Origin: Lachnospiraceae bacterium
Lineage (GTDB): Bacteria; Bacillota; Clostridia; Lachnospirales; Lachnospiraceae
NCBI GenBank assembly: GCA_024693925.1
Contig: JAILKH010000045.1
Location: 1 to 51,555 of the forward strand
DNA: 51,555 bases
Reading direction: 5' to 3'
Shown here piece by piece: positions 1 to 51,555 of the stretch; positions within the stretch are counted from its first letter, which is position 1; each line of letters starts with the position of its first letter. A program made the translations under genes and the position numbers. The notes under the pieces were generated by a model. The model worked only from the letters and a program-made list of their open reading frames with translations. It was not told where the DNA came from and made no database searches.

Positions 1-1023
1 TTCGGGAGTTATCCTGAATAAAGCCTCTGCTACCTCACTGTTAATATATCCCTCTTTTACAGCTACGGCTTTTATCGTAAAATCATATACTTCCCTCTTG
101 TCGGCTATAAAAGCCTTTACGGGTTCCGTATATTTATCTGATTTTTCATCGGGAATACTTCCGTCGGTAGTATAATATATTTCTGCCCCCGGCAAAGAAC
201 AGCTTAGGCTGATAATATCTCCCTCCATCAGTTCTTTTTTATTATTTTCCGTACTGATCAGCGGACTGTCGATCTTACTGTTGGAAAACCATCCTGCGTA
301 CAGGGTATGATCTTCGGAAGTCTTTACGATCGTATCCTTAGTCACTTTATTTGTACATTCCTCTTCAAGATACCACCCGACAAAGGCAAGCTCCGCCGTA
401 GAACCGGGATTTGGGAGTTCTCCATAAACATCCCCGAAAACCACAGTTATGGGATCGGGAACCGCAATCCCCGTTCTTTCTCCGATATTAAAGGTGACTT
501 TATAAGAATTGGATAAAGCATCGGGACCGGCAGCTTTATCATTTGAAATATCATTAACGGAATTCTCGGATATGCTTAGATTCTCATTGATATTATTTTC
601 GGATATACTTACATCCTCATTGATATTATTTTCGGATAAAGTCATATCTTCTGCAATGCCTTCTTCGGATATGCTTATATCTTCACCGATCTTATTTTCG
701 GATACACAAAGATAATCCTTCTTATCTTCCCGGTCTGCTGCAATTTCATTATCGGATATTAAAATCACCTGATCCGTCTCTCCGGTAAATGTATCATTTA
801 CGGATATTTCTTCATCAATGATCCCTCCATCGGACAGAATAATATCACCGGCGGAAACATCTTTGATTTCAACAGACTGTTCCCCGGATATTTCCGGTCC
901 TTCGATAATTGCACAATCATCAGTGATCAGAACATCCGCACTGACCTTAACCCCATCCATAAGGATCATTCCCGCAACCGTAAGTAAAGCAATACCCCTT
1001 TTAATTACTCTCTTCATTCCCAT
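1..1023 (-). CDS. Secreted surface repeat protein, C-terminus cut by window edge
   Basis: The frame is open for 341 codons from ATG at 1023 to base 1, so the C-terminus lies outside the window. AAGGGGAT lies about 8 nt before the start, and the gene overlaps the end of the C11 peptidase gene by 10 nt, so the two are probably translationally coupled. Residues 4-29 form a signal peptide (KRVIKR, hydrophobic core, VSA cleavage site near residue 29). Residues 107-161 are five tandem 11-residue units of the type [IVL]SENxIxED[IV]S. Residues about 168-235 resemble an InlB B-repeat/Flg_new module (FVGWY, LYAGW). Residues about 245-335 resemble a chitobiase/hexosaminidase C-terminal (CHB_HEX_C) module (YYTTDGS). 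These modules are typical of secreted or wall-associated Firmicutes proteins. The molecular role is unknown; an adhesin or structural surface role is inference. Confidence 0.85.
   Translation of the reverse strand, partial: MGMKRVIKRGIALLTVAGMILMDGVKVSADVLITDDCAIIEGPEISGEQSVEIKDVSAGDIILSDGGIIDEEISVNDTFTGETDQVILISDNEIAADREDKKDYLCVSENKIGEDISISEEGIAEDMTLSENNINEDVSISENNINENLSISENSVNDISNDKAAGPDALSNSYKVTFNIGERTGIAVPDPITVVFGDVYGELPNPGSTAELAFVGWYLEEECTNKVTKDTIVKTSEDHTLYAGWFSNSKIDSPLISTENNKKELMEGDIISLSCSLPGAEIYYTTDGSIPDEKSDKYTEPVKAFIADKREVYDFTIKAVAVKEGYINSEVAEALFRITPE
541..705 (-). repeat. Five tandem 33-bp coding repeats (11-residue ISEN units)
   Basis: Read on the minus strand, 705 to 541 encodes five consecutive 11-residue units: VSENKIGEDIS, ISEEGIAEDMT, LSENNINEDVS, ISENNINENLS and ISENSVNDISN. 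Bases match best between the third and fourth units, suggesting recent duplication there. More degenerate units (ISDNEIAADRE, LSDGGIIDEEIS) lie upstream in the same protein. The array is in frame and has no unrelated spacers, so it is a protein linker repeat and not a CRISPR. Confidence 0.85.
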
Positions 1024-2870
1024 ATTAACCAATCCCCTTTATACTCATCATAATAATAAATAGTTCCGTCCCTGTCATCGTAATAATACATTAACTTACT
1101 GTCCTCATCATATAAGTATAATATATCCCCGTCCTTAAAATACCAGACATTTTCGTCCGTATCAAACTGCCAGTTTCCCACAATATACTTATATTCAAAG
1201 GTTTCGGCTTTGGGTGAATCATCATTTTTCAAACCGACATAATCTTTATCGGTATATTTTACCGTATTCCCAACATCCGAAGAAGAATTTCCCGCGTAAC
1301 TCTGAGTATCCGTATATTTGGCGGGTCCTTCACCATTCACGGTACCGGGTTCGGTTTCACTTTCCTTTGCAAACTTTTCAAGCCATCTGATATAGTCTTC
1401 ATCAAAACCGCATCTGTTATAAACCTTATATAATTTATTATAAAAATCAATATCTCCCCAGGGAAGACATACCGATATTCCGTTAAGCTTTCCTTCATTT
1501 CCGGTTTGTTTAAAATGACATATTGCCGAATGCTTTGCTTCTTTCAGTATCCCGGCTTTTGCACCGGTATTATCGGTTTTTTCCATAACTGCGGAAACAT
1601 CACATATATTATAATCTTCAATTGCCATGGCTTTTCCCACTGTTTTCCATATAGAACTTCTGATCGATGAACCAATACCGCCCTTTGAAGACACTGATTT
1701 TGTAAGTGCCAACAGCTTATTCTCATTTAAGTATGCATAATCCTTCCAGGCATTAAATAATCCCATTGCTTTGGATTCATCCACCATTACCATTGTGGTA
1801 CTCCTGCCCTCGGGATCAATTTCATTATCTGCAACCGTCTTATCAATAATAAGCTTACCCAGATCCAAGGCTGAAATATCCGGATTTTTCTCAAGCTCAC
1901 TCATCCAGCTTTCATAATCCCATCCAATGGAAGAAACAAAATCCTCCGACAGAACGGAATACTTACAATAATCCTTAAGAGCCAGCGCTGTCTCAATATT
2001 CGCCATGACACAGCAATCCATTCCTATAATGTCAAATTTAACCTCCCGGTTTTCAGCCAGGGCTTCCATGATCTCATCAAGGGTAAGACTCGCTTCCTCG
2101 TCCTGCCATTCATCATATCCGAAACCATATACCGGCCCTGCACCATGGTCCCAGAATAATAAAATATAACGATCTGCCGTATAATTATCGGCACAATATC
2201 CCACAAACTCCGCCAGAGTCTCCTTCTTCGTAGAATCCAGTTGACCCAAATCATCCTTTACAAGCTTAAGTTCACCGTTTTCAATACTGTGTATCTGGGT
2301 ATGATCCGAAGCTATGCCGTAATCATTCCATTTACGGGTTCCCAGGGTTTCTATTAACACATTTACATTATTACCGATACCCGAAGCAAGCATCTCGGAA
2401 ATATCCATAGTCGCCTCGGATTTCTTACTTTCCAGATCCGAGCCTATCATATATATCATTACGGTAACTTTGCTCTTGTCACCGTTTTTACTTTGATCTT
2501 TTTCCTCCCGGGAGAAAGCATATGTATCTTCATCCTTTAGCAGCGTTCCCTCTGCATCTTCTCTGTTTAAGATATCATCGGGATCATCCGTATTACCCGG
2601 AATTTCAGATATTTCATCCTTTATATCGGCAGTCTCTCCATCCTCAGGAAAAAAGGATGAAATATTAAAGAACTTTTCAATTCTTGTTCCCAATACTTTT
2701 GAATCCGATCCTTTATCGATTTTTTCATTCGGCTTTGCTTTCAAACCGTTATTTTCGGAAATACCTTCCGGTATCAATAATAAAATCGCAAGCAAGACCC
2801 AGGCTGTGCCAAAAATATTTACAAATAACTTTATTATTTTCTTATCATTTTTTTTGTCGTTTTTATTCAT
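1014..2870 (-). CDS. Membrane-anchored clostripain-family (C11) cysteine peptidase
   Basis: This encodes a 618-aa clan CD cysteine peptidase of the C11 family. I chose ATG 2870 because GAGG sits 8 nt upstream; an in-frame ATG at 2942 has no good site and would add 24 unlikely residues. Residues about 12-36 form one membrane segment with no clear cleavage site, so the peptidase is probably an anchored extracytoplasmic protein. An acidic linker follows to about residue 130. The catalytic dyad is visible as His242 in WDHGAG and Cys287 in GMDCCVMA. The last 60 residues are unusual: Tyr/Asp/Trp-rich strands (YLYDED, YYYDDRDG, YYYDEYKG) at about 10-residue spacing. C11 enzymes usually cleave after Arg or Lys and are made as zymogens. 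The next gene encodes a secreted repeat protein and overlaps by 10 nt, so joint function at the cell surface is plausible but inferred. Confidence 0.88.
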   Translation of the reverse strand: MNKNDKKNDKKIIKLFVNIFGTAWVLLAILLLIPEGISENNGLKAKPNEKIDKGSDSKVLGTRIEKFFNISSFFPEDGETADIKDEISEIPGNTDDPDDILNREDAEGTLLKDEDTYAFSREEKDQSKNGDKSKVTVMIYMIGSDLESKKSEATMDISEMLASGIGNNVNVLIETLGTRKWNDYGIASDHTQIHSIENGELKLVKDDLGQLDSTKKETLAEFVGYCADNYTADRYILLFWDHGAGPVYGFGYDEWQDEEASLTLDEIMEALAENREVKFDIIGMDCCVMANIETALALKDYCKYSVLSEDFVSSIGWDYESWMSELEKNPDISALDLGKLIIDKTVADNEIDPEGRSTTMVMVDESKAMGLFNAWKDYAYLNENKLLALTKSVSSKGGIGSSIRSSIWKTVGKAMAIEDYNICDVSAVMEKTDNTGAKAGILKEAKHSAICHFKQTGNEGKLNGISVCLPWGDIDFYNKLYKVYNRCGFDEDYIRWLEKFAKESETEPGTVNGEGPAKYTDTQSYAGNSSSDVGNTVKYTDKDYVGLKNDDSPKAETFEYKYIVGNWQFDTDENVWYFKDGDILYLYDEDSKLMYYYDDRDGTIYYYDEYKGDWLIWE

Positions 2871-2947
2871 ATCGGTATCCTCATATTTATCAAATATACA
2901 CTTCTGTTTACAGATCCGTTTTATCACATATATTCCCTGCAATTTAT

Positions 2948-4375
2948 TCAGACTATCCTGCCCATATAATAAAACCCTCTGTATTCTGTCAGTTTAACAT
3001 CCACAAGTTTACCGATAAGTGAACTGTCTCCCGGAAAATGTACCATAAGATTATTACTCATTCTCCCGGTAACAAGCTTATCATCCTGCTCATTCATTTC
3101 TTCCACCAGGACCTTTTCCACATTATCAAGAAAACGTCCTGCCATTAACCGGCTTTCATCCTGTACTGCTTTAAGAACCCGGTCAAATTCCCGTTTTATC
3201 CATTCTTTGGACTGCCTTCCGGGCATGGAGGCCGCAGGGGTTCCTGTTCTCGGAGAATAAATAAAAGTAAAAGCCCCCTCATATTTCACCTGACGTATCA
3301 TATCTATTGTATCATTTACATCTTCCTCGGTCTCCCCCGGGAAACCAACAATAATATCTGTTGTTATTGCCGTATCCGGTAATTCCTTCCTGATCCTAAG
3401 TGCAAGATCAAGATACTGCTCACCGGTGTAACACCGGTTCATAGCCTTTAATATCCGGGTACTGCCGGATTGTAAAGGTAAATGAATATGTTTACATATC
3501 TTGGAGGAAGCTTTCATAACCTCTATCAATTCATCGGAAAGATCCTTGGGATGAGATGTCATAAATCTGATCCTCTCAATTCCATTAACCTTTTCCACTT
3601 CCCTTAACAATTCGGGAAAACCGATACTGTTCCGTAATCTGTTTCCGTAGGAATTAACATTTTGTCCAAGAAGCATAACTTCTTTAACACCTTCCGCAGC
3701 AAGTTTTTCGCATTCCCGTATGATTTCTTTCGCATCCCTGCTTCTCTCATTACCCCTGACATAAGGAACTATACAATATGTACAATAGTTATTACACCCA
3801 TACATTATATTCACACCTGACTTAAAAGGATATTTTCTTACCGCCGGTATATCTTCCACAATATCCGCAGGCTTATCCCAAACATCAATCACATTTTCAT
3901 TTTTTTCAAGATATAAACATATAAGTTCAGCAAGTTTATAAATATTATGAGTACCGAATATTATATTTACAAAGCCATAACTGCTTTTAAGCTTTTCAAC
4001 ACAGGTTTTCTCCTGCATCATACATCCGCATACAGCCACTATACGGTTCTTATTCTTATGATTTTTCCCGTTAAGGGTACCAAGATGACCGTAAAACTTC
4101 TGATTGGCATTATCTCTTATGGTACAGGTATTAAACAATACAATATCTGCGGCAGTTTCCTCCGCAACCTCATCCAATCCCAACTTCGTTAAAATACCGG
4201 TCATTTTTTCCGAATCCTTGGCATTCATCTGACATCCGAAGGTAGTTACATGAAAAGACAGATGATGCCCCACCTTTTCTTCCCTCTTTTTTATTAATAC
4301 CGATGCATTTTCCATAAAATAATATTGGCGCTCCGGTTCCGTTTTCGGCGCCAATTCAAATACAGACTCAGTCAT
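2948..4375 (-). CDS. miaB: tRNA-2-methylthio-N6-dimethylallyladenosine synthase
   Basis: MiaB is a radical SAM methylthiotransferase that converts i6A37 to ms2i6A37 in tRNAs reading UNN codons. The 475-aa product has the UPF0004 domain with cluster ligands Cys48 (TFGCQMN), Cys84 (NTCTIR) and Cys118 (CGCMMQ). The radical SAM motif CxxxCxxC follows (Cys194, Cys198, Cys201 in GCNNYCTYC), and a C-terminal TRAM domain comes last. ATG 4375 is preferred to GTG 4384 because GAGGAG lies 8 nt before the ATG but abuts the GTG. Length is usual, with an N-terminal extension of about 40 residues as in many clostridial MiaB proteins. It sits between the 5-FCL and C11 peptidase genes in a same-strand run. 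Confidence 0.96.
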   Translation of the reverse strand: MTESVFELAPKTEPERQYYFMENASVLIKKREEKVGHHLSFHVTTFGCQMNAKDSEKMTGILTKLGLDEVAEETAADIVLFNTCTIRDNANQKFYGHLGTLNGKNHKNKNRIVAVCGCMMQEKTCVEKLKSSYGFVNIIFGTHNIYKLAELICLYLEKNENVIDVWDKPADIVEDIPAVRKYPFKSGVNIMYGCNNYCTYCIVPYVRGNERSRDAKEIIRECEKLAAEGVKEVMLLGQNVNSYGNRLRNSIGFPELLREVEKVNGIERIRFMTSHPKDLSDELIEVMKASSKICKHIHLPLQSGSTRILKAMNRCYTGEQYLDLALRIRKELPDTAITTDIIVGFPGETEEDVNDTIDMIRQVKYEGAFTFIYSPRTGTPAASMPGRQSKEWIKREFDRVLKAVQDESRLMAGRFLDNVEKVLVEEMNEQDDKLVTGRMSNNLMVHFPGDSSLIGKLVDVKLTEYRGFYYMGRIV

Positions 4376-4402
4376 CAAATCCACTCCTCATTATTAATAA
4401 GC

Positions 4403-4999
4403 TTAACAAAAATCCAGATATTCAACCTCATTAATTATAACATCGGGGCTTCTGTCAAAAGAATCCGCAGGTATCCTTGGATATTCCTGACATTTATATG
4501 CAAGACCGATCGTTCCGATCTCATCATGTTCTGAAATAAACCGGTCATAAAATCCCTTTCCGTATCCCAATCGGTTACCCTCACGGTCATAACCTACCAT
4601 AGGTATTATAAGGATCCCCTGCTTTAAAGATTCTTTGGTCACCTTGACCGTCTTATTCTTATCCGGCTCCATTATACCCTTATATCCGCAAATAAGATCT
4701 TCCCGGGTATTAATAAAATAAAAATCCATAAGGTTATCATTATTATCGGTAATACATAAAGGACAGGCTACCTTTTTACCCTCCTTTAAACATTTATCAA
4801 TTATCTCACAGGTATCCACTTCGTTATTATAAGATGCATAGATAAGCACCACCTGTGCTTTCCCGTACTGAGGGAGAGAAAAAAACCGTTCCCTTACGGA
4901 TCTGTTATATACTTCACGTTCTTCCCGGCTTAAAGAATTTCGTATTGTTATCAGTTTTTTTCTCAATTCTTTTTTATCGGTACACATCATATCTTTCAT
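4403..4999 (-). CDS. 5-formyltetrahydrofolate cyclo-ligase
   Basis: This 198-aa enzyme uses ATP to convert 5-formyl-THF into 5,10-methenyl-THF, returning the storage folate to the one-carbon pool. The N-terminal basic helix (KKELRKKLITIRNSLS) and the signature GYGKGFYDR at residues 145-153 identify the family (YgfA/MTHFS type, COG0212). Length is typical. The start at 4999 gives an ATGA overlap with the stop of the UPF0291 gene, indicating coupled translation; the site upstream (ACGGAAA) is weak, which fits coupling. It complements fhs and folD elsewhere in this window. Symbols vary (ygfA, fau, mthfs), so none is assigned. Confidence 0.94.
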   Translation of the reverse strand: MKDMMCTDKKELRKKLITIRNSLSREEREVYNRSVRERFFSLPQYGKAQVVLIYASYNNEVDTCEIIDKCLKEGKKVACPLCITDNNDNLMDFYFINTREDLICGYKGIMEPDKNKTVKVTKESLKQGILIIPMVGYDREGNRLGYGKGFYDRFISEHDEIGTIGLAYKCQEYPRIPADSFDRSPDVIINEVEYLDFC

Positions 5000-5214
5000 T
5001 GTTTTTTTCCGTATTTTTCACCAAGATTTGTAATACTGCCATCCTTTTCCTGTATGTTTATATTATCCAGCTGACTTTTCAGATTATTTTTTATGGATGC
5101 AATATATTCCTGCCGAAGTCTTTTCTGTTCTTCCTTTTCCTCTTCATTAAGTCCTTCCGCCTGGGATTTATGATATAATTCATTGATTCTATTTATCTTT
5201 TCTTCAAAATTCAT
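4996..5214 (-). CDS. UPF0291 (DUF896, YnzC-like) small protein
   Basis: This 72-aa protein matches the UPF0291/DUF896 family (Bacillus subtilis YnzC). It has the N-terminal RINELYHKSQ motif, an acidic charged turn, then EEQKRLRQEYIASIKNNLKSQL and a short GSITNLG tail. Start ATG 5214 is supported by AAAAGGA about 8 nt upstream; a start at 5241 would overlap proB and lacks a site. The family forms a short helical hairpin, and its role is not established. It lies 23 nt after proB and overlaps the 5-FCL gene by 4 nt, so it is cotranscribed with both. Confidence 0.9.
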   Translation of the reverse strand: MNFEEKINRINELYHKSQAEGLNEEEKEEQKRLRQEYIASIKNNLKSQLDNINIQEKDGSITNLGEKYGKKQ

Positions 5215-5237
5215 ATTTTCATTCCTTTTATGATGGA

Positions 5238-6113
5238 TCACATCTCATCTATATATTTTGCAATATCAAATTTATTGTCCGGATATGACTTAAATAATGT
5301 ACCGTAATATCGTCCTTCCATTATCTTATGGATCACGCTCACATCCTTTCCGTTAGCGATGATCATATCAGTTCCGGCATTAACGGCAACCGTAGCTGCA
5401 TGCAGCTTGGCACTCATGCCTCCCGTTCCTATATTACTTCCCGTACTTTCTTTTCCCATAGACATAACATCATTAAGATTATCCACAAGAGATATAAACT
5501 TTGCATTTTTATTTGCCCGCGGGTCATCCGTAAACAATCCATCAATATCCGATAACAGAATAAGCATATCCGCACCTACAAGGTTTGCTACGATTGCTGA
5601 TAAAAAATCATTATCTCCGATAGTATCCTCAACCTCATGTATGGCAACAGTATCATTTTCATTTACAACCGGAATAACCCCAAGCTTAAGCAGTTCGGTA
5701 AAAGTATTATGCGCATTCCTTCTGTTGATCTCATCAACAATTGTATGTTTGGTCATAAGTATCTGTGCCGTGGTATGATTGTATTCAGCAAAAAGTTTCT
5801 GATATATCATCATTAAACGGGCCTGACCAACCGCGGCGCAGGCCTGTTTTACGGGAATATCCCTATCCGTGGGTTTAATATTCATTACTTTCTTTCCTAC
5901 CGCAATAGCTCCCGAGGATACAAGAATAACATCCTTTCCCTGATTCTTAAGTTCACACAATTCCCTTACAAGTCTTTCCATCTTAGTAAGGTTTAATTCT
6001 CCTGTAGACATATGATGTAAAGATGAGGAACCTATTTTAACAACAATACGTTTCTTGTTTTTTATATCTGCCCTGTATTTTTTTTCCAGCTCATCCGGTT
6101 CCAGATTTCTCAT
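5238..6113 (-). CDS. proB: Glutamate 5-kinase, short form without PUA domain
   Basis: ProB phosphorylates glutamate to gamma-glutamyl phosphate, the first step of proline synthesis. The 291-aa product is an amino-acid-kinase fold: VVKIGSSS near residue 25, LVSSGAIAVGKK, NENDTVA, then LLSDIDGLFTDDPR and GTGGMSAKL in the nucleotide region. It ends soon after the kinase domain, so the C-terminal PUA domain found in about 370-aa ProB proteins is absent; PUA-less forms are known. The start has AAGGAAG about 8 nt upstream. The usual partner proA is not adjacent or anywhere in this window. Between this gene and the preceding one lies only a 5-bp GC-rich hairpin (6154-6167), too weak to call a terminator. 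Confidence 0.94.
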   Translation of the reverse strand: MRNLEPDELEKKYRADIKNKKRIVVKIGSSSLHHMSTGELNLTKMERLVRELCELKNQGKDVILVSSGAIAVGKKVMNIKPTDRDIPVKQACAAVGQARLMMIYQKLFAEYNHTTAQILMTKHTIVDEINRRNAHNTFTELLKLGVIPVVNENDTVAIHEVEDTIGDNDFLSAIVANLVGADMLILLSDIDGLFTDDPRANKNAKFISLVDNLNDVMSMGKESTGSNIGTGGMSAKLHAATVAVNAGTDMIIANGKDVSVIHKIMEGRYYGTLFKSYPDNKFDIAKYIDEM

Positions 6114-6177
6114 TTGATCACTTCCTTAATACTTGATTTTATTTGTTACGATCCGGCTTGACAGCCGACCGTTCATA

Positions 6178-7809
6178 TTAATTGCAATATCTGGCCATAA
6201 CAGCCTCAGCAACCTTTATTCCATCCATGGCAGCCGATGTAATACCACCGGCATACCCGGCTCCTTCGCCACAAGGATATAATCCCATAACACTGCCCAT
6301 AAAATTATCATCTCTTATTATTCTTACGGGGGATGAAGTTCTGCTTTCCACTCCCGAAAGAACAGTATCATCACTGTTAAAACCCTCAATAGTATAACTG
6401 AATTTATCCATGGATTCAATAATGGCCTTATTAATATCCTCGGGAAATAACTCTCTTAAATTTGCAAACTTATATTCACCTTTAATATGAGGGATCACAT
6501 CCTTTACTCCCATGGAAACAACATTATTCTTATAATCCCCAAGAAGCTGTACAGGAACCTTCCCCGCACCCAGCTCATAAGCTTTTTCTTCAAGTCTTCT
6601 TTGAAATTCCATTCCCGCAAGAACATGCTCCGAACCAAAATCCTCTTTATCAACACCTACTATTATGGCGCTGTTGGAATTATCCGAATTCCGCCCGGAA
6701 TAACTCATTCCATTCACTGCAAGTCTCCCGGATTCGCCTGAAGCGTTTACAACATACCCGCCCGGACAATTGCAAAAGGAATATACATTCCTACCGTTTG
6801 TCGTATGGTTAGTTACTTTATAATCAGCCGCAGACAGATTTAAAGCCGCTAAATCCCCTATTCCATAACGAGCGTAATTTATCTTCTTCTGAGAATGCTC
6901 TACTCTTAATCCCACTGCAAAATTTTTTTGTGTCATACAAATACCCGAATCATAAAGCATTTTAAAGGTATCTCTTGCCGAATGTCCTATGGCCAGCACC
7001 AGGCAATTAGTGTCGATCACAATTTCATTATTATTAAACAGATCTCTTGCAATAACGGCATTTATCCCATCTTCGTCAGTGGTAAATCTCGAAAATCTTG
7101 TATTAAACCTGAATTCCCCACCCTGTTCCGTTATATAATTACGCATGTTTTTAATAATACCCGTTAATACATCGGTGCCTAAATGAGGCTTTGCAACATA
7201 ACCGGTCTTTTCACCCGCACCGAAGCGTATAAAAGTATCAAGAACATATTGGTTACGTCCTTTTTTATCATTGACACCGGTATTTAATTTTCCGTCTGAA
7301 AAAGTACCGGCACCCCCTTCACCGAATTGAACGTTTGAATCCGGCTTAAATTCTCCGGTTTTCCAGAATTTCTCAACACTTTTACTCCTGTCCTCAACCT
7401 TTTCTCCACGCTCAAGTATGATAGGTAAATACCCTGACCGACACAGAATATAAGCGCAAAACAAGCCTGCCGGTCCTGCTCCTACTATTACAGGACGACC
7501 TTTTAGCCTTATGTTACCTCTTTCTTTTGGAATAACATATGTATTTTCTTTATAAAATCCAACATTGGGATCCTTGTTTTTATTTAAGATCTTCTCTTCT
7601 ATATTCTTTTTTGTCATAAAAATAACTGAATATACATAAAAAAGCTCCGGCTTTTTTCTCGCATCCAGAGACTGCCGGAGGATTTTACAGGAATATTGCG
7701 GTTTATCATCTTTATAATATTTTCTCAGGTTTAAAGCCTTCTCTATCTTCTTAGCCATATCCTCCGGTGTATGGGATACCGAAAGCTTGATATTATCGAT
7801 TTTAATCAT
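6178..7809 (-). CDS. COG2509-type FAD-dependent dehydrogenase, substrate unknown
   Basis: This 543-aa flavoprotein has an N-terminal alpha/beta domain of about 95 residues, then a Rossmann FAD-binding motif GAGPAG at residues 110-115, a conserved NVQFGEGGAGTFSDGKLNT stretch and a C-terminal GEGAGYAGGITSAAMDG motif that closes the FAD site. This pattern matches COG2509, uncharacterised FAD-dependent dehydrogenases widespread in Clostridia and Bacteroidetes. The physiological substrate is not known. The start has AAGGTGA 5 nt upstream. It lies 34 nt downstream of the flippase gene on the same strand, with no terminator between them. Confidence 0.88.
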   Translation of the reverse strand: MIKIDNIKLSVSHTPEDMAKKIEKALNLRKYYKDDKPQYSCKILRQSLDARKKPELFYVYSVIFMTKKNIEEKILNKNKDPNVGFYKENTYVIPKERGNIRLKGRPVIVGAGPAGLFCAYILCRSGYLPIILERGEKVEDRSKSVEKFWKTGEFKPDSNVQFGEGGAGTFSDGKLNTGVNDKKGRNQYVLDTFIRFGAGEKTGYVAKPHLGTDVLTGIIKNMRNYITEQGGEFRFNTRFSRFTTDEDGINAVIARDLFNNNEIVIDTNCLVLAIGHSARDTFKMLYDSGICMTQKNFAVGLRVEHSQKKINYARYGIGDLAALNLSAADYKVTNHTTNGRNVYSFCNCPGGYVVNASGESGRLAVNGMSYSGRNSDNSNSAIIVGVDKEDFGSEHVLAGMEFQRRLEEKAYELGAGKVPVQLLGDYKNNVVSMGVKDVIPHIKGEYKFANLRELFPEDINKAIIESMDKFSYTIEGFNSDDTVLSGVESRTSSPVRIIRDDNFMGSVMGLYPCGEGAGYAGGITSAAMDGIKVAEAVMARYCN

Positions 7810-7843
7810 TTATTTCACCTTGAAATTTTTATATCATTACACA

Positions 7844-9493
7844 CTATAACAATCTTAAAACAGTTGCGATCTTTGCAAGTACTCCTCCTCCCGGAAAGCT
7901 TCTGATCTCATGTTCATTAACCCCTTTAAGTTTTAACAATGCAACAAAATATACAATAACGCCAGTTACTATAGATATTATCGTTGATAACATTTCAGAA
8001 AGCGACTTACTCATAAATTTATACATTAAGAATATTACAACTCCCATGATAGCGGAAGAAATAAGCGGAATAACAAAGGTCTTCCTTATTTCCTGTCTGT
8101 ACTTCAAATATCTGGATATACTGATCCAGTTAAGTACACATATGATCAAAGCAAAACCTATTACAGATATAACAACCCCATATAATTTCAGATCCAATAC
8201 CTGTATACATAAAAACAAAATACCGATATGGACCACAAGCGCTACAGCTGCATTTCTAACCGGAATATTCATTTTATTGATACCCTGAAGTACACCGTTT
8301 GATAAGGTTGACATAGAATATAATACTACGGTTACGGATCCCATCTTCAGCATATTTGCCGGAATATCTATTTCTCCGGTAAACAACATAGACAAGATAG
8401 GTTTGCCCAGAACACTGAGCCCCATTGCACAGGGAATAGCTATTATCATAACAAATCTCATGCCCAGTCGGACCTTATGCCTTGCAAGCTTATACTTTCC
8501 CTGCTCCACACAGGCCGTAAGACTTGGCATGATCGAAGAGCATAATGCATTGGCCAAAGCAACCGGCACGTTTATGATCACCTTATATTTGGTGCTGAAT
8601 ATTCCCCAATATGAAGCAATATCATGTTCGCTCATTCCTTTTTTAGACATGACCGAACCGAAAATTCCCTGATCAAGCACATCCGAGATATTATATATAG
8701 TACTGCTTAAAATAACCGGTAATACAGTAATTATCAAAATCCTGAAGATCTTTGAGAAAGCATCATTTCTGGCCGTTTCATCATTACTTATTTTAACCTT
8801 CATTTCACGATTATGAATAAAATAAATAACCAGAAGCATAAGCAACCCGGCTAATGCCCCCATTCCGGTCCCGAGAGTTCCTCCCGCTGCACCATAGGCG
8901 GAAGAATATGCACTGTCCTGCAAAAGCTTAGATACTTTGGTTCCGTATTCATATAAAAAAGTGGCAGCCACTACCGATATTACAGCATTTACGATCTGCT
9001 CAAAAAGTTGGGAAAAAGCAGTAGGCATCATCGTACCCATCCCCTGAAAATAACCTCTTATAACACCCATAACGGCTACTATCAGTAAGGTAGGTGCCAG
9101 TATTCTCAGTGCTATGGCACTTTTGGGCAAATTCATAATATTGGAAGCCATGGTATCTGCTCCGAAAAGAACTATAAGGCAGGTTGCTCCGCCTGTGATA
9201 CAGGCAAAAAGCATAGCACCATGATAAATCTTTTTGGCATTCCTATACTGCCCTTTTGCAACTCTTGCAGCCACAAGCTTAGACACCGCAGTCGGAAGAC
9301 TGTAAGAAGAAATGATCAGCATGATAGAATAAATCTGAAAGGCCGCAGAATAGAACCCCATTCCGCTGTCACCTATCTTTTTCTGCAGCGGTATGCGATA
9401 TACGAGACCGATAATCCTGGATATTATTCCGGTTATCGCTAAGATACCACCCTGAACTATAAAGTTGGATCTTTTACCTTCTTTATCTAACAT
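7844..9493 (-). CDS. MOP-superfamily lipid flippase, SpoVB/YtgP (MurJ)-like
   Basis: This 549-aa polytopic membrane protein has about 14 hydrophobic segments. Its N-terminus (FIVQGGILAITGIISRIIG, then YRIPLQKKIGDSGMGFYS) is diagnostic of the clostridial/Bacillus polysaccharide-biosynthesis branch of the MOP/MATE superfamily. That branch includes SpoVB and YtgP, the latter a lipid II flippase (MurJ) in B. subtilis, and the length matches YtgP (about 544 aa). The likely role is flipping lipid-linked peptidoglycan precursor across the membrane; whether this copy is the vegetative MurJ or a sporulation SpoVB cannot be told from sequence alone. The start lies 2 nt after the ybeY stop, with GAGG upstream, indicating tight coupling. 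Confidence 0.87.
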   Translation of the reverse strand: MLDKEGKRSNFIVQGGILAITGIISRIIGLVYRIPLQKKIGDSGMGFYSAAFQIYSIMLIISSYSLPTAVSKLVAARVAKGQYRNAKKIYHGAMLFACITGGATCLIVLFGADTMASNIMNLPKSAIALRILAPTLLIVAVMGVIRGYFQGMGTMMPTAFSQLFEQIVNAVISVVAATFLYEYGTKVSKLLQDSAYSSAYGAAGGTLGTGMGALAGLLMLLVIYFIHNREMKVKISNDETARNDAFSKIFRILIITVLPVILSSTIYNISDVLDQGIFGSVMSKKGMSEHDIASYWGIFSTKYKVIINVPVALANALCSSIMPSLTACVEQGKYKLARHKVRLGMRFVMIIAIPCAMGLSVLGKPILSMLFTGEIDIPANMLKMGSVTVVLYSMSTLSNGVLQGINKMNIPVRNAAVALVVHIGILFLCIQVLDLKLYGVVISVIGFALIICVLNWISISRYLKYRQEIRKTFVIPLISSAIMGVVIFLMYKFMSKSLSEMLSTIISIVTGVIVYFVALLKLKGVNEHEIRSFPGGGVLAKIATVLRLL

Positions 9494-9495
9494 TA

Positions 9496-9990
9496 TTACC
9501 TCAAAATACCCAGTAATTCCATAATTTTTCTTTGCTTATCCTCCATGAAAAGCCTGTCTTTTTCGTCTATATGATCGTATCCAATTAAGTGTAACATACT
9601 GTGCACAATTAGAAAAGCATATTCTCTTCTTTCACTGTGACCGAATTCTTCTGCCTGGGAACGTATACGGTCAATTGAAAGAACAATGTCTCCAAGCAGA
9701 AGTTCTCCGGTATCAATATTGAAACAATCTTCCATTTCTTCCACTTTGGAAAAATCACCCGGGACTTCATATTGAACCATAGGAAAAGATAATACATCGG
9801 TTGTATTATCAATGTTCCTCTGCTCACGATTGATCATCTTCATTTGTGAATCATCTACAATAAGAAGTTCCACCTCTGCTTCATAAGGACAGTTTTCCTC
9901 TTCCAGCACCGTATCAACAACTTTTCTGTATAAAGCTATTTCATCAAAATCAAATCTTGCATCTACTTCATTATCATATCCGTATGTCAT
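9496..9990 (-). CDS. ybeY: Endoribonuclease/rRNA maturation factor YbeY
   Basis: YbeY is a zinc metalloprotein required for 16S rRNA 3'-end maturation and ribosome quality control. The 164-aa product carries the zinc motif HxxxHxxxxxH as His130, His134 and His140 (VHSMLHLIGYDH), plus the family signature NNTTDVLSFP-like stretch at residues 61-70. Length is normal. GAGG lies 7 nt before the ATG. The phoH-ybeY order seen here is widely conserved, and both genes are coupled to rRNA and RNA metabolism in many bacteria. Confidence 0.96.
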   Translation of the reverse strand: MTYGYDNEVDARFDFDEIALYRKVVDTVLEEENCPYEAEVELLIVDDSQMKMINREQRNIDNTTDVLSFPMVQYEVPGDFSKVEEMEDCFNIDTGELLLGDIVLSIDRIRSQAEEFGHSERREYAFLIVHSMLHLIGYDHIDEKDRLFMEDKQRKIMELLGILR

Positions 9991-10006
9991 ATAAAAACCT
10001 CAAAAA

Positions 10007-11041
10007 TTATTTTTCATACCTTTTCTTACCCGAAAATCTGTAGGCACTTGCCTTTCTCTCTCTTCTTGCCTCTTCTTTCTTCTCATATTTTTCATATGCA
10101 TTTACAATCTGCTGTACCAGAGGGTGTCTTACAACATCCTTTGCTGTAAGATAACAAAATGCTATATCCTCAACATTTTTAAGCACTTTAACAGCTACGT
10201 CCAGACCCGATGTAACATCCTTTGGAAGATCCTTCTGAGTACAGTCACCGGTAACCACTACCTTGGAACCGTAACCTATTCTTGTTAAAAACATCTTCAT
10301 CTGAGCAGGTGTCGTATTCTGAGCTTCATCCAGGATAATATACGCATTATCCAACGTACGTCCTCTCATATATGCCAACGGCGCAACTTCGATCAATCCT
10401 TTTTCCATATTTTTAATAAAACTTTCAGCACCCATTATCTGATAAAGCGCGTCATATAAGGGTCTTAAATACGGATCCACCTTGCTTTGAAGATCCCCCG
10501 GTAAAAATCCCAGTTTTTCACCTGCTTCAATAGCAGGTCTTGTAAGAATTATCCTTGATACTTCTTCATTTTTAAAAGCCGTAATCGCCATTGCCATTGC
10601 AAGATAAGTTTTTCCGGTTCCCGCAGGACCCAGACCAAATACGATCATTTTATCCCTGATGGCATCAACATATTCTTTTTGCCCCAGAGTCTTTGGTTTA
10701 ATGGACTTTCCATTAATTGTATGACAGATCAGATTATCATCCAGTGACGACATGGCGCCTTTCATATTTTCAAAAGCCAAAGCTATACAATAATTAACAT
10801 TCTGCTCATTTATATCTTCCCCTTTTTGGGACAATTCGTAAAGCTCGCCGATAACGGATATGGCATTTTCAACTGCCGTTTTATCACCCAGAACTCTTAA
10901 CTTACCTTCTCTTTCAACAATGGTGACCCGAAAAGACCGTTCTATGCGTTTGATATAACAGTCCAATTCTCCAAAGATATTTCTGATATGCTCACCGTCT
11001 ATTTCCAGATCTTTTTCAAACAATTCCTCCTGCAACTGCAA
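10007..11041 (-). CDS. phoH: PhoH family ATPase (YbeZ-like)
   Basis: This 344-aa PhoH-like P-loop ATPase has Walker A GPAGTGKT at residues 138-145 and Walker B IILDEAQN. The N-terminal about 110 residues form the KH-like/small domain of the family. PhoH/YbeZ proteins are putative RNA-linked ATPases that pair with YbeY, whose gene follows 16 nt downstream. The start is unusual: there is no ATG, and TTG codons at 11041 and 11035 lie 3 and 9 nt after GGAGG. The 11035 start would remove two residues and has better spacing. Exact function is not established. Confidence 0.93.
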   Translation of the reverse strand: MQLQEELFEKDLEIDGEHIRNIFGELDCYIKRIERSFRVTIVEREGKLRVLGDKTAVENAISVIGELYELSQKGEDINEQNVNYCIALAFENMKGAMSSLDDNLICHTINGKSIKPKTLGQKEYVDAIRDKMIVFGLGPAGTGKTYLAMAMAITAFKNEEVSRIILTRPAIEAGEKLGFLPGDLQSKVDPYLRPLYDALYQIMGAESFIKNMEKGLIEVAPLAYMRGRTLDNAYIILDEAQNTTPAQMKMFLTRIGYGSKVVVTGDCTQKDLPKDVTSGLDVAVKVLKNVEDIAFCYLTAKDVVRHPLVQQIVNAYEKYEKKEEARRERKASAYRFSGKKRYEK

Positions 11042-11066
11042 TTACCTCCGCAAAAAATGAAATAAT

Positions 11067-11546
11067 TCATTTATGATATGGTTCACTATAATTAATTCTA
11101 AAACATCTGTATATTTGTTCAAGTAATATAACACGCATCAGCTGATGCGGAAAAGTCATTTTGGAAAAACTAAGATGCATATCTGCCTTACCGGTAACCT
11201 CTTCGGATAACCCCAGGGAACCGCCTATAACAAATTGAATGTGACTGTATCCTCGTATACAGATATCTTTTATTCTCCCGGCAAATTCCGTACTTTCCAA
11301 TTGACTGCCGTCTATCTCAAGGGTGATCAGGAAAGAATTATCTTTAATGTATTTTAGTATTCTTTCACCTTCAAGCTTTTTTACCTTTTCATTCAACAAC
11401 TCTCCCTGATCTTCAGGTGTCTTCTCATCAGCTACTTCGATTATATTAAGTTTACAATACCTGGAAAGTCTTTTACTGTATTCCTTTATTGCCTCTAAAA
11501 GATATTTTTCCTTAAGCTTACCCACACAAAGCAGATCAATATTCAT
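11067..11546 (-). CDS. rlmH: 23S rRNA pseudouridine-1915 N3-methyltransferase
   Basis: RlmH is a SPOUT-class SAM methyltransferase that modifies pseudouridine 1915 in helix 69 of 23S rRNA. Using ATG 11546 (GGTGAG just upstream) the product is 159 aa, the standard family length. An upstream in-frame start at 11576 would begin inside a hairpin and is rejected. Visible signatures are MNIDLLCVGKLKE at the N-terminus, FVIGGSLGLSEEV (SAM knot loop) and the C-terminal FPHQLMRVILLEQIYR followed by Tyr-His-Lys. Its start lies only 19 nt beyond the terminator-like hairpin that follows nfnB. No clear separate promoter is visible. Confidence 0.96.
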   Translation of the reverse strand: MNIDLLCVGKLKEKYLLEAIKEYSKRLSRYCKLNIIEVADEKTPEDQGELLNEKVKKLEGERILKYIKDNSFLITLEIDGSQLESTEFAGRIKDICIRGYSHIQFVIGGSLGLSEEVTGKADMHLSFSKMTFPHQLMRVILLEQIYRCFRINYSEPYHK

Positions 11547-11565
11547 ACGTCTCACCAAAACAACT

Positions 11566-11591
11566 GATAGAGGCACAAGGGTGCCTCTATC
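11566..11591 (-). terminator. Hairpin terminator after nfnB, just upstream of rlmH
   Basis: A perfect 11-bp stem (GATAGAGGCAC / GTGCCTCTATC) with a 4-nt loop is followed on the minus strand by AGTTGTTTT. It begins 30 nt after the nfnB stop and fits an intrinsic terminator with an imperfect U-tract. It ends only 19 nt before the rlmH start codon, so partial readthrough or a regulatory role is also possible. Confidence 0.7.
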
Positions 11592-11620
11592 TGTATAACA
11601 ATATTATTTTATATTACATC

Positions 11621-13012
11621 TCAAATACTCTTAAGATATTCATCGATTCCCTTTGCTGCAGCCTTGCCTGCGCCCATGGCAAGAATAACCGTTGCCGCAC
11701 CTGTAACGGCATCTCCTCCTGCATAAACTCCTTCTTTACTGGTTTTACCAAATTCCTCTTCTGCAACAATACACTTTCTTCTATTTACTTCAAGCCCCTT
11801 GGTAGTGGAAGAAATGAGAGGATTAGGCGATGTTCCCAGTGACATTATAACCGTATCAAGTTCCATTTCGAATTCGGAGCCTTCTATTACTATAGGTGAC
11901 CTTCTTCCCGATTCATCAGGTTCTCCCAACTCCATTTTAACACATTTCATTCCTTTAACCCATCCTTTATCATCCACCAGTATCTCAGTCGGATTAGTTA
12001 ACAGATTAAACCTGATACCTTCTTCCTTTGCATGATGAACTTCTTCCACTCTGGCCGGAAGTTCTTCTTCGGAACGTCTGTATACAACAGTAACCTCTGC
12101 CCCCAGTCGCAATGCGGTTCTTGCGGCATCCATTGCAACATTACCGCCCCCAACAACAGCTACCTTCTTACCGGGATTTATGGGTGTATCATATTCTTCA
12201 TCAAAAGCCTTCATAAGATTACTTCTTGTAAGATACTCATTAGCGGAAAATACCCCGTTTGCCGACTCGCCCGGAATACCCATAAATCTTGGAAGACCTG
12301 CTCCCGAACCGATAAATACAGCATCATATCCTTCTTCTTCCATAAGTTCATCAACGGTTATGGATTTACCTACAATAACATTTGTCTCAATCTTAACTCC
12401 CAGGGCCTTAACATTATCTATTTCGGCCGCAACAACCTTCTGTTTAGGTAAACGGAATTCAGGTATACCGTAAACAAGAACTCCGCCGGGTTCATGGAGA
12501 GCTTCAAAAATTGTAACATCGTATCCCATTTTAGCAAGTTCTCCGGCACAGGTCAGCCCTGCAGGACCTGATCCTATCACCGCAACTTTAGCATTCTTCT
12601 TCTCTGTAGCGGGTTCCGGTTTGATATTATTTTCCCTTGCCCAATCAGCAACAAAACGTTCCAGTTTTCCGATAGCCACCGGATCACCCTTTATACCTCT
12701 TACGCACTTTCCTTCACACTGACTTTCCTGCGGACAAACACGACCGCAAACTGCCGGAAGCGCCGAGGATGCACTTATGATCCTGCTGGCTTTTTCAAAA
12801 TTACCTGCCTTAACTTCCTGTATAAAAGCCGGAATATCTATGGATACGGGACATCCCTGTACACATCTCGCATTTTTACAATTGAGACACCTTGAAGCCT
12901 CAGCCATTGCTTCTTCTGCTGTATATCCCAAACACACCTCTTCAAAATTAGTGGCTCTAACCTTTGGATCCTGTTCCGTAATAGGAACTCTTGTAAACAT
13001 ATCTGTAGCCAT
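11621..13012 (-). CDS. nfnB: NfnB: large subunit of bifurcating ferredoxin:NADP oxidoreductase
   Basis: This 463-aa protein resembles glutamate synthase small subunits. With the adjacent PyrK-like gene it forms the NfnAB pair, which reversibly couples NADPH oxidation to reduction of NAD+ and ferredoxin by flavin-based electron bifurcation. The N-terminus carries Cys ligands for two [4Fe-4S] clusters (Cys42, 45, 50 and 54 in CLNCKNARCVQGC, then CGRVC...CEGKC). FAD binding shows as GSGPAGLTCAGEL and NADPH binding as GGGNVAMDAARTA. ATG 13012 is chosen over TTG 13018 because AGGAG is spaced 9 nt from the ATG. The alternative name gltD/gltA is common in annotations, but no glutamate synthase large subunit is present here. 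Confidence 0.9.
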   Translation of the reverse strand: MATDMFTRVPITEQDPKVRATNFEEVCLGYTAEEAMAEASRCLNCKNARCVQGCPVSIDIPAFIQEVKAGNFEKASRIISASSALPAVCGRVCPQESQCEGKCVRGIKGDPVAIGKLERFVADWARENNIKPEPATEKKNAKVAVIGSGPAGLTCAGELAKMGYDVTIFEALHEPGGVLVYGIPEFRLPKQKVVAAEIDNVKALGVKIETNVIVGKSITVDELMEEEGYDAVFIGSGAGLPRFMGIPGESANGVFSANEYLTRSNLMKAFDEEYDTPINPGKKVAVVGGGNVAMDAARTALRLGAEVTVVYRRSEEELPARVEEVHHAKEEGIRFNLLTNPTEILVDDKGWVKGMKCVKMELGEPDESGRRSPIVIEGSEFEMELDTVIMSLGTSPNPLISSTTKGLEVNRRKCIVAEEEFGKTSKEGVYAGGDAVTGAATVILAMGAGKAAAKGIDEYLKSI

Positions 13013-13055
13013 TATCAAAGTCTCCTTTCATCACACTCTGTAAACTGCTCTTATC

Positions 13056-13931
13056 CTAATTTCCGCAATTTCCCTTATGAGTGTCTCCTTCCTGTTCTCT
13101 CAGATAAGCACGCCCCTCTTCTGTCTTATACAGTTGCTGACGCTTCATAGCCTGATCAAAATCAACCTTATGTCCATCAAATTCAGGTCCGTCCACGCAG
13201 GCAAACTTAACTTCACCGCCTACGGTAACACGACAGGCACCACACATCCCGGTACCGTCTACCATTATAGGATTTAAGCTGACAACCGTCGGAAGAGAAA
13301 GTTCTTTGGTCAAAAGACATACAAATTTCATCATTATCATAGGACCGATAGCGATACAAACATCATATTTTTTTCCCTGTTCCTGTACCAGATCCTTGAT
13401 CACCTCTGTAACCATACCCTTACGTTTATATGATCCGTCATCTGTTGTAATATACAGATTACCGGCAACTTCTTCCATTTCTTTTTCAAGGATCAGCAAA
13501 TTCTGTGTCTTTGCTCCAACTATAACATCAGCATCAACACCGTTTTTCTTCAGCCATTTCACCTGAGGATATACAGGCGCAGTTCCGACTCCGCCCGCAA
13601 CAAAAAGAATCTTCTTCTTCCTAAGATCTTCCAATGCTTCGGAACACAATTCCGAAGGCTGACCCAGTGGACCCACAAAATCTCTGAAACTGTCCCCGGC
13701 TTTAAGCTTGGCCATGCGGTTGGTTGATGCTCCCACTATCTGAAAAACAATAGTAACAGTTCCGGCTTCAGCATCATAATCACAGATCGTAAGCGGAATT
13801 CTCTCACCCTTTTCATCCATTTTAACGATAACAAACTGTCCCGGTAGACATGATTTAGCTACTCTTTTAGCTTCAACATCCATTAAATAAATGTTTTCAG
13901 CAAGCATTTCTGCCTTTAATATCTTATACAT
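13056..13931 (-). CDS. nfnA: NfnA: small subunit of bifurcating ferredoxin:NADP oxidoreductase
   Basis: This 291-aa flavoprotein is of the ferredoxin-NADP reductase/PyrK type. FAD contacts appear in RIPLTI (residues 44-49) and GASTNRM. The NAD-binding fold starts at FVAGGVGTAPVYP, and a C-terminal [2Fe-2S] site uses Cys230, Cys233 and Cys245 with a nearby Asp, as known for Nfn small subunits. AGGAGG lies 8 nt before the ATG. Gene order nfnA-nfnB, 43 nt apart, is the conserved order in Clostridia and Thermotoga. A sigma-A-like promoter lies just upstream. PyrK or a sulfide-dehydrogenase subunit are paralogous alternatives, but the NfnB neighbour decides. Confidence 0.92.
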   Translation of the reverse strand: MYKILKAEMLAENIYLMDVEAKRVAKSCLPGQFVIVKMDEKGERIPLTICDYDAEAGTVTIVFQIVGASTNRMAKLKAGDSFRDFVGPLGQPSELCSEALEDLRKKKILFVAGGVGTAPVYPQVKWLKKNGVDADVIVGAKTQNLLILEKEMEEVAGNLYITTDDGSYKRKGMVTEVIKDLVQEQGKKYDVCIAIGPMIMMKFVCLLTKELSLPTVVSLNPIMVDGTGMCGACRVTVGGEVKFACVDGPEFDGHKVDFDQAMKRQQLYKTEEGRAYLREQEGDTHKGNCGN

Positions 13932-13968
13932 CAGGCTTTCCTCCTAACTATTTTAGTCCATCATAAAC

Positions 13969-13997
13969 AATATATATTTTCACGCCCAAAAAATCAA
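13969..13997 (-). promoter_or_regulatory. Candidate sigma-A promoter for nfnAB
   Basis: On the minus strand TTGATT (13992-13997) and TATATT (13969-13974) are separated by 17 nt. The site lies directly after the stop of the preceding zinc-ribbon gene and about 38 nt before the nfnA start, so it would give a short leader. Confidence 0.55.
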
Positions 13998-14003
13998 CCT
14001 ATT

Positions 14004-15536
14004 TTAATTTACCACTCCAAAATCATAATCACCTTTTTTAGTATTCCTCGTTATCGTAAATACCTCAGCAGTTTGTGAATCCACCGCATATACAACCGAC
14101 TCTCTTCGTTTTGAGCCATTTACCTTTGAATACTCTTCCACAATATAATAATTTCTGGAATTGGCATAGTAACCGTAATTTGCCTTGAATTCATGTTCCA
14201 TAACCGCATGTCCCAGAGAAATAAGCTTTAATTGAACGGTGGCTTCAGCTGTCTTTTTATCAATAATACCGGACATAGTAAGCTCATATTCAGCTTTAAC
14301 CACTTCGCTGGAAACTCCGGAATCATTTATAACGGCAAATCTATATTCACTTTTTCCCAAAGGCATAGGAAGCGGAGGTTCATATTCTTTGGAAGAACTG
14401 ATATTGGGATCCGTACCATCGGTAGTATAATAGATTTTTCCATCCCCTCTATTTTCAAGTTTTATAAGTTTAGGTGTGGTATATTCACCACCCTGGGTTA
14501 TAAGTCTGGGAATATCGGGAGTTAATATACTTATACTGTAGGCTTTACTTACCGGCTCGCTGATGATCCCTTTGGAATTAATATGAACCGCAGTAATAAC
14601 CGTATCACCTTCTTCCAATCTTATAGGAGTTGTATATAATTCCGAATTCACATCCGGCTTGCTTCCGTCAAGTGTATAATATATCCTGCCTTCACCGGCC
14701 ACCATAAGCCTCACGGTCTGAGGTTCAAAATAACTGCCCGCATCAACACTGAAAGAAGGTTCTTCACAAACATATTCTTCAAAAAGAGCCTGAACCGCCG
14801 CATTATTGTTCTGCTTGGAAAGCTTTACTATGGACTCGATATCACCTTCTGTTTCATAGTTATGAAGAAGCCTTTCATATATGGTTATATCCTGCGGGAA
14901 ATCCTCCAAAAGCTCATTCAGAACAGCTATTGCTTCATCATATTTTTCCAGGGAAAAATATGAATCCGCCAAAAGAAGTCTTATACTTTCATCCTTTGGA
15001 TTAAGAGATATCACATGCCGGGCTGTTTTTACAACCTCTTCATAATCTCCTTCGATAAATTCTTTCTCCGCCTTTGCCGACTGTACCTCAAAGGAATAAT
15101 AATCGTTTACCTTATTAACGATTTTAATTATAAAAAATACCAAAAACAGACCAAGAATGACCGCTGCCGCGATCATAAATCTTGGCCATATTTCATTTAT
15201 ATTCGTTAATCTGCTCCATAATGAACCGGTTTGGGACTTTGTTTGGGAAGAACCCTTTTTTAAAAGAGCCGCATCCTTTCTGTCCTGAGTTCTTGCATGC
15301 TTATCTTTAATATCCGCAACATAAGTTTCTTCCGTTACAGAGGAATAAGCATTATCCGCCCCCGGTGTTTCATCATCAATAGAATCAGCTATCATTTCCG
15401 CAACTTCGGAAATAGTTTCTTCAATCCCCGCTTCAAGCTCAATTTCAAAATCAGGGACCATTATTACCTCTTCACCGCAGTTTTGACAATATAAATATCC
15501 TTCTTTAATTTCAGTTCCGCATTTTGGACATATCAT
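14004..15536 (-). CDS. Zinc-ribbon, single-TM, TPR protein with two CHB_HEX_C-like modules
   Basis: This 510-aa protein has a composite architecture. A zinc ribbon at residues 3-20 (CPKC and CQNC) is followed by an acidic and then basic linker, one membrane segment at about 119-141, TPR-like helices at about 155-245 and two chitobiase-C-like beta modules at about 260-335 and 336-415 (YYTLDGSKPD and YYTTDGTDPN). A C-terminal domain of about 90 residues follows that I do not recognise. The topology suggests an N-terminal cytoplasmic ribbon and an extracytoplasmic TPR/beta part. The start is ATG 15536 with a weak GTGGG site. It lies 15 nt after folD, so it is probably cotranscribed with fhs-folD, but no metabolic link is visible. 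The function is unknown. Confidence 0.85.
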   Translation of the reverse strand: MICPKCGTEIKEGYLYCQNCGEEVIMVPDFEIELEAGIEETISEVAEMIADSIDDETPGADNAYSSVTEETYVADIKDKHARTQDRKDAALLKKGSSQTKSQTGSLWSRLTNINEIWPRFMIAAAVILGLFLVFFIIKIVNKVNDYYSFEVQSAKAEKEFIEGDYEEVVKTARHVISLNPKDESIRLLLADSYFSLEKYDEAIAVLNELLEDFPQDITIYERLLHNYETEGDIESIVKLSKQNNNAAVQALFEEYVCEEPSFSVDAGSYFEPQTVRLMVAGEGRIYYTLDGSKPDVNSELYTTPIRLEEGDTVITAVHINSKGIISEPVSKAYSISILTPDIPRLITQGGEYTTPKLIKLENRGDGKIYYTTDGTDPNISSSKEYEPPLPMPLGKSEYRFAVINDSGVSSEVVKAEYELTMSGIIDKKTAEATVQLKLISLGHAVMEHEFKANYGYYANSRNYYIVEEYSKVNGSKRRESVVYAVDSQTAEVFTITRNTKKGDYDFGVVN

Positions 15537-15551
15537 ACGGCAAACCCACTT

Positions 15552-16388
15552 TTATTTAATAGCATTAACACAATTATACATAAGCATTGCAATAGTCATA
15601 GGCCCCACACCTCCGGGAACCGGGGTTATGGCACTGCATTTATCAACCACTTTATCATAATCAACATCACCGCATAATTTTCCGTTATCCATTCTATGGA
15701 TACCGACATCTATAACTACCGCACCATCCTTAATATATTCATCATCGATCATCTTCGGTTTTCCAACTGCCACCACAAGAATATCCGCTCTCTTACATAC
15801 GTCCTTTAAATTACAGGTTCTTGAATGACACACGGTAACCGTACCGTTAGCCCTAAGAAGCAGCAAAGCCATAGGCTTACCCACAATATTACTCCGCCCC
15901 ACAACAACGCATTCCTTCCCTTCAACTTCAATTCCGGAATACTCAAGAAGTTTCATAATACCTGCAGGAGTGCAGCTGACAAAACCTTCCTCACCTATAC
16001 AAAGTGCACCTACCGACATAGGATGAAAACCATCCACATCCTTTTCAGGAGAAATCCGTCTTATTATTGTATCCTCATCTATATGCTTTGGCACCGGAAG
16101 CTGACACAATATTCCGGTTATCTTATCATCTGCGTTTAATTTATCGATCAAAGCAAGCAACTCCTCCTGAGTAGTTTCTTCAGGAAGCTCATAGCTTTCG
16201 GAATTGATCCCTATATATGCACAGGCCTTCTTCTTGTTTCCCACATATACAGTTGAGGCAGGATCATTACCCACCTGAATAACAGCTAATGTTGCCTGTT
16301 TTCCCAATGCCTTCTTCTTTTCAACAATTTCTTTTAATTCATCCTTAATTTGTGTGGAAATAGCTTTTCCATCAATGATCTTAGCCAT
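15552..16388 (-). CDS. folD: Methylene-THF dehydrogenase/methenyl-THF cyclohydrolase
   Basis: FolD interconverts 5,10-methylene-THF, 5,10-methenyl-THF and 10-formyl-THF in the cytoplasm. The 278-aa product carries the active-site Lys/Tyr region (STVYVGNKKKACAYIG), the PVPKHID loop, the Rossmann motif VVVGRSNIVGKPMA and the C-terminal TPVPGGVGPMT. Length is typical. AGGAGG lies 6 nt before the ATG and the gene follows fhs by only 9 nt. Together they link formate to the one-carbon folate pool. Confidence 0.98.
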   Translation of the reverse strand: MAKIIDGKAISTQIKDELKEIVEKKKALGKQATLAVIQVGNDPASTVYVGNKKKACAYIGINSESYELPEETTQEELLALIDKLNADDKITGILCQLPVPKHIDEDTIIRRISPEKDVDGFHPMSVGALCIGEEGFVSCTPAGIMKLLEYSGIEVEGKECVVVGRSNIVGKPMALLLLRANGTVTVCHSRTCNLKDVCKRADILVVAVGKPKMIDDEYIKDGAVVIDVGIHRMDNGKLCGDVDYDKVVDKCSAITPVPGGVGPMTIAMLMYNCVNAIK

Positions 16389-16397
16389 AATAACCTC

Positions 16398-18068
16398 CTA
16401 GAACAACCCGGTGATCCTTCCGTTTTCATCTACATCAATATTATATGCCGCAGGATTCTTAGACAATCCCGGCATAGTCATAATATTTCCCGTTACCGCC
16501 ACTATAAACCCGGCACCCGCAGAAACATATACATCTCTGACATTTATATTAAAATGCTTCGGTCTTCCCAGCAGATCCTTATTATCCGACAAGGAATACT
16601 GCGTTTTGGCAACACATACCGGTAATTCGGAAAAGCCAAGTTTTTCAAGTTCCTCTATCTGCTTAAGAGCTTTGGCGGAATACTCAACTTCATCCGCTCC
16701 GTATATTTTTTCTGCAATTGCCTGTAATTTTTCCCTGATGGAAAGCTCAAGACCATATATAGGAGTAAAATCACTTTTCTTTGTCTCAATGGTATCAAGC
16801 ACACATTGGGCAAGCTCCTTACCACCTTCTCCTCCAAATTCCCATACTCTGGAAACAGCACATTCACAATCTAAAGCTTTACAAAAATTCTTAACAAAAT
16901 TAATTTCTTCCTCCGTATCGGAAACAAAAGAATTAAGAGTAACTACAACAGGAACCTTAAACTGCTTTATATTTTCAATATGTTTCTCAAGATTTACTAT
17001 ACCACTCTTAAGAGCTTCCATATTCTCCTTAGACAGGTCTTCCTTCTTAACTCCGCCATTATATTTAAGCGCCCTGACAGTAGCTACGATAACGGCAACA
17101 TCAGGTTTAAGTCCCGCAAGTCGGCATTTAATATCAAAGAACTTCTCGGCCCCAAGATCTGCCCCGAAACCGGCTTCGGTAATAACATAATCCGCCATCT
17201 TAAGTCCGGCCTTTGTAGCGATTACACTGTTGCATCCATGCGCTATATTTGCAAAAGGACCCCCATGGATAAGAGCCGGTGTATGTTCAAGCGTTTGAAT
17301 AAGATTCGGCTTTACTGCATCCTTTAACAATGCTGTCATAGCACCTACCGCACGGATATCCCCTGCTGTTACGGGATTTCCGTCCAGATCATATGCAACA
17401 ACTATCTTAGACAATCTGTATTTAAGATCCTTAAGGTCCTCGGCCAGACATAATATAGCCATGATCTCAGAGGCTACGGTAATAACGAAATGATCCTCAC
17501 GAACAAAACCATCAGTTTTTTCCCCAAGTCCGACAACAATATTTCTTAAAGCTCTGTCATTGATATCCACACAGCGCTTCCATACAACATTTCTTGTATC
17601 AATTCTTTTTTCATTTCCCTGGTGAATATGATTATCAAGCATTGCCGCAAGCAGATTATTGGCCGCAGTTACGGCATGAAAATCACCGGTAAAATGAAGA
17701 TTAAGCTCCTCCATGGGAACGACCTGGGAATACCCGCCTCCCGCAGCACCTCCTTTAATTCCAAAACACGGACCTAAAGAAGGTTCACGAAGTGCAAGTA
17801 TGGCTTTCTTCCCTAGCTTATCAAAAGCCTGGGCCAGACCGATGCTTGTTGTAGTCTTACCCTCTCCGGCAGGAGTAGGATTAATTGCCGTTACAAGTAT
17901 AAGCTTTCCGTCTTTTTTATCCTTTAATCCCTGCAAATATTCATTACTTAATTTTGCCTTGTATTTACCATACAATTCAAGGTCATCTTCCGATATATCA
18001 AGTTTCCCGGCAATATCTTTAATTGGCAGAAGTTTCGCCTCCTGTGCGATTTCGATATCAGACTTCAT
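16398..18068 (-). CDS. fhs: Formate-tetrahydrofolate ligase
   Basis: Fhs makes 10-formyl-THF from formate, THF and ATP, the entry step of the methyl branch used by many anaerobes for purine and amino acid synthesis. The 556-aa product has the ATP-binding loop [13 protein letters not shown] at about residues 65-77, the [19 protein letters not shown] stretch and the C-terminal [15 protein letters not shown] motif. Length is standard. The start has AAGGAG 7 nt upstream. It lies 45 nt downstream of ftsK with no visible terminator between. No CO dehydrogenase/acetyl-CoA synthase genes are seen here, so acetogenesis cannot be inferred. Confidence 0.98.
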
Positions 18069-18113
18069 ACAGTTTCTCCTTAATATCTGGTAATAAAATA
18101 AATATTTAAGACC

Positions 18114-21100
18114 TTAAATATAATCTTCTATATACTGTTCCAGTTGCTCCATACTCATTAAAACCTTACGCGGCTTGGTGCCTTCCTCCTCACCGACAAC
18201 TCCGGCTTCGGCCAATTGATCCATTATCCTTGCCGCTCTGTTAAAGCCTATCTTGAAAAGTCTCTGAAGCATACCGATGGATGCCTTATTCTTATCTATT
18301 ATTGCTTTTGCTGCCTCTACAAAAAGCTCATCATTTCCGTTTGCGGCAACCGAAGAACCTCCGCCGGCCTCAGAGGGAGCACCCGTTCCCGAAGAAGCAT
18401 TTTTTATCTTTTGTGCGATTTCCTCATCATAACCGTCACCGCCTGTATGCTCTTTAAGAAAATCAACGACATCGGATACTTCCTGATCCGAAACAAAAGG
18501 CCCCTGTACTCTTGCGGGTTTGGTATATCCCTGAGGATAGAATAACATATCCCCCTTACCCAGAAGTTTCTCAGCACCCACCATATCAAGTATGGTTCTT
18601 GAATCCACACTGCTGGAAACACTGAAAGCAATACGGCTGGGCATATTTGCCTTAATAAGACCCGTAACAACATCCACGGAAGGTCTCTGGGTGGCTATTA
18701 CCAGATGTATCCCCGCTGCTCTTGCTTTCTGTGCAATACGACAAATGGATTCTTCAACCTCCTTGGACGCAACCATCATAAGATCCGCCAACTCATCGAC
18801 AATTATAACTATGCGGGGCAAAACCTTATATTTATCTTCCTCGGGAAGATTTGACATGGACTTAACCTTCTTATTATATCCGTTAAGATCCCTTACTCCG
18901 AACTCCGCAAACTTATTATATCTGTCATCCATCTCCACAACACCCCATTTAAGAGCTTCTGCTGCCTGTTTGGGGTCTGTAACAACCGGTACCATCAAAT
19001 GCGGTATTCCATTATAAACACTTAACTCAACCACTTTAGGATCAACCATAATAAGCTTAACCTCATCCGGTCTTGCTTTATATAAAATACTCATTATCAA
19101 AGTATTGATACAAACGGATTTACCTGAGCCGGTGGCTCCTGCTATTAAAAGATGGGGCATTTTACCTATATCCGCAACCACCGTTTCGCCGCTTAAGCCT
19201 TTGCCCACCGCAAAGCTCAGCTTACTCTCCGATTCCCTGAACTCTTTACTTTCTATAAGATCTCTGAACATAACAGCAGAAATCTCTTCATTTGGAAGTT
19301 CAATTCCGATAAGCGACTTTCCGGGTATCGGTGCTTCAATCCTTACATTTTTTGCCGCCATACTAAGCATTATATCATCACTGAGATTCAAAACCTTACT
19401 TACCTTAACTCCTGTATCCGGTTTCATTTCGAATCTTGTTATCGCAGGCCCCTGGGTATACCCCTGCATGGTTACACCGACTCCGAATTCCTTTAAGGTT
19501 TCCTGAAGTCTTATTGCCTTATTATCAAGTAAGAGCTTAGAATCTCCCTGACTGTCTTTTTTACCTGCCTTAAGCATGCTGACAGGAGGAAATCTGAATT
19601 CTCTGACCGCTTTTTTATTCTTATCTCCGTTGCCTGCATTTACTTTGGTTACTCTGTTTTTTTCGGGATCATTATATACAGATTCATCAATGGATACAGA
19701 GGGCATCTCATAAGCCTCTACAGTTGTATCACTATAACCAAACTCCTGCTTCCCTGATATTTTTTCTTCTTTTATATCTTCGTTATATAAAGACCCTTCC
19801 CTGATCTTCTCTTCACCTTCCGGCTGCGAATATATTCTTTCCTGAATATAATCACCATTTAATCCGTTATTAATTAATGAACGATCATAATCTCTTTCAT
19901 CACTTAAATGAACCGTTTCATTTATTATGGCGCTTTCAAGCTCGGAGGTATTATATGACTTAACCGGAGTATCAGCCCTTAATTCTCTTACCTGCGAATC
20001 CTTCCTATATATTTCGCTGCCGTCTGTATCTACCGAGATCAAATGTTCATTTTTAACATGTTCATATTCAAGATGATTTACATTTACAGGTTCGTTATAA
20101 TGTAATTCTTTAATATCACTGTCATAAATCTTTACAGATAAACTGTCTTCCTGTACCGAAACATTATGAACTGCCTTATGTGTCTCATCCGGATTATCAT
20201 AAATTATTTCATGCATATCCTCTTTAGAAGATAAATGATCATTTTCATTTATATTATCTTCTTTCTTTAATGTGGTATCCATCATAACACCGGACACCTT
20301 TTTATCCACTCTTAAAAGATTTTCTTCTCTTTGTCTTAAGTTCTCCTCACGAACCTTCTCCGCTTCGAGCTTTCTTTTAAGCCGTTCCTCTTCCTTAATC
20401 CTTAAACGCTCGTTGCGTTCCTCTACCTTTTGTTTCCTTATAAGTTCCTCTTCAATCCTTCTTGCTTCTTTCTCTTCATTACGAAGCCGTCTTTGTTCTT
20501 CTTTAAGAGGTCTTTCATTTTCCCTTCTTTCTCTTAACCTCTCTATATCATTTCTTGCGTTATCATACAAGGTAAGACTTCCGTTTCTGACTCCTGCCAG
20601 AAAAGATCTTTCGGTTATCAGAATTCCGGAAATGATCAATAAAACAATAAGGATTATATATGTTCCGATAGTCCCAATGCCCTTTGTCAGAACACTGCTC
20701 AGAGCACCGCCTATTATGCCCCCGCCTCTTTTAACTCCGGAACATACCGTATAATAATCAGTAATTCTGTTAATAACTCCGTTCTTTGGTGGAAACAACA
20801 TTTGAGCAAGGGCACATAAAACTATAAGAAGTACGACCCCCGCCCATATTTTAACTGTAGTTATGGTAAGTCCCTTATTGGATACATAAAAAAATGCAGC
20901 CATTACCAATGCTATCGGAACAAGAAATGATACGATCCCAAATAAACCATATAATACACCGCTAATGAAATCCCCAAGACTTCCTACTATTCCAAGATTA
21001 CTCAAAAGCAGCAATGCCGAAAACGCGATTATCACAATCAATGAAATTTCATTGATCAATCCCTCATCTGCCTTATTTCCGGTTGCAGATGCCCGACTTT

Positions 21101-21218
21101 TTACATTTCTTTTGGAAGTACTCCCGTTTGAAATCCTTTTTCTTGTCCCGGATGTGGTTTTTCTGCCACTGTTCCTTGAAGATGAATTATTTTTTCTCTT
21201 TGTTGACCCCGTTGACAT
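18114..21218 (-). CDS. ftsK: FtsK/SpoIIIE DNA translocase with long coiled-coil linker
   Basis: This 1034-aa membrane-anchored DNA pump is of the type that clears chromosome from the division septum. Residues 1-50 are Ser/Arg/Lys-rich; membrane segments lie near 56-78, 84-112, 122-143 and 182-202. Residues about 222-307 are a continuous Arg/Glu-rich coiled coil, and residues about 310-590 a low-complexity acidic linker. The motor carries Walker A GATGSGKS near residue 695, Walker [11 protein letters not shown] and IATQRPS. The C-terminal gamma winged helix, which reads polar DNA motifs, is present. Family members are typically about 750-850 aa, so the linker accounts for the extra length. Whether this copy is the vegetative FtsK/SftA-type or sporulation SpoIIIE is not decidable here. 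Confidence 0.95.
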
Positions 21219-21283
21219 TATTTACCTCTTTAAAACCCGTACACATAGCAACATCGTTACAAATTTAACAACCGCAACGAAAA

Positions 21284-21315
21284 TTTATACGAAATTCCCT
21301 CAAATTTCGTATAAA
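21284..21315 (-). terminator. Inverted repeat, probable terminator of uppP
   Basis: A perfect 13-bp stem (TTTATACGAAATT / AATTTCGTATAAA) has a 6-nt loop and is followed on the minus strand by TTTTCGTTG. It sits in the 116-nt gap between the uppP stop and the ftsK start. The stem is AT-rich, so an operator or promoter-proximal element for ftsK is an alternative. Confidence 0.55.
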
Positions 21316-21334
21316 CCCTAAAGCATTCAATATT

Positions 21335-22213
21335 TTAAAGCTTTACCAAAAAAACTATGATAGAAATGGCTCCTACCGCAAAACAGTATATCCAAAAAGG
21401 TTTAAAATTTCGTCTTACCGCAAACCCATTAACTATTCTTAATGCAAAATAACCTATAACAGCCGCCAGTATCATAGCAACAATACAGGCACCGGCAGAC
21501 ACTCCGGCCCCCTGCGCACCGGGAAGCTTAAACAACTCAAGTATAAGCGCACCGAGAATTGCCGGTAAAGACATTATAAAAGAGTACTTAACCGCAAATC
21601 TTCTGTCAAAACCGCAAAGTAAACATCCTGTGATGGTAGTGCCCGATCTTGATATTCCCGGAAGTACCGCAAAACCCTGTGCTATACCTACCAGCATGGC
21701 ATCTCCCAGATTTGCATCCTTCTGTTTTTTTGTTCCGTTTTCTATAAGATCGGAAATAAACAGTATCCCGCCCGTTCCAAGCAGACACAAACCTATAACC
21801 AGCAAATTACCTGAAAGTGTTTCGACAACATCATCCAGCAATATGCCCATTATTCCCGTAGGAATGGTAGACACTATAAGCATTACGACAAATTTTCTGT
21901 GCGGCGTACTGCATATAGGTCTGTATTCCATTTTGTTTATTGCAGAAATATTTTTAAAGAAAATACCGATATTGGCAAAAAAATCTATACATATTGCAAA
22001 AAAATCATTCAATATACGGAGTACATCTTTATAATAAACCGCACAAACCGCTACAAGCGTTGCTACATGAAGCAAAACATCAAACAATATTCCACCATCT
22101 GTTTCAACTCCGAAAATATTCTTTATCAAAGCCAAATGTCCCGAACTGCTTACAGGCAGAAACTCAGTTAAACCCTGAACTATTCCCATTAAAACCGCTT
22201 GAAAAAAAGACAT
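21335..22213 (-). CDS. uppP: Undecaprenyl-diphosphatase
   Basis: UppP (BacA) dephosphorylates undecaprenyl pyrophosphate to recycle the lipid carrier of cell-wall synthesis, acting in the membrane. The 292-aa polytopic protein has the two catalytic boxes: the N-terminal QGLTEFLPVSSSGHL (Glu and the SSSGH motif) and PGISRSGTT in the second half. Length is slightly above the usual 265-280. GGGAGG lies 6 nt before the ATG. Loss of this activity raises bacitracin sensitivity in characterised homologues. Confidence 0.97.
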   Translation of the reverse strand: MSFFQAVLMGIVQGLTEFLPVSSSGHLALIKNIFGVETDGGILFDVLLHVATLVAVCAVYYKDVLRILNDFFAICIDFFANIGIFFKNISAINKMEYRPICSTPHRKFVVMLIVSTIPTGIMGILLDDVVETLSGNLLVIGLCLLGTGGILFISDLIENGTKKQKDANLGDAMLVGIAQGFAVLPGISRSGTTITGCLLCGFDRRFAVKYSFIMSLPAILGALILELFKLPGAQGAGVSAGACIVAMILAAVIGYFALRIVNGFAVRRNFKPFWIYCFAVGAISIIVFLVKL

Positions 22214-22294
22214 AACAAACCTCCCACTTTTAACTTATACAATCCCCTTTTATCCCAAAGAGAAATACTATCACAAATTACAAAACATCGCAAA

Positions 22295-23164
22295 TCATTC
22301 CCTGTCCATATGTACATCCAGCTGATTATACGGTATTTCTATCCCATTCTCGTCAAAGCGCTTCTTTATATCCTCCAGTATCTGCCATCTTGAAGTCCAG
22401 TATTCGGATTTCTTAACATAAAATCTCATACCCATATCAATACTGCTGGAATTAAGTTCACTTACAAATATCAGCTTCTCTTTGTTATGCACAACAAAAC
22501 TCTCACTGTCAAGAAGATCTCTCAACACCTGCTTAACCTTATCAATATCGCTGTTATAAGAGACTCCTACTATTATCTCAAGTTTTCTGACATCATAAAA
22601 TGTAACATTGGTAACCGTTGTATTAGACATTACGCTGTTCGGAACGATTATTGATCTGTTATCCACCGTCATAAGCCTTGTATAAAACATCTCTATACCA
22701 TCTACCGTTCCCTCGGCATTGATACCCGATACCACCACATAATCCCCGACTCTGAAAGGTTTTGTCAAAAGTATGAGCATTCCACCGGCAAAATTCGATA
22801 ATGAACCCTGAAAAGCAAGACCGATAGTAAGACCGGCCGATCCGAGTACAGCAACTATTGAGGCTGTTTCAACTCCAAAATATCCTGCCAGTAAGCCTAT
22901 AAGCAAAACATACAAAATCACTTTTACCGTTGCATCGATAAAATTGATATTACTTTTATCTATAGAAGATTTTTCCAGTGATTTAACCACCAGTTTTCTT
23001 ATAAGCTTTATTGCATATTTCCCAATGAAAAATAAAATAATAACAATAACAACTTTAACGGCTGCATTCAAAGCTCCATCAAATAATTCACCGGTATATC
23101 GTTGAAATCTTGTAAATTCCTTTGTTACATCCTGTGCAACATCCTGAGCGACAACCTGTTGCAT
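22295..23164 (-). CDS. mscS: MscS-family small-conductance mechanosensitive channel
   Basis: This 289-aa channel opens under membrane tension to release solutes after osmotic downshock. Three hydrophobic segments fall at about residues 33-52, 78-100 and 105-130. The third is the pore helix with Gly/Ala packing (GSAGLTIGLAFQGSLSNFAGG), followed by the beta domain (FRVGDYVVVSGINAEGTVDGI) and an alpha/beta C-terminal domain. The N-terminal VAQDVAQDV helix is short, giving the simple three-TM form. Its ATG overlaps the glgB stop as TAATG, so translation is coupled to the branching enzyme, an unexpected pairing. Confidence 0.95.
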   Translation of the reverse strand: MQQVVAQDVAQDVTKEFTRFQRYTGELFDGALNAAVKVVIVIILFFIGKYAIKLIRKLVVKSLEKSSIDKSNINFIDATVKVILYVLLIGLLAGYFGVETASIVAVLGSAGLTIGLAFQGSLSNFAGGMLILLTKPFRVGDYVVVSGINAEGTVDGIEMFYTRLMTVDNRSIIVPNSVMSNTTVTNVTFYDVRKLEIIVGVSYNSDIDKVKQVLRDLLDSESFVVHNKEKLIFVSELNSSSIDMGMRFYVKKSEYWTSRWQILEDIKKRFDENGIEIPYNQLDVHMDRE

Positions 23165-25509
23165 TAATCTATCAAACCTCTTTCTTCCCTTATATATTTT
23201 TCTTCAAGCTCATGTCTTAAGGATTTTTTCCCTCCCTTATTATCATCACCTTTTCCCTTTGTTTTTTTTGCGGAATTCTTTTTTATATCAGCGGGTCCGT
23301 CATATCTGAATACGGATACCGCAAGAGGTCCCACACTTATCCTTATGGAATCATCTCTTCCGTCGCATTCATCTACCTTGGAAACCTTAACTCTTGGATT
23401 TACACATCCCGTACCGCCGTATTTTACATTATCGGAATTAAATATTTCCTTATATTTTCCGGCAAAAGGAACACCTATCTTATACTTCTCCCTGTTTATA
23501 TTTGCGAAATTACAAACCACCAGTAAAGTTTGGGATTCACATTTACGCAAAAATACGATTATACATTCATTTGCCGAAATATTATTGATCCATTCAAAAC
23601 CTTCTATTTCATTATCCCGTTCATACAAAGCAGGATTATTCTTATAAAAATCAAGCATTTCCTTAACATAAGCATTAAACTTCTTATGTTCGTCATACTG
23701 TAGCAGCTCCCACTGTACACTTCTTTCTTCGGACCATTCATCCCACTCCCCGATATCCTGTCCCATAAAAGTCAGAATCTTTCCCGGATGAGTCATCATA
23801 TAACCGTATGCGGCACGAAGATTGGCAAACTTATCCTTATTCGATCCCGGCATTTTGGAGAGCATGGAAGCCTTCCCATGAACAACCTCATCATGTGAAA
23901 ATACCAGAATAAACCTTTCCGAATATGCATATATCATTGAAAATGTAAGTTCCGTATAATGACCTGTCCTGAACAAAGGGTCATACCGCATAAACTCGGT
24001 AAAATCATTCATCCAGCCCATATTCCACTTGTAATCAAAGCCCAGACCATCATCATCCAGGGAAGCCGAAACTCTGGGCCATGCCGTAGATTCTTCCGCT
24101 ATGACGATGGCACCATCATCCATTTTGGAATGAATGGAATTAAAATGCTTAAGAAACTCCACTGCTTCTAGATTCTCATTCCCACCGTATATATTGGCTA
24201 CCCATTGTCCGTCCTGTTTTCCGTAATCCAGGTAAAGCATGGAAGCAACCGCATCCATTCTGATACCGTCCGCATGATACTCTTTTATCCAATATAAAGC
24301 ATTAGCCAACAGATAATTACTTACCTGTGGTCTTCCGTAATTATATATTGAAGTCTTCCAATGAGGATGATAACCCTGTCTGGGATCAAGATGTTCATAC
24401 AGACAGGTACCGTCAAACTCGGAAAGTCCATGATCATCCTTGGGAAAATGAGCCGGAACCCAATCCAGAATAACGCCGATACCCTTATTATGCATATAAT
24501 CCATAAAGTACATAAAATCTTCGGGTTCTCCGTATCTGCTTGTAGGTGCATAATAGCCGATGATCTGATATCCCCAGGAAGCATCCAGGGGATGTTCCAT
24601 TACAGGCATTACCTCTATATGGGTATAACCCATTTTTAACACATAATCCGCAATACGCGGAGCAAGCTCTCTGTAATTATAGAACTCTCTTCCGTCCTCG
24701 GGTTTCATAAAAGACCCCAGATGAACTTCGTATATACTTAAAGGTTTATCTTTTCCCTGATATTCTTTTCTTCCGTCCATCCATTTTTTATCGGTCCACT
24801 CATATCCTGAAATATCCCTTACTATAGAAGCCGTTGCCGGGCGAAGCTCTGCACCAAAGCCGTATGGATCCGATTTAAATTTTATGATATCACCCTTTAA
24901 CTTAAGTTCATATTTATAAACAGCACCTTCTTTAAGACCGGGGATGAAGATTTCAAATATCCCTCCATCTTTAAGTCTTCTCATCTGATGTCTTCTTCCG
25001 TCCCAATTATTAAAATCACCTACAACACTTACCCTCAGTGCATTAGGCGCCCACACTGCAAAAGATACTCCCTTTACACCGTCGATCTTCCTTATCTGTG
25101 CTCCCATAACCTTATATGCCTCATAATGTATTCCGGCATTCAACCTGGCTATATCCTTATCCGTAAGGACCGGGGCAAATCTGTAAGGATCCTGAAGCTC
25201 ATAGGATTCACCTTCACTGTTATATATCTTGAAATAATAACTGTACCTGATTTTAGTAAGACTGCGGACAAGCACTGCGTAGAAACCGGTTTCATCCATT
25301 AATTCCATGGTGTATTCTTTAAAAGTATCCCCCGTTTTTACCACAGCAATTACCTTATCTATATCTTCCTCTCCGGGAAAATAAGCTTGTATGAGAATTC
25401 CGCCGGAAACATAATGTCCGCCAAGAAAGCTGTGGGGATCATCCTCTTCCGAATAAACAAGCCCCTCTATTCTTGCCCAATCCATCATCTTATACAGTTT
25501 TTTATCCAT
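23164..25509 (-). CDS. glgB: 1,4-alpha-glucan branching enzyme
   Basis: GlgB introduces alpha-1,6 branches into glycogen-type glucan. The 781-aa product has two N-terminal beta-sandwich modules (one with DPHSFLGGHY, the second a CBM48 with SFAVWAPNA and VVGDFNNWDG) before a GH13 barrel. Active-site residues are intact: nucleophile Asp in DGIRMDAVASM, acid/base Glu in IVIAEESTAWP, and FSHDEVVHG. The last about 45 residues are a Lys-rich extension beyond the usual C-terminal beta domain. ATG 25509 has AGGAG 10 nt upstream and is preferred to the longer start at 25533. It is the intact counterpart of the degenerate GH13 protein at 41-43 kb. Confidence 0.97.
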   Translation of the reverse strand: MDKKLYKMMDWARIEGLVYSEEDDPHSFLGGHYVSGGILIQAYFPGEEDIDKVIAVVKTGDTFKEYTMELMDETGFYAVLVRSLTKIRYSYYFKIYNSEGESYELQDPYRFAPVLTDKDIARLNAGIHYEAYKVMGAQIRKIDGVKGVSFAVWAPNALRVSVVGDFNNWDGRRHQMRRLKDGGIFEIFIPGLKEGAVYKYELKLKGDIIKFKSDPYGFGAELRPATASIVRDISGYEWTDKKWMDGRKEYQGKDKPLSIYEVHLGSFMKPEDGREFYNYRELAPRIADYVLKMGYTHIEVMPVMEHPLDASWGYQIIGYYAPTSRYGEPEDFMYFMDYMHNKGIGVILDWVPAHFPKDDHGLSEFDGTCLYEHLDPRQGYHPHWKTSIYNYGRPQVSNYLLANALYWIKEYHADGIRMDAVASMLYLDYGKQDGQWVANIYGGNENLEAVEFLKHFNSIHSKMDDGAIVIAEESTAWPRVSASLDDDGLGFDYKWNMGWMNDFTEFMRYDPLFRTGHYTELTFSMIYAYSERFILVFSHDEVVHGKASMLSKMPGSNKDKFANLRAAYGYMMTHPGKILTFMGQDIGEWDEWSEERSVQWELLQYDEHKKFNAYVKEMLDFYKNNPALYERDNEIEGFEWINNISANECIIVFLRKCESQTLLVVCNFANINREKYKIGVPFAGKYKEIFNSDNVKYGGTGCVNPRVKVSKVDECDGRDDSIRISVGPLAVSVFRYDGPADIKKNSAKKTKGKGDDNKGGKKSLRHELEEKYIREERGLID

Positions 25510-25593
25510 AACAATTTCACTCCTGTACATCATATTTTCAGATCAAAAAAGATCTTCTCATATATTTATTATAAGGTTTTTATGATTGAAGCT

Positions 25594-26835
25594 TCATCTT
25601 TCTATTTCATGAATAAACAATCCGCTTCTTAATTTAGGTTCAAACCAGGTAGACTTAGGGGGCATAAGCAGACCCGCATCAGCAACCTCAAACAACTCAC
25701 CTATAGACGTGGGATACATTGCAAATGCGATCTTACAGTCAAGAGCGCATCTTCTCTCAAGTTCTTTAAGACCTCTTATTCCACCTACAAAATCTATTCT
25801 CTTGTCTGTCTTCGGATCATCAATCCCAAAAACAGGTTTTAATACATTATCCTGCAATACGGATACATCAAGACCGGCAACCGGATCCTCAACAAGATAT
25901 TTATCCGCAAACTTTAAAGAATACCACTTCCCTTGTGCATATACCGAAACCTCTCCTTTTCTGGCAGGCTTGTAAGGATCTGCACCCATTTCCTTCAATT
26001 CTCCCAATCCCGAAAGAAGCTCCATCACTTCTTCCATGCTGTGACCGTTAAGATCCTTGATCACACGGTTATAATCCATTATCATAAGCTGCTCATCCGG
26101 GAAAAGTACCGACAGAAAATAATTGAATTCCTCATTTCCCGAATAATCCTTATGTTCCTCTCTCCGCTTCAATCCAACCTTCACTGCGCTGGCACATCTG
26201 TGGTGTCCGTCTGCTATATATATTGAATCCATTGAAGCAAATGCTTTTTCGATCAACTCAATATCCTTGGGTGCATCGATCACCCATACCCTGTGTCCAA
26301 TGCCGTCCTCTGATACAAAATCATTAACTGCCTTATTTGATTTAACTTTATCAACTATGGAATTTATATCTTCATTTGCACGATATGCCAAAAAAATAGG
26401 ACCGGTCTGGGCACTTAGTGAATCCACATGTCTTATCCTGTCAACCTCTTTGTCCGCCCGGGTGTTTTCATGTTTTTTTATGACTTTATTAATATAATCA
26501 TCTATGGATGCACAGGCTACGATTCCGGTTTGTGCACGTCCGTCCATGGTTAATTCATAAATATAATAACAGGCTTTATCATCTTTAACAAAATCTCCTT
26601 CATCAAGCATATTCCTGAATAACTCATTGGCTTTTTTATACACCCTGTCATCATATGTATCCACCGAATCATCAAAACCTGTTTCCGCTCTGTCTATCCT
26701 CAAAAAAGATTTATCATTACCTTTAACGGCTACAACTGCCTCTGCCCGGTTATATACATCATAGGGCAATGCCGCGATCTTATCTTCCAGACCCTTAGCA
26801 GGTCTTATTGCATTAAATGGTTTTATAACTGCCAT
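25594..26835 (-). CDS. DUF1015 (COG4198) family protein
   Basis: This 413-aa cytoplasmic protein belongs to DUF1015, whose function is not established. ATG 26835 is preceded by GGAGG and starts the conserved MAVIKPFNAIRPAKG. Other conserved blocks are LPYDVY (residues 23-28), KHENTR (121-126) and IADGHHRCASA, with DGHHR at 209-213. The DGHHR block resembles the catalytic D-G-x-H-R motif of ParB-like free-serine kinases (SerK/SbnI), and DUF1015 genes often lie near serA and serC, as here. A role in serine or phosphoserine metabolism is therefore suggested but inferred. It has its own promoter (26907-26935). Confidence 0.88.
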   Translation of the reverse strand: MAVIKPFNAIRPAKGLEDKIAALPYDVYNRAEAVVAVKGNDKSFLRIDRAETGFDDSVDTYDDRVYKKANELFRNMLDEGDFVKDDKACYYIYELTMDGRAQTGIVACASIDDYINKVIKKHENTRADKEVDRIRHVDSLSAQTGPIFLAYRANEDINSIVDKVKSNKAVNDFVSEDGIGHRVWVIDAPKDIELIEKAFASMDSIYIADGHHRCASAVKVGLKRREEHKDYSGNEEFNYFLSVLFPDEQLMIMDYNRVIKDLNGHSMEEVMELLSGLGELKEMGADPYKPARKGEVSVYAQGKWYSLKFADKYLVEDPVAGLDVSVLQDNVLKPVFGIDDPKTDKRIDFVGGIRGLKELERRCALDCKIAFAMYPTSIGELFEVADAGLLMPPKSTWFEPKLRSGLFIHEIER

Positions 26836-26906
26836 ATATACCTCCACCCCGGATAATGATATGTATCCGAAAATATACTTTACCGATTTCTCGACATACA
26901 CTAAAT

Positions 26907-26935
26907 ATTGTATCAGAAAACTCACATAATAACAA
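26907..26935 (-). promoter_or_regulatory. Candidate sigma-A promoter for the DUF1015 gene
   Basis: On the minus strand TTGTTA (26930-26935) and TACAAT (26907-26912) are 17 nt apart, and TG stands one base before the -10, giving an extended -10. The start codon lies about 72 nt downstream. It is divergent from the promoter of the small gene at 27027. Confidence 0.6.
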
Positions 26936-26958
26936 TATTTTTCCAAATATGAAACTAT

Positions 26959-26989
26959 TTGTCTTTTACGTTTAATTATCTGCTATAAT
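26959..26989 (+). promoter_or_regulatory. Candidate extended -10 promoter for the 86-aa gene
   Basis: TGCTATAAT (26981-26989) is a consensus extended -10. The best -35 match, TTGTCT at 26959-26964, has a long 19-nt spacer, so the extended -10 probably does most of the work. The start codon is 38 nt downstream. Confidence 0.6.
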
Positions 26990-27026
26990 AGTAATAACGA
27001 ACAACATATAAAGAAAGGGTACGATC

Positions 27027-27287
27027 ATGACCGAGAAAGAAAGAAATTTTATAAACAGAATAAATAAATATGCAGAAGATGTTCTTAAAGATATTGACCC
27101 CCAGAAAACCCATGTATCCGAGCAGCTCGAAAAGCTTCGTCCCATAATGCAGGAAATATCCGACGAAACCGGCATGCCAATTGAAGATATATTTATAAAA
27201 TATATGGATCTTGCGTCGGAACAGGGAGTTGAAGCCGAGCAAAAATACCGGGAGGATCTGGGACCCGATTTTGATTTTAAAATTTAA
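27027..27287 (+). CDS. Small acidic helical protein, not recognised
   Basis: This 86-aa gene is one of only three on the plus strand. It has a consensus extended -10 promoter, AAAGGG 8 nt before the ATG, and a terminator just after the stop, so it is well supported as a real monocistronic gene. The protein is highly charged and predicted mostly helical (MTEKERNFINRIN, EQLEKLRPIMQEI, AEQKYREDL), with no signal peptide, membrane segment or Cys. I recognise no family. It is divergent from the DUF1015 gene and convergent with serA; co-regulation with serine genes is only a guess. Confidence 0.75.
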   Translation: MTEKERNFINRINKYAEDVLKDIDPQKTHVSEQLEKLRPIMQEISDETGMPIEDIFIKYMDLASEQGVEAEQKYREDLGPDFDFKI

Positions 27288-27293
27288 TTAAAA

Positions 27294-27322
27294 AAATCCC
27301 CGTATTGCATATACGGGGATTT
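27294..27322 (-). terminator. Strong intrinsic terminator of serA, partly bidirectional
   Basis: A perfect 12-bp stem (AAATCCCCGTAT / ATACGGGGATTT) with a 5-nt loop lies between the converging small gene and serA. On the minus strand it is followed by a run of seven T residues, making it a strong serA terminator. On the plus strand the tail (TTTCCATATAATTTC) is weaker, but it may also end the small gene. Confidence 0.88.
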
Positions 27323-27338
27323 CCATATAATTTCTTAA

Positions 27339-28502
27339 TTATTTTACAACTCTGACTCTGATAACACCGTCCACGGCCTCAAGCTTTTTCACGATCTCAT
27401 CTGTCGCTTTGGCATCAAGATCCATTAAGGTATAAGCATATTCTCCCTTACTCTTATTAGTCATATCGGAAATATTAATACCTGTTTCGCCAAACATTCC
27501 GGTAAATCTGGAGATCATATTTGCAACATTCTTGTGCATGATGGCAATACGACTCTCATTGGTACATACACCCATATCACAATTCGGATAATTAACCGAA
27601 TTTACTATATTACCATTTTCAAGATAGTCCATAAGTTCCTTAACCGCCATCTTTGCACAATTATCTTCGGATTCCTCCGTAGAAGCTCCAAGATGGGGAA
27701 TAACTATACAACCCTCCTGACCTGCTGTTGTGGGATTCGGAAAATCAGAAACATATTTACGAACCTTGCCGGCTTTTATTGCTTCAATAACGGCACTTTC
27801 TTCCACCAGAAGATCACGGGCAAAATTAAGTATGATAACACCATCCTTCATCTTTGAAACAGCCTCTTTATTTATGGTGTTTTTTGTACTGTCCATAAGA
27901 GGAACATGAATTGTAATAATATCACACTGCTCATAGATTTCATTAACATCAATTACATGCTTGATATCTCTCGAAAGATTCCAGGCTGCATCTACGGAAA
28001 TATAAGGATCATATCCAAGGACTTCCATACCCAGATGTTTCGCAACATTTGCAACCCTGACACCTATTGCTCCGAGACCGATAATACCAAGCTTCTTATC
28101 CTGAATCTCGGTGCCGGCAAATTTCTTCTTCTCTTTTTCAGCCATCTTGGCAATATCCGCTTCCGAAGCACTGTCCTTAACCCAATTAATACCGCCTACG
28201 ATATCACGTGATGCAAGAAGCATACCTGCTATAACAAGTTCCTTAACACCGTTTGCATTTGCACCGGGGGTATTAAATACAACAATACCTTTTTTGGCAC
28301 AATCCTCAAGAGGTATATTATTAACCCCTGCGCCTGCTCTTGCAACCGCAAGAAGTCCCTCCGGAAGATCCATGTCATGCATGGATGCACTTCTTACCAA
28401 TACTCCCTGCGCTTCCTTAATATCATCACATTTTTCAAAATTATTACTGAATTTATCCAGTCCCACTTTTGCAATAGGATTTAAACAATTATATTTAAAC
28501 AT
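27339..28502 (-). CDS. serA: D-3-phosphoglycerate dehydrogenase
   Basis: SerA oxidises 3-phosphoglycerate to 3-phosphohydroxypyruvate with NAD+, the first step of serine synthesis. The 387-aa product has the catalytic domain (RAGAGVNNIP), the NAD-binding motif GLGAIG at residues 142-147, the Arg/Glu/His active-site stretches (ARDLLVEE, VIPHLGAST) and a C-terminal ACT domain at about 319-387 that could give serine feedback control. It is the short type, without the intervening domain of 520-aa SerA proteins. Its ATG overlaps the serC stop as TAATG, so the two are translationally coupled. No serB phosphatase gene is seen nearby. Confidence 0.97.
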   Translation of the reverse strand: MFKYNCLNPIAKVGLDKFSNNFEKCDDIKEAQGVLVRSASMHDMDLPEGLLAVARAGAGVNNIPLEDCAKKGIVVFNTPGANANGVKELVIAGMLLASRDIVGGINWVKDSASEADIAKMAEKEKKKFAGTEIQDKKLGIIGLGAIGVRVANVAKHLGMEVLGYDPYISVDAAWNLSRDIKHVIDVNEIYEQCDIITIHVPLMDSTKNTINKEAVSKMKDGVIILNFARDLLVEESAVIEAIKAGKVRKYVSDFPNPTTAGQEGCIVIPHLGASTEESEDNCAKMAVKELMDYLENGNIVNSVNYPNCDMGVCTNESRIAIMHKNVANMISRFTGMFGETGINISDMTNKSKGEYAYTLMDLDAKATDEIVKKLEAVDGVIRVRVVK

Positions 28503-29596
28503 TATGCATTCTCCTTTAAATTCTTACTTTCGAATTCCTTCATGAATTTAACCAATGCTTCAACACCCTCGATCGGCATAGCATTATAGATAGATGCTCT
28601 CATGCCGCCCACCGTACGGTGTCCCTTAAGATTCTCAAATCCGGCTTCTTTTGCTTCCTTGACAAACTTAGCATCCAGTTCTTCATTTCCCGTAACAAAC
28701 GGAACATTCATAAGAGAACGGCTTTCCTTCTCAACCGTACCTTTAAAAAGCTTACTTTCATCAAGATAATCATATAATATTGCCGCCTTCTTCTCGTTAA
28801 GCTTCTTCATCGCCTCTAAGCCGCCCATTTTCTTAAGCCACTTAAATACCTTGCCGCATATATATATGGTATAGCAGGGAGGTGTATTATAAAGTGAATC
28901 CGCATCTGCCTGAACCTTCCATTTAAGCATGGTAGGGGTTCCCGGAAGAACCTCATCGGTAATAAGATCTTCTCTTATAATAGCTATTACACAACCTGCA
29001 GGTCCAACATTCTTCTGAACACCACCGTAAATAACCGCATATTTGGATACATCCACTGGCTCCGAAAGGAAGCATGAAGAAACATCCGCAACAAGATCCT
29101 TCCCCTTTGTATTCGGCAATTCCTTGTACTTGGTTCCGTAAATCGTATTATTTTCACAAATATATACATAATCCATATCATCCGTAATGGCAAGATCGGA
29201 GCAATCAGGAATATATGAAAATGTCTTATCGGCGGAAGAAGCAAGTTCAACGGCCTCTCCGAAAATCTTAGCCTCCTGATAAGCTTTCTTTGCCCACTGA
29301 CCCGTAACGATATAACCTGCCTTCTTATTCTTCATCATGTTCATTGGAACCTCGGCGAAGAACTGGCTTGCACCACCCTGAAGGAATAAAACCTTATAAT
29401 TATCCGGAATATTCATAAGTTCCCTAAGATCAGCCTCAGCCTCCTTGATGATGTTATCATATACCTTGGAACGATGGCTCATCTCCATAACCGACATACC
29501 ACTACCCTTATAATCCATCATCTCATCTGCAGCTTCTTTAAGTACTTCCTCAGGTAAAACTGCGGGACCTGCCGAAAAGTTATATACTCTTTTCAC
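28502..29596 (-). CDS. serC: Phosphoserine aminotransferase
   Basis: SerC transfers an amino group from glutamate to 3-phosphohydroxypyruvate, giving phosphoserine, and depends on PLP. The 364-aa product begins VYNFSAGPAVLP and has the phosphate-binding QGGASQFF and the PLP Lys195 in GGVQKNVGPAG; HRTVGGMRAS near the C-terminus binds substrate. The start codon is GTG, supported by AGGAGGAG 5-8 nt upstream, with no alternative ATG. It lies 43 nt after the L,D-transpeptidase gene with no terminator, so it is probably part of the yajC-leuB-ilvDB-ldt-serCA run. Confidence 0.97.
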   Translation of the reverse strand: MKRVYNFSAGPAVLPEEVLKEAADEMMDYKGSGMSVMEMSHRSKVYDNIIKEAEADLRELMNIPDNYKVLFLQGGASQFFAEVPMNMMKNKKAGYIVTGQWAKKAYQEAKIFGEAVELASSADKTFSYIPDCSDLAITDDMDYVYICENNTIYGTKYKELPNTKGKDLVADVSSCFLSEPVDVSKYAVIYGGVQKNVGPAGCVIAIIREDLITDEVLPGTPTMLKWKVQADADSLYNTPPCYTIYICGKVFKWLKKMGGLEAMKKLNEKKAAILYDYLDESKLFKGTVEKESRSLMNVPFVTGNEELDAKFVKEAKEAGFENLKGHRTVGGMRASIYNAMPIEGVEALVKFMKEFESKNLKENA

Positions 29597-29639
29597 TTCT
29601 TCTCCTCCTTTATATTAAGACATTTAATATTCTTTAATT

Positions 29640-31061
29640 TCAATAATACATCACACATGGAGTTCCGATCTCAACCACCTCATACAGTTTAGCCGCGAAA
29701 TCCTTCGGAACATTTACACAGCCGTGGGAACCGGAAGTTTTATAAATATTTCCTCCGAACTTGGATCTCCAGGTTGCATCATGTATACCTATCCGACCGC
29801 TGACAGCCATCCAGTAATTCACGAAGGTGGCATAACCCTCTCCTCTCAATGTCCGGTTCTTCTGTTTGAAATATAAATAACAAAGCTTTGCGGGTGTTCC
29901 GTTACCTTTGGCAAGGTTACCGGTAACTACATCCGAAGTCAAAGTAAGTTCACCTTTATCAAAATAATATATCTTTTGTTCACTCATATCTACTTCTATA
30001 TAGGTATCTCCGACTCTGGCATTTCCCCTTCCGTTTCCTTCGGAAGAATAAAGAGGTCTTCTGGTAAGAACACTGCCTTTAAGCAGCTCTTCTTTTATGG
30101 AAGCAGCCTCTGCTTCTTTATCTACCACATAAGCCGGAAGCGCATTTTTTAAGGTTACGATACCCCCCGAATGTTTTTCCCAATCAATATATCCATCGGA
30201 AGTATTATAAACATCCGACAAGAATTCAGTATAACCCTGTATTTTATTTTCGTCAAATACAAGGTTTGATTTATCATCCAGTACAGGTGCCCCTGTATCA
30301 TCCTTTAATAACCATCCCTGAGCCAGATTACCGTTAAGCGTATATTTGATCCCATCATCAAAAAATGTGATCTTGGCTTCCTTAACCAGATTGATCTTAT
30401 CATTTAACCGAACCGCATCCATATATTTTTCCGGAATATCATGCGGTATATAACATTCCGTTATATCAAGTTCCAACACACCCTTATCAATGTTTTCAAG
30501 GGCCTTTACGGCAATATCAAAAAGCTTATTTTCATCAGCCTTATCAACTATCTCATCATAAAGATAATAGCCGTTTTCATCACATCTGAGCTCAACTACC
30601 GGATTTTTTTTATCTCCTTTATCCGAGACACAACCCAACTCTTTTATCGCCTTCTTAAGTTTATCCTCATTATAAGATATCTCCGGAACAAGATTATGAT
30701 CCACCGGATAAAACAGATATACAGGCCACCCAAACGGAGTCTGAGCTTCCTTTATTTTCCATAATCCCATGGTCATATCGGCTTTAAGATCTATATCCTC
30801 TCCCTTTATGGCTTCACTATAGCCTTCGGCTCCCTCAAATAACAAAGTAATGTTTGAATAGTCTACACCGGGGATATGATTTGAAACCAGAAAATCATTG
30901 GCCTCGTTAATGTTCATGGAATGAATATCCTTATGATTAACATATGTGCCGTAAGAAAATCTTTTTGAAAAATATACCGACATATACATATATATCATCA
31001 AAGCCAGAGCCAATAAAGTTCCAATTATTATACCACTTATTTTTACCGCTTTTTGAAGCAT
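29640..31061 (-). CDS. Membrane-anchored L,D-transpeptidase (YkuD domain)
   Basis: This 473-aa envelope enzyme is predicted to make 3-3 peptidoglycan cross-links or to attach proteins to the wall. Residues about 8-29 form a membrane anchor. The middle about 290 residues contain the PG_binding_4-type region common in clostridial homologues. The C-terminal YkuD domain carries His427 and Cys448 in SGSHGCVNVP, the intact catalytic motif. AGGA lies 7 nt before the ATG. Its position between ilvB and serC is odd for a wall enzyme; the tight 16-nt gap to ilvB suggests cotranscription. Confidence 0.93.
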   Translation of the reverse strand: MLQKAVKISGIIIGTLLALALMIYMYMSVYFSKRFSYGTYVNHKDIHSMNINEANDFLVSNHIPGVDYSNITLLFEGAEGYSEAIKGEDIDLKADMTMGLWKIKEAQTPFGWPVYLFYPVDHNLVPEISYNEDKLKKAIKELGCVSDKGDKKNPVVELRCDENGYYLYDEIVDKADENKLFDIAVKALENIDKGVLELDITECYIPHDIPEKYMDAVRLNDKINLVKEAKITFFDDGIKYTLNGNLAQGWLLKDDTGAPVLDDKSNLVFDENKIQGYTEFLSDVYNTSDGYIDWEKHSGGIVTLKNALPAYVVDKEAEAASIKEELLKGSVLTRRPLYSSEGNGRGNARVGDTYIEVDMSEQKIYYFDKGELTLTSDVVTGNLAKGNGTPAKLCYLYFKQKNRTLRGEGYATFVNYWMAVSGRIGIHDATWRSKFGGNIYKTSGSHGCVNVPKDFAAKLYEVVEIGTPCVMYY

Positions 31062-31077
31062 ATATAAATCCTATTCG

Positions 31078-32757
31078 TTATTTGCTGTTTTTAAGATCCG
31101 TTTCATCAAAAACTTCTTCTATAGGTGCCCCGGCGGGAACCATGGGGAATACCTTGTCATCCTGGTCGATAACACACTCCACCAATACCGGTTTCTTAAG
31201 CTCCAGTGCCTTCTTTACTGCTGCACAAACCTCATCCTTTCGTGTGATCTTTATTGCTTCACATCCAAGGCCCTTGGCAACCATCTGATAATCCACCTTA
31301 TCGGTCAGCACAGTATTTGAATATCTTCCACCATAGAATAAGGTCTGCCACTGACGCACCATACCAAGTACTTCGTTGTTTATAAGAACCTGTATTATGG
31401 GAATATCATATCTGCTGGCAGTTGCAAGTTCATTCATATTCATCCTGAAGCATCCGTCCCCGGCAACATTTATAACCACTTTGTCGGGTCTTCCTACCTT
31501 TGCGCCTATACAAGCTCCCAGACCATATCCCATAGTACCGAGTCCGCCCGAAGAAATAAAGGTTCTGGGATCCTTATATTTATAATACTGTGCAGCCCAC
31601 ATCTGATGCTGTCCCACATCCGTTGTTATGATAGCTTCACCCTTGGTCTGCCGATAGAATTCCTCGATGACATAAGGGCAGGTAAGCCTGTCGCTATCAT
31701 AGGAAAGAGGATATTTCTCCTTGAGCCCGTTTATATTAGCAAGCCACTCCGTATGTTTCTTCTGGCCGATCCTGGAATTAAGGATTGTAAGTATCTCCTT
31801 AACATCTCCGACTATACTTGCATCGGTCTTTATATTTTTATCGATCTCCGCAGGATCGATATCTATATGAAGGATCTTTGCCTTTGCGGCAAATCTGCTT
31901 GCCTTACCTATAACTCTGTCCGAGAACCGGGCCCCGACAGCAATAAGAAGATCACATTGGCTGACTCCCAGATTTGCGGTTTTGGTACCATGCATTCCTA
32001 TCATACCCGTATAAAGCTCATCCGTACCGTCAAAACCGCCTTTCCCCATAAGAGAATCACATACCGGTGCTTCTATTCTGTGAGCAAAATCAAGCAATTC
32101 GGAACTTGCCCCCGAAATAATAGTACCGCCTCCGGTATAAATATACGGTCTTTCTGATTTTTCAATAAGCTTTATTGCCCTCTCAATATCCTTCTCGGTA
32201 TATCTTACGGGCATATCCAGTAAATACGGTTCTTTCTTCCTGTATTCCGCTTTGTTAGCTGTAACATCTTTGGTTATATCAACCAGAACCGGACCCGGCC
32301 TTCCGCTTTTTGCAATTGCAAAGGCTTTACGTATTGTATCTGCAAGCTTATTAACGTCTTTAACTATAAAACCATGTTTGGTTATTGGCATAGATACACC
32401 GGCAATATCAACCTCCTGAAAGCTGTCCTTTCCAAGTGCCGGCAAATTTACATTACAGGTAATTGCAACCATCGGAATACTATCCATAAATGCGGTAGCA
32501 ATACCCGTTACCAGATTTGTTGCACCCGGGCCCGATGTAGCCATACATACTCCGACTTTACCCGTTGCTCTGGCATAACCGTCAGCCGCATGGGCAGCTC
32601 CCTGTTCATGCGACGTAAGATAATGCTTAAATGTATCCTTGTATTCATATAAAGCATCATATATATTTAGGATTGTTCCACCCGGATAACCGAATATCGT
32701 ATCGACACCCTGCTCCTTAAGACATTCCATTACTATCTGAGCACCTGTTAACTGCAT
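31078..32757 (-). CDS. ilvB: Acetolactate synthase, large (catalytic) subunit
   Basis: IlvB condenses two pyruvates, or pyruvate and 2-oxobutyrate, in the first common step of branched-chain amino acid synthesis, using TPP and FAD. The 559-aa product has the TPP Glu in SHEQGAAHAADGYAR, the FAD region (MIGMHGTKTAN) and the Mg/TPP motif GDGCFRMNMNEL...NNEVLG. It is biosynthetic in type, not the catabolic AlsS. GGGAG lies 7 nt before the ATG. No ilvN regulatory subunit follows; the next gene is the L,D-transpeptidase, so ilvN must lie elsewhere or be dispensable. Confidence 0.96.
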   Translation of the reverse strand: MQLTGAQIVMECLKEQGVDTIFGYPGGTILNIYDALYEYKDTFKHYLTSHEQGAAHAADGYARATGKVGVCMATSGPGATNLVTGIATAFMDSIPMVAITCNVNLPALGKDSFQEVDIAGVSMPITKHGFIVKDVNKLADTIRKAFAIAKSGRPGPVLVDITKDVTANKAEYRKKEPYLLDMPVRYTEKDIERAIKLIEKSERPYIYTGGGTIISGASSELLDFAHRIEAPVCDSLMGKGGFDGTDELYTGMIGMHGTKTANLGVSQCDLLIAVGARFSDRVIGKASRFAAKAKILHIDIDPAEIDKNIKTDASIVGDVKEILTILNSRIGQKKHTEWLANINGLKEKYPLSYDSDRLTCPYVIEEFYRQTKGEAIITTDVGQHQMWAAQYYKYKDPRTFISSGGLGTMGYGLGACIGAKVGRPDKVVINVAGDGCFRMNMNELATASRYDIPIIQVLINNEVLGMVRQWQTLFYGGRYSNTVLTDKVDYQMVAKGLGCEAIKITRKDEVCAAVKKALELKKPVLVECVIDQDDKVFPMVPAGAPIEEVFDETDLKNSK

Positions 32758-32780
32758 TTTTATTCTCCCGCTTTCTGAAT

Positions 32781-34454
32781 TTAATTATTTTTCGGTATCT
32801 CCAGAATGGCACCTCTGTTACCGCTTGTTACCATAGCTGCATATCTTGCAAGATACCCGGTTGTAACCTTGGGTTCTCTGGGTTTCCACTCTGCTCTTCT
32901 TTTCGCAAGTTCCTCATCCGACACTTTCAGATTAATAGAATAATTATTAATATCTATTTCTATTATATCTCCTTCTCTAACCAGGGCTATCGGACCACCA
33001 ACCGCTGCTTCCGGAGAAACATGACCTATAGATGCACCTCTGGAGGCTCCCGAAAAACGTCCGTCGGTTATAAGTGCTACCGTGGAACCAAGTCCCATTC
33101 CGGCAATGGCCGATGTGGGATTAAGCATTTCTCGCATACCCGGACCACCCTTGGGGCCTTCATATCTTATAACAACAACATCTCCCTCAAGTATCTTGCC
33201 GCCCTTGATTGCATCAATAGCATCCTCCTCACACTCAAACACTCTGGCAGGTCCTTCATGTTTTAACATTTCCGGCACCACTGCAGAACGTTTGACCACA
33301 GAACCGTCGGGAGCAAGATTACCCTTAAGAACTGCCAAACCTCCGGTCTTAGAGTATGCATTATCAACAGTTCTTATAACCTCGGGATCCTTATTCCTTG
33401 AATACTTTACAGCTTCTCCTATGGTCTTACCGGTTACGGTCATACAATCTTCATTTATAAGTCCTATATCGCATAATTCCTTTATAACGGCATATACACC
33501 TCCGGCCTCATTAAGATCTTCCATATAGGTAGGACCTGCCGGAGCAAGATGACAGAGATTAGGCGTCTTCTCACTTATGGGATTAGCAAAGGAAATATCA
33601 AAATCAAAACCTATCTCATGTGCGATAGCCGGAAGATGAAGCATTGAATTTGTAGAACACCCCAGCGCCATATCAACGGTAAGTGCATTTAATATCGAAT
33701 CCTTAGTGATTATATCCCTGGGACGGATATTTTTATTTAGCATATCCATGACCGCATATCCCGCACGCTTTGCAAGCTTTATTCTTTCAGAATAAACAGC
33801 CGGGATCGTACCGTTACCGGGAAGCCCCATACCAAGAACTTCTGTTAAACAATTCATGGAATTGGCTGTATACATACCGGAGCAGGAACCGCAGGTAGGA
33901 CATACCTTTTCTTCATATTCGGTAACATCCTCCTGTGTTATCTTACCGGCAGCATATTCACCCACCGCTTCAAACATGGAGGAAAGACTTCTCTTCCTTC
34001 CTTTAACGTGTCCGGCAAGCATAGGACCGCCGGATACAAATACCGTGGGTACATTAACCCTTGCCGCAGCCATCAGAAGCCCCGGCACATTCTTATCACA
34101 GTTAGGGATCATTACCAGTGCATCGAACTGATGCGCTATGGCCATAGCTTCCGTTGAATCGGCAATAAGATCTCTTGTCACCAGGGAATACTTCATACCT
34201 ATATGTCCCATAGCTATACCATCACATACAGCTATAGCCGGAAACATCACAGGTGTCCCGCCCGCCTCGGCAACCCCGAGTTTAACCGCCTCGGCAATTT
34301 TATCAAGATTCATATGTCCCGGAACAATCTCATTATAAGAACATACAATACCTACCATAGGTTTTTTGATCTCTTCGGGGGTATACCCCAACGCATTGAG
34401 CAACGACCTTGCCGGTGCCTGCTGCATACCGCATTTCATATTATCACTTTGCAT
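32781..34454 (-). CDS. ilvD: Dihydroxy-acid dehydratase
   Basis: IlvD dehydrates 2,3-dihydroxy-isovalerate and 2,3-dihydroxy-3-methylvalerate to the 2-oxo acids, using an Fe-S cluster. The 557-aa product has cluster Cys residues in PNCDKNVPG and [16 protein letters not shown] and the C-terminal [20 protein letters not shown]. Length is standard. The start ATG 34454 has AGGAG rather far upstream (13 nt), which may lower its translation. It lies between leuB (63 nt upstream) and ilvB (23 nt downstream). Confidence 0.98.
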
Positions 34455-34517
34455 AATACCGACTCAACTCCTTTCATCTTTAAAGCCATGTATAATTTAT
34501 GTATATGATCATTTTAT

Positions 34518-35600
34518 TCAGATTCTTGCTGCAATAAGATCACCCATCTCATCACATTTAACAGTCTCTTCACCCTCTTTTGCAAGATCGATGGTCCTGT
34601 AACCCTCCTTTAGGACCTGTTTAACCGCATTTTCAATAGCATCCGCTTCCTTATCAAGATCAAAGGAATAACGAAGCATCATTGCAGCACTTAATATGGT
34701 GGCTATGGGATTGGCAATATTTTTCCCGGCAATATCGGGTGCCGATCCGCCTGATGGCTCATACAAACCGAATCTGGTTTCATTTAATGATGCCGAAGGA
34801 AGCATTCCTATGGATCCTGTTATCATAGATGCCTCATCCGATAAAATATCCCCAAACATATTCTCGGTAAGAACCACATCAAACTGAGCAGGATCCTTAA
34901 CAAGTTGCATTGCACAATTATCTACAAGCATCACACCATATTCAACCTGCGGGTAATCCTTTGAGACTTCTTCTGTTATCTTTCTCCAAAGTCTTGATGA
35001 ATCGAGAACATTGGCTTTATCAACAAGCGTAACCTTCTTACGACGCTTCATGGCTATATCAAAGCCTTTGATCGCAATACGCCTTATCTCTTTTTCATTA
35101 TATGAAAGAGTATCCACCGCTGTCATAACACCCTCTATCTCTTTGGTATACCGTTCTCCGAAATAGAGTCCCCCGGTAAGTTCCCGCATCATCATCATAT
35201 CAAAACCCTTTTGCGCAACCGCTTCCTTAAGGGGGCATGCATCCTTTAACTCGGGATACAGATATGCGGGTCTTAAATTGGCAAACAGGTTAAGAGCCTT
35301 CCTTATCCCCAGCAATCCTGCCTCCGGACGTTTGGAGGGCTCCAGCTTATACCAGGGGGATGTAGCGGTATTACCGCCTATAGAACCCATAAGCACCGCA
35401 TCGGAGTTACCGGCTTCCGTTATAGTTTCATCGGTAAGAGGTATTCCATATGCATCTATGGAACATCCTCCCATCAACAGCTCTTTAAATTCAAATTCAT
35501 GGCCATATTTTTCGGCCACTCTGTTTAGTACCTTCTGAGCCTGAGTAACTATTTCCGGGCCGATTCCGTCACCTTTAATACTTGCAATACGATATTTCAT
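34518..35600 (-). CDS. leuB: 3-isopropylmalate dehydrogenase
   Basis: LeuB oxidatively decarboxylates 3-isopropylmalate in leucine synthesis. The 360-aa product shows the isocitrate/isopropylmalate dehydrogenase signatures: IKGDGIGPEI, the substrate Arg/Tyr region (RELTGGLYFGER) and NMFGDILSDEASMI with GSAPDIAGKNIANP for NAD binding. It belongs to the about 360-aa bacterial LeuB group. GAGG lies 6 nt before the ATG. leuA, leuC and leuD are not in this window. A hairpin and a possible 12-codon leader lie upstream (35655-35703). Confidence 0.96.
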   Translation of the reverse strand: MKYRIASIKGDGIGPEIVTQAQKVLNRVAEKYGHEFEFKELLMGGCSIDAYGIPLTDETITEAGNSDAVLMGSIGGNTATSPWYKLEPSKRPEAGLLGIRKALNLFANLRPAYLYPELKDACPLKEAVAQKGFDMMMMRELTGGLYFGERYTKEIEGVMTAVDTLSYNEKEIRRIAIKGFDIAMKRRKKVTLVDKANVLDSSRLWRKITEEVSKDYPQVEYGVMLVDNCAMQLVKDPAQFDVVLTENMFGDILSDEASMITGSIGMLPSASLNETRFGLYEPSGGSAPDIAGKNIANPIATILSAAMMLRYSFDLDKEADAIENAVKQVLKEGYRTIDLAKEGEETVKCDEMGDLIAARI

Positions 35601-35683
35601 ATGTAACCTCTGTACTTTCCGGCAAACTCTATGTTATTCCTAAACCTGTTTACCTTACAAATATTCAAAATAAACACATACAA

Positions 35684-35703
35684 GGATGCCCATTTGAGCA
35701 CCC
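35684..35703 (-). terminator. Candidate hairpin between yajC and leuB
   Basis: An 8-bp stem (GGGTGCTC / GGGCATCC on the minus strand, two G-U pairs) with a 4-nt AAAT loop is followed by TTGTATGTGTTTATTTT. It could be a weak yajC terminator. The same bases hold the ribosome site and ATG of a 12-codon open frame (35655-35693), so a leader role is possible. Confidence 0.4.
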
Positions 35704-35735
35704 TGCATATTACTTCATTCCGTTATATGATATTT

Positions 35736-36053
35736 CTATTCCGATCCGGTCTTTTCCACTTCCGTAATGGCGCTCTTTTTCATCGGGATCCTGCAATTTT
35801 TGTTGCTTCCGAACTCAACGATAACGGTATCATCATTAATATCAATGATTATTCCGTAAAATCCCGCAGATGTTAGGACAGCATCTCCCACCTGTATATC
35901 CGCGATCATGGAATCATGTCTTGCCTGCTCCTTTTTCTGGGGCCGATAAAACATAAAATACATAAGTACGCCTAACAAAACAATCCATCCAACCATATAA
36001 ATTATTGATTCCGTACCCGACATTGCCTGAGCATTGCTTAATAATAATGTCAT
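35736..36053 (-). CDS. yajC: Preprotein translocase subunit YajC
   Basis: YajC is the small membrane partner of SecDF in the Sec machinery. The 105-aa product has one membrane segment (about residues 17-34) followed by FYRPQKKEQARHDSMIADIQVGD, a near-signature stretch, then a beta-rich soluble domain (SAGFYGIIIDI). ATG 36053 is chosen because GGAGG lies 8 nt upstream; the GTG at 36068 overlaps that site. It follows tgt, the conserved tgt-yajC order, but secDF does not follow here; leuB does. Confidence 0.95.
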   Translation of the reverse strand: MTLLLSNAQAMSGTESIIYMVGWIVLLGVLMYFMFYRPQKKEQARHDSMIADIQVGDAVLTSAGFYGIIIDINDDTVIVEFGSNKNCRIPMKKSAITEVEKTGSE

Positions 36054-36089
36054 ATTTTCTTCCTCCACTCTTCATAATACACTTTTTAA

Positions 36090-36118
36090 ATAATACACAA
36101 CTTTAAAAACTTCATCAA
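36090..36118 (-). promoter_or_regulatory. Candidate sigma-A promoter for yajC
   Basis: On the minus strand TTGATG (36113-36118) and TATTAT (36090-36095) are 17 nt apart, in the 99-nt gap after tgt. A second TATTAT lies about 16 nt further on. The promoter could drive yajC and, by readthrough, the leu/ilv/ser genes. Confidence 0.6.
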
Positions 36119-36152
36119 GTGTTTTTACAAATACTACAAAGAAACATATAAA

Positions 36153-37289
36153 TTAACCTTCACCGTCAACAAATCCCGCAAGCTTACGTTTCTTAAAGAC
36201 CTTATATTCTCCTTTATCAAGAGCCTCCCGTATCTGTGACATCAATGTATTGTAGAAATACAGATTATGCAGTACACACAATCGCATACCCAGCATTTCT
36301 TTGGCTTTTAACAAATGTCTTATATATGCCCTGGAATATCTTTTACAGGCCGGACAACCACACCCTTCCTCTATGGGACGTTTATCAAGTTCATATTTTG
36401 CATTAAACAGATTAAGCTTCCCATGTTCTGTATATACATGCCCATGTCTGCCGTTCCTTGAAGGATAAACACAATCAAAAAAATCAATCCCCCGGTCAAC
36501 CGCTTCCAGAATATTTGAAGGAGTACCCACTCCCATAAGATATGTGGGCTTATCCTTCGGAAGATAAGGAACCGTCGCTTCGATCATTGAATACATCTCA
36601 TCATGACTTTCGCCTACCGCCAGTCCTCCTATGGCATAACCATCCAGATCAAATTCCGAGATGATCTGAGCATGTTCTTTTCTTATATCCTCATACACCG
36701 CTCCCTGGTTGATCCCGAACAAAAGCTGTTCTTTATTTATGGTATCCTCCATAGAATTTAACCGTTTCATTTCCTCCGAACATCGTTTCAGCCATCTGGT
36801 AGTCCTCTCTACGGATGCTTTAACATACTCCCGGTCTGATCTTGAACCCGGACATTCATCAAAAGCCATGGCTATGGTCGAAGCCAGATTACTCTGTATT
36901 CTCATACTTTCTTCCGGCCCCATAAATATTTTTCTCCCGTCAACATGAGAATTAAAGTATACCCCTTCCTCTTTTATCTTCCTCAAACCGCTTAAGGAAA
37001 ACACCTGAAACCCTCCGGAATCCGTAAGAATAGGCTTCTTCCAGGACATAAATTCGTGAAGTCCACCAAGCTTCTTAACCACCTCATCCCCGGGTCTTAC
37101 GTGAAGATGATATGTATTTGAGAGCTGAACCTGGGTTCCGATATTCTCAAGATCCTCCGTTGAAACGGCACCCTTTATAGCCGCAACCGTTCCCACATTC
37201 ATAAATACCGGTGTCTCTATAACCCCGTGAACGGTTTCCATCCTCGCCCTCTTGGCTTCTCCTTCTCTTCTAAGAACTGTATATTTCAT
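36153..37289 (-). CDS. tgt: tRNA-guanine transglycosylase
   Basis: Tgt exchanges guanine-34 for preQ1 in tRNAs with GUN anticodons, a step of queuosine synthesis. The 378-aa product has the catalytic Asp region TDSGGFQVFSLS, the second Asp in FDCVYPSRNGRHG (base binding) and a zinc site CxCxxC...H (CGCPACKRYSRAYIRH). ATG 37289 overlaps the vanY stop as TAATG and has GGGGA upstream; it is preferred to TTG 37298. Length is typical. No queA is adjacent. Confidence 0.97.
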   Translation of the reverse strand: MKYTVLRREGEAKRARMETVHGVIETPVFMNVGTVAAIKGAVSTEDLENIGTQVQLSNTYHLHVRPGDEVVKKLGGLHEFMSWKKPILTDSGGFQVFSLSGLRKIKEEGVYFNSHVDGRKIFMGPEESMRIQSNLASTIAMAFDECPGSRSDREYVKASVERTTRWLKRCSEEMKRLNSMEDTINKEQLLFGINQGAVYEDIRKEHAQIISEFDLDGYAIGGLAVGESHDEMYSMIEATVPYLPKDKPTYLMGVGTPSNILEAVDRGIDFFDCVYPSRNGRHGHVYTEHGKLNLFNAKYELDKRPIEEGCGCPACKRYSRAYIRHLLKAKEMLGMRLCVLHNLYFYNTLMSQIREALDKGEYKVFKKRKLAGFVDGEG

Positions 37290-38320
37290 TATCCCCAACC
37301 TATCTTATCCAAATATTCTTCCAGTGTCAGACCGCTGTCATATATTGCTTTGGCCGCTTCTTTACCCACATAACGGAAATGCCACGGCTCATAAGTTATA
37401 CCCGTTATATATTCTTTACCTTTGGGATATCTTAGAATAAATCCGTATTTATAGGAATTATAAGCCAGCCAGTTACCGGCTTTGGTATCAGCAAAGCCCT
37501 CTGTAAGAGATGTATATCCGGGTGTTACTATATCCAATGCCATTCCCAGTTCATGTTCGGAAGTACCGGGTATAATAACCGAATAGGAACCTATTCTGAA
37601 AGCATCAAGATAAGAATATCCGCTACCGGTATAATTCCGTATCTTTCTGTCAAATAATTCCTGCTGATGCTCATGACTTCTGTAAGCCGAGCAAACGGTA
37701 AGCGTAACTCCGTCTTGCGCTGCCGCATCAAACATATCGGCAAGAGGCAAGGCAACCTCCTTACGTATTCTTGCTCCGGAATTAATATTTACAAGCTTAG
37801 GATCATAATCAGCGGGGATGGGATTCTGCTTATTTACAAGTATAAGCATCCAGGCATCTTCTTCGGAAGGTATGAAGTATTTCTCCCCGTTTTTTATATT
37901 TGAGGATTTATCCGAAACGGTTTCATTCCCTGATACCGATTCACCAGCCCGGTTTCCCGACACTGTTTTATCAAAGGAGGATGAAGACTTCTCTTCTTCC
38001 TCTTCCTGTACGGTAAGATTCATAAACTGTTGCCAGAGCTCCTCAGATTTCATACCATCTTTTTCTGTCTGTATGGAATCCCCGGATACGGAATCTTTTT
38101 CCTTATTATCATTACCGTATTCTCTAATGTATTTTCTTAAATCATCCGCTGTAAAGGATTCTTCCCCATCCTGTCTCTCACTTCCCGAAAATGCATATAC
38201 TCCGGTAACAAACATCTTCGGGCACAATGTCATAAACAATACCAGAATACAGCAGATTACAGTATGTAACGGAATTTTTTTACTCATATGATTCAATATG
38301 TCTTTAATTACACTGATCAA
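37289..38320 (-). CDS. VanY-type D-alanyl-D-alanine carboxypeptidase, secreted or anchored
   Basis: This 343-aa M15B zinc peptidase is predicted to trim the terminal D-Ala of peptidoglycan stems. The start is TTG 38320: GAGG lies 8 nt upstream, while the ATG at 38290 has no ribosome site. Residues about 16-42 form a signal peptide or anchor. A low-complexity linker follows (residues about 45-145) with VSGD and two VSGN units plus a Glu/Ser run. The catalytic domain shows YRSHEHQQELFD, GTSEHELGMALDI (zinc His and Asp) and YEPWHFRYVG. All M15B zinc ligands appear present. It is translationally coupled to tgt by TAATG. Confidence 0.93.
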   Translation of the reverse strand: MISVIKDILNHMSKKIPLHTVICCILVLFMTLCPKMFVTGVYAFSGSERQDGEESFTADDLRKYIREYGNDNKEKDSVSGDSIQTEKDGMKSEELWQQFMNLTVQEEEEEKSSSSFDKTVSGNRAGESVSGNETVSDKSSNIKNGEKYFIPSEEDAWMLILVNKQNPIPADYDPKLVNINSGARIRKEVALPLADMFDAAAQDGVTLTVCSAYRSHEHQQELFDRKIRNYTGSGYSYLDAFRIGSYSVIIPGTSEHELGMALDIVTPGYTSLTEGFADTKAGNWLAYNSYKYGFILRYPKGKEYITGITYEPWHFRYVGKEAAKAIYDSGLTLEEYLDKIGWG

Positions 38321-38401
38321 GCTTCCAACCTCTTTGTTTTATCTTTATAAAATCCAATAAAGGATAGCACATATTTTTATAATTTACAATTAAATGTATT
38401 T

Positions 38402-38430
38402 TTGATATAAAAGTTATTATATATTATAAT
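38402..38430 (+). promoter_or_regulatory. Sigma-A promoter of aroC
   Basis: TTGATA (38402-38407) and a perfect TATAAT (38425-38430) are separated by exactly 17 nt. The aroC start lies 40 nt downstream. The spacing and hexamers are among the best in the window. Confidence 0.8.
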
Positions 38431-38470
38431 AAGCAGTGCATATATTAAACCAACTAAATCGGAGATGATT

Positions 38471-39577
38471 ATGGCAGGATCAAATTACGGAACAGATTTC
38501 AGAATAACCACTTGGGGAGAATCCCACGGAAAAGCATTGGGAGTAGTTATAGACGGATGCCCTGCGGGACTTTGTTTAAACGAAGAGGATATACAGAGTT
38601 TTCTTGACCGACGCAAACCCGGTCAATCCAAATATACTACCGCCCGCAAAGAGGGGGATGAAGTAAGTATATTATCCGGAGTATATGAAGGAAAAACCAC
38701 CGGAACTCCCATTTCTCTTATTGTCTTTAACAAGGATCAGCATTCAAAAGATTATTCGGAAATAGCTTCCTTTTACAGACCCGGTCACGCCGATTATACC
38801 TTTAATGAGAAATACGGCTTTCGCGATCCAAGAGGCGGCGGCCGTTCTTCCGGCCGCGAAACCATCGGCCGTGTGGCAGCCGGCGCCATAGCCTCGAAAA
38901 TATTAAAAGAAATAGGAATATCTATTTTGACATATACGGCATCCATAGGTGATATCCTAATCGATCCCGACCGCTTTGATGAAGGATTCATTAACGAAAA
39001 TCCCTTATATATGCCTGATAAAGAGGCTTCCGTAAAAGCTTCCGAATATCTGGATACATTAAGAAGTCTGGGAGATTCCTCCGGAGGTACCATAGAATGT
39101 CTTGTTAAGGGAATGCCTGCGGGGATCGGAGAAACGGTATTTGACAAGCTTGACGCCGAACTTGCAAAAGCAATAATGAGTATCGGTGCAGTCAAAGCCG
39201 TGGAAATAGGTGATGGGATCAAAGTATCCTGCGCAAAAGGAAGTACAAATAATGATGAATTTACTCTTGATGAAACCGGAAAGATCATAAAAAGAACAAA
39301 TCATTCCGGAGGAGTTCTCGGTGGAATGTCCGACGGAGATACCTTAATACTTCGGGCTCATTTTAAACCCACTCCCTCCATAAGCTCACAGCAAAAAACC
39401 GTAAACAAAAACAATGAAGAGATCGCAATAAATATTAAAGGCCGCCATGATCCCATAATAGTACCCCGTGCCGTGGTAGTTGTGGAATCAATGACCGCCA
39501 TTACTGTTCTTGATCTCCTTATGAGAAATATGAGTTCCAAATTGGATAATCTAAAAAAAATATACAGTAACCCCTAA
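38471..39577 (+). CDS. aroC: Chorismate synthase
   Basis: AroC converts EPSP to chorismate using reduced FMN, the last shikimate step. The 368-aa product has the signatures GESHGKALGVVIDGCPAG, DPRGGGRSSGRETIGRVAAGA and the C-terminal GRHDPIIVPRAVVVVE. ATG 38471 is preferred to ATG 38465 because GGAG abuts the first ATG but lies 6 nt from the second. It has its own promoter and ends in a terminator whose loop contains its stop codon. It is an isolated aro gene here, divergent from vanY and convergent with a lactonase gene. Confidence 0.98.
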   Translation: MAGSNYGTDFRITTWGESHGKALGVVIDGCPAGLCLNEEDIQSFLDRRKPGQSKYTTARKEGDEVSILSGVYEGKTTGTPISLIVFNKDQHSKDYSEIASFYRPGHADYTFNEKYGFRDPRGGGRSSGRETIGRVAAGAIASKILKEIGISILTYTASIGDILIDPDRFDEGFINENPLYMPDKEASVKASEYLDTLRSLGDSSGGTIECLVKGMPAGIGETVFDKLDAELAKAIMSIGAVKAVEIGDGIKVSCAKGSTNNDEFTLDETGKIIKRTNHSGGVLGGMSDGDTLILRAHFKPTPSISSQQKTVNKNNEEIAINIKGRHDPIIVPRAVVVVESMTAITVLDLLMRNMSSKLDNLKKIYSNP

Positions 39578-39598
39578 TGGTTACTGTATATTTTTTTT
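39553..39598. terminator. Bidirectional terminator holding both stop codons (aroC and lactonase)
   Basis: A perfect 20-bp stem, including eight A-T pairs at the base, has a 6-nt loop (CCTAAT). Both strands end in a run of eight T residues, so it should stop transcription from either side. The aroC TAA stop (39575-39577) lies in the loop and the lactonase stop (39597-39599) at the far arm. Confidence 0.95.
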
Positions 39599-40646
39599 AT
39601 TCATTTACTTTCATAATAACTATGCCGTTACCCTTTGTAACTCCTACCTCAGGTCCGTTCATTATAAGAGTATTATTATCAAGGTCCACATTAAAAAAGG
39701 TCATTGTATCTGTCTCATGATTTAAGGAAACAAGATGTTTTGAATCCGGAAATACAGCTATATCCTTAGGATAATCACCGCTTATGGGAAGCACAAATCG
39801 CTTCTCCAGCATTCCCGTTTCTTCATCTATCGAGAAAGCTCCCACACTGTTATCCCCTGCATTGGAACAGAATAAAAACTTATTATCATTGGAAAGCTTC
39901 ATGGCACAGGCCGCCGAATCACCCGCATGATAACTGTTTATTGTAGGAACACGCTGAATCCTTGTAAATACAGGATTATCATTCTCCTCTTCATAAGAAT
40001 AAACTTCAATGGTATTACTGAGTTCATGGATTATATAACAGAATTTTCCGTCCTTACGAAACTTTATATACCTCGGAGCCGACTCCAGATCACATCTTAC
40101 AACATCCGCAAGCTTAAGCTTACCCGTTACGGGATTAAATCTGTATATCTTTACATGATCCAGTCCAAGATCACAGGCACACAGATAATGATTATCTCTG
40201 GTCATCTTAACACAACTTACATGAGGTCTGAAGTTTCTCTCGGCAATGCTTCCGATTCCCTTATGAAAGATCTCATCGGTGATCTGTCCTATGGACCCGT
40301 CTTCATTAAGCTTTAATACTGTGATCTTCCCATCATGATATCCCGCCACAAATAAATAACTGTCCGTATAATCCGTTGAAATATAGCAGCCTCTCATTCC
40401 GTTTATGGAAGCCATATTGATCTCTTCAAGATTACCGTCTTTAACGATCCTGAAGGATTCTACCCCCATATCCGTTATGGAATAAATAAACCTGCCATTA
40501 TGCGATATGGTTAGATATGAGGAATTGGTTATGGAAATATGATCTCTTTCCGTAAGCCGCCCTTCATTAACGTCAGCATCATATATCCTGATCCCCCAGT
40601 CATTTTCACCTGTATAACTCGATACATAAGCAACATATTTATCCAT
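39597..40646 (-). CDS. Lactonase-family beta-propeller protein (COG2706)
   Basis: This 349-aa cytoplasmic protein is of the seven-bladed propeller family that includes 6-phosphogluconolactonase of the YbhE/Pgl type. Repeating strand motifs are visible (FIYSITDMG, YLFVAGYHDGKI, HYLCACDLGLDHVKIY, KFLFCSNAGDNSV), including the family-typical His-Val-Lys-Ile-Tyr and N-A-G-D-N-S-V-G-A-F patterns. The substrate is uncertain: no pentose-phosphate genes lie nearby, and some family members have other lactone substrates. It starts 1 nt after the YtxH-like gene stop. Confidence 0.85.
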   Translation of the reverse strand: MDKYVAYVSSYTGENDWGIRIYDADVNEGRLTERDHISITNSSYLTISHNGRFIYSITDMGVESFRIVKDGNLEEINMASINGMRGCYISTDYTDSYLFVAGYHDGKITVLKLNEDGSIGQITDEIFHKGIGSIAERNFRPHVSCVKMTRDNHYLCACDLGLDHVKIYRFNPVTGKLKLADVVRCDLESAPRYIKFRKDGKFCYIIHELSNTIEVYSYEEENDNPVFTRIQRVPTINSYHAGDSAACAMKLSNDNKFLFCSNAGDNSVGAFSIDEETGMLEKRFVLPISGDYPKDIAVFPDSKHLVSLNHETDTMTFFNVDLDNNTLIMNGPEVGVTKGNGIVIMKVNE

Positions 40647-40647
40647 C

Positions 40648-40863
40648 TTATCTCAACTCTCCCATTTCCATTGCAAGATCGCGATTAAATTCCTCTTCCT
40701 CTTCTTTTTTCTTGTTATTGTTATTACCGTTATAGCTACCTATAGTAACGCCGTTCTTAACCGGCGCAAGGAAAATACCGAGTAACATACCAAAAAACAG
40801 CCCCACAAGCAAGATCAGTATTTTCTCCTTCCTTTGATATAATAAATACATTAAATGCTTCAT
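40648..40863 (-). CDS. Small YtxH-like single-TM protein
   Basis: This 71-aa protein starts at ATG 40863, preceded by AAGGA; the longer frame to 40893 overlaps mazG and has no site. A short basic N-terminus (HLMYLLYQRKEK) precedes one Gly-rich membrane helix (LLVGLFFGMLLGIFLAP) and then an Asn/Lys/Glu-rich tail. The G...G...LAPxxxG pattern resembles YtxH-type proteins, but the match is loose. The function is unknown. It lies between mazG and the lactonase gene with minimal spacing. Confidence 0.7.
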   Translation of the reverse strand: MKHLMYLLYQRKEKILILLVGLFFGMLLGIFLAPVKNGVTIGSYNGNNNNKKKEEEEEFNRDLAMEMGELR

Positions 40864-40889
40864 ATGTTCCTTCCCTCCGTTCGTAATGA

Positions 40890-41387
40890 TCATTCCCTGT
40901 TTAATTTTTTCAACTTTCTATTTCTTGCCACATCAATAAGCTCTTTACTTTCATTAAATGCTTCAAAAAGTTCTTCCGTATCAGGCTTTTTCATATGCTT
41001 TTTTTCATAAGCCTTAAGTTCATCCCAAGTTTTTAATTCCCTGCCGTTTTCATCAAAAACCGGCTTTTTAAAAACATGGGGATGGCGCATTATCATCTTT
41101 TCACTGATAGTACCGCATACATCATCAAAATCAAAGAGCCCTTCCTCTTTAGCTATCCGGGTCTGAAGAAGGATTATAAACAGAAGATCTCCCAGCTCTT
41201 CCTTTAAATTATCGGGATTTCCGGTTTTTACATATTCATTTATCCCGCAGATAACCTCCGCTGCTTCTTCGATAACATGAGCTTTTAAAGATTCATGCGT
41301 CATTGACTTATCCCAGGGACAGCCGTTTTCTCCTCTTAATTCCTCAACCACCTTAAGCAGGCGCAGGATTTCATTTCCGCTACTCAT
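40890..41387 (-). CDS. mazG: MazG-type nucleoside triphosphate pyrophosphohydrolase
   Basis: MazG hydrolyses NTPs or dNTPs to monophosphates and pyrophosphate, a house-cleaning role. The 165-aa product has one MazG domain with the metal-binding pattern IEEAAEV and LKEELGDLLF plus the N-terminal ENGCPWDKSMTHESLK signature. It is shorter than the two-domain 263-aa E. coli form, as is common in Clostridia. It overlaps the end of the upstream GH13-like gene by 8 nt, indicating coupled translation. Confidence 0.93.
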   Translation of the reverse strand: MSSGNEILRLLKVVEELRGENGCPWDKSMTHESLKAHVIEEAAEVICGINEYVKTGNPDNLKEELGDLLFIILLQTRIAKEEGLFDFDDVCGTISEKMIMRHPHVFKKPVFDENGRELKTWDELKAYEKKHMKKPDTEELFEAFNESKELIDVARNRKLKKLNRE

Positions 41388-43290
41388 GCCTTCCTGCCTT
41401 CTTTACCATTCTTTTAGCCTTACCTTTTTGCGCAGGATCATCTTTACTTATAAGTACCAGCACGGTTCTTGCCGGAACCTTTATTATCTTATTACCATTA
41501 TCATCAAGTTCAATATTATAAGCTTTGGGATCTGAAGAATCCGTGTCAAGACAATAAGACCACTCCATTCCTTTTTGCAACTTCGGCAAAGCAAAGAAAT
41601 GCTCCTCCCAATGCATATTCGTCGCAATATAGAAATAATCATCTGCTTTATCTCCGGCACCGTATTCTCCGCAAAGCAAAGTGCCGATATGTCTTATATG
41701 GGTATCTATCTGAGGATACCAGGCCATCTCGGCATGATATGAAATATCCGGATAACCACAGGACTTATTATCAAGAAGTGTGGCTTCCTTATCCATGGAA
41801 AGCACTCCATGATTTTTCCTTAATGCAATAAGATCCTTTACATATTCAAACAGCTCGGCGGTCCTGTTATTCTGTTTCCAGTTAAGCCAGGTGATCTCAT
41901 TATCCTGACAATACGGATTATTATTTCCGTACTGGGTATTCATGAACTCATCTCCGGCCATAAACATTGGCATACTCTGTGAAAAGATAAGAAGACAAAA
42001 AGCATTCTTAAGCTGTTTCATACGAAGCTTCAATACCGCGGACTTTCTGGTCTTTCCCTCAATTCCGCAATTCCAGCTGTAATTATAACCGGTTCCGTCC
42101 TTATTCTCTTCTCCGTTATTTTCATTATGCTTATAATCATAAGAAACAAGATCATTTAAAGTAAACCCGTCATAGGATGTTAAATGATTTATACATTTTA
42201 TTCTTTCGGGATTACATCTTTGACGATACATAAATTTACTGAGCATATCCTCATCGCTCTTTAAGAATCTTCTCATATCGATCATATAATCCTGATTATA
42301 TTCAGCCAGATTCTTATTAATACAGCATTGGGAGACCGAGAATATACCTTCGGCATTATATCTCTCATAATATAATTTGGTTCCCGTGAGGATAGGATCC
42401 GTCGCAAGAACATCCATAGGCAAATGTTCTCCGAAGACATGAAAACCATCCACATGGTATTCTCTTTGCCAGAACCTTAAACATTCACCGATAAGATTCC
42501 TGTTTACCTCAAGGGGAAAATAGAACTGCATTATAAGCTCGATCCCGGCTGCATGCAGAGCACGTACCATATCCTTGAACTCCTTAATCCCATCCTCTGT
42601 ATAGCACAGCTGCGGCTTCGGATAGAAATATTCTCCTTCTTTAAACCCCCAGTAATTTATCCTTTTCTGGGCGCCGGTGACTTTACCCTCTTCATCCGTT
42701 TCCGAGGATTTATAACTTTTTATCGATTCACATTCGTCATAATCATAAGCCGGCATCATTTCAATCTGGGTAATACCCAGGTCTTTAAGATATGATATTT
42801 TCTCGGCAATTCCCTGAAAACAGCCTTTTGCCGTCACTCCGGAAGTCGAATGCCTTGTGAATCCACGTACATGAAGCATATATCCGATAACCTTGCCAAA
42901 AGGAAGCCTTAAGGGTTTATCTCCCTGCCAGTCATATTCGGGGTCATATATACGATAATGGATCGTCCGGTTTCTGTATTCGCCCCATTTACGCTTATTG
43001 TCCGCCCTCATTGCATAAGGATCACGTACTGCCTCATTACCGAAATAATAATTATAATAAACCTCCGATGGTATTATACCCTTAACTATAACGGAATAAA
43101 CATTTCCAAAGACAGAATAATCATTCATCTCAATATTATAAAGAATCACACCGCTGTTATCGTATATTTTCAGGATCAGTTTCTTTCCTTCCGGGCAGAC
43201 CGTACAAAACTGTATTCCCTCTCTGACAACCGTTGCTCCGTAGGGATAACCGGCTCCAATGCTCACATTATTATTATCCATATATATCAT
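41380..43290 (-). CDS. GlgX/isoamylase-like GH13 protein with lost catalytic residues (predicted pseudoenzyme)
   Basis: This 636-aa protein has a CBM48-like N-terminus and a GH13 barrel of the glycogen-debranching type (HVRGFTRHSTSGV, NYWGF, LVSYDYKHNENNGE, YSWNCG, MPMFMAGDEF). Its active site is degenerate. Region I, normally DVVYNHT, reads QFYFPLE (residues 255-261), and about 50 residues of loop that should follow are absent. Region II, normally VDGFRFD, reads VDGFHVF (280-286), so the nucleophile Asp is lost. Region IV, normally HDGFTL, reads YDGFTL (373-378). The likely acid/base Glu309 remains. The frame is intact with no stops, so the gene is maintained. It may bind glucan without hydrolysing it; this is inference. 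It heads a unit with mazG, a YtxH-like gene and a lactonase. The start has only a weak GAAGAAAG site. Confidence 0.88.
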   Translation of the reverse strand: MIYMDNNNVSIGAGYPYGATVVREGIQFCTVCPEGKKLILKIYDNSGVILYNIEMNDYSVFGNVYSVIVKGIIPSEVYYNYYFGNEAVRDPYAMRADNKRKWGEYRNRTIHYRIYDPEYDWQGDKPLRLPFGKVIGYMLHVRGFTRHSTSGVTAKGCFQGIAEKISYLKDLGITQIEMMPAYDYDECESIKSYKSSETDEEGKVTGAQKRINYWGFKEGEYFYPKPQLCYTEDGIKEFKDMVRALHAAGIELIMQFYFPLEVNRNLIGECLRFWQREYHVDGFHVFGEHLPMDVLATDPILTGTKLYYERYNAEGIFSVSQCCINKNLAEYNQDYMIDMRRFLKSDEDMLSKFMYRQRCNPERIKCINHLTSYDGFTLNDLVSYDYKHNENNGEENKDGTGYNYSWNCGIEGKTRKSAVLKLRMKQLKNAFCLLIFSQSMPMFMAGDEFMNTQYGNNNPYCQDNEITWLNWKQNNRTAELFEYVKDLIALRKNHGVLSMDKEATLLDNKSCGYPDISYHAEMAWYPQIDTHIRHIGTLLCGEYGAGDKADDYFYIATNMHWEEHFFALPKLQKGMEWSYCLDTDSSDPKAYNIELDDNGNKIIKVPARTVLVLISKDDPAQKGKAKRMVKKAGRHE

Positions 43291-43374
43291 ACTTTCTTCG
43301 TTATTAGATTATGGATCCAACTCCATTAAAAATTAAGATCACGAATTTATTCATGGTCGAAAACATTACATGAC

Positions 43375-43404
43375 ATTATAACACAAGTCACAGAATACTT
43401 CCAA
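43375..43404 (-). promoter_or_regulatory. Candidate extended -10 promoter for the GH13-like gene unit
   Basis: On the minus strand TGTTATAAT (TATAAT at 43375-43380 with TG one base before it) is an extended -10, with TTGGAA at 43399-43404 (18-nt spacer) as a partial -35. The -35 lies inside the last helicase codons. The leader to the GH13-like start is about 85 nt. Confidence 0.5.
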
Positions 43405-45268
43405 CAGTTTCAGTCTTAAATCCGGCTTCTCCGATGAATCTGGATTCTCTTTTTCCGTAATTATCCCGTTTTATTCCCATAAGCCAAAGTCGTTTCTTAG
43501 CCCTGGTCATGGCTACGTAAAAAAGTCTTCTTTCTTCCTCCATCTGCTTTATACCCATATTTCTCTTTCCCGGAAACAAACCTTCCTGAAGGCCTATAAG
43601 AAACACATTATCAAACTCCAGCCCCTTTGAGCCATGTATGGTCATCAACTCAATCCTGTTATTTATACTGCTGTTTCCCTTTTCGGTACAGCTGCCTCTT
43701 TCAATATCGGCAAGCCATTCTTTAAAGGTACTGTATTGTCTTGCTCTCTCCCTTATCTCCCCTATGATCACCTCAATATCATCTCTGCTCCTGTCGGCAA
43801 AATAATTATTCTCTATGTACCGGTATAACCCGATCCCCTTTAGAATATAATTAACCCCCGCATAACAATTCAACCCTTTTATATACTCAATATCTTTAAA
43901 TAATTTTACGCAGGCATCATATCCCTCTTTAAGATAAACGGAACCCTCATAATACTTTAACACCTCCTCCTTTATTAAGGGCCGGTGGCTTATGCTTTCC
44001 CTGACCAGTCCCCTGTAGGGCTTGTTAAGTACTCTGAACAACTGCTCTTCTTCACCGTATGCAAACCTTATATAAGCCAGAATATCCTTAACCCAGTCCT
44101 TATCATAGAAATCCGACTTCCTGTCTTTTCTTGTATATGGTATGGATTCCCGCTTAAGGAATTCCTCCAGCATATCCACACTCCTTGAATTCCGGTATAA
44201 AACCCCTATAGATTCATATTTTCCGTCCGCCGCTTCAGCAGTTATCCTCTTTATGATATTTATGCAGTATACTGCTTCTTCCCCCACCGAACCAAAGCAT
44301 TTATGTTCGATACAATATCCCTTGATCGATGACTCTTCTTTATCTCCTTTTGATACTTTATCAGAATTGATACATATCTGTGTTTTATCGAACCTGTCCT
44401 TATTATGGCTTATAAGCCTGCCGGCATGACTTATTATCTCCCCCGGACATCTGTAATTTAACTTAAGCTTAACCTGCTTAGCCTCCGGATAATCCTTAAC
44501 AAATCTTTTCATTACTTCAGGCTGCGCCCCTCTGAAGGAATAAATAGACTGATCATCATCTCCCACACAGAAAATGTTGGCATCTTTACCGGCCAGAAGC
44601 TTCATAACCTCATATTGCCTAAGATCGATATCCTGAAATTCATCCACAAGTATATATCTGTATCTTTCCTGCCACTTATTAAGGATAAGAGAATTGCTTT
44701 TAAGAGCCTTCAAACAGTCATTTATCATATCGTCAAAATCAATTAATCCTTCTTTTTTACACAACAAAACATAAGGATCATACAGCTTTTCCAACAGTTC
44801 CTTATCATCCCCTGATATATCCGCAAGAAAAGCCTTATCTCCCATCTTCCTATAGCCTATAAGCTCAACCATCCTTTCCGCATCGGAAATATCCATAAAG
44901 GGCTTAAGCCCCTTACGTCCCGCGGTTATCTTAAGTAATTCGATTTTTTTATTACGTGTTAGGATTTCGCCTGTTCTGTACAGGCCCTGACGTTTTAAAA
45001 TATGATAAAATACGGCGTGAAATGTACCAAAAGTCACAGGATACGATGTGCTTACAAGATCATCAAATCTTGAATGCATTTCCTCAGCAGCAAGCTTTGA
45101 AAATGTCAGCACTAAAATATTATGCGGATCTGTCTTCTCAACTTCAATAAGCCTTTTTACCCGGTTAACAAGAACCGATGTTTTTCCGGAGCCCGGACCC
45201 GCAAGTACCAGCATAGGACCGTCCCTGTGTGCAACGGCCCTTTGCTGCTCATTATTCAATTGATGCAT
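43388..45268 (-). CDS. UvrD/PcrA-family ATP-dependent DNA helicase
   Basis: This 626-aa superfamily 1A 3'-5' helicase has Walker A AGPGSGKT at residues 23-30, motif II LVDEFQDIDL, motif III GDDDQSIYSFRGA, motif IV LNYRCPG, motif V MTIHGSKGLEFDNVFL and motif VI FYVAMTRAKKRLW. All core motifs are intact. It is shorter than PcrA/UvrD (about 720-750 aa), mainly from a reduced 2B region and no C-terminal tail. It could be a second UvrD-like helicase alongside a full-length PcrA elsewhere. It follows DUF1292 by 17 nt in the gltX unit. Confidence 0.92.
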   Translation of the reverse strand: MHQLNNEQQRAVAHRDGPMLVLAGPGSGKTSVLVNRVKRLIEVEKTDPHNILVLTFSKLAAEEMHSRFDDLVSTSYPVTFGTFHAVFYHILKRQGLYRTGEILTRNKKIELLKITAGRKGLKPFMDISDAERMVELIGYRKMGDKAFLADISGDDKELLEKLYDPYVLLCKKEGLIDFDDMINDCLKALKSNSLILNKWQERYRYILVDEFQDIDLRQYEVMKLLAGKDANIFCVGDDDQSIYSFRGAQPEVMKRFVKDYPEAKQVKLKLNYRCPGEIISHAGRLISHNKDRFDKTQICINSDKVSKGDKEESSIKGYCIEHKCFGSVGEEAVYCINIIKRITAEAADGKYESIGVLYRNSRSVDMLEEFLKRESIPYTRKDRKSDFYDKDWVKDILAYIRFAYGEEEQLFRVLNKPYRGLVRESISHRPLIKEEVLKYYEGSVYLKEGYDACVKLFKDIEYIKGLNCYAGVNYILKGIGLYRYIENNYFADRSRDDIEVIIGEIRERARQYSTFKEWLADIERGSCTEKGNSSINNRIELMTIHGSKGLEFDNVFLIGLQEGLFPGKRNMGIKQMEEERRLFYVAMTRAKKRLWLMGIKRDNYGKRESRFIGEAGFKTETVGSIL

Positions 45269-45285
45269 GTATTACCTTTCTTAAA

Positions 45286-45624
45286 CTATTCCTCATCCAT
45301 AAAAAACTCTTCATTATCAAGGAATTCATCAAAAGCGTCCTCAACCGCTTCATATTCCTCATCATCCTCAATAAAGGTTAATTTAGGCTCTACATTGGGA
45401 TCCTTCTCATCCTCTTCATAACGGTAGAACCATACTTCTCCATCCTTACTGTCACCATTTTCATCCACCGGCAATAAGGCAATATAATCCTTCTTATCCA
45501 CCTCCAGGATCGTTATGACTGCACAATTTACTACGGACCCATCTTCAAGCTCAAGCTCCACGGACATCTCCTCGCTTGGAGTATTATCATCAATCAACTC
45601 ATTATTGTTCTCTTCTTTTTTCAT
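45286..45624 (-). CDS. DUF1292 family acidic protein
   Basis: This 112-aa highly acidic protein is of the DUF1292 family. It has the core VELELEDGSVVNCAVITILEV and YIALLPVDENGD...GEVWFYRYEED, followed by an acidic C-terminal tail (EAVEDAFDEFLDNEEF). No enzymatic motifs are visible, and the family's role is unknown. AGGAG lies 6 nt before the ATG. It lies 12 nt downstream of gltX and 17 nt upstream of the helicase, in a three-gene unit. Confidence 0.9.
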   Translation of the reverse strand: MKKEENNNELIDDNTPSEEMSVELELEDGSVVNCAVITILEVDKKDYIALLPVDENGDSKDGEVWFYRYEEDEKDPNVEPKLTFIEDDEEYEAVEDAFDEFLDNEEFFMDEE

Positions 45625-45636
45625 TATTATCTCCTT

Positions 45637-47088
45637 TTATTCAGATAATCTTGCAATTCCATCCTCTATCCTTTTTATGGATTCTTCTTTACCCAGGATT
45701 TCCATAAGCTCGGTTGCTCCGCCCGGAGTCATCTGTTTACCGGACAAAGCCGTCCTTACAGGCCACATTACATATCCGTTCTTAACGCCCTTTTCTTCCA
45801 CATATTTGCTCAGTAGTGCATACAGAGCATCATTACTGAAATCTTCATGGTCTTTAAGAAGCACCAGAACATCTTTTAAAACCTCAAGGGAAGTCTCGGC
45901 ATTTGTCTTCATCTTTTTATGAGTATACATCTCTATATCATAATCCGGAAGCTCTTCAAAGAAATCTATATGCTCTTTGATATCCGGGAATATTTCGATC
46001 CTTGTCTTAACCATACCTGCTATCTTTCTAAGATCAAGATCCTTAGTTATGACTTCTTTGATATAGGGCAAAGCCATCTCATAGAACACTTCGAAATCCA
46101 TCGCTTTAATATATTCACCATTCATCCACTTAAGCTTGGTATAGTCAAATACCGCAGGACTTTTACTCATATGCCTGTAATCAAACTTCTTAATAAGCTC
46201 TTCAAGAGACATTATCTCCTGATTATCCTCGGGACTCCATCCGAGAAGTGCTACAAAATTGACAATGGCCTCGGAAACGAATCCCTGTTCAAGCAGGTCT
46301 TCATAAGAGGAATGACCGCTTCTTTTACTAAGCTTCTGATGATTCTCATCGGTAATAAGAGGACAATGAATATACACCGGCACCTCCCATCCAAAGGCTT
46401 CATACAATCTGTTGTATTTAGGTGAAGAGGATAAATATTCGTTTCCTCTCACAACATGGGTGATTCCCATAAGATGATCATCAATTACATTTGCGAAATT
46501 ATAAGTCGGATAACCATCCGATTTAATAAGTATCATATCATCAAGTTCGGCATTATCAACGGTAATATCCCCGTAAATATCATCGTGAAAAGTAGTTGTA
46601 CCTTCCGTAGGATTATTCTGTCTTATAACATAAGGTTTACCCTTTGCAAGATTATCCTCAATCTCTTCCTGACTTAAATGAAGACAATGCTTATCATAAA
46701 CCTTCATTTCCTTGCCGTCTATAACCTTAGTAAGACTTTCCAGTCTCTCCTTATCACAGAAACAGTAATATGCCTTTTTCTCTTCAATAAGCTGTTTTGC
46801 ATACTTAAGATAAATACCCTGTGCCTGTCGTTCGCTCTGAACATACGGACCTACGCCCCCATCCTTATCCGGACCTTCATCGTGTACAAGTCCTGTTTTC
46901 TCCATAGTGCGGTAGATTATATCAACCGCCCCTTCCACGAATCTTTCCTGATCCGTATCTTCTATTCTAAGAAGAAAATCTCCGTTCTCATGCTTTGAAA
47001 TAAGATACGCATACAGAGCGGTTCTTAAATTTCCTACATGCATTCTCCCCGTCGGTGACGGAGCAAACCTTGTTCTTATCTTTGTCAT
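45637..47088 (-). CDS. gltX: Glutamyl-tRNA synthetase
   Basis: GltX charges tRNA-Glu, and in many Firmicutes also tRNA-Gln. The 483-aa class I synthetase has the HIGH-type motif [11 protein letters not shown] (residues 10-20) and the KMSKS-type KLSKR at 252-256. The [11 protein letters not shown] stretch and C-terminal anticodon domain complete the family pattern, and length is standard. A consensus promoter with TTGACA and TATTAT lies 68 nt upstream and is divergent from the prs promoter. No T-box leader is visible in the short upstream region. Confidence 0.97.
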
Positions 47089-47155
47089 TTTACTGTTACC
47101 TGCTTCCTGTTTTTATACTGCTTACATTAATTTAAATTAAATAAACCCACCGTTC

Positions 47156-47184
47156 ATAATAAATGTGTGTTATCCCGATGTCAA
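47156..47184 (-). promoter_or_regulatory. Sigma-A promoter of gltX
   Basis: On the minus strand a perfect TTGACA (47179-47184) and TATTAT (47156-47161) are 17 nt apart. The start codon is 68 nt further on. It lies back to back with the prs promoter, 34 nt away. Confidence 0.8.
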
Positions 47185-47217
47185 GCCTGATCCCTCCTCC
47201 TAATACCAAACTGCGCC

Positions 47218-47246
47218 TTGACTATACCTCTTTTCAATGGTATAAA
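47218..47246 (+). promoter_or_regulatory. Sigma-A promoter of prs
   Basis: TTGACT (47218-47223) and TATAAA (47241-47246) are 17 nt apart on the plus strand. The prs start is 42 nt downstream, with AGGAGA 8 nt before it. Divergent from gltX. Confidence 0.75.
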
Positions 47247-47287
47247 TAATACGCAGATAATGCACTTTATATAATAGGAGAACGAAA

Positions 47288-48484
47288 ATGAGCAATATCG
47301 ATCGCTTAAATGATGTGATTCAGGTTGCACCTCTTAAACTTGTCATACACGACAGTATCTTAGATCTTGGCCATCAGGTAAATGATTATCTTGTGGAATT
47401 CCGTAAGAAAGTAAATCAGCAGCATTTGGGATCTCCGGCCTTTCAGGGGTATCAGTCCTCTGATTTTATCGCGGATTGTTCCTGTCCCAGATTCGGTTCC
47501 GGTGAGGGCAAGGGTGAGTTTCATGAATCGATCCGCGGAAAAGATCTTTTTATACTTGCAGACGTTGTGAATCACTCTCTTACTTACCCGATAAACGGTT
47601 TTATTAATCACATGTCACCTGATGATATATATCAGGATGTTAAAAGAATAATAGCTGCGGCAGCCGGCAAAGCACATCGTATTACGGTTATTTTACCTTT
47701 CTTATATGAAAGTCGTCAACACAAACGTTACGGCAGAGAATCCCTGGATTGTGCATATGCAATTGAAGAACTTCATCAAATGGGAGTTGCAAATATAATC
47801 ACCTTTGATGCTCATGATCCGAGAGTCCAGAACTCGGCTCCACTTTGCGGCTTTGATAATTTTCAACCTCCTTATCAGTTCATAAGATCCTTGCTTCATT
47901 ACGAGAAGGATCTGGTTATTGACAAGGATAATCTGGTGGTAATATGTCCCGATGAGGGAGCGCTTCCCAGAGCTGTCTATTTCGCAGGTGTTCTTGGAGT
48001 AGATACAGGTATGTTCTATAAACGAAGAGATTATTCCAAGGTTGTTAACGGCAAGAATCCTATTGTTGCCCATGAATTCCTGGGAGATAACATAGACGGT
48101 AAGGATGTTATCATTATTGACGATATCATTTCCTCCGGTGGAAGTATGCTGGATACCTCCAAGCAGCTTAAAGCAATGAATGCCAAGCGGGTATTTATCT
48201 GCTGTACTTTCGGATTATTTACAGACGGCCTTGAAATCTTTGATGAAGCTTATGAAAAATGCTATTTTGACAGGATCATATGTACCAATCTTAATTATCA
48301 TTCACCGGAATTATATAAACGGCCTTATTTTATTGAGGCAAATATGAGTAAATTCCTGGCATCGATAATTGATTTTTTAAACCATGATGTATCATTATCC
48401 AATGTACATACACCTACGGAAAAGATCAATCAGATACTTTCTCAATATAATAACCGGGAATATGTGGATGAACCGCTTCAGTAA
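47288..48484 (+). CDS. prs: Ribose-phosphate pyrophosphokinase, long divergent form
   Basis: Prs makes PRPP from ribose-5-phosphate and ATP, feeding purine, pyrimidine, His, Trp and NAD synthesis. The 398-aa protein keeps the two-domain type I phosphoribosyltransferase fold. ADVVNHSLTY lies in the N-domain, DAHDPRVQNSAP replaces the usual DLHxxQIQGF, and PDEGALPRA and the KRRDYSK catalytic loop follow. The PRPP loop VIIIDDIISSGGSM replaces the usual DDMIDTAGT type. Classical bacterial Prs is about 315 aa, so this belongs to a longer divergent group. The motifs look functional. It has its own promoter and terminator. Confidence 0.9.
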   Translation: MSNIDRLNDVIQVAPLKLVIHDSILDLGHQVNDYLVEFRKKVNQQHLGSPAFQGYQSSDFIADCSCPRFGSGEGKGEFHESIRGKDLFILADVVNHSLTYPINGFINHMSPDDIYQDVKRIIAAAAGKAHRITVILPFLYESRQHKRYGRESLDCAYAIEELHQMGVANIITFDAHDPRVQNSAPLCGFDNFQPPYQFIRSLLHYEKDLVIDKDNLVVICPDEGALPRAVYFAGVLGVDTGMFYKRRDYSKVVNGKNPIVAHEFLGDNIDGKDVIIIDDIISSGGSMLDTSKQLKAMNAKRVFICCTFGLFTDGLEIFDEAYEKCYFDRIICTNLNYHSPELYKRPYFIEANMSKFLASIIDFLNHDVSLSNVHTPTEKINQILSQYNNREYVDEPLQ

Positions 48485-48529
48485 TCCTCCGTATTACAGA
48501 TAAGATATGATCGGAAGGATCATTTATAT

Positions 48530-48563
48530 AAGCCGGAGAGTTTTATAATAAACTCTCCGGCTT
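48530..48563. terminator. Bidirectional terminator between prs and yraN
   Basis: A perfect 14-bp stem (AAGCCGGAGAGTTT / AAACTCTCCGGCTT) has a 6-nt TATAAT loop between two converging genes. It is followed by CTTATATTTC on the plus strand and ATATAAATG on the minus strand. The U-tracts are modest, but the stem is strong. A smaller hairpin (ATGATC / GATCAT, 48507-48523) precedes it. Confidence 0.85.
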
Positions 48564-48571
48564 CTTATATT

Positions 48572-48931
48572 TCAATTTGGCGGAATATAATAAAATGCAT
48601 TTTTATACCATTCTATTTCAGCACCCAAAATAGAGATCACATCAAATCTTATATTGGAAGTATCCGAAAGCTTTGCACATATTCTGTAATAATCCGCAAC
48701 TCTTGATATCACTCTTTGCTTTTTATAATTAACTGCCTCCGCAGGATTGCCTGATGCATCACTTTTCCTGTATTTAACTTCGAAGAAAATATAATACTCT
48801 CCATCATAACCGATTATATCTATCTCGCCTGATCTTGACCTGAAATTACGCTCCAGTATCCTTATATGATTATCTTTAATATATGAAACAGCAAGTTCCT
48901 CATGCTCAGCACCTACTTTTCTTTTATTCAA
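48572..48931 (-). CDS. yraN: UPF0102 (YraN) nuclease-like protein
   Basis: This 119-aa protein matches UPF0102/YraN, a small restriction-endonuclease-like fold of unknown role. The conserved pattern is visible: KVGAEHEELAVSYI at the N-terminus, NFRSRSGEIDIIGYDG, then FFEVKYRK, supplying the Asp...Glu-x-Lys nuclease residues. The start is TTG 48931 with AAAGGA 7 nt upstream; the only nearby ATG is out of frame. It ends just before the shared terminator and is the last gene of the GT2-TPR-yraN run. Confidence 0.92.
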   Translation of the reverse strand: MNKRKVGAEHEELAVSYIKDNHIRILERNFRSRSGEIDIIGYDGEYYIFFEVKYRKSDASGNPAEAVNYKKQRVISRVADYYRICAKLSDTSNIRFDVISILGAEIEWYKNAFYYIPPN

Positions 48932-48972
48932 ATCAATATCCTTTCATTTTGGCTGACTTAACACACCGGTCT

Positions 48973-49896
48973 TTATCCGACTTCGGCTTTACCGGCTGCA
49001 AGACATTTTTCTTCATACTCCGGATATAACGGTTTGGCATACGCGACTATATCCTTATATTCATCACCCTTGTATTTACCGTAAGTAGGATTAAGGATTC
49101 CCTTATAATACTCCCGCAGCTTTAAACCATTCTCTTCTTTATCGTCCAGCAATAAATGTCCAACCCGGATATAATAATCCTTTATATCCTTAATATAACA
49201 TTTATCACAGAGCTTATATGACTTTATTGCCGCTTCTTTATCTTCAAGGAAGAAATATATTTCCCCAAGCTTAAGATTAAATTCCGTGGCCATCATCGAA
49301 TCCCCGCTAACACTTGATAAGGCCTCCTTAAAAAGCTTAAGCGCCTCCTCGTACCGGTTTAATCCCATAAGCCTGGAGGCATACATAAGATCAATATCCT
49401 TAAGGGCTTCTTCAGCATCGGAAGGTTCGGAAATGATTTTAAGAACGGTTTCAATATCGGTATCATTGCCCTTATATCTGATAGATGTCATTTCGGAGGA
49501 ATCCTTATCAATATATATATCATAATACTTTACTCTCTCATTTAACTTCCCCTCCAGAACGGAAAGCATATATTCATCCGCATAAGGTTCAAGCTTAAGA
49601 ACTCTTCTTAAACGCATCAGAAGGAACCGCATAAACTCCCCCATTAAGGTGCCTTCCTTTATGGCAGGAATATCCTCATTAAGTATCTCCTCTATTCCCT
49701 CCCACCGCTCATAAGATTTAGTCTCCGATAAGGATGCATCCTTAAGAGATATCACCAGAGAATAGGGTCTCCCGAGGGCGGTTAATTCATCATTTGACAG
49801 AAGGTATACTTCCTTACTTACAAATGTTCCCTTAAGCTTCCTCAATGCTCCGTCATATTGCAATTGCAGAGAACTGCTCAATCTGAAATAGATCAT
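48973..49896 (-). CDS. TPR-containing protein, not recognised
   Basis: This 307-aa soluble protein has no signal peptide. The first about 160 residues are a globular domain I do not recognise. Residues about 165-245 are TPR-like helices (ASRLMGLNRYEEALKLFKEA, LKLGEIYFFLEDKEAAIKSY). The C-terminal 60 residues are charged (GKYKGDEYKDIVAYAK). Its start overlaps the GT2 stop as ATGA, so it is coupled to the glycosyltransferase. Despite weak similarity, this is a real gene: the frame is long, uninterrupted and conserved in position between two known families. The function is unknown. Confidence 0.78.
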   Translation of the reverse strand: MIYFRLSSSLQLQYDGALRKLKGTFVSKEVYLLSNDELTALGRPYSLVISLKDASLSETKSYERWEGIEEILNEDIPAIKEGTLMGEFMRFLLMRLRRVLKLEPYADEYMLSVLEGKLNERVKYYDIYIDKDSSEMTSIRYKGNDTDIETVLKIISEPSDAEEALKDIDLMYASRLMGLNRYEEALKLFKEALSSVSGDSMMATEFNLKLGEIYFFLEDKEAAIKSYKLCDKCYIKDIKDYYIRVGHLLLDDKEENGLKLREYYKGILNPTYGKYKGDEYKDIVAYAKPLYPEYEEKCLAAGKAEVG

Positions 49897-50822
49897 TTAT
49901 CTTCCTTTCCCATCACACTTCTGACAATATACTGTGGTGAATTATTAAGAGAAATATATATACGCCCTATGTATTCGCCTATAATGCCAAGCATCAGAAG
50001 AAGGATACCCCCTATAATAGTCAGAAGGGTAATAATCCCGCTGTAACCCAATACATAATTAATTCCAAGAAGTTTACGTATAATGGTTATAATACCGTAA
50101 ATAAACCCTCCCACAGCCATTAATGCTCCGAATCCGGTAGCCATCCTAAGGGGCTTAATACTGAAAGCGGTAAATCCGTTTAACCATAGATTTATAAGCT
50201 TACCGAAGGTGTAACCGGAATTACCGGCCATCCTGTCTCTGTGATTAACATCTACATTTACAATATCCTTGGTTGAACGAAGGACCAGACCTATAACATA
50301 GGGATAAGGATTGGAATACTTAATGATCTCATCCACAATAAATCTCTTTACCGCAAAATAACTGGACACGTACAGATCCTTAGGTTTATTAAGCATAACA
50401 TCTGCCATAAGATCGTTTAATTTGCTCCCGATATTTCTAAACACACTGTGATGCTTATTACCGTATTTAGCATATACGGCATCATGACCTGCCTTAATTT
50501 CATCAATAAGCTTCCATATCTCATCTGCCGGTGTCTGACCGTCATCATCCATACAAACGATTATATCTCCCTTAACATAATGAAAACCTGCCATAAGAGC
50601 TGCGTGCTGACCGAAATTCTTAACAAGATCCACACCTGTAATATAATCTCTGTCCCTGCAAAGCTTTCTTATAATATCAATCGTATTATCCGGTGAGCAG
50701 TCATTTACAAGAATAACCTCATATTCTTCCTTGTGCCCCTCCGTTAAAGCCTTATCTATCTCGTCTATAACCCTCTCCAAAGTCTCATGGGAATTGTAAC
50801 AGGGTATCACAATACTGATCAT
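49893..50822 (-). CDS. GT2 glycosyltransferase, polyprenyl-phosphate (GtrB/DPM)-like
   Basis: This 309-aa family 2 transferase has the N-terminal SIVIPCYNS and DDD motif (CMDDDGQTP) for metal and nucleotide-sugar binding. The K-N-F-G-Q block is typical of the polyprenyl-phosphate sugar synthase group (GtrB, DPM1, ArnC). The C-terminus has two membrane segments at about residues 228-252 and 262-287, which place it on the inner leaflet. The likely product is a polyprenyl-phosphate-linked hexose for wall glycan or glycoprotein decoration; the sugar is unknown. A TATAAT at 50855-50860 may be its -10, but its -35 is poor. Confidence 0.9.
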   Translation of the reverse strand: MISIVIPCYNSHETLERVIDEIDKALTEGHKEEYEVILVNDCSPDNTIDIIRKLCRDRDYITGVDLVKNFGQHAALMAGFHYVKGDIIVCMDDDGQTPADEIWKLIDEIKAGHDAVYAKYGNKHHSVFRNIGSKLNDLMADVMLNKPKDLYVSSYFAVKRFIVDEIIKYSNPYPYVIGLVLRSTKDIVNVDVNHRDRMAGNSGYTFGKLINLWLNGFTAFSIKPLRMATGFGALMAVGGFIYGIITIIRKLLGINYVLGYSGIITLLTIIGGILLLMLGIIGEYIGRIYISLNNSPQYIVRSVMGKEDK

Positions 50823-50869
50823 ATATTTATGCTCCGCTTCTGAATACTAAATAAATTATATTACAAAAT

Positions 50870-50911
50870 AAACCTGTAATCCATTGATACAATACCACAG
50901 ATTACAGGTTT
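50870..50911 (-). terminator. Probable terminator of the prepilin gene
   Basis: A perfect 12-bp stem (AAACCTGTAATC / GATTACAGGTTT) with an 18-nt loop is followed on the minus strand by ATTTTG. It lies 53 nt after the prepilin stop and before the GT2 promoter region. The large loop lowers confidence, but the position fits. Confidence 0.65.
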
Positions 50912-50963
50912 TTACAATTTCAAGCTTATTTACAGCTAATATAACAACTCTATTACAAAAAAA

Positions 50964-51419
50964 TTATTCAATGACGATATCATCAACTCCGGACAAGCCG
51001 GAAACAACGGTAACTGTGATCTTCTGAGTTGAGCCATCTATTTGTACAAGTATATCTTGCCCCTTATAAGCTTTTGCCTTAAGATGACCTTTAAGTGTTG
51101 AAATATCGTTTATATTTAAAAATCCCTTAAACTCATCTACAAATTCCTTATATGGAGTATAATATGTCGGAGTATCCAAGTCTTCCAACTTAATCTGTGG
51201 CGGTGTAAAGCCTGCCAAAGGCCTGTTCTCTATATTTTCATCCGTTATTGCCACAGCCAAAGCATTGTGAATTGCCGCTATTACCTGTACATCATTTGCA
51301 AGCCTGGATTTCTCAACATACCTAACATACTGTGGAGCAAGTAATGCTATCAATATTGCCATTATTGCAATAACAATAATTAACTCCACCAAGGAAAACC
51401 CTGATTCATTATTTCTCAT
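50964..51419 (-). CDS. Type IV prepilin-like protein
   Basis: This 151-aa protein has a class III prepilin leader: a short polar start (MRNNESG), cleavage after Gly7, then FSLVELIIVIAIMAILIALLA, with Glu at +5 of the mature N-terminus. This is the substrate for prepilin peptidase and N-methylation. A helical spine to about residue 50 is followed by a small beta-rich domain (TVTVVSGLSGVDDIVIE). GAGGAG lies 6 nt before the ATG and a consensus promoter lies upstream. No pilB, pilC, pilT or prepilin peptidase gene is in view, so it is an orphan here. A pseudopilin for a type II-like system or natural-competence pilus is an alternative. Confidence 0.9.
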   Translation of the reverse strand: MRNNESGFSLVELIIVIAIMAILIALLAPQYVRYVEKSRLANDVQVIAAIHNALAVAITDENIENRPLAGFTPPQIKLEDLDTPTYYTPYKEFVDEFKGFLNINDISTLKGHLKAKAYKGQDILVQIDGSTQKITVTVVSGLSGVDDIVIE

Positions 51420-51483
51420 TAAAATCTCCTCTTTTATTAGCTCTTTTGTCCTTTAAAATCAACCAATATTAAAGACTCTATAA

Positions 51484-51512
51484 ATTATAACAAAGGTTCA
51501 TAAAAACTACAA
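51484..51512 (-). promoter_or_regulatory. Sigma-A promoter of the prepilin gene
   Basis: On the minus strand TTGTAG (51507-51512) and a perfect TATAAT (51484-51489) are 17 nt apart, with the start codon about 64 nt downstream. The remaining bases to the window end (51513-51555) are AT-rich, and I see nothing else in them. Confidence 0.7.
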
Positions 51513-51555
51513 ACGAATATATTAATTTATTTGAAATCAATAGAAAGTCTTAACT

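Follow-up and report, generated by a model that had tools for sequence, protein, structure and literature searches.

Does a GlgX-like protein that has lost catalytic residues represent a gene falling into disuse, an unusual enzyme, or a protein with a function of its own? The question is raised by a 51,555-nucleotide stretch of a Lachnospiraceae genome (contig JAILKH010000045.1; the whole stretch is termed the window here), in which an unbroken reading frame of 636 amino acids, at 41380-43290 on the minus strand, encodes a relative of the glycogen-debranching enzymes. The protein matches the NCBIfam equivalog model for GlgX, TIGR02100, with an E-value of 1.4e-93 and 314.2 bits, short of the cut-off of 640.9, and the solved structures nearest to it by sequence are those of isoamylase 1, isoamylase, TreX and GlgX. 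A preliminary description of this DNA had proposed a clean frame whose product has lost its catalytic centre and is kept by selection, with an intact glgB elsewhere in the window; the frame is as described, and the glgB is indeed present at 23164-25533 (900.9 bits against a cut-off of 741). The protein and its relatives of the same type are referred to below as pseudo-GlgX.

Active site and fold of the window protein

In GH13 enzymes the conserved regions II, III and IV supply the catalytic nucleophile (Asp), acid (Glu) and stabiliser (Asp) respectively. The available portion of PMC5347038 assigns the triad roles as we use them here. For comparison we took the window genome's own intact GlgX (C80, 693 aa), which lies outside the window, and aligned the window protein with it. 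Region I of the enzyme, DVVFNHT, is replaced by QFYFPLE (residues 255-261; 42508-42528, minus strand), and region II, VDGFRFD, by VDGFHVF (residues 280-286; 42433-42453, minus strand), with F286 at the place of the nucleophile Asp; in region III LIAEAWD is matched by LYYERYN, whose Glu, E309, aligns with the acid; and in region IV CHDGFTL has become SYDGFTL, the His being lost and the stabiliser Asp kept as D374. The loop between regions I and II has 24 residues against 68 in the enzyme, so that 44 are missing—close to the 50 or so originally estimated—and a second gap, of 14 alignment columns, follows region II. The motif changes first reported for regions I, II and IV thus hold against an enzyme of the same genome. 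The loss of the catalytic centre holds as regards the nucleophile; what that claim passed over is that in the alignment this copy keeps the Glu and the second Asp, two of the three carboxylates of the Asp-Glu-Asp triad.

An AlphaFold2 model built from 51 sequences (pLDDT 85.9, pTM 0.89) retains the framework of a glycogen-debranching enzyme, as had been supposed. It shows the isoamylase (GH13_11) arrangement of CBM48-like domain, (beta/alpha)8 barrel and C-terminal beta-sandwich, and its best Foldseek match in the PDB is rice ISA1 (9j60_A, E 4.6e-48), followed by ISA1-ISA2 complexes and GlgX or TreX. The first strand of the model is at residue 9, and one N-terminal domain precedes the barrel strand at residue 136; Pfam CBM_48 reaches 16.8 bits, short of its cut-off of 22.4. 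With bacterial GlgX and TreX the protein has in common the order of domains, the motifs KHNE..WNCGxEG and GNNNxYCQD, and the C-terminal domain; it differs from them in lacking the nucleophile, in its degenerate regions I-III, in its shortened loop and in its low TIGR02100 score. From the model it would follow that the conserved loops after beta7 and beta8 share the barrel face of the active site, the degenerate motifs coming after beta3 to beta5, a placement that leans also on general knowledge of (beta/alpha)8 barrels. Disorder of the KHNE..WNCG and GNNN loops was considered as a clue and rejected: confidence is low there in the model, and low there too in the model of an intact-enzyme control (mean pLDDT 81.5).

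Catalytic residues and distribution in the Lachnospiraceae

Relatives were divided by the length of the region I-II loop, for which no protein falls between 30 and 60 residues. On the short side (23-24 aa) are 81 pseudo-GlgX proteins, that of the window included; on the long side (68-69 aa) are 31 rows representing 30 distinct intact GlgX proteins, the window genome's own having been entered twice. The 80 named loci are the best of at least 596; L001 and L003, as duplicates, and a GH13 ORF of L104, as unrelated, did not enter the triad count. At the nucleophile position none of the 81 pseudo-GlgX has Asp (22 have Asn and 16 Met, the remainder other residues), 17 keep the acid Glu, 17 keep the stabiliser Asp, and in 50 the entire triad is gone, whereas all 30 distinct intact proteins retain nucleophile and acid, one of them ending before region IV. 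Every pseudo-GlgX has lost the nucleophile, and losses at the other positions are scattered. Because each is kept in only 17 of the 81, the catalytic Glu and second Asp of the window copy are not conserved features of the type. Sixty-six columns are conserved at 95% or above among the 81 proteins, and 54 of these are conserved in intact GlgX too; the preliminary description had allowed for a different Asp/Glu pair in the active site, and none peculiar to pseudo-GlgX stood out among these columns.

Some pseudo-GlgX proteins are shorter, with ORFs of about 560-600 aa (L051, L061, L095, L143, L150-L152 and L154). In the alignment L051, L061 and L095 have a gap at the region III stretch, and in most of L143, L150-L152 and L154 the profile match breaks near region III.

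An unrooted tree was computed from 41 of the 81 pseudo-GlgX (every second one) and the 31 long-loop rows, on columns filled in both groups; it contained no plant ISA2 sequence. A single branch (SH-aLRT 100) parts short-loop from long-loop rows, and terminal branches are longer in pseudo-GlgX than in intact GlgX. Judged by sequence, pseudo-GlgX is a pseudoenzyme lineage akin to GlgX, old and spread through the family, and one that has probably lost debranching catalysis, since all 81 members lack the nucleophile and the active-site loop is shortened.

The family was sampled in 299 genomes from 298 genera, 243 of which gave a match in a protein search. Re-examination of 37 ambiguous genomes by profile search left seven that seemed to hold intact GlgX only; in one of these, G048, the end of a contig bears a C-terminal fragment nearest to the dead-type proteins, and this genome was counted as a carrier. 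In these draft assemblies about 237 of the 299 genomes carry pseudo-GlgX and 100 carry intact GlgX, fragments included (G042, G045, G048): 94 have both, 143 pseudo-GlgX alone, six intact GlgX alone and 56 neither. A class-wide sample has pseudo-GlgX in 8 of 10 family genomes and 0 of 281 others; six genomes from outside the family matched strongly, and the nucleophile Asp is present in all six. In a phylum-wide sample, at E 1e-60, it is found in both family genomes and in none of 167 others, two of which are also in the class sample. Named relatives among the matches listed are mostly Lachnospiraceae, while some are entered under Eubacterium, Clostridium or Clostridiales, or simply as Bacillota. 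Orthologues, whose absence had been put forward as a sign of a decaying gene, are thus not lacking, and equivalent catalytic losses are found across the Lachnospiraceae: pseudo-GlgX is a lineage kept by most sampled genera of the family, rather than a broken gene.

The synthase gene glgA was considered as a possible co-occurring partner and set aside as uninformative, being near universal (289 of the 299 genomes); of the ten genomes with no glgA match, four carry pseudo-GlgX.

Selection, site of constraint and genomic neighbourhood

L033, the nearest relative of the window protein at 68% identity, is too distant for estimating dN/dS, since synonymous sites between the two are saturated; closer pairs were therefore taken. 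Three pairs of same-genus genomes having both genes, two of them near synonymous saturation, give values of 0.056, 0.123 and 0.125 for pseudo-GlgX against 0.020, 0.030 and 0.037 for intact GlgX. Frames are open across the match in all 29 orthologues inspected. Over these three genome pairs pseudo-GlgX is under purifying selection, as originally proposed, and is less constrained than the enzyme.

The constraint was located by comparing segments of 30 pseudo-GlgX and 20 intact sequences, mostly from the family, with L157 left out. Over the whole protein, identity is 0.46 in pseudo-GlgX against 0.64 in intact GlgX; in regions I, II and III it is 0.38, 0.41 and 0.26 against 0.93, 0.74 and 0.86, and in the CBM48-like N-domain 0.31 against 0.61. 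The beta7-alpha7 loop KHNE..WNCGxEG (residues 387-412 by the strands of the model; 42055-42132, minus strand) is close to the enzyme's, at 0.75 against 0.83. In the C-terminal domain (residues 501-615; 41446-41790, minus strand) the order is reversed, 0.45 in pseudo-GlgX against 0.38, and its core, residues 507-577, stands at 0.53 against 0.40. The ratio of pseudo to intact identity in 60 subsamples is 1.19 (SD 0.04) for the C-domain and 0.68 (SD 0.01) for the rest, and in a wider set the C-domain identities are 0.38 and 0.30. C-domain columns conserved at 85% or above number 25 in pseudo-GlgX (34 listed, minus nine gap columns) and 14 in intact GlgX, 12 being common to both; D507, D515, Y518, R533, C540 and Y543 are among those peculiar to pseudo-GlgX. 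Alignment A2 comprised the window protein and 50 of 51 referenced loci, all but L080, and alignment A3 28 of the 29 intact loci, all but L101. Of 51 pseudo-GlgX members, 26 match Pfam ISOA1-3_C and 8 match CBM_48 (at E 0.01). The shift of constraint to the C-domain is the best evidence that pseudo-GlgX has a function of its own.

In the window the pseudo-GlgX ORF overlaps mazG (40890-41387, minus strand; PF03819) at its end by 8 nt, and mazG overlaps an 81-aa ORF by 4 nt; these overlaps make co-expression of the three plausible. A transcript joining pseudo-GlgX with mazG, the mini-protein and a lactonase had been described; as a clue to function it is not supported. The neighbourhood was surveyed at 81 other places, represented by 83 loci of which two repeat a place; flanks extended over 1.5 to 10 kb and in some cases stopped short at a contig end, which makes the counts lower bounds. 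In these flanks, many of only 1.5 kb, mazG was found at none of the 81 places; its linkage looks local to the window genome, and the operon clue was dropped. Nor did the 81-aa ORF turn up at another place, although so short and biased a query may escape detection. The recurrent neighbours are DUF5662 (at least 51 places), DUF1292 (at least 38), a helicase (at least 30), gltX (at least 22) and lactonase (at least 17); no glycogen gene is among the recurrent families at the 81 places.

Three of these companions, gltX, DUF1292 and the helicase, occupy 43388-47088 in the window. The helicase, UvrD/PcrA-like (43388-45268, minus strand), lies 97 nt upstream of the pseudo-GlgX ORF and between the window and L033 is less conserved than pseudo-GlgX (56% against 68% identity). 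DUF1292 shares the strand of pseudo-GlgX in the window; of the 20 listed loci that have it, 17 carry it on the other strand. DUF5662, a function-unknown family (found for example at L034), is near pseudo-GlgX at 51 of the 81 places and is not beside the window ORF.

The intact GlgX of the window genome (L155:5525-7606) scores 629.5 bits with TIGR02100, just below 640.9, so this cut-off may miss true GlgX in Lachnospiraceae. At that locus (L155:3008-8908, G000:C80) a GGDEF diguanylate cyclase gene precedes intact glgX by 6 nt, and a gene for a hybrid histidine kinase with a GGDEF domain follows it after 24 nt. The GlgX of S. venezuelae is activated by c-di-GMP, according to the accessible part of PMC9530166. 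A c-di-GMP link was rejected: of the 29 other intact loci only 2 have GGDEF-like matches, as do 2 of 51 pseudo-GlgX loci.

A proposed glucan-binding role and its alternatives

The reading that we prefer, giving it slightly better than even credence, is that pseudo-GlgX is a non-catalytic glucan-binding accessory or scaffold protein of glycogen metabolism. An old GlgX-related lineage would have lost debranching catalysis, along with its nucleophile and part of its active-site loop; what it has retained are the loops that follow beta7 and beta8, on one side of the barrel face, and with them a C-terminal domain more tightly constrained than the enzyme's. This surface would bind alpha-glucan chains without cutting them, and the glycogen-bound protein might shape or regulate the polymer, or recruit other glycogen enzymes. 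It seems able to do without intact GlgX as a partner, given that none is seen in 143 of the 237 carriers. Glucan binding is the most likely retained property, as suggested by the kept GlgX surface and by analogy with plant work: in the available part of a review (PMC12892837), rice ISA2 raises ISA1 activity and a C-terminal segment of ISA2 binds four glucoses, and an excerpt of PMC12510319 calls maize ISA2 noncatalytic and has it influence glucan form. Counting against the accessory role are the poorly kept CBM48-like N-domain, the lack of glycogen genes among the recurrent neighbours and the two carboxylates of the window copy. A more specific form, which we think unlikely, makes pseudo-GlgX a glycogen-architecture protein: a dead GlgX whose C-domain and half-cleft would hold chains, replacing or supplementing enzymatic debranching, convergent with ISA2 and needing no active isoamylase partner.

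In function the nearest parallel known to us is plant ISA2, of which pseudo-GlgX would be a bacterial variant. Both have the GlgX/isoamylase fold, have lost catalytic residues and have long been retained, and Foldseek matches ISA2 chains. They differ in that the extra N-terminal beta-sandwich domain of ISA2, described in the portion of PMC12510319 available, is not seen in the window model, while pseudo-GlgX has the 44-residue loop deletion and most of its carriers have no intact GlgX as partner. We infer that it arose independently of ISA2. Another dead paralogue in the glycogen pathway of Firmicutes is GlgD, the non-catalytic partner of GlgC; it shares these traits with pseudo-GlgX, and has another fold and acts at another step.

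The scaffold might have been exapted outside glycogen metabolism, as a sensor of a small ligand or nucleotide or as a partner of neighbouring gene products such as the helicase or DUF5662, a possibility that we regard as fairly unlikely. It would suit a set of recurrent neighbours—DUF5662, DUF1292, helicase, gltX, lactonase—that includes no glycogen gene, and the c-di-GMP site of S. venezuelae GlgX (PMC9530166, in the part available); but the conserved columns are mainly GlgX's own, 54 of 66, and gltX is a housekeeping gene.

That pseudo-GlgX is an ISA2-like regulatory subunit, functioning only as a heteromer with intact GlgX, appears improbable. The two genes do co-occur, pseudo-GlgX being found in 94 of the 100 genomes with intact GlgX and in 143 of the 199 without (odds ratio 6.1, Fisher p 3e-6, uncorrected for relatedness; 5.2 and 1e-5 without the G048 fragment), and plants provide the precedent of ISA1-ISA2 complexes (PMC12510319 and PMC12892837, in their available parts). 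An obligate GlgX partnership is nevertheless unlikely because the 143 carriers without an intact match, out of 237, include the same-genus genome G193, at 99% completeness. Bacterial GlgX is, moreover, generally monomeric according to the available text of PMC12510319; that of S. venezuelae is an antiparallel dimer in crystals, according to the corresponding part of PMC9530166.

Less probable again, and in our estimate very unlikely, is that pseudo-GlgX is active as an enzyme of an unusual kind, relying on other carboxylates in the altered cleft, and is perhaps the missing debrancher of GlgX-less genomes. Among the 143 pseudo-only genomes, 106 (G193, for example) have neither intact GlgX, nor a type I pullulanase over cut-off, nor GDE_C, although glgA is near universal; the window copy keeps E309 and D374; and a GH13 amylase with His for the stabiliser Asp is still active (PMC5347038, in the portion available). 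That amylase, however, lost the stabiliser only, whereas pseudo-GlgX lacks the nucleophile in 81 of 81 members and keeps the acid in 17, no clade-specific conserved acid pair stood out, and in some members the region III stretch is gone too. From the 106 genomes we draw that either another enzyme debranches in them or debranching is dispensable.

A decaying gene without function has next to no likelihood: catalytic loss, end branches longer than those of intact GlgX and a dN/dS some three to four times the enzyme's would fit it, but it was rejected in view of the open frames (29 of 29) and dN/dS of 0.056-0.125, and C-domain constraint is stronger than the enzyme's.

In the open-licence PMC literature, as far as its available text extends and with subscription papers outside this scope, we found no description of the pseudo-GlgX clade; the papers found there, in the parts available, treat non-catalytic isoamylases as belonging to plants and algae. 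Blautia obeum has two glgX homologues by the count of one review (PMC10395257, in the part available). Pseudo-GlgX is a bacterial lineage without the catalytic residues, commoner than true GlgX in its family, with its constraint shifted to the C-domain. Surveys that count it as GlgX would predict debranching in genomes without the enzyme, 143 of the 237 carriers having no intact match. Through it the role of dead isoamylases can also be approached in bacteria.
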